Part shown: piece by piece, positions 1-64,000 of the stretch
Layout: each line of letters opens with the position of its first letter
Numbering within the stretch: position 1 is the stretch's first letter
Assembly (NCBI GenBank): GCA_006218045.1
Contig: VBWB01000021.1
Span: 1 to 64,000, forward strand
Direction of reading: 5' to 3'
Source: Stygiobacter sp.
GTDB taxonomy: Bacteria > Pseudomonadota > Alphaproteobacteria > Rhodospirillales > Magnetospirillaceae
Length of the DNA: 64,000 nucleotides
Notes under the pieces: generated by a model
Told to the model about the DNA's origin: nothing
The model's database searches: none
Seen by the model: only the letters and a program-made list of their open reading frames with translations
Position numbers and translations under genes: made by a program

Positions 1-1854
1 GGCCAGCAGGTCCTCGGCGCTGATGGTGATGACGCCCGAATCCTCGGCCACGTCGCGCAAATCGACCGGGCCGGTGACCACGGTGGCGTCATCGACGGCG
101 CCCACATTGACCTCGACCACCTGTTCGGTGACGCTGCCCTGGGCATCGGTGATGCGCACGGTAAAGGTGTCGGTGCCGCTCCAATTGGCATCAGTGGCGA
201 CGAAACTGTAGGTGCCGTTGCTGTTCAACGTCACCGTGCCGTGCTGCGCATCGCCGACCAGCTCAAGGGTCGAAGCGGCACCCTGATTGTCCACATCGGT
301 CACGCCGATGGAACCGGTGATCACCGTATCTTCGTCGCCCGAACCGCCAGCAAGGGTGACTTGCGGGGCGTCGTCCACATTGGCGATGTTCAGATTCATG
401 GTGTTGGTAAGGGTGGACCCATCGGCGCTGGTCACCGTGTAGGTGACGGTGTCGCTGCCGAAATAGTCCCCACTCAGCTGATAGGTGAAGGTGCCGTCGC
501 CATTGGCGATGACCGAACCATGGGTCGGCTGCTCGAAGCTGATGGTCACCGGGCTGCCATCGGGATCGCTGGCATCGATGGCGAAGCGCAGGCTGGTGCC
601 TTCCTGGGTTTCGACCGGATTGGGGACCGGCACTAAGGTGGGGCTGTTGTCGCCCGGCAGGTCGATCAGGATGCCATTGTCGACGACGGCATCGTCGGTG
701 GCGTTGACGGTGATGGTCACCGGCACCTCGGTGGCGCCGCCTTGGTCGTCATAGACCTTGACGGTGAAGGTTTCGCTGCCGTTCCAGTTGGGAGTCTCGG
801 CGACGAAGGTGAAGGTGCCGTCGGCATTGACGGTCAAAGTACCAGGATGGTCGCCGGCCACCACTTCATAGCCGACGATGGCGCCGTCGATGTCGTTGGC
901 GCTGATGGAGCCGGTCACCGTGGTCGCGGCGCTGGTGGTGCTTTCATCGCCGACACCGCCGGTGACGGTGATCACCGATTCGTCATCCACATTGGCGATG
1001 TTGAGCTCGACCGTCTGGCTGACGGTATTGCCTTCGTCATCGCTGACGAAGACGGTGAAGCTGTCGGTGCCGAAATAATTGGCATGGGGGCGATATTCGT
1101 AGGTACCGTCGCCATTGACGATGATGTCGCCGTTGGCGGGCTCGCTGAAATTGATCACCACGTCGCCGCCATCGGGGTCGGTGGCGTCGACGCCGAAAGT
1201 CAGGTTCTGGTCTTCGGTCCAGTCGATGGGGGTGGGGACCGGCACCAGGGTCGGGTCGTTGTCGCCGGGGATGTCGATGAGGATGCCGCCGATGGTCGGC
1301 TGGCTATCGACGAAGGTTTCCTCCAGCACCGCCTCGGGCACCACTTCGATGATTTCTTCGGTGGCGACGTCGACGGCGGCCCCTTCGACGACAGTCTCGG
1401 CCTCCTCTTCCTCGACGATCTCGATGCCTTCGCCGAAGACGATGTTCTGTGCCGACAGGTCTTCCTGCACCTCCATGTTGACGGAGGTATCGAGCGCTTC
1501 GGCAACCGGGGCGGTATCCTCAACCTCGGTGGCGGCCACTTCGGGAAGTTCCACCGGCGCCGGCGGCGCCTGCTCGACGACGATTTCCTCGGTCTGGATC
1601 AGACCGGCCTGAACCTGCAAGCCTTCCTGCACCTGATTGCCCGAGCCCGAGCCCTGGTGGATGGTGGCCAAGCCGCCCATGGCGGCGTCGCTGACATCGA
1701 TGTTGCGCACCAGATTGAGGCGGGATTCGCCCAGGCTTTGATTGCCGACATCGGACAGGACGGTCAGATCGTCCAATGCCTGCTGCGCATTCTCGGTCGG
1801 AGCATTGCTGTTCGCGTTCTCTTCCGGGGCGTCGTTCAGGTTTTCGTCGGCCAT
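1..1854 (-). CDS. Giant repetitive cell-surface/adhesin-type protein, N-terminal part (3' end outside window)
   Basis: Only about the first 617 residues are visible; the gene runs off the left edge. The ATG at 1854 has AGGAG six bases upstream. Residues 1 to about 200 form an acidic, Glu/Val-rich, low-complexity region without an evident Sec signal peptide. After that come Ig/cadherin-like beta repeats: one type carries DGTYEYRPHANYFGTDSF (tandem-95-like), the other GTLTVNADGTFTF (VCBS-like). The phrase GILIDIPGDN/GILIDLPGDN recurs exactly 204 codons apart, so the repeat is a composite of both types. Proteins of this architecture are usually large adhesins or RTX proteins exported by type I secretion through a C-terminal signal. 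That end is not visible, so export and role are inferred. The nearest alternative is another VCBS/cadherin-domain protein of unknown function. Confidence 0.8.
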   Translation of the reverse strand, partial: MADENLNDAPEENANSNAPTENAQQALDDLTVLSDVGNQSLGESRLNLVRNIDVSDAAMGGLATIHQGSGSGNQVQEGLQVQAGLIQTEEIVVEQAPPAPVELPEVAATEVEDTAPVAEALDTSVNMEVQEDLSAQNIVFGEGIEIVEEEEAETVVEGAAVDVATEEIIEVVPEAVLEETFVDSQPTIGGILIDIPGDNDPTLVPVPTPIDWTEDQNLTFGVDATDPDGGDVVINFSEPANGDIIVNGDGTYEYRPHANYFGTDSFTVFVSDDEGNTVSQTVELNIANVDDESVITVTGGVGDESTTSAATTVTGSISANDIDGAIVGYEVVAGDHPGTLTVNADGTFTFVAETPNWNGSETFTVKVYDDQGGATEVPVTITVNATDDAVVDNGILIDLPGDNSPTLVPVPNPVETQEGTSLRFAIDASDPDGSPVTISFEQPTHGSVIANGDGTFTYQLSGDYFGSDTVTYTVTSADGSTLTNTMNLNIANVDDAPQVTLAGGSGDEDTVITGSIGVTDVDNQGAASTLELVGDAQHGTVTLNSNGTYSFVATDANWSGTDTFTVRITDAQGSVTEQVVEVNVGAVDDATVVTGPVDLRDVAEDSGVITISAEDLLA

Positions 1855-1869
1855 TGTCTGCTCCTGGGC

Positions 1870-1902
1870 AAAAAAAATCCCGGGCGCAATGCGCTCCGGG
1901 AT
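1870..1902 (-). terminator. Hairpin plus U8 tract between uvrB and the surface-protein gene
   Basis: On the minus strand a GC-rich stem (ATCCCGG pairing with CCGGGAT, plus an inner GCGC/GCGC with one bulge, 1877-1902) is followed by eight T. This is a textbook intrinsic terminator for uvrB. However, the T tract ends only 15 bases before the ATG of the surface-protein gene, directly against its AGGAG. No promoter fits between them, so any transcript of that gene starting upstream must cross this hairpin. A TATGAT-like -10 sits in the 1903-1950 spacer. Confidence 0.75.
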
Positions 1903-1950
1903 CATTCACCAATCATATTGGATTAAATTTTACGGGGAATCCAGCGGATT

Positions 1951-4058
<2,108 letters not shown>

Positions 4059-4062
<4 letters not shown>

Positions 4063-4865
4063 CCGGCCAGTTCCTTGCCGCGACGGGTCGCCGCCGCCAC
4101 CGCATCGGTCATCAAGGGCGCCATGCCCTTGGCCTCATCCATCAGCACCGCCAGGGCAGCGGCGGTGGTGCCGCCGGGGCTGGTGACGTTGATGCGCAAC
4201 TGGGCCGAACTGTCCAAGGATTGGCGCAGCAATTCGCCGCCGCCCGACACCGTCGCCCGAGCCAGACGGTCGGCCAGATCAGCCGGCAATCCAGCCGCCA
4301 CCCCCGCCGCCGCCATCACCTCGGCCAACAGGAACACATAAGCGGGACCGGAACCGGAAACGGCGGTGACCGCGTCCATCTGGCTTTCATCGTCGATCCA
4401 GGCCACCTCGCCCACCGCCTCCAACAGCGATTGCGCCAGGGCGCGCGGTTCTTGGGCCACATTGGCGCCGGCGTAACAGACGGTGATGCCGCGCCGCACC
4501 GCCGCCGGGGTGTTGGGCATGGCGCGGATGACGGCCGCCGCCTCGCCCAGATGCCGACGGAAAAACTCGACCGGCTTGCCGGCGGCGATGGACAGGAAGA
4601 CGGTGTGACCGGCCAGCCGGGCATAGGCCGGCAGCACCTGGGCCATCACCTGCGGCTTGACCGCCAGGATGGTGATGTCGGGGGTAAAGGTCTTGGACAG
4701 CAGATCGACGTCGCCCAGCACGGTGACGCCATCGGGCAATCCCTGGGCATGGGGATCGACCACCACCACGTCGGCGGCGCGGATTCCCTGTTCCAGCCAG
4801 CCGGCCAGCATGGCCGAGCCCATCTTGCCGCAGCCCACCAGCAAAATCTTGGTCACGATCGTCAC
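4059..4865 (-). CDS. proC: Pyrroline-5-carboxylate reductase
   Basis: Catalyses the last step of proline synthesis, NAD(P)H-dependent reduction of 1-pyrroline-5-carboxylate, in the cytosol. The N-terminal Rossmann fold has the glycine motif [13 protein letters not shown]. The C-terminal dimerisation domain carries the family signature around [15 protein letters not shown] and [14 protein letters not shown]. At 268 residues the length is typical. The start drawn is GTG at 4865. A second GTG at 4856 sits at a better distance from a GGGG motif and cannot be excluded. The gene is followed immediately by uvrB with a 4-base overlap. It lies downstream of the YbjN-domain gene on the same strand. Confidence 0.95.
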
Positions 4866-4930
4866 CCCATGAATCCGTCAAGGGGCACAGATGACCACAG
4901 GCGGGCGGGCGGGATCAAGGGGTCTGCCCG

Positions 4931-4970
4931 TGCGCCCCGTGAACGGGGCCGCTCGGCGCCGCGCCGGCTT
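4931..4970 (+). repeat. Short GC-rich hairpin repeat, copy 1
   Basis: A stretch with the hairpin CCCCGTGAACGGGG followed by CCGCTC and a GCCGCGC arm ending in GGCTT. A similar arrangement occurs at 30279-30320, where the first hairpin is CCCGTGGACGGG. The loop and the CCGCTC block are conserved while stem bases differ. It occupies the spacer between the YbjN-domain gene and proC. Function unknown; it may be a REP-type element. Confidence 0.4.
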
Positions 4971-5473
4971 CAGGCTTCGCCGACGGTGTCCAACAGCGAA
5001 CAGGCCACCGCGTCCTTGGCCGACTTGCCGCCCCAGATGACGAACTGGAAGGCCGGATAGAAGCGCTCGCACTCGGTCAGCGCGATATCCATCAAATCTT
5101 CCACCTGCTCCGGCGACAGCCCCTCGGTGCCGCGCACCAGCGAGGTATGGCGGAACATGGGCACGCCCTCGTCGTCCCACAGGCCGAAATGGCCCAGCCA
5201 CAGCTTTTCATTGATGGCGGCCAGAAGCTCGCAGATGGCGGCATGCTTGCCCGCCGGCACCTTCATATCGAAAGCGCAGGTGAAATGCATGGCGCCCATA
5301 TCCTCGCGCCAGGCGAAATAAAGCGAGTAATTGCACCACTTGCCCGGCATTTCGACCGCCAATTCGTCATCGGAACGGCGGTCAAAGGCCCAGTCATTGG
5401 CGGTAACGAATTGCTCGATCAAGTCCAAGGGATTGATGACGAAGTCTTCCTCGTGCGCGAGGGCCATGGACAT
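4970..5473 (-). CDS. YbjN-domain protein
   Basis: A 167-residue cytosolic protein of the YbjN family, a fold related to type III secretion chaperones whose biochemical role is not settled. Visible are the conserved N-terminal helix (FVINPLDLIEQFVTAN), the YSLYFAWREDMGAMHFTCAF strand region and a C-terminal helix pair. The longer reading frame to 5524 lacks a ribosome site. The ATG at 5473 is preceded by GGAGG at eight bases and gives MSMALAHEEDF, so I chose it. Its neighbours, a ubiK homologue upstream and proC downstream, match an arrangement common in alphaproteobacteria. Confidence 0.85.
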   Translation of the reverse strand: MSMALAHEEDFVINPLDLIEQFVTANDWAFDRRSDDELAVEMPGKWCNYSLYFAWREDMGAMHFTCAFDMKVPAGKHAAICELLAAINEKLWLGHFGLWDDEGVPMFRHTSLVRGTEGLSPEQVEDLMDIALTECERFYPAFQFVIWGGKSAKDAVACSLLDTVGEA

Positions 5474-5649
5474 ACTCTCGTCCTCCGGGGCTTGGCGTCG
5501 CGACAGGCCGGGGCGCCAATCCAAAAATAGTATGGAACGTACCGCCAGCCACTAGGGCTAGGCTAGCCACAGCCGTCGCCGCGATGCAAGACAAAGCATG
5601 CGGCGGCACATCAATTCTTGTGGATAAACCGTTTATAGTGACGGTGTTG

Positions 5650-5907
5650 TTACGAGGACTTGTCGGCCAGCTTGGCTTCCAGATCGGCCAGTCGCTTGGC
5701 CAGGGCGTCGTTTTCCTCGCGCGCCTTGACGGCCATGTCGCGCACCACCTCGAATTCCTCGCGCGGGACCATGTCGACACCAGCCATGAAGCGTTCCATC
5801 TGCTGGCGGATCAACGCCTCGACTTCCGCCCGCAGGCCCGACAACGCCCCCAGCGCACCGCCGGCCATGCGGGCGAGATCGTCGAAAAAGGGGTTCTGGG
5901 TCTGCAT
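5650..5907 (-). CDS. ubiK: UbiK/BMFP-family accessory factor
   Basis: An 85-residue protein of the BMFP (YqiC) family. Its helical N-terminus (NPFFDDLARMAGGALGALSG) is followed by a coiled coil rich in Glu, Arg, Lys and Ala (REENDALAKRLADLEAKLA). In gammaproteobacteria the family member UbiK is a non-catalytic assembly or lipid-binding factor for aerobic ubiquinone synthesis, and it forms trimers through the coiled coil. That this homologue does the same is inference, though ubiE and ubiB are present elsewhere in the window. It is divergent from hldD, with about 110 bases between the starts. Confidence 0.82.
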   Translation of the reverse strand: MQTQNPFFDDLARMAGGALGALSGLRAEVEALIRQQMERFMAGVDMVPREEFEVVRDMAVKAREENDALAKRLADLEAKLADKSS

Positions 5908-5961
5908 GGGTCATACTCGCGTTTTGGAAATCTCCTTTCATTATGGGCGGTGGACGGCGAA

Positions 5962-5990
5962 TTGCAATGGCGCCCGCCCCGTCCTATAAC
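5962..5990 (+). promoter_or_regulatory. Predicted sigma70-type promoter for hldD
   Basis: TTGCAA (5962-5967), a 17-base spacer and TATAAC (5985-5990) lie 32 bases before the hldD start codon on the plus strand. The spacing is ideal and both hexamers are close to consensus. Predicted from sequence only. Confidence 0.5.
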
Positions 5991-6021
5991 CAAGACGCTA
6001 AATTTATGGGAGCATGTGACC

Positions 6022-7008
6022 ATGATCGTCGTCACCGGAGGCGCCGGCTTTATCGGTTCCAACATCCTGGCCGCGCTGGAAGCGCGTGACGCCGGCAAGC
6101 TGGTGGTGTGCGACCGCCTGCGCTCCAACGACAAATGGAAGAACATCGCCAAGCGCGAATTGGCCGATATCGTCCACCCCGAGCAATTGTTCGACTTCCT
6201 CGAAGCCAACCGCAAGCACATCCAGGTCATCTTCCACATGGGGGCGATTTCCGCCACCACCGAGACCGACGGCGACAAGATCGCCGCCAACAATTTCTCG
6301 CTGTCGCTGGCCTTGTGGAAATGGTGCGCCCTGTCCAACGTGCGCTTCATCTATGCGTCGAGCGCGGCCACCTATGGCGACGGCTCGTATGGCTTCGACG
6401 ACGATTGGTCCATCGACCATCTGGCCAAGCTGCAACCCTTGAACGCCTATGGCTGGTCCAAGCATCTGTTCGACCGCCGCGTCGCCCGCAAGATCCAGCA
6501 AGGATCCCGAAAGCCGCCGCAATTCGCCGGCCTCAAATTCTTCAACGTCTACGGCCCCAACGAATACCACAAGGGCGGCCAGCAAAGCGTGGTGTCGCAG
6601 ATCTATCCGCACGCCAAGCAGGACGCCGCCTATCAGCTGTTCCGCTCGCACAATCCGCAATACAAGGATGGCGGGCAGATGCGCGACTTCATCTGGGTGG
6701 AAGACTGCGTCGAGGTGATGATGTGGCTGCTGGACAATCCCCAGGTCAACGGCATCTTCAACGTCGGCACCGGCAAAGCCCGCTCGTTCATCGATCTGGC
6801 GTCGCAGGTGTACAAGGCGCTGGGCAAGGAACCCAAGATCAAGTTCCAAGACACCCCCATCGCCATCCGCGACAAGTACCAGTACTTCACCCAGGCCAAC
6901 GAGAAGAACCTGCGGGCGGCGGGCTATACCCGTCCCTTCACCAGCCTGGAAGAAGGCGTGACCAAATACGTGCAGCACTTCCTGGACCGTCCCGACCGCT
7001 ACAAGTAA
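6022..7008 (+). CDS. hldD: ADP-L-glycero-D-manno-heptose 6-epimerase
   Basis: Converts ADP-D-glycero-D-manno-heptose to the L-glycero form, the donor for the inner core of lipopolysaccharide. This is an NADP-dependent extended short-chain dehydrogenase of 328 residues. It has the N-terminal TGGAGFIGSN nucleotide motif, the catalytic YGWSK (Tyr-x-x-x-Lys), ASSAATYGDG and the family block FFNVYGPNEYHKGGQ. The open frame extends far upstream, but the ATG at 6022 begins MIVVTGG with GGGAG upstream and is clearly the start. lgt follows after 8 bases, so co-transcription is likely. A heptosyltransferase-type GT9 gene lies near the right end of the window. Confidence 0.96.
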   Translation: MIVVTGGAGFIGSNILAALEARDAGKLVVCDRLRSNDKWKNIAKRELADIVHPEQLFDFLEANRKHIQVIFHMGAISATTETDGDKIAANNFSLSLALWKWCALSNVRFIYASSAATYGDGSYGFDDDWSIDHLAKLQPLNAYGWSKHLFDRRVARKIQQGSRKPPQFAGLKFFNVYGPNEYHKGGQQSVVSQIYPHAKQDAAYQLFRSHNPQYKDGGQMRDFIWVEDCVEVMMWLLDNPQVNGIFNVGTGKARSFIDLASQVYKALGKEPKIKFQDTPIAIRDKYQYFTQANEKNLRAAGYTRPFTSLEEGVTKYVQHFLDRPDRYK

Positions 7009-7016
7009 GGCTCGCC

Positions 7017-7814
7017 ATGTTGACCTATCCGCATATCGACCCCATCGCCATCCAGCTGGGGCCGATCGCCATCCGCTGGTACGCTTTGGCCTATATCTCC
7101 GGCCTGACCCTGGGTTGGCTGTACATCAAGCGACTGGTGCGCTTTCCGCCCCATGCCATGCGGGAAGCCGACGTGGACGACTTCCTGGTCTGGGCCACCC
7201 TGGGCGTGGTGTTCGGCGGACGACTGGGCTATGTGCTGTTCTACAAGCCGGGCTATTATTTCAGCCATCCGCTGGAAATCTTTCAATTATGGCAAGGCGG
7301 CATGGCCTTCCATGGCGGCGCCCTGGGCGTCATCCTCGCCATCATCCTGTTCGCCCGGCGCCGCGGCCTCAACCTGTTCGCCATCGGCGACGCGGTGTGC
7401 TGCGCCGTGCCCATCGGCCTGTTCTTCGGCCGCATCGCCAATTTCATCAATGGCGAGCTTTATGGCCGCGTCGCCCCCGACGCCTTGTTCGCCATGGTCT
7501 TCCCCGGCGGCGGGCCGGAGCCGCGCCACCCCAGCCAGCTTTATCAAGCCGGGCTGGAAGGCTTGGCCCTGTTCGTGCTGCTGGCGGTATTGTGGCGGAT
7601 CAGGCCGTTTCGGGAAAAGCGCGGCGCCCTCGCCGGCACCTTCCTGATGGGCTACGGCGTTGCCCGCATCATCGGCGAATTCTTCCGCCAGCCCGACGCC
7701 CATCTGGGCTTTCTGATCGGCGGCGCCACCATGGGGCAATTGCTGTCCATTCCGTTGGTCCTGGCCGGGGCCGGGGTGATCGCCTGGGCGTTCAAGCGCG
7801 GACACCGGCCCTGA
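7017..7814 (+). CDS. lgt: Prolipoprotein diacylglyceryl transferase
   Basis: Inner-membrane enzyme that transfers diacylglycerol from phosphatidylglycerol to the lipobox cysteine of prolipoproteins, the first step of lipoprotein maturation. It is 265 residues with about seven hydrophobic segments. The Lgt signature region GRIANFINGELYGRVA is present, as is the early motif IAIRWYALAYISG. The ATG at 7017 follows hldD by 8 bases. Its TGA overlaps the ATG of the next gene (TGATG), so translation is coupled. At least two lipoproteins in this window (9728 and 44817) would be substrates. Confidence 0.96.
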   Translation: MLTYPHIDPIAIQLGPIAIRWYALAYISGLTLGWLYIKRLVRFPPHAMREADVDDFLVWATLGVVFGGRLGYVLFYKPGYYFSHPLEIFQLWQGGMAFHGGALGVILAIILFARRRGLNLFAIGDAVCCAVPIGLFFGRIANFINGELYGRVAPDALFAMVFPGGGPEPRHPSQLYQAGLEGLALFVLLAVLWRIRPFREKRGALAGTFLMGYGVARIIGEFFRQPDAHLGFLIGGATMGQLLSIPLVLAGAGVIAWAFKRGHRP

Positions 7815-8869
7815 TGCAGTCCCTGGCGGAACAACTGGCGGCACGCATCGCCCGGGGCGGACCGGTCACCGTCGCCGATTTCATGCATGAGGCGGTGACG
7901 CATTATTACGCCAACCGCGACCCCTTCGGTCGGCAGGGCGATTTCACCACCGCCCCCGAGGTCAGCCAGATGTTCGGCGAATTGATCGGGCTGTGGTGCA
8001 TCATGGTCTGGCAGATGATGGGGGCGCCTGACAAGGTGGTGCTGGCCGAATTGGGGCCGGGGCGCGGCACCTTGATGAATGACCTGCTGCGGGCCGCCGG
8101 CGTGGTACCGGCCTTCGTCAAGGCCGCCGACATCCGGCTGGTGGAAACCAGCCCGCATCTGGTCGCCCTGCAACGCCAGACCCTGAGCGGGCGCGACGTG
8201 CAGTGGTGCGAAAGCTTCGACCAAGTGCCCGACGGACCGCTGATCGTCATCGCCAATGAATTGTTCGACGCCCTGCCCATCCGCCAGTTCATCCGGCAGG
8301 ACGGCCAATGGCGCGAACGCATGGTCGGGCTGGACGGCGACGCTTTTTGCTTCATCACCGGCCCGGCGACCGAGCCCGATCTGCCGCCGGAGCTGCTGGC
8401 GACCGCCCCCGATGGCGCCATCGTCGAGACCTGCGATGACGGCCGTGCGTTAGCCGCCGGTTTGGGCAAGCGGCTGAACCGCCAGCCCGGCTTCGCCCTG
8501 ATCGTCGATTACGGCCATGGCCGCAGCGGCACGGGCGACACGCTTCAGGCGGTGCGCCACCACCGCTTTCATCCGGTGCTCGACCAGCCCGGTCTGGCCG
8601 ACATCACCGCCCATGTGGATTTTCAGGCCCTGGCGGCGTCAGCGGTGCCGGCGCGGGCCTGGGGACCGGTGGATCAGAGTGACTTCCTGCGCGCGCTCGG
8701 CATCGAAACCCGCGCCCATCTTTTGGCCCAAGCCGGTGGCGACAAGGTGGCCGCCGACGTCATGGGCCAGTTGCGGCGCTTGATCGATCCGGGGGAAATG
8801 GGCACCTTGTTCAAAGCCTTGGCCTTGGCGTCGCCCCACTTCCCGGCGCCGCCCGGCTTCGTCAGTTGA
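7814..8869 (+). CDS. MidA/NDUFAF7-like SAM-dependent methyltransferase
   Basis: A 351-residue class I methyltransferase of the family that includes mitochondrial NDUFAF7/MidA, which methylates an arginine of a complex I subunit during assembly. The N-terminal part has FMHEAVTHYYANRDPFG and GDFTTAPEVSQMFGELIG, both typical of the family. The SAM site is LAELGPGRGTLMNDLLRA, followed by NELFDALPIRQF. The ATG at 7814 overlaps the lgt stop. Order lgt, this gene, pgeF is frequent in Rhodospirillales. The bacterial substrate is not known from sequence; a complex I role would be inference. Confidence 0.88.
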   Translation: MQSLAEQLAARIARGGPVTVADFMHEAVTHYYANRDPFGRQGDFTTAPEVSQMFGELIGLWCIMVWQMMGAPDKVVLAELGPGRGTLMNDLLRAAGVVPAFVKAADIRLVETSPHLVALQRQTLSGRDVQWCESFDQVPDGPLIVIANELFDALPIRQFIRQDGQWRERMVGLDGDAFCFITGPATEPDLPPELLATAPDGAIVETCDDGRALAAGLGKRLNRQPGFALIVDYGHGRSGTGDTLQAVRHHRFHPVLDQPGLADITAHVDFQALAASAVPARAWGPVDQSDFLRALGIETRAHLLAQAGGDKVAADVMGQLRRLIDPGEMGTLFKALALASPHFPAPPGFVS

Positions 8870-8879
8870 AAGTGACCGC

Positions 8880-9647
8880 ATGATCACCCTGTCCGCGCTC
8901 AATGAAATCATCCGCATCCGCCACGGTTTCTTCACCCGTGAGGGCGGGGTGTCGACGGGGCTTTACGCCTCGCTCAATTGCGGTCCGGGCTCGGCCGACC
9001 AGCCGGCGGCGGTGGCGGAAAACCGCGCTCGCGCCATGGCCATGATGGACTTGCCGCAAACCGCCCTGATCACCGTGCATCAGGCCCATACGCCCGACGT
9101 GGTCACCGTCACCGGTCCCTGGGCCGAGGGTGCCCGCCCCACCGCCGATGCCATGGTCACCACCCAGCCCGGCCTGGCCCTGGGCATCCTGACCGCCGAT
9201 TGCGCTCCGGTTTTGCTGGCCGACCGCAAGAACGGTATCGTCGCCGCCGCCCATGCCGGCTGGAAGGGCGCCATCGGCGGCATCTTGGAAAACACCATTG
9301 CCCGCATGGTCGAACTGGGGGCCAAGCCCGAAAACGTGGTCGGCGCCATCGGCCCCTGCATCGGCCAGCGTTCCTACGAGGTCGGCCCCGATTTCCCCGC
9401 CGCCTTCCTGGCCGAAAGCGCCGACAATGGCGATTTCTTCGCCCCCAGTCGCCGCGACGGTCATTTCCTCTTCGATCTGCCCGGCTATGTGTCGCGCAAG
9501 CTGGCGCGGCTGGGTCTGGTGGACGTCACCCGCGTCCCCGCCGACACCTGCCGCGACGGCGCCCGTTTCTTCAGTTATCGCCGCGCCACCTTGAACAACG
9601 AGCCCGATTACGGACGGCAAATGTCGGTGATCGTGCTGGAGCGTTAG
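8880..9647 (+). CDS. pgeF: Peptidoglycan editing factor PgeF (YfiH, laccase-domain)
   Basis: A 255-residue YfiH-family protein. Members act on peptidoglycan precursors, removing wrongly incorporated L-serine-containing UDP-MurNAc dipeptide, and some also show purine nucleoside phosphorylase or laccase-like activity. The metal/active-site triad is visible: His in TVHQAHTPDVV, Cys in LTADCAPVLLADR and His in AAAHAGWKGAIGG. The start ATG at 8880 is 10 bases after the previous stop. The gene is co-directional with lgt and the methyltransferase gene, and a short ORF follows at once. Confidence 0.92.
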   Translation: MITLSALNEIIRIRHGFFTREGGVSTGLYASLNCGPGSADQPAAVAENRARAMAMMDLPQTALITVHQAHTPDVVTVTGPWAEGARPTADAMVTTQPGLALGILTADCAPVLLADRKNGIVAAAHAGWKGAIGGILENTIARMVELGAKPENVVGAIGPCIGQRSYEVGPDFPAAFLAESADNGDFFAPSRRDGHFLFDLPGYVSRKLARLGLVDVTRVPADTCRDGARFFSYRRATLNNEPDYGRQMSVIVLER

Positions 9648-9650
9648 GTC

Positions 9651-9728
9651 ATGCCCCATCTCATGATGTTCGGCGCCTTCCTGCTGTTGGGCACCCTGGT
9701 CACCTGTGTCGCCATGGTCGCCGGCTGA
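9651..9728 (+). CDS. 25-residue hydrophobic peptide (small membrane protein candidate)
   Basis: A complete ORF between pgeF and the lipoprotein gene, reading MPHLMMFGAFLLLG then TLVTCVAMVAG. It starts 3 bases after the pgeF stop with GGAG about nine bases upstream. It ends in a TGA that shares an A with the ATG of the next gene (TGATG). The peptide is almost entirely hydrophobic and long enough for one membrane span. I do not recognise a family. It may be a real small membrane protein or a translational coupler for the lipoprotein gene. Judged real from the ribosome site and the coupled junction; no further support is visible. Confidence 0.5.
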   Translation: MPHLMMFGAFLLLGTLVTCVAMVAG

Positions 9729-10843
9729 TGCGGATCATCGCCGTCCTGGCCCTGCTGTTGGCCGTGGCGGCCTGCGAAACGGTTCCTCGCCCGTTCAAGC
9801 ACGAGGAAGGCATGGGCAGCGCCCTGGCCCGGCCCAAGCTGGGACGCGGCATCGCCTTGCACAGCGCTGACGACATGGTCTCGGTCGAGGCCCTGTCCGA
9901 AGCGGTGATCAAGGCCTTTGAAGAGCGCGAAATCCCGGTCACCTTGCGCCGCGGCCCCGGCTTCGGTCGGGTGATCGAGGTGGCGCCCGCAGGCGATGCC
10001 GTGCTGTGGCGGCTGCTCGCCGCCGATGGGGCCGAGATGCACCGCCTCAGCACCCCCGCCGCCCTGTCCGGCAAGCTGGCCGCCGCCCAGGTGGCGGCCC
10101 GGTTCCATCCGTTTCTGGAAGACCCCGACGCCAAACCGCAACTGGCCCCGGGCCGCGTCCTGGCGCAAATGCCGAAAGTCCGTATCGAGCCGATGAAAGG
10201 CCTGCCCGGCGACGGCGACACCGCCTTGCCCCTGGCCCTGACCAAGGCCCTGGCGCGCGAACGGGTCGAAATCGCCGCCGACGCGGCCTATACGGTGGTC
10301 GGCGTCGTCACCATCGCCCAGGTCAACACCACCGACGACAACGTCAGCATTTCCTGGCTGATCAAGCAAGGCAGCGCCGCCGGTCCCCAATTGGCCCGCA
10401 TCGACCAAAGCGGCGCGGTGCCGCGCGGGCGGCTGAACCTGGGCTGGGGCAGCATGGCCCGCGATATCGCCGAAGGCGGCGCCTCGGGCGTGGCCGAAGT
10501 GCTGCGCGCCGCCGAGCGCAACCGCAAGGAGCGGGAGGCCGAGGCCGGGCCAAGGCAGTTTACAGAACCAAGACCGGCTGATATAGGAAAGCCCGAATCA
10601 AGCGACCAGACCGATCCGGCGCGGACCAGCCCGCCGCCGCCTGAGGAACCGGCCCCGCCCGCGGCGGCCGCCTCCCCCCAGGCACCGCCCCAGGCGATGC
10701 CGGCCAAGCCCGTCGAGGCTCAGCCGGTACAGCCGAAGTCAGCGAAGGCGACGAAACCGGCCAAGTCCAATGCCCGCAAGAAAGTTAAGCCGGCCCCGGC
10801 CAAGACGGCCAAGGCGGCTCCCCGGACCAAGCCCGACAGGTAA
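9728..10843 (+). CDS. Lipoprotein with Pro/Ala/Lys-rich C-terminal tail
   Basis: A 371-residue protein with a lipoprotein signal peptide: [16 protein letters not shown] has the lipobox ending at Cys16. Residues 17 to about 275 form a globular region of unknown function (for example [21 protein letters not shown]). Residues 290-371 are low-complexity: first Pro/Ala/Glu, then Lys/Ala/Pro repeats such as [20 protein letters not shown]. The basic tail could contact peptidoglycan, DNA or membrane phospholipid; that is speculation. The start is coupled to the 25-codon ORF, and prs begins 7 bases after the stop. I do not recognise a named family. Confidence 0.8.
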
Positions 10844-10850
10844 CCCAACC

Positions 10851-11777
10851 ATGAAAATCCTCGCCTGCAACAGCAATCGCCCGCTCGCGGAAGCGATCGC
10901 CGAATACATGACCATGTCCATCACCAAGGCCAGCGTGCGCCGGTTCTCGGACATGGAAGTGTTCGTCGAAGTGCAAGAAAACGTGCGTGGCGAGGATGTG
11001 TTCGTCATCCAGTCCACCTGTTATCCGACCAACGATAACCTGATGGAACTGCTGATCACCTTGGACGCCCTGAAGCGCGGCTCGGCCCGGCGCATCACCG
11101 CCGTCATCCCCTATTTCGGCTATGCCCGCCAGGACCGCAAGTCCGGCCCGCGCACGCCCATTTCCGCCAAGCTGGTGGCCAACCTGATCACCACCGCCGG
11201 CGCCGACCGCGTCGTCACGCTGGACCTGCATTCCGGTCAGATCCAGGGTTTCTTCGACATTCCGCTCGATAATCTTTATGCCGCCCCGGTGTTCGTCAAC
11301 GACATCCGCGCCCGCTACGACAACGTCATGATCGTGTCGCCCGACGTGGGTGGCGTGGTCCGGGCCCGGGCCATCGCCAGCCGCATCGACGCCGATCTGG
11401 CCATCATCGACAAGCGGCGCGAACGCGCCGGCGTCTCCGAGGTGATGAACATCATCGGTGACGTCAAGGGCCGCCGTTGCATCCTGGTCGACGACATCGT
11501 CGATTCCGCCGGCACCCTTTGCAACGCGGCGGAAGCGCTGATGAAGTCGGGCGCCGTCTCGGTTTCCGCTTACGTCACCCATGGCGTGCTGTCGGGCGGC
11601 GCGGTGGCCCGCGTCACCTCGAGCCCGCTGGAAGAACTGGTGATCACCGATTCGATCCCGGCGACCGAGGCGGTCAAGCTGGCCCACAACATCCGCCAGA
11701 CCACCATCGCGCCCCTGATGGCCGAATCCATCCAGCGCATCTCGGAAGAACGCTCGGTCTCCAGCCTGTTCGACTGA
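10851..11777 (+). CDS. prs: Ribose-phosphate pyrophosphokinase (PRPP synthetase)
   Basis: Makes PRPP from ribose 5-phosphate and ATP for purine, pyrimidine, histidine, tryptophan and NAD synthesis. At 308 residues it is a typical class I enzyme. Visible are [10 protein letters not shown] (ATP site), the catalytic flexible loop region DKRRERAG, and the PRPP-binding [17 protein letters not shown]. The start ATG is preceded by few good ribosome-site bases; the gene lies 7 bases after the lipoprotein gene and may depend on coupling. A strong terminator follows. Confidence 0.97.
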
Positions 11778-11787
11778 AGGTCGCCGC

Positions 11788-11832
11788 AACCGAAAAGCCC
11801 CGGAAGGTTCCACCTTCCGGGGCTTTTCGGTT
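11788..11832. terminator. Bidirectional intrinsic terminator, 21-bp perfect stem
   Basis: A perfect inverted repeat of 21-base arms with a 3-base TCC loop, core AAAAGCCCCGGAAGG. The CTTTT/AAAAG flanks give a U-run on both strands. It separates the convergent genes prs (plus) and the methyltransferase gene (minus). The minus-strand gene's TAA stop lies inside the right arm. Confidence 0.85.
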
Positions 11833-12535
11833 ACCCCTTGCGCCGCGCCACCCAGCCGCCGAAGCACAGCGCGCGGAAATAGGGTTTGGGCGGCCCGAAG
11901 CCGGCCTGATCCAGCAATTCGGCCAAGCGTTGCTCGGTCACCGGATGGATATCGCGGTCCACGTGGCGGAAACCACGGGCGATGTCTTCCGCCGGGATGC
12001 CCGCCGATTTCTGCAAATGCTCCCAGAAGGTGCGCAGTTCGGCCTGCCACGCCTCGTCCCAGGATGGGCCGAACAGATCGGCCTGGACCAGCGGCGCCCC
12101 CGGCTTCAGGTGCTGGGCGATATCGCTGAGCAGGGCCAGTTTGGCCCCGTCATCGGGCAGGAAGTGCAACACCAGCAAGAGCGTGGCGGCGTCGAAGGGC
12201 TCGAATTTCGGCAAATCCGACACCTTGGACGGATACAGCCGCACCCGGGCGTTCAACCCATGTTCGGCCACCTTGCGCTCGGCATGGGCCAGCATGTCGC
12301 CCGCCGGGTCGACGCCGACCACGTTCAGGCCCGGGCAGGCCTGGGCCAAGGCGATGCATTCACCGCCGGTGCCGGCCCCGGCCACCAACACCCGACCATG
12401 GCCGCCGGTCACCTCGGCCAGCACCATGCACGACAGTTGATGCAGCGCGTCATAGCCGGGAATGGCTTCCCGTACCCGGCGGTCGTAAGCCTGGGCCCGT
12501 TCGGCGTCGAACATGGTCTTGGCATCGGCACTCAT
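11831..12535 (-). CDS. Class I SAM-dependent methyltransferase
   Basis: A 234-residue methyltransferase. The SAM site is GRVLVAGAGTGGECIALAQ with the acidic strand-2 end NVVGVDPAGDML, followed by LLVLHFLPDD and a beta-strand 5 region. The family resembles UbiE/Methyltransf_25-type enzymes with no specific substrate signal. The ATG at 12535 overlaps the trmL stop (ATGA), so the two are translated as a pair. Substrate unknown. Confidence 0.8.
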   Translation of the reverse strand: MSADAKTMFDAERAQAYDRRVREAIPGYDALHQLSCMVLAEVTGGHGRVLVAGAGTGGECIALAQACPGLNVVGVDPAGDMLAHAERKVAEHGLNARVRLYPSKVSDLPKFEPFDAATLLLVLHFLPDDGAKLALLSDIAQHLKPGAPLVQADLFGPSWDEAWQAELRTFWEHLQKSAGIPAEDIARGFRHVDRDIHPVTEQRLAELLDQAGFGPPKPYFRALCFGGWVARRKG

Positions 12536-13002
12536 GACAATTCCTCCGGCGGATAGGCGTTCAACTGGCGCAGCCCCTCGCCCACCGCCAAGGTGGCCGC
12601 CAGGGCCACGTTCAGCGAACGCAGACCCGGCGCCATGGGAATGCGCACGGTGACATCGGCCTTGTCCACCACCTCGGGCGGAACGCCGGCGCTTTCGCGC
12701 CCCATCATGATGACATCACCGGGCTGGAAGGAAAAGCCGTCCAAACGGGTGCCGCCGGCGGTGGTCAACAACACCAGCCGCCCCCCCATGTGCTGGCGGA
12801 ACGCATTCCACGATGCGTGACGGGTGACGCGGGCATGATCGACATAATCCATGCCGGCCCGGCGCATGCGTTTTTCGTCCCACAAAAATCCGCACGGCTC
12901 GATGATTTCCAAAGGAATTCCAAGGCAGGCGGAAAGCCGCAACAAGGCCCCGGCATTTTGCGGAATATCGGGCTGAAACAGAGCTAAGCGCAACAAATCC
13001 AT
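12532..13002 (-). CDS. trmL: tRNA (cytidine(34)-2'-O)-methyltransferase
   Basis: SPOUT-class methyltransferase that 2'-O-methylates the wobble base of tRNA-Leu species. It is 156 residues. Visible are the N-terminal ALFQPDIPQNAGALLRLSACLG and the trefoil-knot SAM-binding blocks DVIMMGRESAGVP and IPMAPGLRSLNVALAAT. The start ATG lies 160 bases from the divergent petA. A second methyltransferase gene follows with a 4-base overlap. Confidence 0.93.
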   Translation of the reverse strand: MDLLRLALFQPDIPQNAGALLRLSACLGIPLEIIEPCGFLWDEKRMRRAGMDYVDHARVTRHASWNAFRQHMGGRLVLLTTAGGTRLDGFSFQPGDVIMMGRESAGVPPEVVDKADVTVRIPMAPGLRSLNVALAATLAVGEGLRQLNAYPPEELS

Positions 13003-13099
13003 AGAGAATCCTCAATACTCCACCCGAACAGGTAGGGTTTGTGCCGACGGGCCGAAGCCCTATTAATTAGTAAAACCTTATGTTCATTTGACTCCCCTG

Positions 13100-13128
13100 T
13101 TGAAAGACAAGGGGCAATGTGGTTAATA
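13100..13128 (+). promoter_or_regulatory. Possible promoter for petABC
   Basis: TTGAAA (13100-13105), 17 bases, TTAATA (13123-13128) lies 35 bases before the petA ATG on the plus strand. It falls in the trmL-petA divergent spacer, which also holds a small stem (CCCCT/AGGGG). Prediction only; other -10 choices in the same TTAATAG stretch fit about as well. Confidence 0.35.
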
Positions 13129-13162
13129 GGGCCGCTTCCGCGGGCCAACAAGAGGTTTAGTC

Positions 13163-13717
13163 ATGGCTGATTCGGCTACGCATGCCCAGCCCTCGTCGAC
13201 GGATGGGCAGTCTCGGCGGGATTTCCTGCTGTATACTACCATCGCCGTCGGCGCGGCCGGGACCGCCGCCGCCCTGTGGCCGTTCGTGCACAGCATGAAC
13301 CCGGCCGCCGATACTTTGGCAATGTCCACCACCGATGTGGATCTTGCCGCCATCCAACCTGGACAGGCGATCACCGTCGTTTGGCAGGGCAAGCCGGTCT
13401 TCGTGCGCTATCGCACGGCTGAAGACATCGCTGCCGCCGCCAAGGACGATGGCGCCGAGTTGCGCGACAAAGCGGCTGACGCCGCCCGCGTGCAAAAGCC
13501 GGAATGGCTGGTCGTCGTCGGCGTCTGCACCCATCTGGGCTGCGTCCCCCTGGGCCAGAAGGCTGCCGACCCCAAGGGTGATTTCGGCGGCTGGTTCTGC
13601 CCCTGTCACGGGTCGCACTACGATACGTCGGGACGCATCCGCAAGGGTCCGGCGCCGTTGAACCTTCCGGTGCCGAAGTATGCCTTTACTTCCGACACCA
13701 CCATCCGCATCGGGTAA
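13163..13717 (+). CDS. petA: Ubiquinol-cytochrome c reductase, Rieske iron-sulfur subunit
   Basis: Carries the high-potential 2Fe-2S cluster of the cytochrome bc1 complex, taking one electron from ubiquinol at the Qo site and passing it to cytochrome c1. The 184-residue protein has an N-terminal SRRDFL twin-arginine-like motif and one membrane anchor ([20 protein letters not shown]). The two cluster-binding boxes are [10 protein letters not shown] and CPCHGSHYD. First gene of petABC; petB starts 9 bases after its stop. Confidence 0.97.
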
Positions 13718-13726
13718 GGATCAGCC

Positions 13727-14965
13727 ATGAGCGGTTTTCAGACCAATAACAAGGTGATCAGCTGGCTGGACGAGCGGCTGCCCATCTTCTCGATGATGCA
13801 GCATTCTGCCATCGAATATCCCACTCCGCGCAACCTGAACTACTGGTGGAACTTCGGCTCGTTGGCCGCGTTCGTGCTGGTGGTCATGCTGCTGACCGGC
13901 ATTTTCCTGGTCATGAACTATTCGTCGCACACCTCGCTGGCGTTTGACTCGGTCGAACGCATCATGCGCGATGTGAACTACGGATGGCTGATCCGGTATC
14001 TGCACATGAATGGCGCCTCGATGTTCTTCATCCTGGTGTACATCCACATGTTCCGGAACCTGTATTACGGTTCGTACAAGGCCCCGCGCGAAGTGCTGTG
14101 GTGGATCGGCATCGTCATTTACCTGGCGATGATGGCCACCGGCTTCCTGGGCTATGTGCTGCCGTGGGGCCAGATGTCCTTCTGGGGCGCCACCGTGATC
14201 ACCAACCTGTTCTCGGCCTTCCCGGTGGTCGGCGAATCCATCGTCACCCTGCTGTGGGGCGGCTTCTCGGTCGACAACCCGACGCTCAACCGGTTCTTCT
14301 CGCTGCACTATCTGCTGCCGTTCGTCATCGTCGGCCTGGTGGTGGTGCATGTGTGGGCGCTGCACACGGTCCGCTCCAACAACCCGTTGGGCGTGGAAAT
14401 GAAGGGCGAAGCGGATTCCATCCCCTTCCACCCCTACTACACGATCAAGGACCTGTTCGGCATCGGCGTGTTCCTGATGTTCTTCATGGCCTTCGTGTTC
14501 TGGGCGCCCAACTTCTTCGGCGAACCCGACAACTACATCCCGGCCAACCCGATGGTCACGCCCCCGCACATCGTGCCCGAATGGTATTACCTGCCGTTCT
14601 ACGCCATCCTGCGGTCCTTCACCATCGACCTGTGGATCATTCCGGCCAAGTTGCAGGGCGTCGTCGCCATGTTCGCCGCCATCCTGATCCTGTTCTTCCT
14701 GCCCTGGCTGGACACCTCCAAGGTTCGTTCCGCCAAGTTCCGTCCGCTGTACCGCCAGTTCTTCTGGCTGTTCCTGGTCGATTGCCTGGTGCTGGGCTAT
14801 GTCGGCGGCAAGCCGGCGGAAGAGCCGCTGGTGACCATCGGTCAGGTGTGCACCGCGTACTACTTCGCCCACTTCCTGATCATCATGCCGCTGTTGGGCA
14901 AGATCGAGAAGCCCAAGGCCTTGCCGGCCAGCATCGCGGCCGCCGTGCTGAAGGAGAAGGCATAA
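13727..14965 (+). CDS. petB: Ubiquinol-cytochrome c reductase, cytochrome b subunit
   Basis: Integral membrane core of the bc1 complex, holding haems bL and bH and both quinone sites. The 412 residues include about eight transmembrane helices. Haem-ligand His pairs are visible in [25 protein letters not shown] and [19 protein letters not shown]. The Qo-site PEWY motif is present in [16 protein letters not shown]. The reading frame ends in TAA overlapping the petC ATG by one base (TAATG), indicating coupled translation. Confidence 0.98.
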
Positions 14966-15732
14966 TGCGTAAGCTCATCCTTTCCGCCCTGACGGCCACC
15001 GCCTTGTTCGCATCCTCCGGCGCCGCCCTGGCGTCCGGTGGCGGCGAGCCCCTGATGAAGCCCGGCTTTTCCTGGGAAGGGTTCTTCGGTCGCTATGACC
15101 AGACCCAGTTGAAGCGCGGCTTTGAAGTCTTCAATCAGGTCTGCTCGAACTGCCACGGCCTGCGTCTGGTCGCCTATCGCAATCTGGCCGATGTCGGCCT
15201 GACTGCCGACCAGATCAAGGAAGTGGCCGCCGCCCGCGAAATCGCCGATGCCCCCAACGACGAAGGCATCGTCTCCATGCGTTCCGGTCGGGCTTCGGAC
15301 AAGTACATCAGCCCGTTCCCCAACGACAAGGCGGCTGCGTCCGCCAATGGCGGCGCCATTCCGCCGGATCTGTCGTTGATGGCCAAGGCCCGCGTTGGTG
15401 GTCCGAACTACATCTACAGCCTGATGCTGGGCTTCAAGGAAGAAGCGCCGCATGGCGTGACCGTTCCCGAGGGCAAGTACTACAACAGCTACTTCCCCGG
15501 CAACGCCATCGGCATGCCGCCGCAGCTGATGGAAGACCTGATCACCTATTCCGACGGCACCAAGGCGTCGCCGGAACAGCTGGCGCGGGACATTTCCGCC
15601 TTCCTCAACTGGGCCGCCGAGCCCGAGTTGAACGAACGCAAGTCCCTGGGTCTGAAGGTCATGATCTTCCTGGCGGTGTTCACCACCCTGCTCTACGCGC
15701 TCAAGCGTCAGATCTGGAAGAACCTGCACTGA
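14965..15732 (+). CDS. petC: Ubiquinol-cytochrome c reductase, cytochrome c1 subunit
   Basis: Membrane-anchored c-type cytochrome that passes electrons from the Rieske centre to soluble cytochrome c. The 255-residue precursor has a Sec signal (LILSALTATALFASSGAALA), one haem site CSNCH (in FNQVCSNCHGLRLVAYRN) and the axial Met in NAIGMPPQLMEDL. A C-terminal membrane anchor (KVMIFLAVFTTLLYALKRQIW) is visible. The longer open frame upstream is a shadow within petB. A terminator follows within 50 bases. Confidence 0.97.
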   Translation: MRKLILSALTATALFASSGAALASGGGEPLMKPGFSWEGFFGRYDQTQLKRGFEVFNQVCSNCHGLRLVAYRNLADVGLTADQIKEVAAAREIADAPNDEGIVSMRSGRASDKYISPFPNDKAAASANGGAIPPDLSLMAKARVGGPNYIYSLMLGFKEEAPHGVTVPEGKYYNSYFPGNAIGMPPQLMEDLITYSDGTKASPEQLARDISAFLNWAAEPELNERKSLGLKVMIFLAVFTTLLYALKRQIWKNLH

Positions 15733-15779
15733 TCCGGCTCATGCCGGACCGGCCCGCTCCGGCAGGCTATTGACAGATT

Positions 15780-15809
15780 GGCCGCCATCCCTGGGATGGC
15801 GGCCTTTTT
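15780..15809 (+). terminator. Intrinsic terminator of petABC
   Basis: Stem GGCCGCCATCC / GGATGGCGGCC with a CTG loop followed by TTTTTG, 47 bases after the petC stop. Confidence 0.9.
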
Positions 15810-15886
15810 GTTGGCCCGGAACGATGGACGGCCCTTGGCCAAACATGACACCCTGGCTTTGGTATCTCCCCTCGCCCGGAATCCAC

Positions 15887-16564
15887 ATGCGTATTCTTTT
15901 GATCGAAGACGAAGCCGAACTGGCCGAACTGGTCCGGACCCACTTGCAGCAGCTTCTGTTCGTCGTCGATCACACCACCTCGCTGGAAGATGCCCAGTCG
16001 TTGCTGGAAACGGTGGGGTACGACGCCATCATCCTGGACCGCAGCCTGCCCGATGGCGATGGCCTGGATCTGATCCCGCCACTGCGCGCCCGCGGCATGG
16101 ACATTCCGGTTCTGGCGGCAACCGCCCGCGATCAAGTGTGCGACCGGGTGCGCGGGCTGGATTCCGGCGTTGACGACTATCTGATCAAGCCCTACAGCCT
16201 GCTTGAACTGGCCGCCCGCCTGCGCGCCCTACTGCGTCGTCCGGGCAGGACGCTGAAAAGCGAACAGGTCGTCGGCGACATCGTTCTTGACGCGTTTCAG
16301 GGCACCGCCACCATCGCCGGCGAGCCGTTGCTGCTGGCGCGGCGGCTGATCATCTTGCTGGATGTACTGATGCGGTCGGCGGGCCGGGTGGTGTCACGTC
16401 CGGCCATCGAGACTCGCCTTTACGGCATCGATGACCAGATCGATTCCAACGCGCTCGAAGCCAGCATCTCGCGCCTGCGCCGGATTTTGGCCGACAAGGG
16501 CTCGTCGGTCACCATCCACACCATCCGCGGCGTCGGCTATATGCTGGACAAAGGGAACAGATAA
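15887..16564 (+). CDS. OmpR/PhoB-family response regulator
   Basis: A 225-residue DNA-binding regulator. The receiver domain (1-115) has the acidic pocket IEDEAE, phospho-acceptor Asp51 in IILDRSLPDGDG, and the conserved Lys in DYLIKPYSLLEL. The C-terminal winged helix (about 125-225) has the typical ending TIHTIRGVGYML. The ATG at 15887 begins MRILLIEDE; the longer frame to 15770 crosses the petC terminator and is not used. Its stop overlaps the sensor kinase start (TAATG). It resembles the QseB/TctD branch. The signal and target genes are unknown; the cytochrome genes just downstream are candidates by position only. Confidence 0.93.
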   Translation: MRILLIEDEAELAELVRTHLQQLLFVVDHTTSLEDAQSLLETVGYDAIILDRSLPDGDGLDLIPPLRARGMDIPVLAATARDQVCDRVRGLDSGVDDYLIKPYSLLELAARLRALLRRPGRTLKSEQVVGDIVLDAFQGTATIAGEPLLLARRLIILLDVLMRSAGRVVSRPAIETRLYGIDDQIDSNALEASISRLRRILADKGSSVTIHTIRGVGYMLDKGNR

Positions 16565-17607
16565 TGAGCGCAACCGCCCCTTATTCCCTGAAATCCCGGC
16601 TGGCGTCACGCCTGATTGCCGCCCATGCCATCGTTCTCACCGCCAACATTCCCTATTTCCTGTGGCGCGGCTACGTCAGACACGATGCCGAGGGTAACCT
16701 GGGCGCGGTGGGGGCGTGGCTGCTGCATGAACTGGTCTCCGACATCCTTCCCCTGATCGTCCCGCTGTTTATCGCCACCACGTTGATCACCACGCTGACC
16801 GTCCGCCGCAGCCTGGCCCAGATCGGCGCCGCCACCCGCCAAGCCGCCGCCTTCGATCCGTCGCATCTGGGCGTCCGTCTGCCCAGTGCGGCAGCCCCCA
16901 GCGAGTTGCACCCGCTGGTCGATGCCATCAATGCCGGATTGGACCGGCTGGAGCACGGCTTTGAAAGTCAAAAACGCTTTACCGCCAACGCCGCCCACGA
17001 ATTACGCACGCCGCTGGCGGTGTTAAAGGCCCGCTGTTCCCGTGAAACCGGACCGCAGACGCAGGCCCTGCTGTCCGACATCGGACGGATGACCAGAATC
17101 GTCGATCAATTACTGGGCATCGCCAGACTGGAAATGGGCCAGGTGCCGCTTGATGCCCGCGTTGACCTGGACATTGTCTGCCGTCAGGTGGTCGCCGATC
17201 TGTTCCCGCTGGCCCTGGCCGCCGGCTGCGATCTTGGTTACAACGCCGGCGCGACGACGGTCCTGGCCCGCGGCAACGAATTGCTGCTGGAAGACGCCTT
17301 GCGCAACATCGTCGATAACGCCGTGCACGTGGCACCGCCAGGAACCAGCGTCGAGGTGGTTTTGGCCGACGACGGCATCATCCATGTGCTGGATCGCGGC
17401 CCCGGTGTCGCCGACGCCATGAAAACGGAAATCTTTCACCCCTTCCGTCGCCTGAACAACAGCAGCCATCGCGGCGCCGGCTTGGGTCTGGGGATCGCCG
17501 CCGAGGCCATCGCCCTGCATGGCGGCACGCTGTCGGTACACGATCGGCCCGGCGGCGGCGGCGATTTCGTCATCGACTTGTCGGCAGCCCCGACCTCGTC
17601 AGGTTGA
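16564..17607 (+). CDS. Sensor histidine kinase
   Basis: Membrane partner of the preceding regulator, 347 residues. It has two hydrophobic segments (LIAAHAIVLTANIPYFLW, and LPLIVPLFIATTLITTLTV) with only about 40 residues between them, so the periplasmic part is small. A HAMP-like linker follows. The H-box NAAHELRTPLAVLKA carries the phospho-His. The N box is NIVDNAVHVAP, and the G boxes are DRGPGVA and GAGLGLGIAAE. The tiny sensor region suggests detection within the membrane or through a partner. It is coupled to the regulator by TAATG. Confidence 0.92.
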   Translation: MSATAPYSLKSRLASRLIAAHAIVLTANIPYFLWRGYVRHDAEGNLGAVGAWLLHELVSDILPLIVPLFIATTLITTLTVRRSLAQIGAATRQAAAFDPSHLGVRLPSAAAPSELHPLVDAINAGLDRLEHGFESQKRFTANAAHELRTPLAVLKARCSRETGPQTQALLSDIGRMTRIVDQLLGIARLEMGQVPLDARVDLDIVCRQVVADLFPLALAAGCDLGYNAGATTVLARGNELLLEDALRNIVDNAVHVAPPGTSVEVVLADDGIIHVLDRGPGVADAMKTEIFHPFRRLNNSSHRGAGLGLGIAAEAIALHGGTLSVHDRPGGGGDFVIDLSAAPTSSG

Positions 17608-17626
17608 GGTAAGATTAGCGGCGCAT

Positions 17627-17655
17627 ATTTCCCTAAGAACAATGTAGGGGGAAAT
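17627..17655 (+). promoter_or_regulatory. Hairpin covering the ribosome site of the dihaem cytochrome gene
   Basis: ATTTCCC (17627-17633) is complementary to GGGAAAT (17649-17655), and the second arm contains the AGGGGGAAA ribosome-binding site of the gene starting at 17660. Such a fold would hide the site. Seen by eye; not tested energetically. Confidence 0.3.
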
Positions 17656-17659
17656 AGAC

Positions 17660-18373
17660 ATGCGTATTCTCAACCTCATCCGCAACGCAACCCTGGCTCT
17701 GGCTTTGACCGCGGCGGCGGCGACAACGGTGGCGCAGGCGGCCGAGGAAGCCTCGTCGATCTCGCGCGGCGGGCGCCTTTACGACAAGTTCTGGGTCGAA
17801 ACCAAGGCCGATGCCCCCAAGACCCCGCACGCGGCCTATCCGGACAAGGCCGGCAAATACGCGCAGGATTCGTCTTGGCGTTGCAAGGAATGTCACGGCT
17901 GGGATTACCAGGGCAAGGACGGCGCCTATGCCAAGGGTGGCCATGCCACCGGCATCATCGGCATCACCGGCGCCGCCGGCAAGGATCCTGCGGCCATCGT
18001 CGCCATCCTGCGCAACCCGGCCCATGGCTACGACGAGCAGAAACTGTCGGCCAAGGACGCCCAGGATCTGGCTCTGTTCGTGTCCAAGGGACAGATCGAC
18101 ATGAGCCGGTATATCGACTACGCGGCGAAGAAGCCCAAGGGGGATGCCGCCAAGGGCGAGGGCTACTTCAACACCGTGTGCGCCGGCTGCCATGGCACCG
18201 ACGGCAAGAAGATCACCAATGCGCCGCCGCTGGGATCGCTGCAAAACCCGCAGGAAATGCTGCACAAGGTCTTGAACGGTCAACCCAATCAGCCGATGCC
18301 GTCGCTGCGTCTGCTTGATCCTCAGATCGCCGTCGATCTGGTCAGTCATATGATGACGCTGCCGCAGCAATAG
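17660..18373 (+). CDS. Periplasmic dihaem cytochrome c
   Basis: A 237-residue precursor with a Sec signal peptide (ALALTAAAATTVAQA) and two haem c sites: CKECH (in WRCKECHGWDYQG) and CAGCH (in NTVCAGCHGTDGKK). The second half resembles a class I cytochrome c with a candidate distal Met in PNQPMPSL. The first half is a less usual c-type domain. It probably acts as a soluble or membrane-peripheral electron carrier. It lies between the two-component pair and a tetrahaem NapC/NirT-type gene, which suggests a shared electron route, but a terminator separates the two cytochrome genes. No terminal reductase gene is present here. Confidence 0.87.
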   Translation: MRILNLIRNATLALALTAAAATTVAQAAEEASSISRGGRLYDKFWVETKADAPKTPHAAYPDKAGKYAQDSSWRCKECHGWDYQGKDGAYAKGGHATGIIGITGAAGKDPAAIVAILRNPAHGYDEQKLSAKDAQDLALFVSKGQIDMSRYIDYAAKKPKGDAAKGEGYFNTVCAGCHGTDGKKITNAPPLGSLQNPQEMLHKVLNGQPNQPMPSLRLLDPQIAVDLVSHMMTLPQQ

Positions 18374-18381
18374 GAAGCCTC

Positions 18382-18411
18382 ACCCGACCGCTCTCATCGG
18401 AGCGGTCGGGT
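18382..18411 (+). terminator. Intrinsic terminator after the dihaem cytochrome gene
   Basis: Stem ACCCGACCGCTC / GAGCGGTCGGGT with loop TCATCG, followed by a T-rich stretch (TCTTCCTGCTTTT). Confidence 0.8.
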
Positions 18412-18445
18412 CTTCCTGCTTTTATTCCGTGTACGAGCACTTGCC

Positions 18446-19051
18446 ATGACAAGACATCCTTCCGCCGGCAAGCACCGGCTTGCCGGTTTGTGGCGCGCGT
18501 TTACGTCGCCTTCGGCCCGCTGGTCCCTTGGCGCCATCCTGATTGTCGGCGGCATCGGTGGTGTTTTGCTGTGGGGCGGCCTCAACACCTTCATGGAATA
18601 CACCAACACCTTGGAGTTCTGCGTCTCGTGCCACGAGATGGAGACCACCGTGTACCAGGAATACAAGACGTCGCCGCACTACGAGAATCCGTCGGGCGTG
18701 CGCGCCGTCTGTGCCGACTGCCATGTGCCCAAGGATTGGGGGGCCAAGGTGCTGCGCAAGATCCAGGCCAGCAACGAAATCTTCCACAAGCTGGCCGGCA
18801 CCGTCGATACGCCCGAGAAATTCGAGGCCAAACGCCGCGAACTGGCCGAGCGCGTATGGGCGACGATGAAAGCCAACAACTCGCGCGAATGCCGCAATTG
18901 CCACGATTACAAGGCGATGGCGTTTCACAAGCAACGCACCGAATCGCAGCAGAAGATGCAGTTGGAGGCCGCCCCCAAGAACATGGCCTGCATCGAGTGC
19001 CACAAGGGCATCGCCCACAAGTTCCCCCAACTCCCCCGCGACGACGACTAA
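18446..19051 (+). CDS. NapC/NirT-type tetrahaem cytochrome c (quinol dehydrogenase)
   Basis: A 201-residue protein with one N-terminal membrane anchor (LGAILIVGGIGGVLLWGGL, about residues 28-46) and four haem c sites: CVSCH, CADCH, CRNCH and CIECH. The family (NapC, NirT, CymA, NrfH) oxidises membrane quinol and hands electrons to periplasmic reductases such as those for nitrate, nitrite, TMAO or fumarate. The motif NTLEFCVSCHEMETTVYQEY is typical. No such reductase gene is adjacent, so the partner is unknown. The dihaem cytochrome upstream may accept its electrons. Confidence 0.92.
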   Translation: MTRHPSAGKHRLAGLWRAFTSPSARWSLGAILIVGGIGGVLLWGGLNTFMEYTNTLEFCVSCHEMETTVYQEYKTSPHYENPSGVRAVCADCHVPKDWGAKVLRKIQASNEIFHKLAGTVDTPEKFEAKRRELAERVWATMKANNSRECRNCHDYKAMAFHKQRTESQQKMQLEAAPKNMACIECHKGIAHKFPQLPRDDD

Positions 19052-19066
19052 GGCCAACGCCCATCA

Positions 19067-19097
19067 CCCGCCATCCTTGCGATGGCGGGTTTTTTGT
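19067..19097 (+). terminator. Intrinsic terminator after the NapC/NirT-type gene
   Basis: Stem CCCGCCATC / GATGGCGGG, loop CTTGC, followed by TTTTTTG and more T. Confidence 0.9.
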
Positions 19098-19133
19098 TTT
19101 ATGGCATGGGCACCACTTGCAAGGGGCGAAGAC

Positions 19134-20009
<876 letters not shown>

Positions 20010-20213
20010 TCAGTAAACGCTGTCCTCGCCACATTCCTGGCGGATTTGCGCGCGCGTGGCATTGAGCACCAGTTCCAATGCCCGTTCGCTGCACTCCACG
20101 CTGGTGTCGCAGCCGCGACGCGTAGCACACAATAAGATGCCGTGCAGACCATCCAAATCGTTGGCCTGCCCTTTTCCCAAGACCCAACCGCAATGCGGGC
20201 GTTGCGTGTTCAT
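20010..20213 (-). CDS. Cysteine-rich 67-residue protein of unknown function
   Basis: A short protein with five Cys, including HCGW near the N-terminus, LLCATRRGCDTSVEC in the middle and QECGED near the end. I recognise no family. It has a strong ribosome site (GGAGGGCGGAAGA before the ATG), supporting translation. It is convergent with mtnP, its stop abutting the mtnP stop, and is transcribed away from mtnA. Immediately before the ribosome site is a terminator-like hairpin with a T6 run, so expression may be controlled by premature termination. Metal binding through the cysteines is possible but not shown. Confidence 0.65.
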   Translation of the reverse strand: MNTQRPHCGWVLGKGQANDLDGLHGILLCATRRGCDTSVECSERALELVLNATRAQIRQECGEDSVY

Positions 20214-20230
20214 TCTTCCGCCCTCCGGAC

Positions 20231-20263
20231 AAAAAAGGACGCCAACCCCGTTGGGGCGCGTCC
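20231..20263 (-). terminator. Terminator-like hairpin plus U6 in the leader of the Cys-rich protein gene
   Basis: Minus strand: GGACGCGCCCC and GGGGTTGGCGTCC form a GC-rich stem (20237-20263) followed by six T (20231-20236), ending 17 bases before the ATG. No upstream gene on this strand needs a terminator, since mtnA diverges. The structure therefore sits inside the leader of the small gene. Confidence 0.65.
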
Positions 20264-20275
20264 TGTAACATTGAC

Positions 20276-20303
20276 TTTATAACCGTAATTTATTTGCTGG
20301 TAA
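20276..20303 (-). promoter_or_regulatory. Predicted promoter of the Cys-rich protein gene
   Basis: Minus strand TTACCA (20303-20298), 16-base spacer, TATAAA (20281-20276). The predicted start near 20269 would place the terminator-like hairpin at the extreme 5' end of the transcript. Prediction from sequence only. Confidence 0.4.
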
Positions 20304-20433
20304 GGGTGGCAAAGGGATATGCACCATCCGAACCGCACTCTGCCCTTTAGGATGGGTTATCCACCGCACCCCATTGCGCCTGGATCAGGGTTTTCGTAAG
20401 GTCGCTCAGACTTTCCCGTCAGGATGACGCAGC

Positions 20434-21537
20434 ATGAAGATCAACGGCACCCCCACCCGCACCATCTGGCTGGCCGCCGACGGCTGGGCGGTGGAAATCA
20501 TCGACCAGACCCGCCTGCCGCATGAATTGGTGAATGTGCGGCTGGAAAGCCTGGCCGACGCCGCCCACGCCATCAAGGCCATGCTGGTGCGCGGCGCCCC
20601 CTTGATCGGCGCCACCGCCGCTTACGGCATGGCGCTGGCGGCGCGGGCCAACAGCTCGGATCTGGCTTTGACGGTGGCCTATAACATCCTGCACACCACC
20701 CGCCCCACCGCCATCAATCTGAAATGGGCGCTGGATCAGATGATCGCTGCCCTGGGCAAGGTGCCGGAAGAGCACCGCATGGCCGCCGCCTATGCGCGGG
20801 CCGCCGAAATCTGCGACGAGGACGTCGCCATCAATTCCGCCATCGGCGATAACGGTGCCGCCCTGATCCGGGCCGCCTGGGAAAGCGCGCGTGCGCGCGG
20901 CGCTGACCGCGTCAACGTGCTGACCCATTGCAATGCCGGCTGGCTGGCCACGGTGGATTGGGGCACCGCCATCGCCCCCATCTACAAGGCCCATGATGCC
21001 GGCATCCCGGTGCATGTGTGGGTGGACGAAACCCGTCCGCGCAATCAGGGCGCCTCCCTGACCGCGCGCGAACTGAACTGGCACGGTGTGCCGCATACGG
21101 TGATCGCCGACAATAGCGGCGGCCATCTGATGCAGCATGGCATGGTCGATCTGTGCATCGTCGGCACCGACCGGGTCACCCGCAACGGCGACGTCTGCAA
21201 CAAGATCGGCACCTATCTCAAGGCCCTGGCGGCCAAGGACAATGCCGTGCCGTTCCATGTCGCCCTGCCCAGCCCGACCATCGACTGGAGCGTCGCCGAC
21301 GGCATCACGGAAATCCCCATCGAGGAACGCGACGCCGCCGAGCAGACCCACATGACCGGCAAGGCCGCCGACGGCAGCATCGTCAGCGTCCAGGTCACCC
21401 CCGACGGCAGCCCGGCGGGCAATTGGGGCTTCGACGTCACCCCGGCGCGGCTGGTCAGCGGCCTGATCACCGAGCGCGGGGTGTGCGCCGCCAGCCCGGA
21501 AGGCTTGCTCGGCCTGTTCCCCGAACGGAACGGCTGA
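20434..21537 (+). CDS. mtnA: S-methyl-5-thioribose-1-phosphate isomerase
   Basis: Isomerises 5-methylthioribose 1-phosphate to 5-methylthioribulose 1-phosphate. The 367-residue protein belongs to the eIF2B-like family. It has [20 protein letters not shown] near residue 50, the catalytic-Cys region [17 protein letters not shown] and the Asp-bearing [19 protein letters not shown]. The start ATG is preceded by AGGATGACGCAGC. The aldolase gene follows after one base, so the two form an operon. The substrate comes from MtnP encoded just upstream. Confidence 0.95.
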
Positions 21538-21538
21538 C

Positions 21539-22174
21539 ATGCAAAGCATCGTCGATGCCGTCCGTCTGTTGGCCGAACGCGGCCTGAATCAGGGTGCCTC
21601 GGGCAATGTATCGCTCCGTGGCGGCGACGGTTTCATCATCACCCCGTCGGGGGTGTCGGCGGATGTGCTGCGTCCCGACCAACTGGTCGTCATGGATATG
21701 GACGGCACTTGGTCGGGGGCGTGGAAACCGTCGAGCGAATGGCGGTTCCACCGCGACATCTATGCCGCCCGCGCCGATGCCCATGCCGTGGTCCATTGCC
21801 ATTCCCCCGCCGCCACCGCCCTGGCGGTGTTGGGCAAGACCTTGCCGGCCTTCCATTACATGGTGGCCATCGCCGGCGGGGCGGACGTGCGCTGCGCCCC
21901 CTACGCCACCTTCGGCACCCAGGAATTGTCGGATGCGGCGCTGGCGGCGCTGACCGACCGCCGTGCCTGCCTGCTGGGCCACCATGGCATGATCAGTATC
22001 GGCAAGGATCTGGCCCAGGCGGTGGATATCGCCGTGGAAGTCGAGTTCCTGGCCGATCTTTATCTGCGCCTGTTGCCCCTGGGCGAACCACCGGTGCTGC
22101 CGGCGGCGGAAATGGCGGTGGTGCTGGAAAAGTTCAAATCCTACGGTGCCAATGCGCAGTCGGCGTCACCCTGA
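21539..22174 (+). CDS. Class II aldolase/adducin-family protein, probable 5-methylthioribulose-1-phosphate aldolase
   Basis: A 211-residue zinc aldolase of the FucA type. Phosphate-binding motifs GASGNVSLR, TPSGVS and PSSEWRFH (with the FucA-type catalytic Glu) and zinc ligands in VVHCHSPAAT and LLGHHGM are visible. It lies one base after mtnA. Two functions fit the position: MtnB dehydratase of the classical methionine salvage route, or the aldolase (Ald2) of the DHAP shunt described in Rhodospirillum rubrum, which splits 5-methylthioribulose 1-phosphate to DHAP and 2-methylthioacetaldehyde. The SSE motif and the absence of mtnC/mtnD nearby favour the aldolase; this is inference. Confidence 0.8.
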   Translation: MQSIVDAVRLLAERGLNQGASGNVSLRGGDGFIITPSGVSADVLRPDQLVVMDMDGTWSGAWKPSSEWRFHRDIYAARADAHAVVHCHSPAATALAVLGKTLPAFHYMVAIAGGADVRCAPYATFGTQELSDAALAALTDRRACLLGHHGMISIGKDLAQAVDIAVEVEFLADLYLRLLPLGEPPVLPAAEMAVVLEKFKSYGANAQSASP

Positions 22175-22199
22175 ACGCACGCAACCTTATGGATGAGCG

Positions 22200-24104
22200 A
22201 TGGCACAGATACCCCCCGATATCCTGGCACAGTTGAATGGCCTGTTGGCACGAGGGCAGTACGCCGAGGCCGACAAGGTCTGTCGGCGGTTGTTGCGGGG
22301 CAAGGCTGACAAAGCCCAGGTCTATCTGATCCTGGGACAGATACAGCACATGTCCGGCGACAATGCCGGCGCGGTGGTTTCGCTCCGGCGGTCGACCGCC
22401 CTGGCCAGTCGTCATTCCGCCGGCTTCGCCGCCTTGGCGACCGTACTGATGGCGATGGGAAATCATGACGAGGCCTTGCACGCGCAAATGCAAGCCGGAG
22501 CTTGCCCGGATGCCGCCCCCCTGACTTTGCAAAACCTGGGGGTAATGTTGCAGCAGGCGGGCCGCGTGCGTGACGCGATCGCCACCTTTCGCCGCCTCAC
22601 CACCGTTCAACCCGGAAACCATCAGGCATGGCAGTCCTTGGGCCGACTGCATCGGCAGCTGGGAGAACACGACGATGCCGATATGGCATTGATGCGGGCG
22701 GCGGAACTGGCGAACAACGCCAACGCCTGGAAGGAACTGGCGCAGTTTCGCACGTTGCTTGGGAATGCCGCCGCCTTGGATGCCGCCGTGCGGGCTTTGG
22801 CGTTGGCCGCCGACGACGAACAGGCACAAAGATGCCACCTGGACGCATTGTTCGTGGCGGGTCGCCTTGACGAGGCGGAAGCCGCCTGCGCGGCATTGCG
22901 ATCCAGAGTCCCGGATGACCTGGCTTTGGCCAGGCAACAAGCCGCGATCCTGGCGGCCCAGGGCCACCTGGACGACGCATCGGCTTTACAGGCTCATTTA
23001 CTTGAACGTGACGACCTGACGGCGGTTCAAACCGCCGATATCCATTTGACCTGTGCCCGTCTGGCCTATGAGCGGGGCTCGGCCGAAATGGCATTGCAGC
23101 ACGTGGAAGCGGCGGCCGACGCGGCTCCGGGCGATCCGGCCGTGCGCATGCACCGTGGCTGGCAATTGCTGGCCCGGGGGCAATTGGATCGGGGGTGGGA
23201 AGAATTTGAATACCGCTTCCAGGCGGGTATCGAGCGGGGCGGGATATTGCCGCAATCCCTTCCGCAACAGCTCTGGCGGGGTGAGGATCTGCGCGGAAAA
23301 AGCATCCTGTTGTGGGGCGAGCAGGGAATCGGCGACGATATTCTGCAATGCTCCGCCTTGGACGAGGTCATTGAGCAGGCCGCCGTGGTGCACCTGCTGT
23401 GCGACCCCCGCTTGGTGCCGGTGCTGCGTCGCGACAGACCCGACAGCCTGCGGCTTTATCCGCGCGGCGACTACCTCGATGAAAGGCTGCTCTCCAGGGA
23501 GATCGACTATCAGTGCTCGACCGGCACCATGCTGCGTTACCTGCGTCCGACATTCGACAGCTTTCCGCGCCATCGGTCTCGTTATCTGCAACCCAATCCC
23601 GAGCGGGTCACGGAACTGCGCAACCGCTATGCCCAGTTGCCGGGGCGCAAAATAGGCCTGTCGTGGAGGTCAAAAAATTTGCGCAACGGCGCCGACAAAT
23701 CCTGCCCGCTGATCAACTGGGACGCGATCCTGACACTTCCCGGCATCACCTTCGTCAACCTGCAATACGGTGACGTCGCGGCAGAACTGCACGCCGTTCG
23801 CCAGAAATTCGGCGTTACCGTCCACACTGACCCCGAGATCGATCAGATGCGCGATATCGAGGGCTTTTTCGCACAATTGGCGGCGCTGGATGCGGTCGTC
23901 AGCATCAGTAACGCGACCGCCCATGCCGCCGGGGCGCTTGGTTGTCCGCTGCACGTGTTGCTGTCGGCCAATCCGCTGTGGGTGTGGTTTCTCGGGCGCT
24001 CGAACAGTCCCTGGTATCCTGCGGCGAAACTTTATCGGCAGGAACGGCTGGGGGTATGGCCGCCGGTATTGGAGGCGGTGGCCACCGCGTTGCGCAGCGC
24101 TTGA
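22200..24104 (+). CDS. TPR protein with C-terminal glycosyltransferase-9-like domain
   Basis: A 634-residue protein. The first about 330 residues are tetratricopeptide-type helical repeats (for example GQYAEADKVCRRLL, GRVRDAIATFRRLTTVQPGN). The C-terminal part from about 345 resembles the TPR-glycosyltransferase families common in Magnetospirillum and Rhodospirillum: SILLWGEQGIGDDILQCS, then GRKIGLSWRS, and VVSISNATAHAAGALGCPLHVLLS, which matches the donor-binding end of GT9/GT41-like folds. Possible roles are protein or polysaccharide glycosylation; the substrate is unknown. It begins 25 bases after the aldolase gene and ends 9 bases from the convergent sensor kinase gene. Confidence 0.78.
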   Translation: MAQIPPDILAQLNGLLARGQYAEADKVCRRLLRGKADKAQVYLILGQIQHMSGDNAGAVVSLRRSTALASRHSAGFAALATVLMAMGNHDEALHAQMQAGACPDAAPLTLQNLGVMLQQAGRVRDAIATFRRLTTVQPGNHQAWQSLGRLHRQLGEHDDADMALMRAAELANNANAWKELAQFRTLLGNAAALDAAVRALALAADDEQAQRCHLDALFVAGRLDEAEAACAALRSRVPDDLALARQQAAILAAQGHLDDASALQAHLLERDDLTAVQTADIHLTCARLAYERGSAEMALQHVEAAADAAPGDPAVRMHRGWQLLARGQLDRGWEEFEYRFQAGIERGGILPQSLPQQLWRGEDLRGKSILLWGEQGIGDDILQCSALDEVIEQAAVVHLLCDPRLVPVLRRDRPDSLRLYPRGDYLDERLLSREIDYQCSTGTMLRYLRPTFDSFPRHRSRYLQPNPERVTELRNRYAQLPGRKIGLSWRSKNLRNGADKSCPLINWDAILTLPGITFVNLQYGDVAAELHAVRQKFGVTVHTDPEIDQMRDIEGFFAQLAALDAVVSISNATAHAAGALGCPLHVLLSANPLWVWFLGRSNSPWYPAAKLYRQERLGVWPPVLEAVATALRSA

Positions 24105-24113
24105 ACAGCCCCT

Positions 24114-25442
24114 CTACAACGGCAGCCTGACCCGCGCCCGCAATCCGCCCAAGGGACTGTCTTCCAACAGCACCTCGCCGCCATGGCCGCGGACGATGTC
24201 GCGAGCGATGGTCAGGCCCAGCCCGACACCGCCGGTGGCCAAATTGCGCGACCGTTCCAGCCGGAAGAACGGCTTGAACACCTGCTCGCGGCTTTCGGCG
24301 GGGATGCCGGGGCCATCATCGTCGATGATGATTTCCGCCGCCTCCGCCCGCTTGCCCACCCTGACCCAGACATGGCCGCCATAGCGGTGGGCGTTGCCGA
24401 TCAGGTTGGAAATCACCCGGGCCATGGCCTGTGGCTTCAACGTCATCACCAGACCGTCTTCAACGTGCAGGTCCAGCTCGCGCCCCTCGCGGCGATAGCG
24501 CGACACCACCTCTTCGACCAAGGCGGCCAGATCGGTGGGGGTGGCCGGCTCGCCGCCCTCGCCGCGGACGAAGGCCAGATAGCCTTCGACCATCTGTTCC
24601 ATTTCCGCCACGTCTTCTTCCAACTCGACCCGGCCATCCACCTCGCCCAGCATGGCCAATTGCAGCTTCATCCGCGTGAGCGGCGTGCGCAAATCGTGCG
24701 ATACCCCGGCCAGCATCTCGGTACGCTGCTGCATCTGCCGTTTGATCCGGTCCTGCATCAGGTTGAAGGCCTGGGCCGCCTGACGCACCTCGGTGGCGCC
24801 CTCGGGCTTGAAATGGGGGACGTCGCGGCCCTTGCCGAAGGCGTCGGCGGCCACCGCCAACTTGCGCACCGAGCGCACCTGATTGCGCATGAACACGGTG
24901 GCGATGCCCAACAACAGCATGGAGGTACCGACCATCCACAACACGAAAATGTAGGTGGTGGAACTGAACAGACGCTTGCGCGGCACGAAGACTTCCAGCA
25001 GCCCGTCGGACAATTGCACCCGCACCGCCACCTCGCGCTCGAAGGAACGGGCGTCGACCATGAACGGGCGCTGCACCCGGTCGGAAAGCGCATCGTGCAG
25101 GGCCTGTTCCATCAAACCGCGCGGCGGTTCCGGCGGCGTGTTGGGCAAGATGCCGCCGATCTGGAAGCGCATGTCCAGATCCATCTTGTTGGCGGCGATG
25201 CCGAACACCCGCAGGCGGTTTTCCGGCCCCGGAAAGGCCCGCACGCTTTCGATCACCGCGCCGATATCGCCGGCCAGTCCCGTGGACAGTCGCCGCGCCA
25301 CCGTGTCCCAGTGACTGGCATAGAAGATATAGGTGGAGACCAGTTGCACCACGATCAGCGGGGTGACGATGATCAGCAGCGAACGCCCCAGCAAACCTTG
25401 CGGCAAGATGCGTTTGAACCAGCGTTCGGGTTGCGGCGCCAT
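24114..25442 (-). CDS. EnvZ/RstB-type sensor histidine kinase
   Basis: A 442-residue membrane kinase. It has two transmembrane segments (SLLIIVTPLIVVQLVSTYIF and YIFVLWMVGTSMLLLGIATV) flanking a periplasmic domain of about 120 residues, then a HAMP linker. The H-box is AGVSHDLRTPLTRMKLQLA. N and G boxes are NLIGNAHRYG, DDGPGIP and GGVGLGLTIARDI. It follows the OmpR-like regulator gene by one base and is the third gene of a marR-regulator-kinase group. EnvZ-like proteins usually respond to osmolarity or envelope stress; the stimulus here is not known. Confidence 0.92.
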   Translation of the reverse strand: MAPQPERWFKRILPQGLLGRSLLIIVTPLIVVQLVSTYIFYASHWDTVARRLSTGLAGDIGAVIESVRAFPGPENRLRVFGIAANKMDLDMRFQIGGILPNTPPEPPRGLMEQALHDALSDRVQRPFMVDARSFEREVAVRVQLSDGLLEVFVPRKRLFSSTTYIFVLWMVGTSMLLLGIATVFMRNQVRSVRKLAVAADAFGKGRDVPHFKPEGATEVRQAAQAFNLMQDRIKRQMQQRTEMLAGVSHDLRTPLTRMKLQLAMLGEVDGRVELEEDVAEMEQMVEGYLAFVRGEGGEPATPTDLAALVEEVVSRYRREGRELDLHVEDGLVMTLKPQAMARVISNLIGNAHRYGGHVWVRVGKRAEAAEIIIDDDGPGIPAESREQVFKPFFRLERSRNLATGGVGLGLTIARDIVRGHGGEVLLEDSPLGGLRARVRLPL

Positions 25443-25443
25443 C

Positions 25444-26127
25444 TCAGTCAGGCCTCAACATATAGCCCTGGCCGCGCACGGTTTGCAGATAGCGCGGCAG
25501 GCGGGAATCGTCTTCAAGCTTCTTACGCAACCGCGTCACCTGGACATCGACGGCACGGGGGTTGGCGCCGTTGCCGGTGCGGTTGGCCAGATCGTCGCGA
25601 CTGACCGCCTGACCGGCGGACTCGGCCAGGATGGCCAGCAATTCCCGCTCGCCGGTGGTCAGGTGCACAACCTCGTCACCCTGGCGCAATTCAGCCCGGC
25701 CAGAATCCCAGACGAATGCGCCCAAGCCCAGAAGCCTGGCCGTCGGCGCCTCGATCTTGGGGGCGCGACGCAGGATCGAGGCGATACGCAGCAACAATTC
25801 CCTCGGCTCGAACGGCTTGCTCAGATAATCGTCGGCCCCCGATTCCAGCCCCGAGATGCGGTCCTCGGACTCGCCCATGGCGGTCAGCAGCAGGATGGGA
25901 AGGGGGCTTCGACCGCGCAGATCGCGGGTCAGGCTCAGGCCATCCTCGCCCGGCATCATCACGTCGAGGACCATCAGATCGGCTTCGACCACCGCCAGCT
26001 TGGCCCTGGCCTCGGCGGCGGAGGCGGCGGTGGTGACCAGATAGCCGTTGTCGGACAGGTATTTGCGCAGCAATTGCCGCAGCCGGTCATCGTCATCGAC
26101 CACCAGGATATGCGGCTTGTCGTCCAT
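25444..26127 (-). CDS. OmpR-like response regulator
   Basis: A 227-residue regulator with receiver pocket VVDDDDRLRQLL, phospho-Asp in LMVLDVMMPGEDG, conserved LLTAMGE and Lys in YLSKPFEPREL. The C-terminal winged helix ends with YLQTVRGQGYML. The reading frame can start at GTG 26133 or ATG 26127. AGGA lies eight bases before the ATG and only two before the GTG, so I chose the ATG. It pairs with the downstream kinase and follows the MarR-type gene by 16 bases. Confidence 0.92.
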   Translation of the reverse strand: MDDKPHILVVDDDDRLRQLLRKYLSDNGYLVTTAASAAEARAKLAVVEADLMVLDVMMPGEDGLSLTRDLRGRSPLPILLLTAMGESEDRISGLESGADDYLSKPFEPRELLLRIASILRRAPKIEAPTARLLGLGAFVWDSGRAELRQGDEVVHLTTGERELLAILAESAGQAVSRDDLANRTGNGANPRAVDVQVTRLRKKLEDDSRLPRYLQTVRGQGYMLRPD

Positions 26128-26143
26128 GATCACGTTCCTGACT

Positions 26144-26686
26144 TTACAAATGGCCCGCGACGGGCCGTTCAGACGCCACTCGGGCTTGTCGCAGCCAGCC
26201 GGGGCCGCGCGACGGGAACCGGGAGCGGTCGGCTTCGTCGATCAGCCCCAGCATGACCTTGCGGAAACCTTCCACCGCCTCGGCCCCGGCCTCGCGGTAG
26301 GCGCGGGCGAAGCGGGCGCGCTGGCGTTCGGTCAATTGCCGTTCAAGCTCGGTGCCTTTTTCCGTCAGTTCCAGCAGACGCTGGCGGCGGTCGTGCACGC
26401 CGGGGCGCTGGGTGATGAAGCCTTCGTCCACCAATTGACCCAAAACGCGGGACAGGGATTGCTTGGTGATGCGCAAAATGGCCAGCAGATCCGACACCGT
26501 CATGCCCGGATTGCGGCCGACGAAATAGATGACGCGGTGGTGCGCCCGCCCGAACCCGTATGCGGCCAGGATGGCGTCGGGCTCGGCGGTGAAGTCGCGA
26601 TAGGCGAAAAACAGCAACTCGATGCCCTGGCGCAATTCTTCCTCGCGCAGGAACAACGGATTGATGGGTGTCTTTACGTCAGTCAT
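26144..26686 (-). CDS. MarR-family transcriptional regulator
   Basis: A 180-residue winged-helix protein. The DNA-binding region lies around AHHRVIYFVGRNPGMTVSDLLAILRITKQSLSRVLGQL, and the wing carries the family motif DRRQRLLELTEKG. MarR-type proteins dimerise and usually repress their own and neighbouring genes until a small ligand binds. It is divergent from ilvE with 84 bases between, and heads a unit with the OmpR/EnvZ-like pair. A predicted promoter puts the start point within a base or two of the ATG, so the message may be leaderless. Confidence 0.87.
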   Translation of the reverse strand: MTDVKTPINPLFLREEELRQGIELLFFAYRDFTAEPDAILAAYGFGRAHHRVIYFVGRNPGMTVSDLLAILRITKQSLSRVLGQLVDEGFITQRPGVHDRRQRLLELTEKGTELERQLTERQRARFARAYREAGAEAVEGFRKVMLGLIDEADRSRFPSRGPGWLRQARVASERPVAGHL

Positions 26687-26693
26687 GTTGACA

Positions 26694-26722
26694 TATATCC
26701 CTCAAAATGTTACGTCTGGCAA
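26694..26722 (-). promoter_or_regulatory. Predicted promoter of the marR-type gene
   Basis: Minus strand TTGCCA (26722-26717), 17-base spacer, GATATA (26699-26694). The expected start is near 26687, next to the ATG at 26686. A plus-strand TTGACA (26688-26693) overlaps it, and could be the -35 of ilvE although no clear -10 follows. Confidence 0.4.
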
Positions 26723-26770
26723 GAACAAAGGGTAATTTTCTGACGTTTCACTCCCATCGGACGGAATATC

Positions 26771-27646
26771 ATGGCTGACCTAGTCCCCTTCCACGATCGC
26801 GACGGCTTCATCTGGTTCGACGGCAAACTGATCCCCTGGCGCGACGCCAAGGTGCACGTCCTCACCCACGGCCTGCATTACGGCTCGGCGGTGTTCGAGG
26901 GCGAGCGGGTTTACGGCGGCACGGTGTTCAAGCTGGCCGAGCATTCGGAGCGGCTGGTCAAGTCGGGCGAAATCCTGGGCATGAACATCCCCTTCAGCGC
27001 CGCCGAGATCGATGCCGCCACCACCGAGACGGTCAAGGCCAATGCCATCGTCGACGGCTATGTCCGCCCCATCGCCTGGCGCGGCTCGGAGATGATGGGC
27101 GTTGCCGCCCAGGCCAACAAGATCCATCTGGCCATCGCCTGCTGGGTGTGGCCGAGCTATTGGTCGCCCGAGGCCCGCATGCGCGGCATCCGCCTCAACA
27201 TCAGCGAATGGCACCGCCCGCATCCCCAGACCGCGCCGACCGCGGCCAAGGCCGCCGGCCTTTACATGATCTGCACCATGAGCAAGCACAAGGCCGAGGC
27301 CGACGGCTATGAAGACTCGCTGATGCTGGATTATCGCGGCCAAGTGGCCGAAGCCACCGGCGCCAATATCTTCTTCGTCTTCGACGGCGAGTTGCACACC
27401 CCCACCCCCGATTGCTTCCTTGACGGCATCACCCGCCGCACGGTCATCGACATCGCCATGAAGCGCGGCCTGAAGGTGATCGAACGCGCCATCCTGCCCG
27501 AGGACATGGGCAAGGCGACGGAGTGTTTCCTGACCGGCACCGCCGCCGAAGTCACTCCTGTGCGCGAAATCGGACCGTACACATTCACGCCAGGGGAAAT
27601 CAGCAAAACGCTGATCAGCGATTATGACACTTTAGTGCGCTCATAA
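26771..27646 (+). CDS. ilvE: Branched-chain amino acid aminotransferase
   Basis: PLP-dependent class IV aminotransferase that makes leucine, isoleucine and valine from their keto acids. It is 291 residues. Motifs visible are DAKVHVLTHGLHYGSAVFEGERVY near the N-terminus, the PLP lysine in TAAKAAGLYMICTMSKHKA, the family signature EATGANIFFVFDG, and GTAAEVTPVREI. The ATG at 26771 follows GGACGGAATATC. A terminator lies 37 bases after the stop. A D-amino-acid transaminase-like role is unlikely given the length and motifs. Confidence 0.93.
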   Translation: MADLVPFHDRDGFIWFDGKLIPWRDAKVHVLTHGLHYGSAVFEGERVYGGTVFKLAEHSERLVKSGEILGMNIPFSAAEIDAATTETVKANAIVDGYVRPIAWRGSEMMGVAAQANKIHLAIACWVWPSYWSPEARMRGIRLNISEWHRPHPQTAPTAAKAAGLYMICTMSKHKAEADGYEDSLMLDYRGQVAEATGANIFFVFDGELHTPTPDCFLDGITRRTVIDIAMKRGLKVIERAILPEDMGKATECFLTGTAAEVTPVREIGPYTFTPGEISKTLISDYDTLVRS

Positions 27647-27683
27647 TTATTCCAAAGCATCAAAGAAAATTGTCATTTTTGCG

Positions 27684-27712
27684 AAAGGCCGGTGTTTGCA
27701 ACGCCGGCCTTT
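27684..27712 (+). terminator. Intrinsic terminator after ilvE
   Basis: Stem AAAGGCCGG / CCGGCCTTT around a TGTTTGCAACG loop. The flanking A and T runs could let it work on both strands. Confidence 0.8.
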
Positions 27713-27798
27713 CATAATACTATCAGTCAGGGGATTCGTCATCCGCGCCTGCCGGTACGGGGTTTTTGAGCCGGTTGCGCCTGAACAGGTGATATTGC

Positions 27799-29502
27799 GT
27801 GAAAGCCTGGCAGAATCTACGGCTGTCCAGCCGGTTTATGATCATCGTCGGCGTCGGCGTGATCGCTCTTATCCTGAGCGTTGTCGTGGTCATCGGTCGT
27901 TTCGAGCGGGCCGAGATGGAGCACCAGCTGCAACGCCTGTCGGCCAATGAAATGACCTCGCTGCACGCTTTGATCCTCAACGTCATGGCCAAGCGGCCCG
28001 AGGACGGCGACAATATCGGCATCCAGGTCTTCAACAACTGGTTCGACAGCCGCAACGTCCATTATCCCGGCAAGGTGTGGAGCGCCTGGGGCGAAAAAGT
28101 CGTCGCCCACATGGCCGAGGCCGAGCCCGACCACAAGCCCAAGCTGCCGGTGGACGACATCGACCGCGAGGCCTTCGCCACCAAACAGCCGGTGGGCCGT
28201 TTCGTCGACGGCGCCTATCGCTACGCCTATCCCATCGTCCTTGGCGTCACCGACGGCGCCGACCAGGAAGTCTGTTACGCCTGTCACGGCGGCATGGGCA
28301 TGGAAAAGGGCGACGTCATCGCCGTGCTGTCCTCGTCCTTGTCCACCACCGAGGCAGAGGCCAAGATGCAGCGCATCCTCACCTTCCTGGCGGTCGGCGG
28401 CGTTCTCGCCACAATCTTGGCGGTCATGGGCATTCGCTGGAGCCTGGCCCGCATCATCACCACCCCCATCCACGACATGACCGAGCGCATGGCGGCGCTG
28501 TCCAAGGGCGATGTCAGCATCGACGTGCCGGCGCTGGAGCGCGGCGACGAAGTGGGCGACATCGCCCGTGCCGTGCAGGTGTTCAAGGACAACACCATCG
28601 CCAAGCAGGCCATGGAACAGGAAGCCCGTCAGGCCGCCGCCGCTCGCGAATCCCGCATGCGCCGGTTGGAGGAACTGATCCGCGGCTTTGAAGCCACCGT
28701 CGCCACCGTGCTGGAAACCGTGGCCCAGTCCTCGGACATGATGGCGCAGACGGCACGGCGCATGGTGTCGTCGGCCGACACCGCCGCCGAGCGGGCCAAA
28801 TCGGTGGCCCAGCACGCCAACGAAGCCAATCAGAACGTGCGCATGGTGGCCGAGGCGGCCGAGGAGCTGTCCAACTCGATCACCGAAATCGCCCAGCAAG
28901 TGGCCATGTCCAACGACGTCGCCTCGACCGCCACCACCGAGGCCCAGGGCGTCAATGCCCGCGTCACCGGTCTGGCCAGTGCCGCCGACAAGATCGGCGA
29001 AATCATCGAGATGATCACCGGCATCGCCGAGCAGACCAACCTTTTGGCGCTCAACGCCACCGTCGAGGCTGCGCGGGCCGGCGACGCCGGCAAGGGCTTC
29101 GCCGTGGTCGCCTCGGAAGTCAAGAATCTGGCGCGCCAGACCGTGCGGGCCACCGAGGACATCTCGACCCAGGTCTCGACCATCCAGCGCGAGACCCACC
29201 AGACGGTGGGCGCCATCCAGGGTATCGGCACCACCATTTCCTCCATGGACGGCATCACCACCGCCATCGCCGCCGCCATCGAGGAGCAGGGCGCCGCCAC
29301 CCAGGAAATCGCCCGCAACATCGATCATGCCGCCAGCGGCACCAATCAGGTCTACGAGAATATCAACGAAGTCAGCCGCACCATCCATGAAACCGACGAA
29401 GCGGCCAAGGAAGTGCTGGCGGCGGTGGAAGACCTGCAAGTGCAGGCCAAGACCCTGCGGCACGAGGTGGACAGCTTCCTGGCCGGCATCCGCGAAGTTT
29501 AG
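27799..29502 (+). CDS. Methyl-accepting chemotaxis protein with a periplasmic haem c motif
   Basis: A 567-residue chemoreceptor. TM1 lies at about 13-33 and TM2 at about 190-212, with a periplasmic sensor domain between. That domain contains CYACH (Cys159, Cys162, His163), a covalent haem c attachment motif, in a context like Tll0287/DUF3365-type domains. After TM2 come a HAMP domain and a long signalling coiled coil with the conserved tip [35 protein letters not shown]. The start is GTG at 27799; there is no closer ATG before TM1. A redox- or gas-sensing receptor is the likely role by analogy with DcrA-type haem receptors. Confidence 0.93.
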
Positions 29503-29524
29503 ACATTTTCCGGAACACCCCTGA

Positions 29525-29556
29525 ACGGGCCGCCCGGCTTTGGCTGGGCGGCCCGT
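29525..29556 (+). terminator. Hairpin terminator after the haem chemoreceptor gene
   Basis: Stem ACGGGCCGCCC / GGGCGGCCCGT with a short inner arm, 23 bases after the stop. The following T run is weak (TGCTTTGG). Confidence 0.6.
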
Positions 29557-29684
29557 TGCTTTGGTATTACCCCTCGTCAACGGGGTGGACGGCGACGACA
29601 AAACGGTTTAATTGGCATAAGCATACCGATTCACCGCCCGTTCGGGCGGGGGCCAAGCCACCACCTGGGGGAGGTTCACCAGCG

Positions 29685-30266
29685 TTGCGCGATCATTTGC
29701 TGCATATGGCCGAGGCGGACCGCCGCCTGCGCCAGCAACTGGCCCTGTCGGGGGAATTGTTTGCCGGCTATCACCCGGACATGCGCACCTTGCACGAAGC
29801 CAATGCGCGGGAACTGGAACTGGCCGTCGACGACGAGGGCTGGCCCAATCGGCACGAGACCGGCGAAGACGGCGTCGAGGCGGCTTTTCTGATCGCGCTC
29901 CATGCCATTTCGCGCCCGGCCTTTCAACGCCGCTGCCTGACCTTGATGAAATCGGCGGCCAATCGCGGCGATATCCCCGCCCGTCATCCGGCCATGCTGG
30001 AAGACCGCATCCGCGCCTTCGAGGGACGGCCCCAGCTCTACGGCACCCAGCTGGATTGGGACGATGACGGCCACCTGATGCCGCTGCCCATCGAAAACGA
30101 AAACGATGTGGATAGCCGCCGGGCCAAGGTCGGCCTGCCGCCTTTGTCGCAGACGGTGGCGGAAAGCGAGGCCCTGGCCCGCCAACAGGGCCAGCACCCG
30201 CCGGCGGAATGGCTGCATCGCCAGCATGCCATGGCCGCTTTCGCCCACGAGGTCGGCTGGCGGTAG
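29685..30266 (+). CDS. DUF6624-like protein of unknown function
   Basis: A soluble protein of about 193 residues. Conserved-looking blocks are DNA-free and mostly helical: MAEADRRLRQQLALSG, HEANARELELAVDDEGWPN and YGTQLDWDDDGHLMPLPIEN, which resemble DUF6624 proteins. The reading frame extends upstream to 29556 through the preceding terminator, which is unlikely. A TTG at 29685 lies ten bases after a strong GGGGGAGG ribosome site, and I chose it; the next ATG is at 29706. No signal peptide is seen. Function unknown. Confidence 0.65.
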   Translation: MRDHLLHMAEADRRLRQQLALSGELFAGYHPDMRTLHEANARELELAVDDEGWPNRHETGEDGVEAAFLIALHAISRPAFQRRCLTLMKSAANRGDIPARHPAMLEDRIRAFEGRPQLYGTQLDWDDDGHLMPLPIENENDVDSRRAKVGLPPLSQTVAESEALARQQGQHPPAEWLHRQHAMAAFAHEVGWR

Positions 30267-30267
30267 T

Positions 30268-30340
30268 TTGGGCGCGAAGCGCCGCCCGTGGACGGGCCCG
30301 CTCAAACGCCGCGCGGGCTTGGGCGCGAAGCGCCGCCCGT
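30268..30340 (+). repeat. Direct repeat pair and hairpin repeat, copy 2, upstream of gpmI
   Basis: A 22-base unit beginning TTGGGCGCGAAGCGCC occurs twice, at 30268-30289 and 30319-30340, exactly 51 bases apart. Between them lies a hairpin CCCGTGGACGGG and CCGCTC block resembling 4931-4970. The stretch separates the DUF6624-like gene from gpmI. No function is known. Confidence 0.5.
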
Positions 30341-30443
30341 ACCGGCTTATCCGTGGCCCCCAGGGTATAAAGGGTGTAAAATCGGCGCGCCGTCTTATAT
30401 AGACGTCACGGCCATTTCCGCATCTTCAGGAACTCTTTCCGGC

Positions 30444-32007
30444 ATGACCACGCCCCGCATCCCCCGCCCCGTCGTCCTGTGCATCCTGGACGGCTGGGGG
30501 CATCGCGACGAACGCGAAGACAACGCCATCGCCCAGGCCGACACCCCGACCTGGGATCGCTTCCTGAGCCAATACCCACATGCATTGCTGGCCACTTCGG
30601 GCCTGTCGGTGGGCCTGCCCGACGGTCAGATGGGCAATTCGGAAGTGGGCCACATGAATCTGGGCGCCGGTCGGGTGGTGATGCAGGATCTGCCGCGCAT
30701 CGACACCGCCGTCGCCGATGGCTCGCTGGCCGCCAATCCTCACTTGGTCGACGCCATCGCCAAGGTCAAGGCCGCGGGCGGCGCCCTGCATCTGCTGGGA
30801 TTGTTGAGCCCCGGCGGCGTGCATTCGCACCAGGATCATCTGGTCAGCCTGGCGCGTAGCGCCGCCCAGGCCGGCGTGCCGGTGAAGGTCCACGCCTTTC
30901 TTGATGGCCGCGACACCCCGCCCAGCTCGGCCAAGGATTTCATGGCCCGCTTCCTCGCCGATATCGCTGGCCTCGACATCACCGTCGCCACCCTTTCGGG
31001 CCGCTATTACGCCATGGACCGCGACCAGCGCTGGGACCGCGTGCGATTGGCCTTCGACGCCATGATGCTGGGCCACCCGGTGGTGGTCACCCTCGACCCG
31101 CTGGCCGCCATCCAGGCCTCGTACGATGCCGGCAAGACCGACGAATTCATGGTGCCGGTGGCCCTGGCCGGCTATGACGGCATGAAGGACGGCGACGGCC
31201 TGCTGATGGGCAATTTCCGCGCCGACCGGGCGCGGGCTGCATGCGCTGATCGACCCGGCCTTCGACGGCTTTGCCCGCGCCCGTACCGTGCGCATGGCGG
31301 CGCAACTGGGCCTGACCGAGTATTCCAAGGATCTGAGCACCCTGCTCGGCACGCTCTTCCCCGCCGAGTCCCTGTCCAATATCCTGGGCGAGGTGGCATC
31401 CGATGCCGGCCTGACCCAGTTGCGCATCGCCGAAACCGAGAAATACGCCCACGTCACCTTCTTCTTCAACGGCGGACGTGAGCAAGTGTATCCCGGCGAG
31501 GATCGCATCCTGGTGCCCAGCCCCAAGGTCGCCACCTACGATCTGCAACCGGAGATGAGCGCGGCCGAGGTGGCCGACAAGATGGCGGCGGCCATCGAGT
31601 CCGGCAAATACGACCTGATCATCGCCAATTTCGCCAATGGCGACATGGTCGGCCATACCGGCATGCTGGAGGCCGCCATCAAGGCGGCAATCGCCATCGA
31701 TGGTTGCCTGGACAAGCTGGAACGGGCGGTGACCCGGGCCGGCGGCATCATGCTGGTGACCGCCGATCACGGCAATGCCGAGTTGATGCGCGATCCCGAT
31801 ACCCACCAGCCGCACACCGCTCATACCACCGGCCCGGTGGACGTGGTGCTGGTCAACCCGCCCGCAGGCGTGGTTTCCATCGCCGATGGCCGTCTGGCCG
31901 ATGTCGCCCCCACCTTGCTGGCCCTGCTGGGGCTGAAGCAGCCGCCAGAGATGACCGGACGCTCGCTGGTGGACGGCGGCGCGGCAGAAATTCGTGCGGC
32001 GGGCTAG
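30444..32007 (+). pseudogene. gpmI: 2,3-bisphosphoglycerate-independent phosphoglycerate mutase, frameshifted
   Basis: Glycolytic mutase interconverting 3- and 2-phosphoglycerate. The sequence encodes a full-length enzyme (about 520 residues), but in two frames. The first part, from ATG 30444 through GNFRADRAR at about 31235, has the phospho-Ser region MGNSEVGHMNLGAGRVV. The second part resumes with LHALIDPAFDGFARARTVRM from 31237 in the +1-shifted frame and ends with TADHGNAE and the stop at 32007. One base too many, or two missing, at 31233-31237 explains the break. In the first frame translation would stop at 31481. This is either a sequencing error or a true mutation. The stop region overlaps the start of the next gene. 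Confidence 0.85.
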
Positions 32008-33445
32008 ACTTCCCCTGCTTGCCCTGGCCGTCTGGCTGACGGCGGCGCCGGCCTGGTCGCAAGACCGGCCCGATGCCGCCGCCGCGGACCGCCGCCTGCG
32101 CGAGCTCGAGGATCAGATCAAACGCAGTCAGGCCGAACACGCCGAAATCAAACGCAAGGCGCGGGCCATTTCCGACGAATTGGGCCATATCCGCGCCGAC
32201 ATGGTCGCCGCCGCCCGCGCCGCCCAGGACAGCGAGGAATTGCTGTCGGAACTGGAACACCAATTGGAGGATCTGAAGGCGCTGGAGGGCGACCGCGCCA
32301 ACGCGCTGCAACGGCGCTCGTCGCAGATGACCGGGGTGCTGACCGCCTTGGAACGTCTGGCCTGGCGCCCGACCGAGGCCTTGATGGCCCAGCCGCAGAC
32401 CCCGGCCGAGACCGTGCGTTCGGCCATCCTGCTGCGCGCGGCGGTGCCGCAGATCGAACGCTCGGTGCACGATCTGAAGGACGAAATCGACGTCATGAGC
32501 CGGCTGCGCGCCGATATCACCAACCAGCGCCAGCGCATCGGCAATACCGCCCAGCGCCTGGACGGCGAGCACAAGCGGCTGAAGGAATTGTGGGACCGTA
32601 AATCCACCTTGCAATATGCCGCCATCGCCGAGACCGAGGCATCGGAGCAGCGGGTGCGGCAATTGGCCGGCGAGGCCCAGGATCTGCGCGAGCTGATGCA
32701 ACGGCTGGAAGAAGAACGCCAGCGCCGCATTCTTGAAGCCGCCGAAAAGGCCGCCGCCGAGAAAGCCGCCCGCGACGCCGATCTGGCTGCCCGCAAGGCC
32801 GCCCGCGAGGCGGAGATCGCCGCGCAGAAAGCCGCCCGCGACGCCGAAATCGCCGCCAAAAAGGCGGACACCGAGCGCAAGGAACGGGAAATGGCCGAGG
32901 CGCGCAGTGCGCGCGAGGCGGAATTACGGGCCCAGGCCCAGGCGCGCGAGGCGGAAATCGCCGCGCAAAATGCCGCCCGCGCCCTGGAAAACGCCACCCG
33001 CGCGGCGGCCGAGGCCAAGCCCATGGTCAGCGACAAACCCATCGCCAGCGTCCACGGCAAAATGGTGTTTCCGGCCAAGGGCAACGTGGTCGAACGCTTC
33101 GGCCAGCCCAACGAAGTCGGCGTCATCAACAAGGGCATCAGCATCGCCACCCGCAAGGGTGCCCAGATCATCGCCACCCATGACGGTCAGGTGGCCTTCG
33201 CCGGTCCGTTTCGCGGTTATGGCCTGCTCTTGATCATCGATCACGGCGAAGGCTATCATACCTTGCTTGCGGGAATGGCCCGCATCGACGCCAATGTCGG
33301 ACAGAAGCTGACGGCGGGTGAACCCGTGGGTATCATGGGCGAGGACGAGGCCAAACCCGCTTTGTATATCGAGCTGCGCCGCCAGGGGCAGCCTGTTAAT
33401 CCTTTGCCTTGGCTTACCGCACAGAAAAGTAAGGGTCACGGATGA
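31994..33445 (+). CDS. Murein hydrolase activator, EnvC-like (degenerate M23/LytM domain)
   Basis: A 483-residue envelope protein with GTG start at 31994, overlapping the end of gpmI. It has an N-terminal signal (RRARLPLLALAVWLTAAPAWSQ is too long a run to be cytosolic), then two long coiled-coil stretches. The second contains an Ala/Lys/Arg/Glu repeat such as KAAREAEIAAQKAARDAEI. The C-terminal LytM fold spans about 360-480. Metal ligands of active M23 peptidases are replaced: NKGISIA stands where HxxxD is expected, and LYIEL where HxH is expected. It should therefore activate amidases in cell division, as EnvC does, and not cleave itself. ctpA overlaps by 4 bases. Confidence 0.85.
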   Translation: MRRARLPLLALAVWLTAAPAWSQDRPDAAAADRRLRELEDQIKRSQAEHAEIKRKARAISDELGHIRADMVAAARAAQDSEELLSELEHQLEDLKALEGDRANALQRRSSQMTGVLTALERLAWRPTEALMAQPQTPAETVRSAILLRAAVPQIERSVHDLKDEIDVMSRLRADITNQRQRIGNTAQRLDGEHKRLKELWDRKSTLQYAAIAETEASEQRVRQLAGEAQDLRELMQRLEEERQRRILEAAEKAAAEKAARDADLAARKAAREAEIAAQKAARDAEIAAKKADTERKEREMAEARSAREAELRAQAQAREAEIAAQNAARALENATRAAAEAKPMVSDKPIASVHGKMVFPAKGNVVERFGQPNEVGVINKGISIATRKGAQIIATHDGQVAFAGPFRGYGLLLIIDHGEGYHTLLAGMARIDANVGQKLTAGEPVGIMGEDEAKPALYIELRRQGQPVNPLPWLTAQKSKGHG

Positions 33446-34770
33446 TTCGCAAGACCATGATTGCCGCCGGCAGCACCACCTTGTTGCTGGCGTCCACGTT
33501 CCTGACGCCCGCTGTGGCCGCGGAATCCAAGGAAACCTATCGCCTAATGGAATTGTTCGCCACGGTCTTTGAAAAAGTCCGGGCCGAGTATGTCGAGCCG
33601 GTCAAGGACGACGAACTGATCGAGGCGGCGCTCAACGGCATGCTGACCTCGCTCGATCCCCATTCCAGCTATCTGAACGCCAAGAACGCCAAGGACATGG
33701 AAGTCAACACCAAGGGCGAGTTCGGCGGCTTGGGCATCGAGGTCACCATGGAAAACGGCTGGGTCAAGGTGGTGTCGCCCATCGACGACACCCCGGCCTT
33801 CCGTGCCGGCCTGCAACCGGCCGATTTCATCACCCATCTCGACGGCGAGCCGGTCCAGGGCCTGACCCTGTCGGAAGCGGTGGACCGCATGCGCGGCATG
33901 GTCAATACCGACATCAAGCTGACCATCCGCAGGAACGGCACCGCGCCCTTCGACGTCAAGCTGACCCGCGCCGTCATCAAGATCCAGACCGTGCGCTCAC
34001 ACGCCGAAGGCAAGATCGGCTATGTGCGCATCACCCAGTTCTCCGCCACCACCGACACCGATCTGCGCAAGCACGTGGATCAGTTGAAGAAGGACATCGG
34101 CAAGGAACTGGGCGGCTTCGTCATCGATCTGCGCAACAATCCCGGCGGTCTGTTGGATCAGGCCATCGCCGTGTCCGACGATTTCCTGGAAAAGGGCGAG
34201 GTGGTCTCGACCCGGTCGCGCAAGACCGAGGACACCCAGCGTTACAACGCCCGTCCCGGCGACATCAGCGGCGGTCTGCCGTTGGTGGTGCTGGTCAATG
34301 ACGGTTCGGCCTCGGCCTCGGAAATCGTCGCCGGCGCCCTGCAGGACCATCGCCGCGCCCTGGTGCTGGGCACCCGCTCGTTCGGCAAGGGCTCGGTGCA
34401 GACGCTGATGCCCCTGGGCCAGTACGGTTCCATGCGGCTGACCACCGCGCGCTATTACACGCCGTCGGGCCGGTCCATCCAGGCGGTGGGCATCGAACCC
34501 GACATCAAGGTGCTGCAATCTAAGGTTGAACCCATCAATGTCCCCGAGCGGGAACGCCGGTCGGAAGCCAGTTTGCGCAACGCCCTGGCCAATCCCGACG
34601 GCTCGGCCAAGCCCGCCGCCAATCCAGCGGACGAGCACAAGGGCGACGACAAGACCGACAGCGCCGCGCCGCCGGTGATCAAGCTGGGCGACCCGGCCCA
34701 GGATTACCAATTGGCCCGCGCGCTGGACCTGATCCGCGGCTTGTCCCTGTACCGTCCCGTGGTCAACTAA
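33442..34770 (+). CDS. ctpA: C-terminal processing peptidase, S41 family
   Basis: A periplasmic serine protease of 442 residues. It has an N-terminal signal (TTLLLASTFLTPAVAA), a short helical region, a PDZ domain around GGLGIEVTMENGWVKVVSP, and the S41 catalytic core with Ser in VNDGSASASEIVAGALQDH and Lys in GTRSFGKGSVQT. The tail after about residue 380 is disordered and rich in Ala, Asp and Lys. CtpA-type enzymes trim the C-termini of envelope proteins and peptidoglycan hydrolases; the partner here is likely the EnvC-like protein. The ATG overlaps the previous stop (ATGA). Confidence 0.93.
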   Translation: MIRKTMIAAGSTTLLLASTFLTPAVAAESKETYRLMELFATVFEKVRAEYVEPVKDDELIEAALNGMLTSLDPHSSYLNAKNAKDMEVNTKGEFGGLGIEVTMENGWVKVVSPIDDTPAFRAGLQPADFITHLDGEPVQGLTLSEAVDRMRGMVNTDIKLTIRRNGTAPFDVKLTRAVIKIQTVRSHAEGKIGYVRITQFSATTDTDLRKHVDQLKKDIGKELGGFVIDLRNNPGGLLDQAIAVSDDFLEKGEVVSTRSRKTEDTQRYNARPGDISGGLPLVVLVNDGSASASEIVAGALQDHRRALVLGTRSFGKGSVQTLMPLGQYGSMRLTTARYYTPSGRSIQAVGIEPDIKVLQSKVEPINVPERERRSEASLRNALANPDGSAKPAANPADEHKGDDKTDSAAPPVIKLGDPAQDYQLARALDLIRGLSLYRPVVN

Positions 34771-34776
34771 CCCGGC

Positions 34777-36159
34777 ATGGACGCCTTGGACGAAGCGGAC
34801 CTGTTTCTGTCGCGCCCCATCGGCGTCGATGAACCGCCGCCCAAACGGCGGCTGCGGCTTCGTCCGTTCCTGGTCGTCTTGGGCGTCGCCATACTGGGCG
34901 GCGCCCTGGGCACCGGTGCCTATTTCGCCTCCACCTTGGACACCCGCGACGTGATCGGCCTGCTCGACGTCGCCGACCAGCCGCCGCGTCTGGCCATTGA
35001 AATGCCGGGGCGCAAGACCGACAATCCGCTCGAGCCCGCTCCCGCCACCGCCACCGCCCCCATGTTGCGCCCGCCGGGCAGCGCGGCGGTGGACCTGACC
35101 GCACCGCCGGTGCTGCCGCCGGCAGCGGAGACACCACCGCCGGCCAGCCCCGCCGTACCGCCGGCACATGAGGCGCCCAGCCAAAGCATGGTGCCGCCGG
35201 TGGCGCCACCCGTCATCCCGCCGGTTCTGCCCGCCACCCCTGCCGCGCCGCCGCCGATCATCGTCCGCCAGGAAAGCCCCGGCGGGCCGCAGCAGCCCCT
35301 ACCCCGCCCCATCGACAAGCCGCCCGCCTATGCCAACCTGCCGGCCCCCGCCGCCAAGCCCAAGCCCCTGGGCGCGGTGCCGGCGGAGGGTATGACCCGG
35401 CCGTCCGGCTTCGGACCGCTGCCGGTGATCGCCGCCGACGGGCGGCAATCGTGGCAGGTCTATGCCCGTCCGTTCGAGGCCAAGGACAATCATCCGCGCA
35501 TGGCCGTCATCGTCACCGGCCTGGGCATGGACCGCGAGGCCACCGACATGGCCATCGACCGCCTGCCGCCCGAGGTCACCCTGGCCTTTTCCCCCTACGC
35601 CGGCGGTCTGGACAATTGGGTGAAGAAGGCCCGCGATGCCGGCCATGAGGTGCTGCTGACCCTGCCGGTGGAGGAATCGGGCTTTCCCGCCCGCGATCCC
35701 GGCCCCTGGGGGCTGTTGACCTCGGCCCGGCCCGAGGACAATGCCGAGCGCCTGCAAAAGGTGCTGGCGCGGACAGCGGGGTATGTGGGGGTTCTGGCCA
35801 ATGACGGCCCCTTCACCAAATCGCGCCAGCTTGCCCCCATCCTGGCCATGCTGAAGGAACGCGGCCTGCTTTACGTCGGCAACGGCGCCGAGGCCGAGCC
35901 CAAGCCGCCGGTGGCGGTGCTGGGCGGCTGGCTGGACGGCGAGGTTTTCCGCGATGCGGTGGAAAGCCGGCAAAAATCCATGGCTGGACTGGTGCGCGAA
36001 AAGGGTAGCCGCGCCGTCCTGGCCAGCGCCCGCCCGGCCACCTTGGAAAGCATGCTGCCCTGGCTGGGCTCGTTGACCGCCGAGGGGGTGACCCTGGCCC
36101 CGGTCTCGGCCCTGCCCGCAGTCACGGCGCAGCCCCCCCAACCCGGAGGAAAATCGTGA
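34777..36159 (+). CDS. Divergent polysaccharide deacetylase-family protein (YibQ/DUF610-like)
   Basis: A 460-residue inner-membrane protein. The cytosolic N-terminus is followed by one membrane span (about 28-52, LRPFLVVLGVAILGGALGTG) and then a Pro/Ala-rich linker of about 130 residues. The C-terminal domain (about 230-455) is a divergent polysaccharide deacetylase fold with MAVIVTGLGMDREATDMAI and EVLLTLPVEE. The catalytic metal triad of true deacetylases is not clear to me. It sits in the conserved order envC-ctpA-yibQ-rppH. An envelope role is likely; the exact activity is unknown. Its end overlaps the rppH start by 4 bases. Confidence 0.85.
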   Translation: MDALDEADLFLSRPIGVDEPPPKRRLRLRPFLVVLGVAILGGALGTGAYFASTLDTRDVIGLLDVADQPPRLAIEMPGRKTDNPLEPAPATATAPMLRPPGSAAVDLTAPPVLPPAAETPPPASPAVPPAHEAPSQSMVPPVAPPVIPPVLPATPAAPPPIIVRQESPGGPQQPLPRPIDKPPAYANLPAPAAKPKPLGAVPAEGMTRPSGFGPLPVIAADGRQSWQVYARPFEAKDNHPRMAVIVTGLGMDREATDMAIDRLPPEVTLAFSPYAGGLDNWVKKARDAGHEVLLTLPVEESGFPARDPGPWGLLTSARPEDNAERLQKVLARTAGYVGVLANDGPFTKSRQLAPILAMLKERGLLYVGNGAEAEPKPPVAVLGGWLDGEVFRDAVESRQKSMAGLVREKGSRAVLASARPATLESMLPWLGSLTAEGVTLAPVSALPAVTAQPPQPGGKS

Positions 36160-36653
36160 GCAAGCCCCTGCCGCTGTCGCAGCGTCCCTATCGTCCCGGT
36201 GTGGGCATCGTCTTGTTCAACGCCCACGGCCAGGTGTTCACCGCCCGGCGCATCGACACCAAGGACGTGGCCTGGCAATTCCCGCAAGGCGGCATCGACG
36301 ACGGCGAAGACCCGGCCCGTGCCGCCAAGCGCGAAATGCTGGAGGAAATCGGCACCGACAAAGCTGAGTTGATCGCCGAGAGCAGCGGCTGGATTTCCTA
36401 TGACCTGCCGGACGATCTGGCCGACAAGGTGTGGAAGGGCCGGTTTCGCGGGCAGAAGCAAAAATGGTTCGCCTATCAGTTCCTGGGCCAGGACGGCGAC
36501 ATCAACATCGATACCGCCCACCCGGAATTCTCCCAGTGGCAATGGATGGAACTGGCCGAGGTGCCGGCCCTGATCGTCGCCTTCAAACGTCCACTCTATG
36601 AACAGGTGGCCGCCGAATTCGCGCCGCTGGCCATGCGGCTGAAACAGGGCTGA
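36156..36653 (+). CDS. rppH: RNA pyrophosphohydrolase (Nudix)
   Basis: Removes pyrophosphate from the 5' end of mRNA, which starts RNase E-dependent decay; some homologues hydrolyse dinucleoside polyphosphates. The 165-residue protein has RPYRPGVGIVLFNAHG at the N-terminus and an intact Nudix box, GGIDDGEDPARAAKREMLEEIG, spread over residues 46-67 with Glu residues in EMLEEIG. The ATG overlaps the preceding stop, and the GNAT gene follows by 5 bases. Confidence 0.93.
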   Translation: MSKPLPLSQRPYRPGVGIVLFNAHGQVFTARRIDTKDVAWQFPQGGIDDGEDPARAAKREMLEEIGTDKAELIAESSGWISYDLPDDLADKVWKGRFRGQKQKWFAYQFLGQDGDINIDTAHPEFSQWQWMELAEVPALIVAFKRPLYEQVAAEFAPLAMRLKQG

Positions 36654-36658
36654 GCACC

Positions 36659-37516
36659 ATGGTGCTGACCGCCCTTTCCACCGCCGCCATGCGTGCCGAC
36701 GAGGTGCCGGTATTGGAGGATTGGGCGGCGGCGGAAGGGTGGAATCCCGGTCTGGCCGATCTGGCCATCGCCTATGCCGTTGATCCGGCGGCCTTCATCG
36801 CGCTGAGGCGCGGCGATGAACTGATCGGCGGCGGCACCATCTTTTCCCATAATGGTCAATTCGGCTTCATGGGCCTGTTCATCCTCCGCGCCGATCTGCG
36901 CGGCCACGGCCTGGGGACAGAATTGTGGCATCAGCGCCTGACCCTGCTGCGCCAGCGCCTCGCCCCCGGCGCCACCATCGGCATGGATGGCGTCTTCGCC
37001 ATGGTGCCGTTTTATGAAAAGGGCGGTTTCAAACTGGCCCACCGCGATCTGCGCTTCGAGGGCATCGCCCACGGCGTGGCTGACCCGCAAGCCCTGCCTT
37101 ACCCCGAAATCGGCTTCGGCGAAATCGCTGACTATGACCGCCGCTTCTTCCCCGCCCCGCGCCCGGCCTTCCTGCTGCGCTGGCTGGAACAACCCGGCGC
37201 CCAGGTGCTGGGCCTGCGCGATGGGCACGGCCTGAGCGGCTATGGCGTGGCGCGTCCCTGCCGCAGCGGCTTCAAACTGGGGCCGGTCTTCGCCGACAAT
37301 CCCGACGTCGCCGAACGCCTGATCGGCAGCCTGCTGGCCGCCATCCCCGGCGAAAAAGTCGCCTTGGACGTGCCCGAGCCCAATATTGCCGGCCTGGAAC
37401 TGGCGGCGAAATTCGGCCTGAGGGAATCCTTCGGCTGTGCGCGGATGTATCACGGCCCGGCGCCGGCCTTGCCGCTGGACGGCATCTTCGGGGTGACGTC
37501 GTTCGAGTTCGGGTAG
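36659..37516 (+). CDS. GNAT-family N-acetyltransferase, two-domain
   Basis: A 285-residue protein. The first half is a GNAT domain with the acetyl-CoA motif FILRADLRGHGLGTELWHQRL. The second half (from about 165) resembles the extra C-terminal GNAT-like domain found in Acetyltransf_18 proteins, with GLSGYGVARPCRSGFKLGPV. The substrate is not predictable. The ATG at 36659 follows rppH by 5 bases, so it is probably the last gene of that operon. A long palindromic repeat region follows. Confidence 0.83.
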   Translation: MVLTALSTAAMRADEVPVLEDWAAAEGWNPGLADLAIAYAVDPAAFIALRRGDELIGGGTIFSHNGQFGFMGLFILRADLRGHGLGTELWHQRLTLLRQRLAPGATIGMDGVFAMVPFYEKGGFKLAHRDLRFEGIAHGVADPQALPYPEIGFGEIADYDRRFFPAPRPAFLLRWLEQPGAQVLGLRDGHGLSGYGVARPCRSGFKLGPVFADNPDVAERLIGSLLAAIPGEKVALDVPEPNIAGLELAAKFGLRESFGCARMYHGPAPALPLDGIFGVTSFEFG

Positions 37517-37529
37517 GGGGGTTAAGAAA

Positions 37530-37623
37530 AACCACAGAGACACAGAGGCACAGAGAGGCTTGTCGTGGGGTGACGCTGTCGCCCTCTGGCCCGATCTCTC
37601 TGTGCCTCTGTGTCTCTGTGGTT
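37530..37623. repeat. Large palindrome: 28-base perfect inverted repeat of CACAGAG-type sequence
   Basis: Arms 37530-37557 and 37596-37623 are perfect reverse complements, made of AACCACAGAGACACAGAGG plus CACAGAGAG, around a 38-base spacer. Composition differs sharply from the neighbouring genes. It could act as a strong hairpin at the end of the GNAT transcript. It is probably a mobile palindromic repeat. Confidence 0.75.
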
Positions 37624-37631
37624 CTTGAAAC

Positions 37632-37717
37632 CGTCGTTCCCGCGCAGGCGGGAACCCAGGGGGTGCACACCGATTTTTCCGCGACTCCCTGGATACCCGC
37701 CTACGCGGGTATGACGG
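37632..37717. repeat. REP-type element, family R, copy 1
   Basis: Two hairpins, TTCCCGCGCAGGCGGGAA and ACCCGCCTACGCGGGT, arranged as an overall inverted pair between CGTC and GACG ends. A close relative is at 42355-42440, and a right-half copy at 53657-53692. Elements of this kind are widespread in alphaproteobacterial intergenic DNA. Confidence 0.75.
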
Positions 37718-37774
37718 GTATACGTGGGATGGAACACGTTGCGGCCCTGCCCCGACAACATCAGCATCGACGTG

Positions 37775-39316
37775 TCAAACGTCGTCCTTTTCCGCCATCT
37801 GCTTTTCCACCTCACCCAATTTCCGCCGGCATTCTTCCAGCAGGCTTTTGGCTTGAGCGCTTAACTTTCCCTGACCCTCAAGCCCTTCCAGCCGCTGGAT
37901 AGCGGCGAGATAGCCGGCCTGGGCAATCTCCAGATGGCCCAATCGCCAATCACAATCGGCGTTATCACGCCGGGCGTAGGCAACATCCGCCTGCCATTCG
38001 ATATTGAGCGGATCAAGACTGGCTAAACGCTCGGTCAACACCCGGTACTCCACCGCACAGGCACGGGCCTGCGGCCAATCCTGCTCCGCTCGGGCCAGCG
38101 CTCCCAGCCGATCCCAACAAAGGGCCAGTTGGCGCAGCCACTTGGTGTTGGTGGGATCGAGGTCCTGCAATCGTTGGCGAATGCCCATGGATTCGATCAG
38201 GGCGGTCCTAGCCTCCGTCCATTCCTTCTCCGCCATGCGCACTTGCCCCAGGAGGGTGTAACTTATCGCCAGTTGATTCAGCGGATCAACGCTGTCCGGA
38301 TTGTCGTCATGCAGAGCTTGGCAGAGTTCCACCGCCTCGGTGGCGTAGCGTCGCGCTTCCGTCATATCCGACAACGTCAAGCAAGATTCAGTGAGACGCC
38401 CCAGACTGACGGCCAGATTCAATCGTTGCCGCCGATCACCCTGATCAGCGGCGACAAGCTCTCGACTGATTTGCAATGCCTCCATGCAAACGGCTTTAGC
38501 CTGCCCCCAATCATCTCTGGCGCGATGGGTGTTCTCCAGAACTTCCAAAGCCGCCCCCTCGCTCTCGCGACTTTGTTGCTCGCGTGACAACCGCAACGCG
38601 GTTTCACAGTCCTGCTGGGCTCCGGCCCAATCGCCTTGACTGAACTTCACCCGTGCCCGCATTACCCAGGTCCAGGGCTGGTTTTCGTCGGCGTTGTCCA
38701 GATGGTCGGCAGCCTTGCCGCTGTCGCCGACCAGGATCGCCTGTTGGGCCAAGGCCCAATGGTCGATCTTGGTACGCGCGGATTCCGGCTTGGCCGCTGC
38801 CTGTTGGGCGGCAATGACAATGGTGGCCTGCTGTGCAGGAGTCAGTTTCTCGGTAGGGATGTCCGCTGCCTTGATTTCAGCCGCCTTGTCCATCACTTCA
38901 GTGTGCCATTGCCGAATATCGTTCAGCCGCACCTCAACCTCGGTACTGGCGGAATCGATCTTCTCCTTCATATCCTGCAACGCATCACGCGCTTCCGCCT
39001 TGGCGACCAGAACCGCCTTCCAGGCGCCCAGCAAGGCGACTGCGGCGATGAAGATGCCGCCGATGGCAATCGACAAATTCAGCTGCGACAGCACCTGATC
39101 GAGGTGGCTGTTTTGTTGGCTGAGACTGGATTCCAGGTGGTCGACGCGATCGAGCAGGCGGGTTTCCACCCGCGTCGCCTCGTCCTTGGCGCTATCCTTG
39201 AGGGTCTTCAGTTCGGTTTCGACCAAACGCAGCCGGGTTTCCCGCGAATCCGGGCGCTCGGCAGCAGCAGCCCCCAGAGGAACCAGCACGGCCAGGAGGA
39301 AAATGAACACACGCAT
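37775..39316 (-). CDS. TPR-repeat protein with signal/anchor segments
   Basis: A 513-residue protein. It has an N-terminal signal-like segment (FIFLLAVLVPLGAAAA), a coiled coil of about 60 residues, a membrane span at about 82-105 (LSIAIGGIFIAAVALLGAWKAV) and a second helical linker. From about 190 to 485 it has tetratricopeptide-like repeats (for example GQVRMAEKEWTEARTALIES). I recognise no specific family. It is probably a scaffold. Codon and base use are somewhat less GC-rich than in neighbouring genes. It stands alone between repeat DNA and the gcv operon and may be an accessory gene. Confidence 0.75.
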   Translation of the reverse strand: MRVFIFLLAVLVPLGAAAAERPDSRETRLRLVETELKTLKDSAKDEATRVETRLLDRVDHLESSLSQQNSHLDQVLSQLNLSIAIGGIFIAAVALLGAWKAVLVAKAEARDALQDMKEKIDSASTEVEVRLNDIRQWHTEVMDKAAEIKAADIPTEKLTPAQQATIVIAAQQAAAKPESARTKIDHWALAQQAILVGDSGKAADHLDNADENQPWTWVMRARVKFSQGDWAGAQQDCETALRLSREQQSRESEGAALEVLENTHRARDDWGQAKAVCMEALQISRELVAADQGDRRQRLNLAVSLGRLTESCLTLSDMTEARRYATEAVELCQALHDDNPDSVDPLNQLAISYTLLGQVRMAEKEWTEARTALIESMGIRQRLQDLDPTNTKWLRQLALCWDRLGALARAEQDWPQARACAVEYRVLTERLASLDPLNIEWQADVAYARRDNADCDWRLGHLEIAQAGYLAAIQRLEGLEGQGKLSAQAKSLLEECRRKLGEVEKQMAEKDDV

Positions 39317-39386
39317 AGCCAGCCCCTGGACGCCCGAAACAACGCCCCACAGCTTATGCGCGATTTTTTATAAATCAATGGGATGC

Positions 39387-39408
39387 GCGAAGGGGCGAGC
39401 CCCTTCGC
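39387..39408. terminator. Hairpin between gcvPB and the TPR gene
   Basis: A near-perfect stem GCGAAGGGGC / GCCCCTTCGC lies 15 bases after the gcvPB stop. T-rich sequence follows on the plus strand but not on the minus strand, so its use as the gcv terminator is uncertain. A TATAAA on the minus strand nearby may serve the TPR gene. Confidence 0.45.
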
Positions 39409-39422
39409 TTTGCTTTATCCCT

Positions 39423-40934
39423 TTACCCCTCGTTGGCCCCATGCTTCCAACGCAGCACCGGCACCCGCGCCGCCTGGGTTTCATCCAGACGCCGACGCGG
39501 GGTCAGACGCGGCGCCGCCTTGAAGTCGTCGGCCTCGCCGGCCTTGGCCTTGGCGGCGAGGGCGCGGATTACGGCAATGAACCCATCCAGGGTTTCCTTG
39601 GCTTCGGTCTCGGTCGGCTCCATCAGCAGGGCGCCGTGCACCACCAGCGGGAAGTACATGGTCATGGGGTGGAAGCCTTCGTCGATCAGCATCTTGGCGA
39701 AGTCCAAGGTGGTGATGCCGCTATCCTTCAGGAAACGGTCGTCGAACAGGCATTCATGCATGCACGGGCCGTCGAAGGACGCCGACAGCACATCCTTCAG
39801 CGATGCCAGCAGGTAATTGGCGTTGAGCACGGCGTCGCCCGAGGTCTGGCGCAGGCCGTCGGCGCCCATGGACAGGATATAGGCCAGGGCGCGGATGAAG
39901 ACGCCGAACTGGCCGTGATAACCCTTGACCCGCCCGAACGGCTTGGCGCCGCCGGCTTGCTCGGCGTGTTCCACCAGTTCCAGGCCGCCCGCGCCATGGA
40001 CGACGAAGGGTAGCGGGGCGTAAGCGGCCAGTTTTTCCGACAGCACGGTGGGGCCGGCACCGGGACCGCCGCCGCCATGGGGGGTGGAGAAGGTCTTGTG
40101 CAGGTTGATATGCATGGCATCGACGCCCAGATCGGCGATCTTCACCCGCCCGACGATGGCGTTATAATTGGCGCCGTCGCAATAGAAGAAGGCGCCGGCT
40201 TCGTGCGTCGCCTGGGCGATATCCAGGATTTCATCCTCGAACAGGCCGCAGGTATTGGGATTGGTGACCATGATGCAGGCCACGTCCGGCCCCAGCTTGG
40301 CTTTCAACGCCGCCACGTCGACACGACCGCGCTCGGTCGCCGGCACCGGATCGACACTATAGCCGCACATGGCCGCCGTCGCCGGATTGGTGCCGTGGGC
40401 CGATTCCGGCACCAGGACGCGGGTGCGCTGGCTGTCGCCGTGATCGTCGTGATAGGCGCGGATGGCCATCAGGCCGCACCATTCGCCATGGGCGCCGGCA
40501 GCCGGGCTCATGGCCACCGCTGGCATGCCGGTCAGGCCTTTCAGCCAATGGGCCAGCAGGTCGATGACTTCCAGCGCCCCTTGCACGGTGGAGCGCGGCT
40601 GGAACGGGTGCAGATCGACCAGACCGGGCAGACGGGCCATCTTTTCCGACAGGCGCGGATTGTGCTTCATGGTGCACGAGCCCAGCGGATAGAAGCCGGA
40701 ATCGATGCCGTAATTCTTTTGGCTCAGGCGGGTGTAATGGCGCACCACCTGGGGCTCGGACAGATCGGGCAGGCCGATGGTGCCTTTGCGGGCCAACCCG
40801 CCCAGGCGATCCTCGTCAATGGGGCCGGGCTCGGCGATGTCGACACCGATGCGACCGGGGCAGCCCTGTTCAAAGATCAGGGGCTCTTCCAACTGCAAGC
40901 CCCGATTACCGGAAAACGTGGTGATCTCGGCCAT
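39423..40934 (-). CDS. gcvPB: Glycine dehydrogenase (decarboxylating) subunit 2
   Basis: C-terminal half of the split P-protein of the glycine cleavage system, 503 residues. It binds PLP through Lys in NLHKTFSTPHGGGGPGAG and decarboxylates glycine, passing aminomethyl to lipoyl-GcvH. Also visible are GSCTMKHNPRLSEKMARLPG and SPAAGAHGEWCGLMAIRAYH. The longer frame to 41120 is a shadow of gcvPA; the ATG at 40934 gives MAEITTFSGNRGL one base after the gcvPA stop. Last gene of the gcv operon. Confidence 0.96.
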   Translation of the reverse strand: MAEITTFSGNRGLQLEEPLIFEQGCPGRIGVDIAEPGPIDEDRLGGLARKGTIGLPDLSEPQVVRHYTRLSQKNYGIDSGFYPLGSCTMKHNPRLSEKMARLPGLVDLHPFQPRSTVQGALEVIDLLAHWLKGLTGMPAVAMSPAAGAHGEWCGLMAIRAYHDDHGDSQRTRVLVPESAHGTNPATAAMCGYSVDPVPATERGRVDVAALKAKLGPDVACIMVTNPNTCGLFEDEILDIAQATHEAGAFFYCDGANYNAIVGRVKIADLGVDAMHINLHKTFSTPHGGGGPGAGPTVLSEKLAAYAPLPFVVHGAGGLELVEHAEQAGGAKPFGRVKGYHGQFGVFIRALAYILSMGADGLRQTSGDAVLNANYLLASLKDVLSASFDGPCMHECLFDDRFLKDSGITTLDFAKMLIDEGFHPMTMYFPLVVHGALLMEPTETEAKETLDGFIAVIRALAAKAKAGEADDFKAAPRLTPRRRLDETQAARVPVLRWKHGANEG

Positions 40935-40935
40935 C

Positions 40936-42285
40936 TCACAGCACCTCGCTGAGGGCGGACACCAGGGCGTCCATGTCGTCTTGGGTATTGGTCTCGGTCG
41001 CCGCCAGCAGCAGGACGGGGCGCAGTTCCGGCCAATGGGGATAGAAGCGGGCAGCGGGAACACCGCCCAGGATGCCCTTGGCCGCCAGCTTTTCCACCAC
41101 CTCGCCCGCGTCCACCTCATCGCCCAGATAGAGGGCGAATTCGTTGAAATAGGTCTGGTTCAGCACCTTGGCGCCCTTGACCCGGCGCAAGGATTGCTCA
41201 AGCCGCAAAGCCTGGGCATGGTTGAGCTTGGCCAGCCGGGTCAGGCCGGTTTCGCCCAGCATGGTCAGATGCATGGTGAAGGCCAGGGCGCACAGGCCGG
41301 AATTGGTACAGATGTTGGAGGTGGCCTTCTCGCGCCGGATATGCTGTTCCCGCGTCGACAGCGTCAGGACGAAGCCGCGCTTGCCGTCCTGATCGACGGT
41401 CTGGCCGCACAGGCGACCGGGCATCTGGCGCACGTATTTTTCCCGAGTGGCGAACAGGCCCAGGCCGGGACCGCCGAATTGCAGGCCCATGCCCAAAGAT
41501 TGCCCCTCGGCCACCACGATGTCGGCACCCATGGCGCCAGGGGGCGTGATCAAGCCCAGGGAAACCGGCTCGGCCACCGCCACCACCAAAAGCGCGCCCA
41601 CTTCGTGGCAGGCATCGGCCAGCTGGGTGAGATCGCGGATACCGCCGAAGAAGCCGGGATTTTGCACGATCAGGCAGGCGGTACGCGAATCGACCCGGCC
41701 CATCAGATCTTCCAGGCCGAAGGGATCGGGGGCCAGTTCCTCGACCTCGAGGCCCTGATGCTTGACCACCGTCCGGGTGGTTTCGACGTAATGGGGATGC
41801 AGCGAGCCCGACAGGATGATGTTTTTCTTGCGGGTGACGCGGGCGGCCATCACCGCCGCCTCGGCACAGGCGGTGGCGCCGTCATACATGGAGGCGTTGG
41901 CCACCTCCATGCCGGTGATCAGGCAGACCTGGGTCTGGAACTCGAACAGATATTGCAGCGTGCCTTGCGACACTTCCGGCTGATAGGGGGTGTAGCTGGT
42001 CAGGAACTCGCCCCGGGTCAGCAACTGGTCGACGCTGGCCGGCACATGGTGGCGGTAAAGCCCGGCACCGATGAAAAAGGGCGCGTGGCCTGCGGACAAA
42101 TTCTTGCCGGCCATGCGGGTGAACATGCGTTCCACCGCCATTTCGCTTTGACCCGCGGCCAAGTCGATGGGCCGGTCGAGACGGGCGGCGGCGGGGACGT
42201 CCTTGAACAGGGCGTCCACGTCCTTGGCGCCGATCGTGGCCAGCATGGCGCGGCGATCGGCCTCGGTATGGGGCAGATAACGCAT
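40936..42285 (-). CDS. gcvPA: Glycine dehydrogenase (decarboxylating) subunit 1
   Basis: N-terminal half of the split P-protein, 449 residues. It forms the heterotetramer with GcvPB but lacks the PLP lysine. Motifs are [15 protein letters not shown] at the N-terminus, [36 protein letters not shown] and [19 protein letters not shown]. The open frame reaches 42321, but the ATG at 42285 matches the family start. Between gcvH and this gene lies a 214-base spacer with a REP-type repeat. Confidence 0.96.
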
Positions 42286-42354
42286 GATGATGTCACCGTC
42301 CTTTTGCTGTCGCGTCCGCATTCAAACTTGTGAACGTATCCGTTCCTTATTTGC

Positions 42355-42440
42355 CGTCATTCCCGCGCAGGCGGGAATCCAGGAGGTGCACCACCACCTG
42401 TCCCGCGACTCCTGGACCCCCGCCTGCGCGGGGGTGACGA
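42355..42440. repeat. REP-type element, family R, copy 2
   Basis: Hairpins TTCCCGCGCAGGCGGGAA and CCCCCGCCTGCGCGGGGG within an overall inverted pair (GTCATTCC ... GGGTGAC). Same family as 37632-37717. It sits inside the gcv operon between gcvH and gcvPA, where it could influence mRNA stability or processing. Confidence 0.75.
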
Positions 42441-42499
42441 AGAAGGACGCGAGGACGTCAATAAATTCACAGGCTCGAAAGCAGGAATGACGATTGAGG

Positions 42500-42874
42500 T
42501 TATTCCAGACCGGCGACGTATTCGTCGTAGGCGGGGCGGTCCATCAGGGCTTCCAACTCCGCTGGATTGGCCAGGGTCAGGGTGAAGAACCAGGCCTGAT
42601 CCTCGGGGCTTTCATTGACCAAAGCGGGCTGACCGGCCAACACGTCATTGCCGGCGATCACCGTGCCGGAGACGGGGGAATAGACTTCCGACGCCGCCTT
42701 GACCGATTCGACCACCGCGGCGTCACCGCCCTGCTTGAGGGCACGGCCCTTTTCCGGGACTTCCACATAGACGATGTCGCCAAGCGCGTGCTGGGCGTAT
42801 TCGGTGATGCCGACGGTGCCGGTATCGCCCTCGACCTTGATCCACTCATGATCCTTGGTGAAGTACATGCTCAT
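42500..42874 (-). CDS. gcvH: Glycine cleavage system H protein
   Basis: Lipoyl carrier of the glycine cleavage system, 124 residues. The N-terminus [14 protein letters not shown] and the lipoylation site [17 protein letters not shown] (Lys) are visible. Several in-frame starts exist (ATG at 42880, 42874, 42868). AAGGG is best placed for the ATG at 42874. The 42880 start would overlap the gcvT stop as TGATG. The residue count changes by only two either way. Confidence 0.95.
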
Positions 42875-42879
42875 GACCA

Positions 42880-43992
42880 TCAACCCTTGTAGTAGGAATG
42901 GGGAACGAACGGCAGCAAGGCCACATGGGCCTCAAGCGCCTTGCCGCGGACAATCAGTTTCACCGGCATGCCGGGCACGGCGAAGCCACGGGGCACATAG
43001 CCCATGGCCACCGGACCATCGGCCGAGGGGCCGAAGCCGCCCGAGGTGATCTCGCCCAAAGGCGTGCCGTCCACGTCGGTGATCTGGGTATGGGCGCGGG
43101 CGGGGGCGCGGCCCACCGGTTTGATGCCGACGCGCAGGCGCGGCGCGCCCTCGGCCAATTGCTTGAGGATGATGTCAGCGCCGGGAAAGCCGCCCTGTTC
43201 GCGCCGACGCTTGCCGATGATCCAGGCGATGCGGCCTTCCACCGGCGTGGTGGTGGTGTCGATATCGGAACCATACAGGCACAGGCCCGCTTCCAGGCGC
43301 AAGGAATCGCGCGCCCCCAGGCCGATGGGCTCGACCTCGGGCTGGGCCAGCAAGGTGCGGGCCAGCTTTTCCGCGTCCGCATTGGCGACGGAAATTTCGT
43401 AGCCGTCCTCGCCGGTATAGCCCGAGCGGGTGACCAGGCAGGGGATGCCGTCAATGGGGTATTCACCGATGGACATGAAGCCCTGAGCCTCGGCACCGGG
43501 CGCCAGCCGGGCCATCACCGCCGCCGCCTGCGGCCCTTGCAGGGCCAACAGCGCCCGGTCGTCCAGCCGGGTCAGCTTGGCCTTGCCGGAAAGCGCCCGG
43601 GACAGATGGGCGAAATCAGCGTCCTTGCAGGCGGCGTTGACCACCAGGAACAGCTTGTTCTCGGCCAGTTTCGAGATCATCAGATCGTCGAGGATGCCGC
43701 CTTGGTCATTGGTGAACACCGAATAGCGGGTGCGGCCCAGGCCCAATCCCTGGATATCGCCGGGGACCAGACTCTCCAGCAATGCGGCCACGTGATCGCC
43801 TTCGATGGTGATCTGGCCCATATGCGAGACGTCGAACAGGCCGGCGCCCGCGCGGGTGTGCAGATGTTCGCCCAGCACCCCCAGGGGGTACTGCACCGGC
43901 ATGGCATAGCCGGCGAACGGCACCATCTTGGCGCCCAATTCACGGTGCAAGGCATCGAGCGGGGTGGTCAGCAGCGCGACATCGTCCGACAT
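42880..43992 (-). CDS. gcvT: Glycine cleavage system T protein (aminomethyltransferase)
   Basis: Transfers the methylene group from lipoyl-bound aminomethyl on GcvH to tetrahydrofolate, releasing ammonia. It is 370 residues. Visible are [25 protein letters not shown] (substrate region), [14 protein letters not shown] and [20 protein letters not shown]. The start ATG has AAGGAA about ten bases upstream. It is the first gene behind the tandem glycine riboswitch. Confidence 0.96.
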
Positions 43993-44040
43993 GCAACAGG
44001 TTCCTTCAGCAAAAGGTCACACCAAGGGCGTCAGCCCGGT

Positions 44041-44222
44041 GCCCCCCTCTGTCTTGGAACCTGAAAGATTCACCCAGGAGCCTGGGCTTACATCGTCGGT
44101 GGAGCCGGTTTTCCCGGCCCGCTTTCCAGAGCTTCATCCCCCCACTGGTCCTTTGGCCTGAGAGTTTCCAGGGGCGGTTGCTCCTTCGGCGGCGGACCGG
44201 TATCCGGCCCGCTCTCTCCCAG
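44041..44222 (-). ncRNA. Tandem glycine riboswitch
   Basis: Minus-strand leader of gcvT with two glycine aptamers. Aptamer 1 (about 44221-44146) has GGGAGAGC, GAAGGAGCAACC and CTCTCAGGC. Aptamer 2 (about 44133-44042) has CACCGACG, CCTGGGTGAATC, CTTTCAGGT and AGACAGAGG. These conserved blocks and the spacing match the known class. In bacteria it switches gcv genes on when glycine is abundant. No clear terminator follows, so control may be at ribosome access. The gcvT ATG is 48 bases downstream. Confidence 0.93.
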
Positions 44223-44286
44223 CGGGGATCATCTGTGGGGGCAGCATGTCGCGGCCCCCCATTCGAGTCAACGATTAACGAACGGT

Positions 44287-44817
44287 TTACTTACGCGCCT
44301 TGCGATTGCTTTCCAACTCGTCCGGGCTGGTCTGGAAGCCCAGATACACTTCGTATTTCTGGATGATGTCCTTGTCCTTGACCGGGATGCGCATGACCAC
44401 CGATTCGTCGGTGTGGCGGGCATAATTGCTGCCCTCGGCGAAGGTGACCTCTAGGGGGAACACCGCCTTGGCGTTGGGCGACGGATAATAAAGCGGCACC
44501 GCCAGGAAATACTCGAAATTGGCCTTGCGGTCGTCGTCGGCGGGACCGCGGGTCAGGTTGAAGCTGACCTGCATCTCGACGATGGCGCCCTTTTCGTCAT
44601 AGCTGCAATCGCCGGTATAACCCTGGATCTCGGCGGTGAACTCGACGTCGGTCAGGTCGCGGCCCTTGCCCGGCTTGTACTTGGTCAGCGTCGCCGTGTC
44701 GCCCAGCAGATAGATGGGCGGGCACGGCGGCGGCTCTTTCTTTTCCAGTACCGAACACGAGGCGAGCACGGGCAAGGCCAGCAAGGCGGCGGCGGGAAGG
44801 GCGAGGCGACGGATCAT
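44287..44817 (-). CDS. Putative lipoprotein of unknown function
   Basis: A 176-residue protein with a lipoprotein signal peptide: [17 protein letters not shown], Cys at about residue 21. The mature part contains [19 protein letters not shown] and [20 protein letters not shown], a beta-rich region resembling other alphaproteobacterial hypothetical lipoproteins. The open frame extends to 44847, but the ATG at 44817 places the charged n-region MIRR directly before the hydrophobic stretch. It is divergent from ispH. Function unknown. Confidence 0.82.
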
Positions 44818-44924
44818 GTTGGTCTTTCGGGAAAGCCGTTGGGCCATATATAGTCGCCCTGACTTTAAAGAAGCCGGGCCGGCGGCACAAGCCGGCTTGG
44901 ACCTGTCCCAACGGAAAGCGTAAG

Positions 44925-45866
44925 ATGCCCCTACCCCCGCTCACCATCGTCCTGGCCTCCCCACGCGGTTTTTGCGCCGGTGTCGACCGCGCCATCCTGA
45001 TCGTCGAGGCGGCCATCGCCAAATACGGCGCCCCGGTCTATGTGCGCCACGAGATCGTCCACAACCGCTTCGTCGTCGATTCGCTGAAAGCCAAGGGCGC
45101 CATCTTCGTCGATGAACTGCCCGAGGTGCCCGACGGCGTGCCGGTGGTGTTTTCCGCCCATGGCGTGCCCAAAGCGGTGCCGGCGGCGGCGGATGCGCGC
45201 GGGCTCGATTACCTGGACGCCACCTGCCCGCTGGTGACCAAGGTCCACCGCGAGGCCGAGTTGCACCACGACATGGGCCGCCAGATCGTCATGATCGGCC
45301 ATAAGGGCCACCCGGAGGTGATCGGCACCATGGGCCAGGTGCCCGCCGGCGCCGTGCTGTTGGTGGAAAGCGTCGCCGACGCCGAGGCGGTCAGCCCCGC
45401 CGATCCGGGCAAGCTGGCCTATATCACCCAGACCACTTTGTCGGTGGACGACACCACCGCCATCGTCGAAACCTTGAAACGGCGTTTCCCCGACATCGTC
45501 GGTCCGCGCAAGGACGACATCTGCTATGCCACCACCAACCGCCAGATCGCGGTCAAGACCATCGCCCCTCATTGCGACGCGGTGATGGTGATCGGCGCGC
45601 CCAATTCGTCCAATTCCAAGCGATTGGTGGAGGTGGCTGCGCGCTCGGGCTGCGACCGCTCCATCCTGGTGCAGCGCGCGACCGATATCGCCTGGGACGA
45701 TTTGGGCCACATCGCCCGCCTGGGCATCACCGCCGGCGCCTCGGCCCCGGAAGTGCTGGTGGAGGAGGTGATCGACGCCGCCCGCCAGCGCTTCACCGTC
45801 ACCATCGAGGAGGTGAAGGTCACCGACGAGACCGTGGCCTTCAAACTGCCGCCGCAATTGCTGTGA
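44925..45866 (+). CDS. ispH: 4-hydroxy-3-methylbut-2-enyl diphosphate reductase
   Basis: Last enzyme of the MEP pathway, reducing HMBPP to IPP and DMAPP with a 4Fe-4S cluster. It is 313 residues. The three cluster cysteines are visible: [23 protein letters not shown] and [11 protein letters not shown]. The [11 protein letters not shown] substrate motif and the catalytic TxxE-type region around PEVIGTMGQ are also seen. The GNAT gene starts by GTG inside the stop (GTGA). Confidence 0.97.
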
Positions 45867-46327
45867 CCATCCGCGCCGCCAGACCCGACGACGCCCCCCA
45901 TATACTGGCGCTGCTGCACGAGTTGGCGGCGTTCGAGGGCGGGGCGGTCACCGCCGGCGCTGCCGACTTGCGTTCCGCCCTGGAAAACGGCCAGATGGAA
46001 GCCTTGCTGGCCGAACAAGCGGGGGAAATCGTCGGCCTGCTGACCGTGCTGCCCAGCTATTCCTCCTGGCGCGGCCAGGCTGGCGCCATCATCCACGACC
46101 TTTATGTCAGACCCGCGGCCCGAGGCCTGGGCCTGGGGCGAAAGCTGGTACAAGCCCTGCTGGCCCAGGCGCCCGAACGCGGCTGGGGCCGCGTCGACGT
46201 CAATGTGCTCGACTGGAACGGGCCGGCCCAGCAATTCTACGCGCGATTGGGTCTGGCTCCGGCCACGGGCTGGCAAATCTGGCGCATCGAGGGTGAGGCA
46301 CTGGAAAAGCCCCAGAAGGTGCAGTAG
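45863..46327 (+). CDS. GNAT-family N-acetyltransferase
   Basis: A 154-residue acetyltransferase starting at GTG 45863, which overlaps the ispH stop. The start residues [14 protein letters not shown] are typical. The acetyl-CoA site is [22 protein letters not shown], and the C-terminal [20 protein letters not shown] is also typical. It resembles diamine or small-amine GNATs. The substrate is not known. It separates ispH from thrB, which are often adjacent in relatives. A structured repeat element begins 24 bases after its stop. Confidence 0.85.
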
Positions 46328-46351
46328 TTTGCCCCCCGGACATGGTTTGAG

Positions 46352-46490
46352 ACCACATCCCGATGCGGATAACGCATCGGGATGTGGTTAGGCGCGACCG
46401 CGCCGCGCGGCTTATGCCGCGTGAGCCAAGCATCCCGGAGGGGTGCGCCCGGCGCATGAGGGCGCTGCTGATCGGAACCGATCAGCAGAA
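46352..46490 (+). ncRNA. Structured multi-hairpin element E, copy 1 (candidate RNA or MITE)
   Basis: About 139 bases that can form six hairpins in series: H1 (15 bp, CCACATCCCGATGCG arm), H2 (GGCGC/GCGCC), H3 (CGCGGC, loop TTAT), H4 (7 bp, loop GGA), H5 (GCCC/GGGC, 9-base loop ending TGA) and H6 (CTGCTGATCGG arm). Copy 2 at 48971-49118, on the other strand, has the same order with compensating stem changes. The element lies between the GNAT stop and the thrB start (about 20 bases away), in the thrB direction. Confidence 0.6.
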
Positions 46491-46509
46491 TCTAACAGAG
46501 GACAGGGGC

Positions 46510-47490
46510 ATGGCGGTCTATACCGAGGTTTCCGACGACGAGATGCGGGCCTTCATCGCCGGATACGATATCGGCGACGTGATCTCTTATACCGGCATCG
46601 CCGAGGGGGTGGAGAATTCCAACTTCCTGGTCCAGACCGAAACCGGCCCCTATATCCTGACCCTCTATGAAAAGCGGGTGAACCCGGTTGAACTGCCGTT
46701 CTTCGTCCAGTTGATGGAGCATCTGGCGGCGCGCGGCCTCGCCTGCCCCACGCCTTTGCATGGCCGCGACGGCGCCGTCTTGCGGCAATTGTGCGGACGC
46801 CCGGCGGCCATGGTCACCTTCTTGCGCGGCATGTCGGCCAAGCGCCTGAGCACCGGCCATTGCGCTGCCCTGGGCGAGGCCATGGCGCAGATGCATCTGA
46901 AGGGCGCCGATTTCGCCGGTACCCGGGCCAACAACCTGTCGGTGTCGGGCTGGCGCCCGCTGTTCGAGCAATGCCGCGGCGGCGCCGATCAGGTCAAGCC
47001 CGGGCTGCAAACCTTCATCGCCGAACGCCTGGACGAGCTGGAAAAATGCTGGCCCAAGACCTTGCCCTCGGGCCTGATCCACGCCGATCTGTTCCCCGAC
47101 AACGTGTTTTTCATGGCCGACAAGGAAACCCGCGAAGACCGGGTGTCGGGGCTGATCGACTTTTACTTCGCCTGCACCGATTTCCTTGCCTATGACGTGG
47201 CCATCTGCCTGAACGCCTGGTGCTTCGAGCCCGATTCGTCGTTCAACGCCACCAAGGCGCGGGCTTTGCTCAACGGCTATGGCAAGATCCGCCCGCTTTC
47301 CGCCGACGAATTGGACACCCTGCCCCTGCTGGCCCAGGGCGCGGCCATGCGCTTCTTGCTGACCCGGCTGTATGACTGGCTCAACACGCCGGAAGGCGCC
47401 CTGGTCAAACGCAAGGACCCGCTGGAATATTACCGCAAGCTGCGCTTCCACCAGGGCCTGAGCGGCCCCGGCGCCTACGGCATCGCATGA
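46510..47490 (+). CDS. thrB: Homoserine kinase (APH-fold ThrB)
   Basis: Phosphorylates homoserine for threonine synthesis. This is the aminoglycoside-phosphotransferase-fold type found in alphaproteobacteria, 326 residues. Motifs are [20 protein letters not shown] (nucleotide loop), the catalytic [14 protein letters not shown] with the HxDxxxxN pattern, and the metal-binding [16 protein letters not shown]. The ATG at 46510 (AGGACAGGGGC before it) is preferred; the longer frame reads through element E. rnhA overlaps the stop by 4 bases. Confidence 0.95.
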
Positions 47491-47930
47491 CGGAGCGCGT
47501 CGAAATCTTCACCGATGGGGCCTGCTCGGGCAATCCCGGCCCCGGCGGCTGGGGTGCCATTCTGCGCTATAAGGGCGTGGAAAAGGAATTGTGCGGCGGC
47601 GAGAATCCGACCACCAACAACCGCATGGAAATGATGGCGGCGATCATGGCCCTGGAAACCCTGAGCCGCCCCTGCCCGGTCACCCTTTACACCGACAGCC
47701 AATATGTCATGAAGGGCATGACCGAATGGCTGAGGGGCTGGAAGGCGCGCGGCTGGAAAACCGCCGACAGGAAGCCGGTCAAGAACGACGATCTGTGGCA
47801 GCGCCTGGACACCGCCTGCGCCCGGCATCAGATCACCTGGCAATGGGTCAAGGGCCATGCCGGCCACCCGGAAAACGAACGCGCCGACCAGTTGGCCCGC
47901 GACGGCATCAAGGTGGTGTTGGCGGGATAA
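47487..47930 (+). CDS. rnhA: Ribonuclease HI
   Basis: Degrades the RNA strand of RNA-DNA hybrids. It is 147 residues. The catalytic acidic residues appear in [18 protein letters not shown] (Asp), [13 protein letters not shown] (Glu) and [12 protein letters not shown] (Asp), with the C-terminal Asp in [15 protein letters not shown]. The ATG overlaps the thrB stop (ATGA). The order ispH-thrB-rnhA is common in alphaproteobacteria. It converges on the next gene with 6 bases between stops. Confidence 0.96.
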
Positions 47931-47936
47931 AGCGCG

Positions 47937-48500
47937 TCAGCCTTCCTCCTCGTCGTCCTCGAACAAACCGGTGGGATAGCCGTCGAAGCTGTTGGCGTTC
48001 TTTTCGCGCTGGTATTTCAAGATACCGTCATCGCCCTTGCGCTCGGCCCATTCGGGCAACATGGTGCGTTGGCCTTGCAGCTCCATCAACGGCACGCCGA
48101 AGCCGCAGGACGAGTTGACGCTGTCCACGTCGACAACCACGATCTGGCGCACCGCCGGATGAGGCTGGAACAGCCCGATCAACCCGGCCCATTCGTCGTC
48201 GCGCTGATGCACGGCGCGGCCCCGGCCATAGAGGCGCAAAATCTTCGGATTGCCGGTAAAGGCGCAGAACATGAGGGTGATGCGGTCGTCGCGCAGCAGA
48301 TGGGCGGCGGTTTCGTTGCCGCTGCCGGTCAGGTTGAGGAAGGCCACCCGGTTCGGCCCCAGCACGGTGAAACTGCCGTCCAACCCCTTGGGGCTGATAT
48401 TGATGCGGCCCTCATCCGGGGCGGTGGCGACGAAGAACAGCGGTTGGGCGGCGATGAACGCCCGCTGCTCGTCGTTGATGCCTTCATAGAACTTTGCCAT
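47937..48500 (-). CDS. Pyridoxamine 5'-phosphate oxidase-family protein
   Basis: A 187-residue split-barrel flavin-type protein. The start MAKFYEGINDEQRAFIAAQPLFFVATA and the strand block RINISPKGLDGSFTVLGPNRVAFLNLTGSGNETAAHLL are typical of general stress/PPOX-family proteins that bind FMN or F420. The longer frame (to 48563) overlaps the haemerythrin gene, and the ATG at 48500 fits the family. No substrate is predictable. It follows the haemerythrin gene by 7 bases and is probably co-transcribed with it. Confidence 0.85.
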   Translation of the reverse strand: MAKFYEGINDEQRAFIAAQPLFFVATAPDEGRINISPKGLDGSFTVLGPNRVAFLNLTGSGNETAAHLLRDDRITLMFCAFTGNPKILRLYGRGRAVHQRDDEWAGLIGLFQPHPAVRQIVVVDVDSVNSSCGFGVPLMELQGQRTMLPEWAERKGDDGILKYQREKNANSFDGYPTGLFEDDEEEG

Positions 48501-48507
48501 CTCTGCC

Positions 48508-48915
48508 TCACCAGCGTTCTGCCTGCGACTCACTGACATAGCGGCGATAGCGCATATCCTCAAGCGCCATGTGTTCGATCAGGGTGGTTATGGTGTTGCG
48601 CACCACCACCATCATTTCGGCCAGGGAATCGGCGGAGGCCAAGATTTCCGCCAAAGCCGTGACCGAGGCCATCAAGGCCCGGTGCTCGGCCTGATGGTGA
48701 TCGAGGTCAGGATAATGGATGCGGCCCAGCAGCAATTCCTCATCGCGGAAATGGCGGGACAGATTGATGATGAAGTCACGGTGAAAGCGCTGAACCACCG
48801 CACGCGGGGCGCCATCGGCCAGGGCCAGTACCACCGCGCCCGCTTCATCGAAGAAAGCGCGGTGCTGGGCGTCGATCAGCGGATCGCCCACCGTCAGGGA
48901 TTCCATCCATTGCAT
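48508..48915 (-). CDS. Bacteriohaemerythrin
   Basis: A 135-residue four-helix-bundle protein with a non-haem di-iron, oxygen-binding site. Iron ligands match the family pattern: His in DAQHRAFF, His/Glu in SRHFRDEELL, His pairs in DLDHHQAEHRAL, and His/Asp in LIEHMALEDMRY. Such proteins are abundant in microaerophilic and magnetotactic bacteria and store, deliver or sense oxygen. Element E copy 2 lies just upstream in the same direction, and the PPOX-family gene follows. Confidence 0.92.
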   Translation of the reverse strand: MQWMESLTVGDPLIDAQHRAFFDEAGAVVLALADGAPRAVVQRFHRDFIINLSRHFRDEELLLGRIHYPDLDHHQAEHRALMASVTALAEILASADSLAEMMVVVRNTITTLIEHMALEDMRYRRYVSESQAERW

Positions 48916-48970
48916 GGTCCCAGTGATGACGCAATCAGGCCGGCAGCACCGTGATGACGGTCAAGCGCTT

Positions 48971-49118
48971 ATACCATATCCCGCTGATCGTGACCGATCA
49001 GCGCTGCCCTCAAACGGCGGGCGGATTGCTCCGCAACCCTTGCCTCCCGCGACATAAGCCGCGCGGCCCCTTGGGCCTAGCCAAATCCCGATGAGGAATC
49101 CTCATCGGGATTTGGTAT
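48971..49118 (-). ncRNA. Structured multi-hairpin element E, copy 2 (candidate RNA or MITE)
   Basis: Read on the minus strand from 49118. It has H1 (16 bp, CCAAATCCCGATGAGG arm), H2 (GGCCC/GGGCC), H3 (CGCGGC with one G-T pair, loop TTAT), H4 (7 bp, loop GGA), H5 (GCCC/GGGC, 9-base loop ending TGA) and H6 (CGCTGATCG arm). GCGCGGCTTATG is identical to copy 1. The ends form a terminal inverted repeat (ATACCAAATCCCG and ATACCATATCCCG). It begins at the fmt stop codon and ends 56 bases before the haemerythrin ATG. Confidence 0.6.
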
Positions 49119-50026
49119 TAGCCCAGAACACTGCCCTTGGCGATGGCGAAGCCGCGCAGCAGATCGGCGGCCTCCATCGGCCCCTTGCCGGCCCGCTGCA
49201 CCCGCAGCAGCCGCAAGGCACCGCTGCCGCAGGCCACCGACAGGGAATCGTCCAGGACCGTGCCGGGTGCCCCCGCCCCTTCGGCCAGACAGGCGGCCAG
49301 AACCTTCAGCCGTTCCTCGCCCACCTGGCACCACACGCCCGGCCACGGGGTCAGGCCGCGGATCTGGCGCTCCAACTCCACCGCCGGACGACTCCAGTCC
49401 AACCGGCCTTCATCCTTGGCCAGCTTGTGGGCATAGGTCACGCCCTCGTCCGGCTGCGCCACCCGGGGCAGGTCATCATAGCGGGCCAGGGCCTCGACGA
49501 TCAGCCGCGCCCCCAAAGCGGCCAGGGCATCGTGCAAGGAAGCGGCGTTGGTGTCGCCGGCAATCGGCAGGCTTTCCACCAGCAGCATGGCGCCGGTATC
49601 CAGGCCGGCATCCATCTGCATGATGGTCACCCCGGTCCGGGCATCGCCGGCCAGGATGGCGCGCTGGATCGGCGCCGCCCCGCGCCAGCGCGGCAGGATC
49701 GAGGCATGCACGTTCAGGCAGCCCCGGCGCGGCGCGGCGAGAATGGCTGGCGGCAGGATCAGACCATAGGCGGCGACCACCGCCGCATCCAGGTCAAGGG
49801 CGCGGAAAGCCTGTTGCTCAGCCTCGGATTTCAGTGATTTCGGCGTCCGCACGTCGATGCCGCGCTGGGCGGCGAAGGCATGGACCGGGGTGGGCTGTTC
49901 CTTGTGGCCGCGCCCCGCCGGACGCGGCGGCTGTGAATAGACGCAGACCACCTCGTGGCCGGCATCCAACAGCGCGGACAGGATGGCGACCGAGAAATCC
50001 GGCGTACCCATGAAGGCCAGACGCAT
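49118..50026 (-). CDS. fmt: Methionyl-tRNA formyltransferase
   Basis: Formylates initiator Met-tRNA with 10-formyl-tetrahydrofolate. It is 302 residues. The N-terminal [20 protein letters not shown] and the catalytic block [21 protein letters not shown] (Asn, His) are visible. [15 protein letters not shown] and the C-terminal tRNA-binding domain are also present. It lies 2 bases after the def stop. Element E copy 2 starts at its stop codon. Confidence 0.96.
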
Positions 50027-50028
50027 GA

Positions 50029-50541
50029 TCAGCCCGCGTCCTTCTTGGCCTTCAGCAGCTTGCGCAGGATCATGTTGCGCTTGAGCGACGACAGATGGTC
50101 GATGAACAAGATGCCGTCCAGGTGATCCATCTCGTGCTGCAACACGGTGGCCAGCAGGCCATCGGCGTCGATTTCCTGTTGCGTGCCGTTTTCGTCCCTA
50201 TAGCGCACGCGGACGGCGCGCGGACGGACCACGGCGGCATAATGTTCGGGCACCGACAGACAGCCCTCTTCATAGGTGTTGTCGTCGTCGGAGACCCAGA
50301 CGACTTCCGGATTGATCATGCGCACCGGCTGACGGTCGTCCTCGGACCGACCGATATCGGCGACGATGACCCGCTTGCCCACCGCCACCTGCGGCGCCGC
50401 CAGACCGATGCCGGGGGCGGCATACATGGTCTCCAGCATGTCGTCCATCAGCGCGCGGATGGCATCATCAACTTCAGCGACCACCGCCGCCTTTTGCTTC
50501 AGGCGCGGATCGGGAGCGGTCAAAATGGACAGAACGGCCAT
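50029..50541 (-). CDS. def: Peptide deformylase
   Basis: Removes the formyl group from nascent proteins. It is 170 residues. All three motifs are intact: [14 protein letters not shown] (motif I), [12 protein letters not shown] (motif II, Cys metal ligand) and [14 protein letters not shown] (motif III, HExxH). A frame up to 50553 exists, but AAGGTGA is correctly placed for the ATG at 50541. It forms an operon with fmt. Confidence 0.96.
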
Positions 50542-50575
50542 GGAAACGGTCACCTTGGTGTCAAATTCTGCCCTT

Positions 50576-50605
50576 CAGATAGGGTGTCCCCCCCGTTGTC
50601 GTCAA
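50576..50605 (-). promoter_or_regulatory. Possible promoter for def-fmt
   Basis: Minus strand TTGACG (50605-50600), 18 bases, TATCTG (50581-50576), 35 bases before the def ATG. Prediction only. Confidence 0.35.
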
Positions 50606-50627
50606 GTTTTATGGACTATCGCCGCCG

Positions 50628-52310
50628 TCACGAGCCGCGCACCTCGGAGAGGAAATTGTCCACCTGCGACGACAAGCTGGCGGAATTGCCGATCAAGGTA
50701 TGGGACGCCTCCAACACCTGCGACGCGCCGATGCTGACCTGCTCCACCACCTGGGTCATGCGCTCGACATTGCGGGTCACCTCGGCGGTACCGGCGGCGG
50801 CCTGCTGAATGGAGCGGGCGATCTCGGCGGTGGCCGCGCCCTGCTCTTCCACCGCTCCCGCCACCCCGGCGGCGATGCCGCTGATCTGGTCGATGGTGTT
50901 GCTGATCCCGGCGATGCCGGCGACCACCTGGGACGAGGCCGCCTGCACCTGGCTGACCTGGGCGCTGATCTCGGTGGTGGCCTTCGAGGTCTGGTTGGCC
51001 AGGGATTTGACTTCATTGGCGACCACGGCGAAGCCTTTGCCGGCTTCGCCCGCCCGCGCCGCCTCGATGGTGGCGTTGAGCGCCAGCAGATTGGTCTGGC
51101 TGGCGATTTCGGTGATCAGGCCGACGACGTTGCCGATGCGCTGGGCCACCTCGGCCAAGCTGCCGGCCAATTGGTTGACGTTCTGAGCGTCGCGGGCGGC
51201 ATTGGAGGCCTCGGCCGAGGACGCCGCCAATTGCCGCGAAATCTCGGCGATGGAGGCGGCCAGTTCTTCCGAGGCGGCGGCCACCGTCTCCACATTGCCG
51301 GCGGTCTGCTGGGCGGCGCTGGCCAAAGCGGTCACCGTCCGCCCCGATTCGTCGGAACTGTCGGCCAGGGTCTCGGCGGTGGTTTTCATCTGCTCGGCCG
51401 ATTGCACCACCGTGCCGGCGACGCCGCTGACATCACGCTCGAAACTTTCCGCCAGATTCAGCAGGCCCTGTCGGCGCTGGATTTCCGCCTGTTCCTTGCT
51501 TCTTTCCTGCTCCACCTGCAATGCATCGGCCCGCAACAGGCCCTGGCGGAACACCTCGACCGAACGGGCCATGGCCCCCACCTCGTCCTCGGCCTGAACG
51601 CCGGAGACCTCCACATCCCGTTTGCCATCGGCCAGCACGTTCATGGTGGCGGTCAAGCGGCCCAGCGGGCCGATGATGCTGCGGACCAGCCACAGCGACA
51701 GCAGCGACAACACCACCAGACTGATGCAGAAAGCCAAGATGCCGTTGCGCAGGGCGTGGGCCGCGGTTTCCTCCTGCTCGCGGGTGGCGCTGTCCAATTC
51801 CTTGCCCAGGGATTGGTTGACGAAGGCCAAAGGTTCTTCGATCTTGCCGCTGGCTTGGTCGATGTCGTCATCCAGGCGGTCGAATTCCGCCTTGTCCGCC
51901 TTGGTCTCGATGGCCCGGCGCAGATCGGTGCCGATCAGGCGCAGCAGGTGATCCAGATTTTGTTCCAACCCGGCGAGGGCGGCTTTTTCCGCGGGCGTGT
52001 CGGCGACGGCCACCGCCTTGCGGCCATTGGCCTTGAGGGCGGTCGACAATTGCTCGATCAAGGCCAGACGATCAGGGGCGATGGTGCCTTGATCGCGGTC
52101 GATGATGGAATCCATGGCCGCCAGGGTCAGGCGGATCAAGTCGCCGTTGACCTGGGACAGCACGCCCAAATCCTCGACCCGGCCATGGGTCTCGCGCGAC
52201 GAGTTTTCCATGGCTTCATGGGTGTTGAGGACGATCAGCCCCATGATCGCCAGACCGGCGACGGCCAAAGCCCACAGCAACGCCAAACGGCTTTTGATGG
52301 TCAGCGCCAT
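50628..52310 (-). CDS. Methyl-accepting chemotaxis protein
   Basis: A 560-residue chemoreceptor. TM1 lies at about 10-28 ([20 protein letters not shown]) and TM2 at about 190-212 ([19 protein letters not shown]). The periplasmic domain of about 155 residues is helical and probably of the four-helix-bundle type. HAMP and signalling domains follow, with the conserved tip region around [40 protein letters not shown] and a following [17 protein letters not shown] helix. There is no haem motif, unlike the receptor at 27799. The ligand is unknown. No che genes are nearby. Confidence 0.93.
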
Positions 52311-52397
52311 GCTCCCCCCGGGTCAATAATCGGCACGATCAGAAACAACTGCACATTAGCATGAATCGAAGAAGACAACCGTCATTGGTGCAGCGGC

Positions 52398-52829
52398 TCA
52401 GACGAAAATCATGGCGCCATCCCTGCTGGCATCGGCCAGGAAGGTGACGACGCCCCCCTTGGTCACCGGCACGTCGGGGCGCAGATCGTCGGGGTCCATT
52501 CCCAGGGCCTTCAGCCCCATTTCGCAGACCATGAAGATGACGCCCAAGGCGACGCAGGCCTCCAGCAGGGTCTCGAAATCGGCGACGTTCCTGGCCTGGA
52601 ACCGGCCATCCAGATCGGCGGCGCCCGATCCGTCGGAACACTTAAGCCGCCGCCAAGCCTGATCGCGTTCCAGGGCGCGGCCCGCCCACATGGTGAAGAA
52701 CAAGGTAACCGGCGTGTTGGAGGCCACCGCCGCCGCCGCCATCACCAAGGCGTAATGGATTTTGTCGAAATCGCCGGAAAAGACGACGATGGATAGTTTA
52801 TCGGGCGAGGTCTTGTCAGCCGCAGGCAT
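52398..52829 (-). CDS. DsrE-family protein
   Basis: A 143-residue protein of the DsrE/DsrF/DsrH-like family (peroxiredoxin-like fold). KLSIVVFSGDFDKIHYALVMAAAAVASN and VTLFFTMWAGRALERD start the fold, and a single conserved Cys lies in FMVCEMGLKALGM. Members relay sulfur or bind small ligands at this Cys. The ATG at 52829 gives MPAADKTS. The gene overlaps the end of the MoeB-type gene by 14 bases, so they are probably coupled and functionally linked in sulfur transfer. That is inference. Confidence 0.85.
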   Translation of the reverse strand: MPAADKTSPDKLSIVVFSGDFDKIHYALVMAAAAVASNTPVTLFFTMWAGRALERDQAWRRLKCSDGSGAADLDGRFQARNVADFETLLEACVALGVIFMVCEMGLKALGMDPDDLRPDVPVTKGGVVTFLADASRDGAMIFV

Positions 52830-53616
52830 GGGCGGTGCTCCGATGTCCGGACAGATCGGTGATGGTCGGGTGGTCGCCACAGAGCGGGCAGCCGGGATCG
52901 CGCTTGACCCGCACGGTGCGAAAGGCCACCGACAGCGCGTCATAGATCAGCAGCCGCCCGGCCATGCTGTCGCCGATACCTAAGGTTTCCTTCAACACCT
53001 CGGTCGCCTGCATGGCCCCCATGGTGCCGGCCATGGCCCCCAGAACCCCTGCCGATGAACAGCTGGGGATGGCGCCTTCCGGCGGCTCCTCGGCATAGAT
53101 GCAGCGATAACAGGGGCCATCGGAGCGGAAGGTGGAAAGCTGGCCGTCAAAGCGCAGGATGGCCGCCGACACCAAGGTGGCCCCGGCCAGCCGACAGGCA
53201 TCATTGACCAGGAAGCGGGTGGCGAAATTATCCGAGCCGTCGGCCACCACCGGATAATCGGCGATGATCGCCGCCGCGTTATCCTTGTCCAGCCGGGCGC
53301 GGATGGGGATGATTTTCACATCAGGGTTGAGCGCGGCCACCGCGTCGACGGCGCTATCCACCTTGGCCCGTCCCACACTGGCGGTCTTGTGCAGGATTTG
53401 CCGTTGCAGGTTGGACAGATCGACCACGTCGTCGTCAACCACGCCGATGGTGCCCACCCCGGCAGCGGCCAGATACTGGATCAGCGGCGAGCCCAAGCCA
53501 CCGGCGCCGATGACCAGCACGCGGGAATCGAGCAGCTTGGCTTGGCCCAACCCGCCCACTTCCGGCAGGATGATGTGGCGGGCATAACGCTGGATCTGGT
53601 CTTCGCGAAAATCCAT
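52816..53616 (-). CDS. moeB: HesA/MoeB/ThiF-family adenylyltransferase
   Basis: E1-like enzyme that adenylates the C-terminal glycine of a ubiquitin-like sulfur carrier (MoaD in molybdopterin synthesis or ThiS in thiamine synthesis). It is 266 residues. The ATP-binding GAGGLGSPLIQYLAAAGVG, DLSNLQRQILH and DNFATRFLVNDAC are visible, with zinc-type CYRC and CPLC pairs. MoeB and ThiF cannot be separated by sequence alone; moaD and thiS are not adjacent. The DsrE-family gene overlaps its 3' end. Confidence 0.88.
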   Translation of the reverse strand: MDFREDQIQRYARHIILPEVGGLGQAKLLDSRVLVIGAGGLGSPLIQYLAAAGVGTIGVVDDDVVDLSNLQRQILHKTASVGRAKVDSAVDAVAALNPDVKIIPIRARLDKDNAAAIIADYPVVADGSDNFATRFLVNDACRLAGATLVSAAILRFDGQLSTFRSDGPCYRCIYAEEPPEGAIPSCSSAGVLGAMAGTMGAMQATEVLKETLGIGDSMAGRLLIYDALSVAFRTVRVKRDPGCPLCGDHPTITDLSGHRSTAHACG

Positions 53617-53656
53617 AACCCACCTCCTGGTGCCCCCCCTTTACCCCGCCACTTCC

Positions 53657-53692
53657 GCGCTCCCGGATACCCGCTTGCACGGGTGTGACGAC
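53657..53692. repeat. REP-type element, family R, partial copy 3
   Basis: Only the right half is present: CGCGCTCCCGGATACCCGC, a TTGC loop region and GGGTGTGACGACG. It resembles positions 37680-37717. Confidence 0.5.
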
Positions 53693-53701
53693 GAGAAAGG
53701 G

Positions 53702-53778
53702 CGACACGAATGAACACCAATAAACACGAATAAAATCAGCTCACCGAACTTCGTGTTCATTCGTGTTCATTCGTGTCG
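53702..53778. repeat. Palindrome of ACACGAAT-type sequence
   Basis: Arms 53702-53730 and 53750-53778 are reverse complements of 29 bases with two mismatches, built from the tandem unit GAACACGAAT. The spacer is 19 bases. This low-GC repeat is unlike nearby DNA and occupies the moeB-cysK spacer. The 237-base spacer also holds a partial REP copy to its left and a further hairpin repeat (53809-53836) to its right. Confidence 0.65.
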
Positions 53779-53808
53779 TCCCATTCTTCCGCCCTCGGCG
53801 GAATTCCC

Positions 53809-53836
53809 CCCCCCGGGTCAAGCCCGGGGGTGACGG
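53809..53836. repeat. GGGTCAAGCCC hairpin repeat
   Basis: CCCCCGGGTCAAGCCCGGGGG followed by TGACGG forms a compact hairpin with a loop inside GTCAAG, a sequence type common between genes in alphaproteobacteria. Single copy in this window. Confidence 0.5.
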
Positions 53837-53853
53837 ACAGACGGGCGGCGCGC

Positions 53854-54795
53854 TTACTCGAACAACGCCGTCGACAGATAGCGTTCGGCGAAGCTGGGCA
53901 GAATGACGACGATCAACTTGCCCGCCATGTCGGGGCGCGCCCCCACTTCAAGCGCGGCGGCGATGGCCGCGCCCGACGAGATGCCCACCGGCAGGCCTTC
54001 CAGCTTGGCCGCCTTGCGGGCATTGGCGAAGGCGGTTTCGTTGCTGATCTGCAATATCTCGTCGACCACCGAACGGTCCAGGTTGCCGGGCACGAAACCG
54101 GCGCCGATGCCCTGGATCTTGTGCGGCCCCGGCGCGCCGCCGGACAGCACCGGGCTGTCCTCGGGCTCGACGGCGATGATCTTGATGTTGGGGTTCTTGG
54201 CCTTCAACACCCGCCCGATGCCGGAAATGGTGCCGCCGGTGCCGACGCCGGCGATGACCGCGTCGACCTTGCCGTCGGTGTCGTTCCAGATTTCCTGGGC
54301 GGTGGTCGCTTCATGGATGGCCGGGTTGGCCGGGTTCTCGAATTGCTGGCACATGACGGCGCCGGGGGTTTCGGCCACCAGCCGCTCGGCTTCCTTGACG
54401 GCGCCGGTCATGCCCTTGGCCGCCGGAGTCAGCACGATTTCCGCCCCCAGATGGGCCAGCATCTTGCGCCGTTCCAGGCTCATGCTTTCCGGCATGGTCA
54501 GGATCAGGCGATAGCCCTTGGCGGCACAGACGAAGGCCAGGGCGATGCCGGTATTGCCCGAGGTCGGCTCGATCAGGGTGGCGCCCGGCTTCAAGCTCCC
54601 TTCGCGCTCGGCCGCCTCGATCATGGCCAAGCCGATACGATCCTTGACGCTGGCCAGCGGGTTGAAGAACTCGCACTTGCCGACGATGTTGGCCTTGACG
54701 CTGACCTCGGCGGCCAGCTTGTCCATGCGCACCAGCGGAGTGGCGCCGATGGTGTCGACGATGGAATCGTAGATGCGGCCGCGGAACTCGCCCAT
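53854..54795 (-). CDS. cysK: Cysteine synthase A (O-acetylserine sulfhydrylase)
   Basis: PLP enzyme making cysteine from O-acetylserine and sulfide. It is 313 residues. The PLP lysine is in [16 protein letters not shown], the substrate-binding motif is [14 protein letters not shown], and [14 protein letters not shown] and SSGAAIAAA are present. A longer in-frame reading to 55347 runs over the rrf2-type gene and is not real; the ATG at 54795 (GGGAAAATACC before it) begins [11 protein letters not shown]. It follows the Rrf2-family gene by 53 bases, with a palindrome-like site between. Confidence 0.95.
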
Positions 54796-54815
54796 GGTAT
54801 TTTCCCTGTCAAAAG

Positions 54816-54837
54816 TGTAGTTCATTACATAAGTACA
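54816..54837. promoter_or_regulatory. Candidate operator upstream of cysK
   Basis: An imperfect palindrome with TGTA and TACA ends around TTCAT and ACATA lies 21-42 bases before the cysK ATG. Rrf2-family regulators bind AT-rich palindromes of about this size, and the gene just upstream encodes one. Regulation is inferred, not shown. Confidence 0.35.
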
Positions 54838-54848
54838 GTTTGACAAGC

Positions 54849-55304
54849 TTAGATTATGAAGTCCAGCTTGGAATGCGCTTCCGACGGAATGCCGGTCTTG
54901 TACGAGCGCATGCACAGATCGTCGAAGGTGATGGCGTCCAGGCGGTCCATGATCTCCTCGGTCAGGTCGCCCCACATGGGGCGGATGACCTTGGCGCCGA
55001 GATCGGAGGCGGGCACGTCCTGGAAGGGATCTTCCGCCGTTTCCATGGCGCGGACCACGCGCACCACCTCGCCCACCGAGATGCGGCGGCGTTCGCGCGC
55101 CAGCCGATAGCCGCCCTTGGGGCCGCGCACGCCGACCAGAAGGCCAGAGCGTACCAATTGTTGCAGCGTCTGCTCCAGGTAGCGGCGCGGAATGCCCTGA
55201 CGGCGGGTGATCTCGCGGCTTTGCACCGGCTCGCCGCCGGCATGATAGGCGATGTCCAGAACCGCCTCGATGGCGAACAGCATCTTCTTCGACGGACGCA
55301 GCAT
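54849..55304 (-). CDS. Rrf2-family transcriptional regulator (CymR-like)
   Basis: A 151-residue winged-helix regulator. The N-terminal DNA-binding region [43 protein letters not shown] is typical. The cysteine cluster that ligates the 2Fe-2S centre in IscR is absent: only one Cys (DDLCMRS, near the C-terminus) is present. This matches CymR-type members, which control cysteine metabolism by protein interaction with CysK and not by iron-sulfur. The gene lies immediately before cysK, which supports the idea. It starts 11 bases after the dut stop. Confidence 0.88.
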
Positions 55305-55315
55305 GGTCGCTTTCC

Positions 55316-55768
55316 TTAAGACCCGGTGGAACCGAAGCCGCCGGCACCGCGGGCGGTCTGGGACAATTCGGCCACTTCGGCCAAGTGGGCGCGCATGACG
55401 GGGGCGATGACCAATTGGGCGATGCGCATGCCCCGCGTAATGGTATAGGCGCTCTCGCCGTGATTGATCAGCAGCACCCCCAGCTCACCGCGATAATCGG
55501 CATCGATGGTGCCCGGCGCGTTCAGTACGGTGATGCCGTGCATGACCGCCAGACCGGAACGCGGGCGCACCTGGGCCTCGTAGCCTTCGGGGATGGCGAT
55601 GGCGAAACCGGCGGGCACGCGCATGCGCTTGCCCGGCCCCAGCACCACATCGGCGGGAATACAGGCCATCAAATCCATGCCGGCGGCGTTGTCGGTCTCG
55701 TAGCGCGGCAGCGGCATATCCTCGGCATGGGGCAGGCGCTGCACCTGGATGGTGACGGTTGCGGTCAT
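55316..55768 (-). CDS. dut: dUTP diphosphatase
   Basis: Trimeric enzyme that hydrolyses dUTP to dUMP, keeping uracil out of DNA. It is 150 residues. The five motifs are intact: [41 protein letters not shown] and [12 protein letters not shown]. The ATG at 55768 overlaps the coaBC stop (ATGA). The open frame upstream is a shadow of coaBC. Confidence 0.96.
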
Positions 55769-56985
55769 GGATGTCCCTTCAAGGTGTCGGCTATTTTCCA
55801 GGCCAGCCGTTCGGCCACGTCGGCCTTGCTGATGCGCGGCCATTCCTCGGCCCCGCCTTGGGTGAGCAGATGCACGGTGTTGAAATCGCCGCCGAAGGTG
55901 CCCGAGTGCGGCGACACGTCGTTGGCGACGATCCAGTCGCAGCCCTTGCGCACGAACTTGGCCCGCGCGTGCTCCAGCAGCTTTTCCGTCTCGGCGGCGA
56001 AGCCCACCACCAGACGCGGGCGGGCCGAGCCCTTTTCCGACAGCGTCGCCAGAATGTCCGGGTTGGCGGCCAGTTCGATGGGCGGCGGCTGGCCGCTGGC
56101 ATCCTTCTTGCGCTTTTCCTTCGATGCGTTGGATACCGTCCAGTCGGCGACGGCCGCCGCGCACACCGCCACATCCGCCGGCAGACAGCCCAAGGCCGCG
56201 CCCAGCATCTCGCGCGCGGTTTCCACGTGGATGACCCGCATATTGGCCGGATCGGGCAATTTGACCGGGCCGGTGATCAAGGTGACATCGGCCCCCAGCC
56301 GGGCCAGGGCGGCGGCGATGGCATGGCCTTGCTTGCCGGACGAACGGTTGCCGATGAAGCGCACCGGGTCGATGGGTTCATAGGTGGGACCGCTGGTGAC
56401 CAGGGCCTTGACCCCCTTCAGCGGTCCGGCGGCCAGCAGGCTTTCCACCGCCGCCACAATCTCCGCCGGCTCGGCCATGCGGCCCAGGCCGCTTTCGCCT
56501 TCCGCCAGCATGCCGGCATTGGGGCCGACCACCTGAACGCCCCGCCCCTTCAACATCGCCATGTTGGCACTGGTGGCCGGATGCCCCCACATGCGGAAAT
56601 TCATGGCCGGGGCCACCAGGATGGGCTTGTCGGTGACCAGAAGCGCGGTCGAGGCCAGATCATCGGCCAGGCCATGGGCCATCTTGGCCAGCAGGTTGGC
56701 GGTGGCCGGGGCCACCACCACCAGATCGCAATCGCGCGCCAGGGTGATATGGCCGATCTCGTGTTCGTCGGTCAGGGAAAAGGTATTCTCGAACACCTTG
56801 TTGCCCGACAGCGTCTGCACCGAAAGCGGCGTGACGAAATGGCTGGCATTGCCGGTGAGGATCGCGCGCACATCGGCGCCGCGCTCCTTCAACCGCCGGA
56901 TCAGCTCCAGGGATTTGTACGCGGCAATACCGCCGGAAATGACCAACAGGATGCGTCGACCGTCAAGCACTGGGGTACCCCGCAC
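55765..56985 (-). CDS. coaBC: Bifunctional phosphopantothenoylcysteine decarboxylase / phosphopantothenate-cysteine ligase
   Basis: Two steps of coenzyme A synthesis in one 406-residue protein. The N-terminal CoaC flavoprotein domain (1-185) has [46 protein letters not shown] and [14 protein letters not shown]. The C-terminal CoaB domain has [28 protein letters not shown] and AAVADW. The ATG at 56985 is followed upstream by about 55 bases to the ubiB stop. dut follows by overlap. Confidence 0.96.
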
Positions 56986-57041
56986 ATTTTACCCATAGGC
57001 AAGTGTGGTTAACCTAACGCTTCACAGGAAATCGCGCAAGT

Positions 57042-58574
57042 TTACTTGAGCACCAGCAAGACACCCAGGATCGCCGCCAAAATCCACGGCAGCCAGCCGA
57101 AGGCCCGCTTGCCGCCGCCTTCGCCGCGCATGGCCTTGACGGTATCGGGGTGCAGCCTCAAGCCGCCGTTCATCAAGGTGGAATAGGCCTTTTCCGTCTC
57201 CGCCAGCATGCGCGGCAGCCGTTCCAGGCTATGTACGGCGCCCAGGACGGTATCCTTGATCCGCGCCTGCGGCCCCAGATGCTGCATCATCCAGCTCTCG
57301 ATCAGGGGCCGGGCCAGTTCCCACATATTGACGCCGGAATCCAGGGTGCGACCGACGCCTTCGGCCACCAGCATGCTTTTTTGCAGCATCAGCAATTGCG
57401 GCTGGGTCTGCATGGAAAACTGCTCGGTGATCTGGAACAGTTGGCCCAACAGCCGGGCGATGGAAATTTCGTGCATGGGCTTGCCCATGATCGGCTCGGC
57501 GATGGAGCGGCAGGCCTGGGTGAAATTGTCGACGCTTTTGTCGGGCGGCACGAAGCCGGCCTCGAAATGCACTTCCGCCACCCGGCGGTAATTGCCGTTC
57601 AAGAAGCCCACCAGCATCTCGCCCAGAAATCGGCGGGTCTTGAGGTCGACGCGGCCCATGATGCCGAAATCGACGGCGACCAGATTGCCATCGAGATCGA
57701 CGAACAGATTGCCCGGATGCATGTCGGCGTGAAAGAAGCCGTCGCGGAACACCATGTTGAAGAAGGATTCGGCGGCCTTCTTCAACACCTCGTCCGGCTC
57801 GATGCCGGCGGCCCTGATGGCGTCGACCTCATCCACCGGAATGCCGCTGACCCGCTCCAGCGTCATCACCCGTCTGGCGGTGCGCTGCCAATCCACCTCG
57901 GGCACGCGGAAGGATTCGTCACCGGCGAAATTCTCGGCCATTTCCGCCGCCGCCGCCGCCTCGAAACGCAGATCCATTTCCAATTGCACCGAATCGGCGA
58001 AGGTGTCGACGCTTTCCACCATGCGCAGGCGGCGCAGACTGGGCTGGGTCAGTTCCACCCATTCGGCCAGCCAGCGCAACAGGTCGATGTCCTTGCGGAA
58101 GGCCTCGTCGACGCCGGGGCGCAGCACCTTGACCGCCACTTCGCGGCCTTCGCTGGTGACGGCGAAATGCACCTGGGCGATGGAGGCGGCGGCGATGGGC
58201 ACGTCGTCGAAGCTGGCATAGGCCTGGGACAGGGGCTGATCCAGGTCCTCCTCGATGATGGCGCGGGCCAGGGAGGCGGGAAACGGCGCCAGCCGGTCCT
58301 GCAATTCCGACAGGTCGGCGGTCATCTCGTCGCCCAGCAGATCGGCGCGGGTGGACAAGGCCTGGCCCAGCTTGATGAAGGTCGGCCCCAATTCGGTCAG
58401 GGCGGCGGCCAGACGCTGGCCGGGCCGGCCCTCGTGGCTGGGCGCCCGGCCCAGGCGCAACATCTTCGACGCCAGGGCGGCGATGGGCAGATCCACCACC
58501 GCCAACGCGTCATGACGGGCGAGGACGCGGGCGATGGTCAGCAGACGGTGCAGGTTGCGGGCGGCGCGCAGCAT
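57042..58574 (-). CDS. ubiB: UbiB-family ubiquinone biosynthesis kinase-like protein
   Basis: A 510-residue ABC1/ADCK-type atypical kinase. It has the KxGQ motif in TFIKLGQALSTRADLLG, the nucleotide loop region AAASIAQVHFA, the catalytic-loop motif FHADMHPGNLFV and the DFG-like VDFGIMGR. Two C-terminal membrane spans are likely (last about 20 residues LPWILAAILGVLLVLK). UbiB supports ubiquinone synthesis, probably by extracting or handling lipid intermediates with ATPase activity. Its start overlaps the ubiE stop by one base. Confidence 0.95.
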   Translation of the reverse strand: MLRAARNLHRLLTIARVLARHDALAVVDLPIAALASKMLRLGRAPSHEGRPGQRLAAALTELGPTFIKLGQALSTRADLLGDEMTADLSELQDRLAPFPASLARAIIEEDLDQPLSQAYASFDDVPIAAASIAQVHFAVTSEGREVAVKVLRPGVDEAFRKDIDLLRWLAEWVELTQPSLRRLRMVESVDTFADSVQLEMDLRFEAAAAAEMAENFAGDESFRVPEVDWQRTARRVMTLERVSGIPVDEVDAIRAAGIEPDEVLKKAAESFFNMVFRDGFFHADMHPGNLFVDLDGNLVAVDFGIMGRVDLKTRRFLGEMLVGFLNGNYRRVAEVHFEAGFVPPDKSVDNFTQACRSIAEPIMGKPMHEISIARLLGQLFQITEQFSMQTQPQLLMLQKSMLVAEGVGRTLDSGVNMWELARPLIESWMMQHLGPQARIKDTVLGAVHSLERLPRMLAETEKAYSTLMNGGLRLHPDTVKAMRGEGGGKRAFGWLPWILAAILGVLLVLK

Positions 58575-59335
58575 CAGATGCGCCAGCCGGAATGAATGGC
58601 GGCGATGCCGCCCGACAGGTTGCGCACCTCGACGCGGGAGAAGCCGGCATCGCGGACCATTTGCGCCATGTCGTCCTGGGCCGGAAACTTGCGGATGCTT
58701 TCCACCAGATATTGATAGGCGTCGGCATTGCCGGTGACCATGCCGCCCACCTTGGGCAGCACCTTGAACGAATACATGTCATAGAATTCGCGCAGGCCCG
58801 GCACCACCACCTTGGAAAATTCCAGGCACATGAACCGCCCGCCCGGCTTCAGCACCCGATAGGCCTCGCTGATGGCCCGATCCCAATGGGTAACGTTGCG
58901 CAGGCAGAAAGCGATGGTGTAGCGATCGACCGAGCCGTCGGGGATGGGCAGGGTCTCGGCATTGCCGCACACCCAGGTGATCTGGCTGGTGACGTTGCGA
59001 TCCACCGCGCGGTCACGCCCGACCGACAGCATTTCCTTGTTGATGTCGCAGACGATGGCCGGGCCGCCGCCGCGCTTTTTCCAGCCGAAAGCGATGTCGC
59101 CGGTGCCGCCGCCCACGTCCAGCAGGGTCTGGTTGGCCCGGGGTCGCAGCCAGTCGAGGAAGTTGGCCTTCCACAGACGATGAACGCCCGCGCTCATCAG
59201 GTCGTTCATCAGATCGTACTTGCCGGCCACCGAATCGAAAACGCCGCGCACCAGCGAGACCTTTTCCTCCTCGCGCACGGTCTTGAAGCCGAAATGGGTG
59301 GTTGCGGGGCCTTGGCCCAAATCTTCATTGGTCAT
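58574..59335 (-). CDS. ubiE: Ubiquinone/menaquinone C-methyltransferase
   Basis: SAM-dependent C-methylation of 2-polyprenyl-6-methoxybenzoquinol in ubiquinone synthesis. It is 253 residues. Motifs are VFDSVAGKYDLMNDLMSAGVHRLWK, LLDVGGGTGDIAFGWKKRG (SAM), GNAETLPIPDGSVDRYTIAFCLRNV and PGGRFMCLEFSKVVVPGLREFYDMYSF. The stop overlaps the ubiB ATG. It is divergent from mutM with about 84 bases between starts. Confidence 0.96.
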   Translation of the reverse strand: MTNEDLGQGPATTHFGFKTVREEEKVSLVRGVFDSVAGKYDLMNDLMSAGVHRLWKANFLDWLRPRANQTLLDVGGGTGDIAFGWKKRGGGPAIVCDINKEMLSVGRDRAVDRNVTSQITWVCGNAETLPIPDGSVDRYTIAFCLRNVTHWDRAISEAYRVLKPGGRFMCLEFSKVVVPGLREFYDMYSFKVLPKVGGMVTGNADAYQYLVESIRKFPAQDDMAQMVRDAGFSRVEVRNLSGGIAAIHSGWRI

Positions 59336-59419
59336 GATCGGGGCAGATTATCGCATGCGCGGGGGAGAGGCGAGCCCGGAGTTTTTGACTCGGTCCAAGG
59401 CTTCAGGCAGCATCGGCCC

Positions 59420-60256
59420 ATGCCTGAATTGCCCGAAGTCGAAACCGTCGCCCGTGGACTGGCCGCTGTGTGGCCCGGACACCGGTTCATCCGCGTCGAG
59501 GCGCGGCGCCCCGATCTGCGCAAGCCCCTGCCCGCCGATTTCGCCGCTCGCCTGACCGGGCGCAGGGTCGAAAGCGTCGGGCGGCGCGCCAAGTATCTGC
59601 TGGTGCACCTCGACGGCGACCTGACCCTTCTGGGTCATCTGGGCATGTCGGGGGCCATGGTCATCAGCAAGGGTCGCAACGAGCCGCCGGGACCGCACGA
59701 CCACGTGGAATTCGTGAGCGACGACGGCACCATGGTCACCTATCGCGACCCCCGCCGCTTCGGCCTGATGGACCTGACCCTTGACCCGGCCACCCACCCG
59801 CTGCTGGCCCATCTGGGGCCGGAGCCGCTGGGGCCGGATTTCCATGAAAAGGCCCTGACCGCCGCGCTGGACGGCAAGGGCGCCTCGATCAAGGCGGCGC
59901 TTTTGGACCAGAATGTCGTCGCCGGCCTGGGCAATATCTATGTGTCCGAAAGCCTGTTCCTGTCCGGCATCGACCCCACCCGTGCCGCCGGCTCGCTGAA
60001 AGCCCGCGAAATCGACAAACTGGTGCCCGCCATCCGCGCCGTGCTCGAACGCGCCATCGCCGCCGGCGGCTCGTCTTTGAAAGATCATGTGCAGCCCAAT
60101 GGCGAATTGGGCTATTTCCAGCATTCCTTCACCGTCTATGACCGGACGGGAGAAGCCTGTCCCGGCTGCGATTGCGATATCGTCCGCACCGGGGGGATCC
60201 AACGGATCGTCCAGTCGGGGCGATCCACTTTCTACTGTGCGAAAAAACAGCGTTGA
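59420..60256 (+). CDS. mutM: Formamidopyrimidine-DNA glycosylase
   Basis: Excises 8-oxoguanine and formamidopyrimidines and cuts the abasic site. It is 278 residues. The catalytic N-terminal Pro is in PELPEVETVARGL; Lys, His and Asn motifs appear in LLGHLGMSG and VVAGLGNIYVSESLF. The C-terminal zinc finger begins with CPGCDCDIVRTGG and ends FYCAKKQR, so the usual fourth Cys (CxxC) is replaced, although an extra Cys lies two residues after the second. Whether it still binds zinc is uncertain. The upstream open frame is a shadow of ubiE. Confidence 0.94.
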   Translation: MPELPEVETVARGLAAVWPGHRFIRVEARRPDLRKPLPADFAARLTGRRVESVGRRAKYLLVHLDGDLTLLGHLGMSGAMVISKGRNEPPGPHDHVEFVSDDGTMVTYRDPRRFGLMDLTLDPATHPLLAHLGPEPLGPDFHEKALTAALDGKGASIKAALLDQNVVAGLGNIYVSESLFLSGIDPTRAAGSLKAREIDKLVPAIRAVLERAIAAGGSSLKDHVQPNGELGYFQHSFTVYDRTGEACPGCDCDIVRTGGIQRIVQSGRSTFYCAKKQR

Positions 60257-60276
60257 TGGTATAGCCCTTGATCACC

Positions 60277-60636
60277 ATGCGGATTTCCATCTCCCTTCTG
60301 GGCGCCTTCGTCCTTATCCTGGCGCTGTCCTTCGGGACCGCGCGGGCGCAGGGATTCCTGTCCGCCTATGAAGACCTGCCGCTGCCGCCGGGCATGACCG
60401 AGGTGACCGAATCCGGCCTGTCCGTCGACATGCCGGGTGGTCGCATCGTCGAGGCCTTCGCCCGCGGCCCGCTGCGGGCCGCCGCCATCATCGCCTTTTA
60501 CGCCGCCGCCTTGCCCCAGCTCGGCTGGACCCGGGATTCCGACCGCCAGTACCGGCGCGAAGCGGAAGTACTCACCCTGGAAACCCAGACCGAAGGACGC
60601 AACGTGGTGGTCCATTTCACCATTGCCCCGGAATAA
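60277..60636 (+). CDS. Small secreted protein of unknown function
   Basis: A 119-residue protein with a Sec signal ([23 protein letters not shown]) and a mature part with [24 protein letters not shown] and [20 protein letters not shown]. It may begin with TTG at 60268 or ATG at 60277; I use the ATG. Similar uncharacterised proteins lie between mutM and enoyl-CoA hydratase genes in relatives. Periplasmic location is likely; function is unknown. Confidence 0.75.
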
Positions 60637-60662
60637 TCCATTCCCCTGCAAGAGAGGCAACC

Positions 60663-61439
60663 ATGCCCTACGAAAACATTATCGTCGAAACCCGCGGCCA
60701 GGTCGGCCTGATCACCTTGAACCGCCCCAAGGCGATGAATGCCTTGTGCGCCGCGCTGATCAAGGAATTGGGCCAGGCGCTCGACGCCTTCGAGGCCGAT
60801 GGCGAAATCGGCGCCGTGGTACTGACCGGTTCGGAAAAGGCCTTCGCCGCCGGTGCCGACATCAAGGAAATGCAGTCCAAGACCTATATGGACGCCTATC
60901 TGGCCGATTTCATCACCAATGGCTGGGAACGCATCACCACCTGCCGCAAGCCGATCATCGCCGCCGTCGCCGGCTATGCCCTGGGCGGCGGCTGTGAAGT
61001 GTCGATGATGTGCGACTTCATCCTGGCCGCCGACAATGCCAAGTTCGGCCAGCCGGAAATCACCATCGGCACCATTCCGGGCGCCGGCGGCACCCAGCGC
61101 CTGACCCGCGCCGTCGGCAAGGCCAAGGCCATGGAAATGTGCCTCACCGGGCGCATGATGGACGCCGCCGAGGCCGAGCGCGCCGGTCTGGTCAGCCGCG
61201 TCATCCCCGTCGCCGACCTGATCGACGAAGCCCTGAAGGTGGCCGACCGCATCGCCTCGATGTCCCGTCCGGTGGTCATGCTGGCCAAGGAAGCGGTCAA
61301 CGCCGCCTTCGAGACCACCCTGACCCAGGGCATCAGGTTCGAGCGCCGCCTGTTCCATTCCACCTTCGCCTGCGAAGACCAGAAGGAAGGCATGGCCGCC
61401 TTCGCCGAAAAGCGCAGCCCGGTGTTCAAGAACCGCTGA
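60663..61439 (+). CDS. Enoyl-CoA hydratase
   Basis: Crotonase-fold enzyme of 258 residues that hydrates trans-2-enoyl-CoA in fatty-acid oxidation or related pathways. The CoA/oxyanion motif is [11 protein letters not shown] with [20 protein letters not shown]. The two catalytic Glu residues are expected in that block and in [25 protein letters not shown]. The ATG at 60663 is preceded by AGAGAGGCAACC. Downstream there is no rpsT or dnaA, which follow this gene in Caulobacter-like gene orders. Confidence 0.93.
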
Positions 61440-61447
61440 CGTTGATT

Positions 61448-61490
61448 CGGGGAAAAGTCCCTCGGCTTCGCCTCGGTGTACTTTCCCCCG
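61448..61490 (+). terminator. Imperfect hairpin after the enoyl-CoA hydratase gene
   Basis: Arms CGGGGAAAAGTCCCTCGG and CCTCGGTGTACTTTCCCCCG pair imperfectly, followed by GGTTTT. It probably terminates the mutM-ech unit. The rest of the 61440-61620 spacer holds another stem (CCACCCCAAG/CTTGGGGTGG, 61550-61584) and a short palindrome at the GT9 stop. I see no gene in it. Confidence 0.5.
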
Positions 61491-61620
61491 GTTTTCGCAA
61501 GGCAAACCCGTGCTCAAGCAAGCTTTCCGCGCGGGTTCAGGTCTCTTCCCCACCCCAAGACGAGCTTCCCTCGCCTTGGGGTGGCTGGTTACATCACCAC
61601 CCTGAGTGAAACGGCGGGCA

Positions 61621-62547
61621 TCAGCCCGCCACCAATTCCGCCAAAGCCGCCTTGACCCGCTCGGGGGCCAACTCGGCCAGATCATCCTGGCGCAACAGGC
61701 TGACCTGGCCGCGCGGCGCGCACAGATCGGGATTGCTGTCGGCGCCGAACAGAATCAAGGACGGCGCGCCGGCGGCGGTGATCAGGTGCATGGGGCCGGT
61801 ATCGTTGCCCAAGGCCAGCATGGCCTGACGGCCCAAGCCCAGAATATCCAGGAAACCGGTCCGCCCGGTCAGCGCCACCGCCTGCGGACAGGCGGCGACG
61901 ATGGCGTCGATTTCCGCCTTTTCCCTATCGGTGCCCACCAGCACCGGGGTGATGCCGCGCTGGGCCAGCCACTGGGCGATTTCGCCGAAATAAGTCGCCG
62001 GCCAGCGCTTGGCCGGACGATGGGGGGCGCCGCCGGGACACAGCAGGGCGAAAGGATGGGGCAGGCCGAAGCGCGACAGATCGGCCTCGGCCCAGGACAG
62101 ATCGGCGGGCGGATAGGCGCCGATGCCGGCCATGGCCAATTGCTCGGCCTGCCGCTCGACCGTGTGCAGAAAGTCGCGCTTGGCATTGGCATGGGGGTGC
62201 GAGCAGCCCTTGGCGATGCCCGACCATTCCACCCCTGGCCCGATCAGGCGGAAATACCCGCTCGAGCGGTCCGAGGTCTGCAAATCGTAGACACGGGTGA
62301 ACCGCCCGCCGCGCAGCCGCGCCCGCAGCGCCGCCAGCTTGGTCAGTTGCCACAGACGCGGCTTTTCGTCGATCCACACATGGTCGAAATAGGGGCTGGC
62401 CACCGCCATCTCGGCAAAGGGCCGGGTGGTCAAAAGCGTGATCTCGGCCCCCGGATGATGGGCACGAATGGCGGCGAAGGGGGCAAAGGCCTGGACGAAA
62501 TCGCCCAGGGCGCCCAATTTTATGACCAGGATGCGCGGCGTGGTCAC
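61621..62547 (-). CDS. Glycosyltransferase family 9 (heptosyltransferase-like)
   Basis: A 308-residue GT9 protein. It starts at GTG 62547 overlapping the GT4 stop (GTGA). The family-typical ILVIKLGALGDFVQAFAPFAAIR N-terminus and the donor-site block ALGNDTGPMHLITAAGAPSLILFGADSNP are visible. It also has LLCPGGAPHRPAKRWPATYFGEIA. GT9 enzymes transfer ADP-heptose to lipopolysaccharide core; hldD in this window makes that donor. Exact acceptor unknown. The longer frame (to 62775) is a shadow of the GT4 gene. Confidence 0.88.
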   Translation of the reverse strand: MTTPRILVIKLGALGDFVQAFAPFAAIRAHHPGAEITLLTTRPFAEMAVASPYFDHVWIDEKPRLWQLTKLAALRARLRGGRFTRVYDLQTSDRSSGYFRLIGPGVEWSGIAKGCSHPHANAKRDFLHTVERQAEQLAMAGIGAYPPADLSWAEADLSRFGLPHPFALLCPGGAPHRPAKRWPATYFGEIAQWLAQRGITPVLVGTDREKAEIDAIVAACPQAVALTGRTGFLDILGLGRQAMLALGNDTGPMHLITAAGAPSLILFGADSNPDLCAPRGQVSLLRQDDLAELAPERVKAALAELVAG

Positions 62548-63773
62548 GCCTGCTCCGGGTCGATCAGCCGATCTTGCTGCGCCACCACCGGCGCGCCGGA
62601 AAGAATCTCCCGATATACCGCCAGGGTCTTGGCGCACATGGCTTCCTTGGTGAAATTGGCGCGGACGAAGGCCTGGCCCAGATCGGCGACGCGCTGCCGC
62701 TCCTCCGCCGACAGATCGAGGAAGCGGGCGATGGCATCGGCCAGCGACCGGGGATCGTCGGGATCGGCCAGCCAACCGGTGCGCCCGGCCAAGATGCTTT
62801 CACGCGGGCCGCCGTGATCGGTGGCGATGACCGGGCGGCCCATGGCCTGGGCCTCGACCACCACCCGGCCGAAGGCCTCGGGGTCGGTGGAGGCGGACAC
62901 CACCACGTCGGTCAGCATATAGGCGGCGGGCATGTCGTTGCATTCGTCGACGATATGGACCACATGGGTCAGGTCGCGGCGCTTGATCAGATCGACCAGT
63001 TCCTGACGATAACCGCTGCGGCCCTGGTCCGAGCCCACCAGCAGGCAGCGCACATCGTGACGCCCCAGCAGGGCCAGGGCCTCGATCAGCACCTTTTGCC
63101 CCTTCCAGCGGGTCAAACGACCAGGCAGCATGATCACCGGGTAACCGTCGGGCAGGCGCCAACGGCTGGCCAGTTGGATGATGCGTTCCTGGCTGACCCG
63201 GCTGGGGTCGAACTTGGCGAGGTCGACGCCGCGATGGATGACGCGGATACGTTCCGCCGCCAGACCATAGATGCGCCTGGCGTGTTCGGCGATGAACTCG
63301 GAAATGGCGATGACCCGCTCGCCCTTGACCATCACCGAATTGTACCAGTGCTTGAAGCCGAAGCCGCCCAGATTGTAGGTGCCGTGGAAGGTGGTGACGA
63401 AATGGGCGCCGGTGCGATTGGCGGCGGCAAGGGCGCTCCAGGCCGGCGCGCGCGAGCGGGCGTGAACGATGTCGACACCGTGTTCGCGGATCACCGTTTC
63501 CAGGCGCTTGACGTTGGCGCGCATGATCAGCGGGTTCTTCGAGGCCAACGGCATCTCCACATGGATGGCGCCGGCACGGATCAGTTCACGCACCATGGGG
63601 CCGCCGCTGGAGGCGACCACCGCTTTCCAGCCGGCTTCGCCCAGGGCCTGGGCCATCTCGACGGTGCCGCGTTCGACCCCGCCGGTGACCAGCGCCGGCA
63701 ACACCTGCAGAACGACCGGTTGACGGACGCCGCTTTCGGCGGCATCGATGGGGGGATTTTCAGTTTCCGACAT
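62544..63773 (-). CDS. Glycosyltransferase family 4
   Basis: A GT-B-fold glycosyltransferase, about 409 residues from the ATG at 63773. The acceptor half has VLQVLPALVTGGVERGTVEMA, and the donor half has ISEFIAEHARRIYGLAAERIRVIHRGVDL and VSASTDPEAFGRVVVEAQAMGRPVIATDHGG with the EX7E motif. The frame stays open to 63866; starts at 63797, 63791 and 63773 are possible, none with a clear ribosome site. I chose 63773 because the others overlap the divergent gene. It probably acts on lipopolysaccharide or another surface glycan. Confidence 0.85.
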   Translation of the reverse strand: MSETENPPIDAAESGVRQPVVLQVLPALVTGGVERGTVEMAQALGEAGWKAVVASSGGPMVRELIRAGAIHVEMPLASKNPLIMRANVKRLETVIREHGVDIVHARSRAPAWSALAAANRTGAHFVTTFHGTYNLGGFGFKHWYNSVMVKGERVIAISEFIAEHARRIYGLAAERIRVIHRGVDLAKFDPSRVSQERIIQLASRWRLPDGYPVIMLPGRLTRWKGQKVLIEALALLGRHDVRCLLVGSDQGRSGYRQELVDLIKRRDLTHVVHIVDECNDMPAAYMLTDVVVSASTDPEAFGRVVVEAQAMGRPVIATDHGGPRESILAGRTGWLADPDDPRSLADAIARFLDLSAEERQRVADLGQAFVRANFTKEAMCAKTLAVYREILSGAPVVAQQDRLIDPEQA

Positions 63774-63789
63774 GGATTGGGGCAAGGTC

Positions 63790-64000
63790 ATGACCATGGT
63801 TGAAGGCGGTGGGATATTAACACGCGATGACGGGGCGTCCATGGCATACCATCGCCTGGAAGGCAAGGGTCCTGGAATCGTTTTCCTGCATGGCTTTCAT
63901 TCCGACATGGAAGGCGGCAAGGCCTTGGCCCTGGAAAACCTGTGCAAAACCCAAGGCCGCGCCTTCGTCCGCTTCGACCTGTTCGGCCATGGCGAAAGTA
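63790..64000 (+). CDS. Alpha/beta hydrolase, 5' part (runs off window)
   Basis: Seventy codons are visible: MTMVEGGGILTRDDGASMAY, then HRLEGKGPGIVFLHGFHSDM and RAFVRFDLFGHGES, typical of small bacterial alpha/beta hydrolases with the oxyanion HG motif. The nucleophile elbow lies beyond the window. The ATG at 63790 has AAGG upstream; 63796 is a second in-frame ATG. The start region overlaps the possible upstream starts of the divergent GT4 gene. Confidence 0.75.
   Translation, partial: MTMVEGGGILTRDDGASMAYHRLEGKGPGIVFLHGFHSDMEGGKALALENLCKTQGRAFVRFDLFGHGES

Follow-up and report, generated by a model that had tools for sequence, protein, structure and literature searches.

A probable non-autonomous transposon with a conserved folded core beside thrB and fmt in Stygiobacter sp.

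The window analysed here (64,000 nucleotides of Stygiobacter sp. contig VBWB01000021.1) carries two inverted copies of a short element. Copy 1 is located between a GNAT acetyltransferase gene and thrB, while copy 2 is located between fmt and a gene encoding a hemerythrin-domain protein. A first-pass annotation of the sequence had described both copies as a series of six hairpins, and homology bounds place them where it had put them. The shared hairpin order and the likeness of the loops were found again, and the base changes on both sides of the stem that it had named for hairpins H1, H2 and H4 are present. The two copies are 76% identical in local alignment and have a G+C content of 62-65%. 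Their folding z-scores are -9.0 (copy 1) and -7.4 (copy 2), and for each copy 0 of 200 shuffled sequences fold as well. The features are listed below (R1 and R2 are models of the element and of its core, respectively).

46351-46497, plus strand: copy 1, whole element (R1 match 1-146, right end decayed)
46351-46389, plus strand: copy 1 H1, left terminal hairpin (fold)
46391-46404, plus strand: copy 1 H2 (fold)
46405-46422, plus strand: copy 1 H3, TTAT loop (fold)
46425-46427 with 46451-46453, plus strand: copy 1 long-range helix, GCC with GGC, H4 inside (covariation in own copies and 99 core copies)
46430-46446, plus strand: copy 1 H4, GGA loop (fold and covariation)
46447-46463, plus strand: copy 1 H5 or pseudoknot, GCCC with the GGGC of TGAGGG (fold)
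46465-46488, plus strand: copy 1 H6, right terminal hairpin (fold and covariation)
48972-49117, minus strand: copy 2, whole element of 146 bp with TACCA...TGGTA ends (R1 match 1-146)
49005-49080, minus strand: copy 2 core (H2, H3, H4 with the GCC:GGC-type helix, TGAGGG; R2 match)
49118-49120, minus strand: copy 2 left target duplication TAA, which is the fmt stop codon
48969-48971, minus strand: copy 2 right target duplication TAA (the site in congener G007 has TCA)

The two copies differ in preservation. Terminal inverted repeats had been reported for copy 2, which indeed retains an intact inverted end and 3-bp duplication; in copy 1 the right end is decayed and the target duplication is unreadable. 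Likewise, each copy had been said to begin at or just after a stop codon. This is exact for copy 2, which begins at the stop of fmt, but does not apply to copy 1, which begins 23 nt past the stop codon of the upstream GNAT gene.

The element is a member of a dispersed family. R1, which was built on 12 copies from the window's genome, identifies 17 copies at E <= 1e-20 in that genome (G000, 62 contigs), as well as weaker fragments. At E <= 1e-4, R1 matches are found in 37 of 61 genomes (its own included), so that additional copies of the kind that the first-pass annotation had proposed looking for do exist. Full-length matches come from several genera of the family, and two genomes from other families of the order (G037 and G039) also have them. 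The usual length is 145-148 bp, and the terminal inverted repeats (TACCA...TGGTA) are continued inward by longer, imperfect pairing. Traits of miniature non-autonomous DNA transposons (MITEs) are present: the element is short, non-coding and dispersed, with near-identical copies at unrelated sites, dozens of which are found in G020. Phage records contain no match to copy 2, and plasmid records contain none for copy 2, while four records match another copy. Variants with a longer H2 (the GCGCCTCTGCCGAAGGCGGACATTGTCCGCGGTGCGC type; L010, L016, L019 and L022) point to exchange of hairpin modules. At three G020 loci (L240, L241 and L249) element insertions adjoin one another, with GGTCTTATACC common at the joint.

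Sites lacking the element are found in related genomes. Between fixed anchors, the window's copy 1 site spans 150 nt and that of G007 spans 1 nt; for copy 2 the corresponding lengths are 155 nt and 6 nt, the latter comparison being based on BLAST positions together with anchor distances. Both G007 sites lack the element and are 149 nt shorter, consistent with an element of 146 bp and a target duplication of 3 bp. Copy 1 is missing at the same place in G005, G008, G011 and G012 as well, and copy 2 is also missing in G005 according to BLAST positions. The spacing between the two sites is approximately the same in G007 (1,597 versus 1,600 nt). A composite transposon comprising the two inverted copies and four genes was considered and rejected, as G007 sequence matches the flanks of both sites with this spacing nearly unchanged and neither copy present.

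Target duplications were counted in 140 loci, 29 of which were dropped because the core or ends were unclear, leaving 111 copies from 23 genomes. TNA is present on both sides of 91 of these copies, and the TNA flank is missing on one or both sides of the remaining 20. Identical duplications border 77 of the 91 TNA-flanked copies, compared to approximately 30 expected (fraction 0.325 by base composition; p = 1e-24), with boundaries chosen using a bonus for TNA and none for identity and some of them surely wrong. In a smaller set of loci, 44 of 54 duplications are identical. The element, with its TACCA...TGGTA ends, duplicates a 3-bp 5'-TNA-3' target.

Many of these insertions are located at stop codons. 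The left end of the element lies at the in-frame stop of an ORF on the same strand in 39 of the 111 copies, and in 20 the right end lies at the stop of an ORF on the opposite strand; with one copy counted at both ends, 58 of 111 are found at a stop codon. Among all TNA the background is 12% (left) and 13% (right), as obtained from fewer, comparable loci under less strict ORF criteria. The stop codons TAA and TGA fit TNA and the duplication regenerates them, so that insertions of this kind should do no harm. The location of half of the copies at stop codons accounts for the earlier remark that the element starts at one. Among copies at stops, 38 are in the sense of that gene and 19 are not (p = 0.016), although this bias is reversed in G004, G012 and G034 (small numbers).

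The two copies in the window are thus very probably two independent insertions of a non-autonomous DNA transposon, an element with a conserved folded core that would be moved by an outside transposase. The first-pass annotation had suggested a structured RNA, a MITE or both. The MITE reading is held firmly, with empty sites, target duplications and the near-identical G020 copies at unrelated sites in its favour. Pairing is also conserved across genera, while at the RNA level a strand test (discussed below) is near neutral. The transposase would be made elsewhere and is perhaps of the IS5/IS1031 type, a guess made because that group also duplicates TNA. Searches for PF13340 and PF01797 in eight genomes each identified no transposase with these ends; the 14 PF13340 loci, from five of the eight genomes, all lack them.

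In the fold of the element, the ends (H1 and H6) flank the core hairpins, and pairing is maintained although the bases themselves vary. An unfitted MAFFT alignment of the 12 own copies has 95.9% of its cells paired and double changes in 17 of 50 pairs; sliding the partners by 1-3 columns leaves 1-6 (covariation 0.246 versus 0.030-0.064 slid). Alignments fitted to a model, which are biased in its favour, give a covariation of 0.439 for 99 core copies (slid, at most 0.049) and 0.416 for 102 whole-element matches, two of them antisense (slid, at most 0.062). Covariation, which had been proposed as a check on the fold, is therefore far above the slid-column controls. The core is 77 nt in length and consists of H2 and H3 followed by GCC-AAG-[H4]-CGCCC-GGC-GNYTGAGGG. 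Its GCC:GGC helix encloses another hairpin between unequal spacers, and 99% of its cells pair. The middle pair of this helix is G:C in nine and C:G in three of the 12 own copies, C:G in 87 and G:C in nine of 96 distinct core copies, and differs between the two subfamilies of G020. The H5 hairpin (GCCC/GGGC) described previously competes, or forms a pseudoknot, with this helix, and its pairs show no double change among the 12 own copies. Palindrome correction during replication can give hairpin-ended elements double changes, and so covariation by itself is no proof of selection.

The core extends beyond the TNA-flanked element. A DNA pattern in which CAAG, CGCCCG and TGAGGG are fixed matches at least 119 stretches of named genomes. 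The genera among the matches listed include Paramagnetospirillum, Azospirillum, Nitrospirillum, Roseomonas, Qipengyuania and Sphingomonas, which presumably represent several alphaproteobacterial groups. R2, the core model, has matches in 28 of 289 genomes of the class and in 12 of 299 genomes of a phylum sample, all 12 from the same class or nearer (the out-of-class share of this sample is unstated); as no more than 16 candidates were scored in each genome, copy numbers per genome are lower bounds. Three of 80 named loci score below 19 bits with R2 (L129, L162 and L194) and are taken as chance pattern matches. In other alphaproteobacterial groups the core occurs with or without transposon ends, and many core copies lack TACCA/TGGTA. 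The first-pass annotation had regarded matches retaining only the inverted-repeat ends as evidence against its proposal; instead, many matches preserve the core better than the ends. Tandem core repeats with a spacing of 92-108 nt are found in some cases. Of 67 core matches in the named loci usable for gene context, 56 are intergenic and 11 are inside an ORF, as judged by a simple ORF caller for which errors are likely.

In a phage-like cluster, the core is found without TNA-type ends between close genes, in a 117-nt gap (L491 and L514) as opposed to 11-21 nt; the comparison contigs (L523, L529 and L536) are only approximately 71-80% identical. This cluster suggests that the core is gained and lost without TNA-type ends as well. 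It is conceivable, though improbable, that the core is the heritable unit of a class-wide mobile family, with or without TNA ends, in tandem and in phage-like clusters, having its own TGAGGG signal and a pseudoknot-like single-stranded DNA or RNA fold that the ribosome or a so far undescribed mobilising factor would read. A 47.9-kb contig filed as viral (IMGVR_UViG_2708742415_000004) contains many core copies (L473, L518, L522 and L533), several of which are in tandem at 108 nt. Similar cores in two genomes (L127 and L350) are located upstream of what, judged by eye, is apparently the same EVE-domain-type gene and are perhaps a retained insertion.

As for why the fold is kept, its single-stranded form (DNA in transposition or replication, or RNA in untranslated regions) may be recognised or may render insertions harmless. 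A functional RNA family (leader or 3'-UTR) dispersed by transposition, in which TGAGGG would be a Shine-Dalgarno sequence masked or freed by the CCC bulge, is unlikely but is the strongest of the alternatives. The strong covariation, the strand-specific conserved loops and the GCC:GGC helix are consistent with it. In addition, 12 of 75 core matches have an ATG located 3-14 nt after TGAGGG that begins an ORF of 60 aa or longer, compared to 8 of 163 other TGAGGG sequences in the same loci. This excess and the mostly sense orientation of copies at stops are mild signs of an effect on the transcript. Folded RNA accepts G-U pairs and not A-C pairs, yet the G-U to A-C counts are near neutral in several alignments: 14:5 for the own copies, 7:10 for the unfitted core, 26:24 for the fitted core and 91:61 for the whole element (p = 0.018, nominal only as the sequences are related). 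A small tRNA control set leans to G-U (14:2). The G-U excess is weak or absent, and it may be as single-stranded DNA that the fold is maintained. The high copy number, the tandem arrays and the many core matches (the majority) with no start codon following also argue against a functional RNA, as do the small bias in orientation with respect to adjacent genes at the named loci (35 of 56 for upstream genes, 29 of 56 for downstream genes) and the reversal of the sense bias in three genomes. A riboswitch as the main reading was rejected because the copies are numerous, some are in tandem arrays and their orientation bias is weak.

Slightly less probable than a functional RNA is a fold with no function of its own, in which slippage during replication would correct one inverted-repeat arm from the other. 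The near-neutral core counts of G-U and A-C are as expected for such a process, and the hairpins are local with stems that change freely. It is harder to reconcile with the GCC:GGC helix, which surrounds a hairpin and has unequal spacers, near-complete pairing and a middle pair that is C:G in most copies and G:C in others, and with the conservation of the unpaired CAAG and TGAGGG letters, though the pattern fetched loci by both. Dispersed G+C-rich palindromes are also what REP-type repeats mobilised by a RAYT (Y1) transposase would look like, and at L480 two inverted cores face each other downstream of a gene. Such a repeat is nevertheless very improbable: PF01797 is found in only two of the eight genomes searched and is absent from the window's own, and neither TNA duplications nor TACCA/TGGTA ends are known as RAYT traits. 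A MITE with a conserved folded core remains the preferred reading.

Comparison with known systems places the element nearest, by description, to the CIR repeats (CcrM-associated intergenic repeats, printed as CerM) of Caulobacter and Brucella, which according to PMC2229807 are approximately 110 bp with GANTC at or in a terminal loop and are of unsettled mobility. Both are short alphaproteobacterial repeats with a conserved two-armed fold; unlike CIR, the element is 145-148 bp and its mobility is shown here. In 54 of 100 element copies GANTC falls within the H1 part; it is found at two places over 99 core copies, and totals 68 in whole elements compared to 48 expected from shuffles. The MITEs ERIC/RU-1, Correia/NEMIS, RUP and BOX, according to PMC2229807 and PMC3049150, resemble the element in being less than 200 bp and intergenic, encoding no protein and having inverted ends, a target duplication and a transcript that folds, or in the element would fold, strongly. 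They are described there as A+T-rich, whereas the element is G+C-rich and its inner fold, which also occurs without ends, reaches well outside a single genus. The IS1031 group of the IS5 family likewise prefers 5'-TNA-3' and makes a 3-bp repeat (PMC12016507), but no matching transposase or IS ends were found among the PF13340 loci of the eight genomes searched. Full-text literature searches, covering few subscription papers, turned up no account of the element family.

No match to the element was found in the window with Rfam 15 at the gathering threshold, and 11 loci searched at E <= 1 gave two hits, neither of them within the element and both scoring well under the gathering cutoff. The same region of the window contains a glycine riboswitch aptamer (RF00504, 69 bits, 44136-44231, minus strand) upstream of an ORF that is gcvT-like by eye (42880-43992, minus strand). 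Although the element is also structured, it differs from this and other Rfam families in having no credible match. For small bacterial repeats, whether the folds act is often open; here a single fold can be traced across several alphaproteobacterial groups, both inside transposon ends and free of them, and tests could therefore separate selection on the fold from transposition and from effects on the host's genes. The element is also an apparently unnamed multi-copy feature beside housekeeping genes (fmt and thrB) in magnetospirilla and relatives.

A second inner module, GCTTACYGCCRACGCTGG..ACATACAAGG, takes the place of the core and in several cases is found beside the same right end. It is present in 4 of 13 genomes of the genus. 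The loci noted with it are the following.

L258, approximately 1416-1560: GCTTACYGCCRACGCTGG..ACATACAAGG module
L269, approximately 2000-2110: GCTTACYGCCRACGCTGG..ACATACAAGG module
L021, L026, L270 and L271, contig ends: GCTTACYGCCRACGCTGG..ACATACAAGG module

The contig ends L021 and L026, followed up as a possible autonomous partner, lead from the same right end into the module, and no transposase is seen there. At L272 the module also occurs without those ends.
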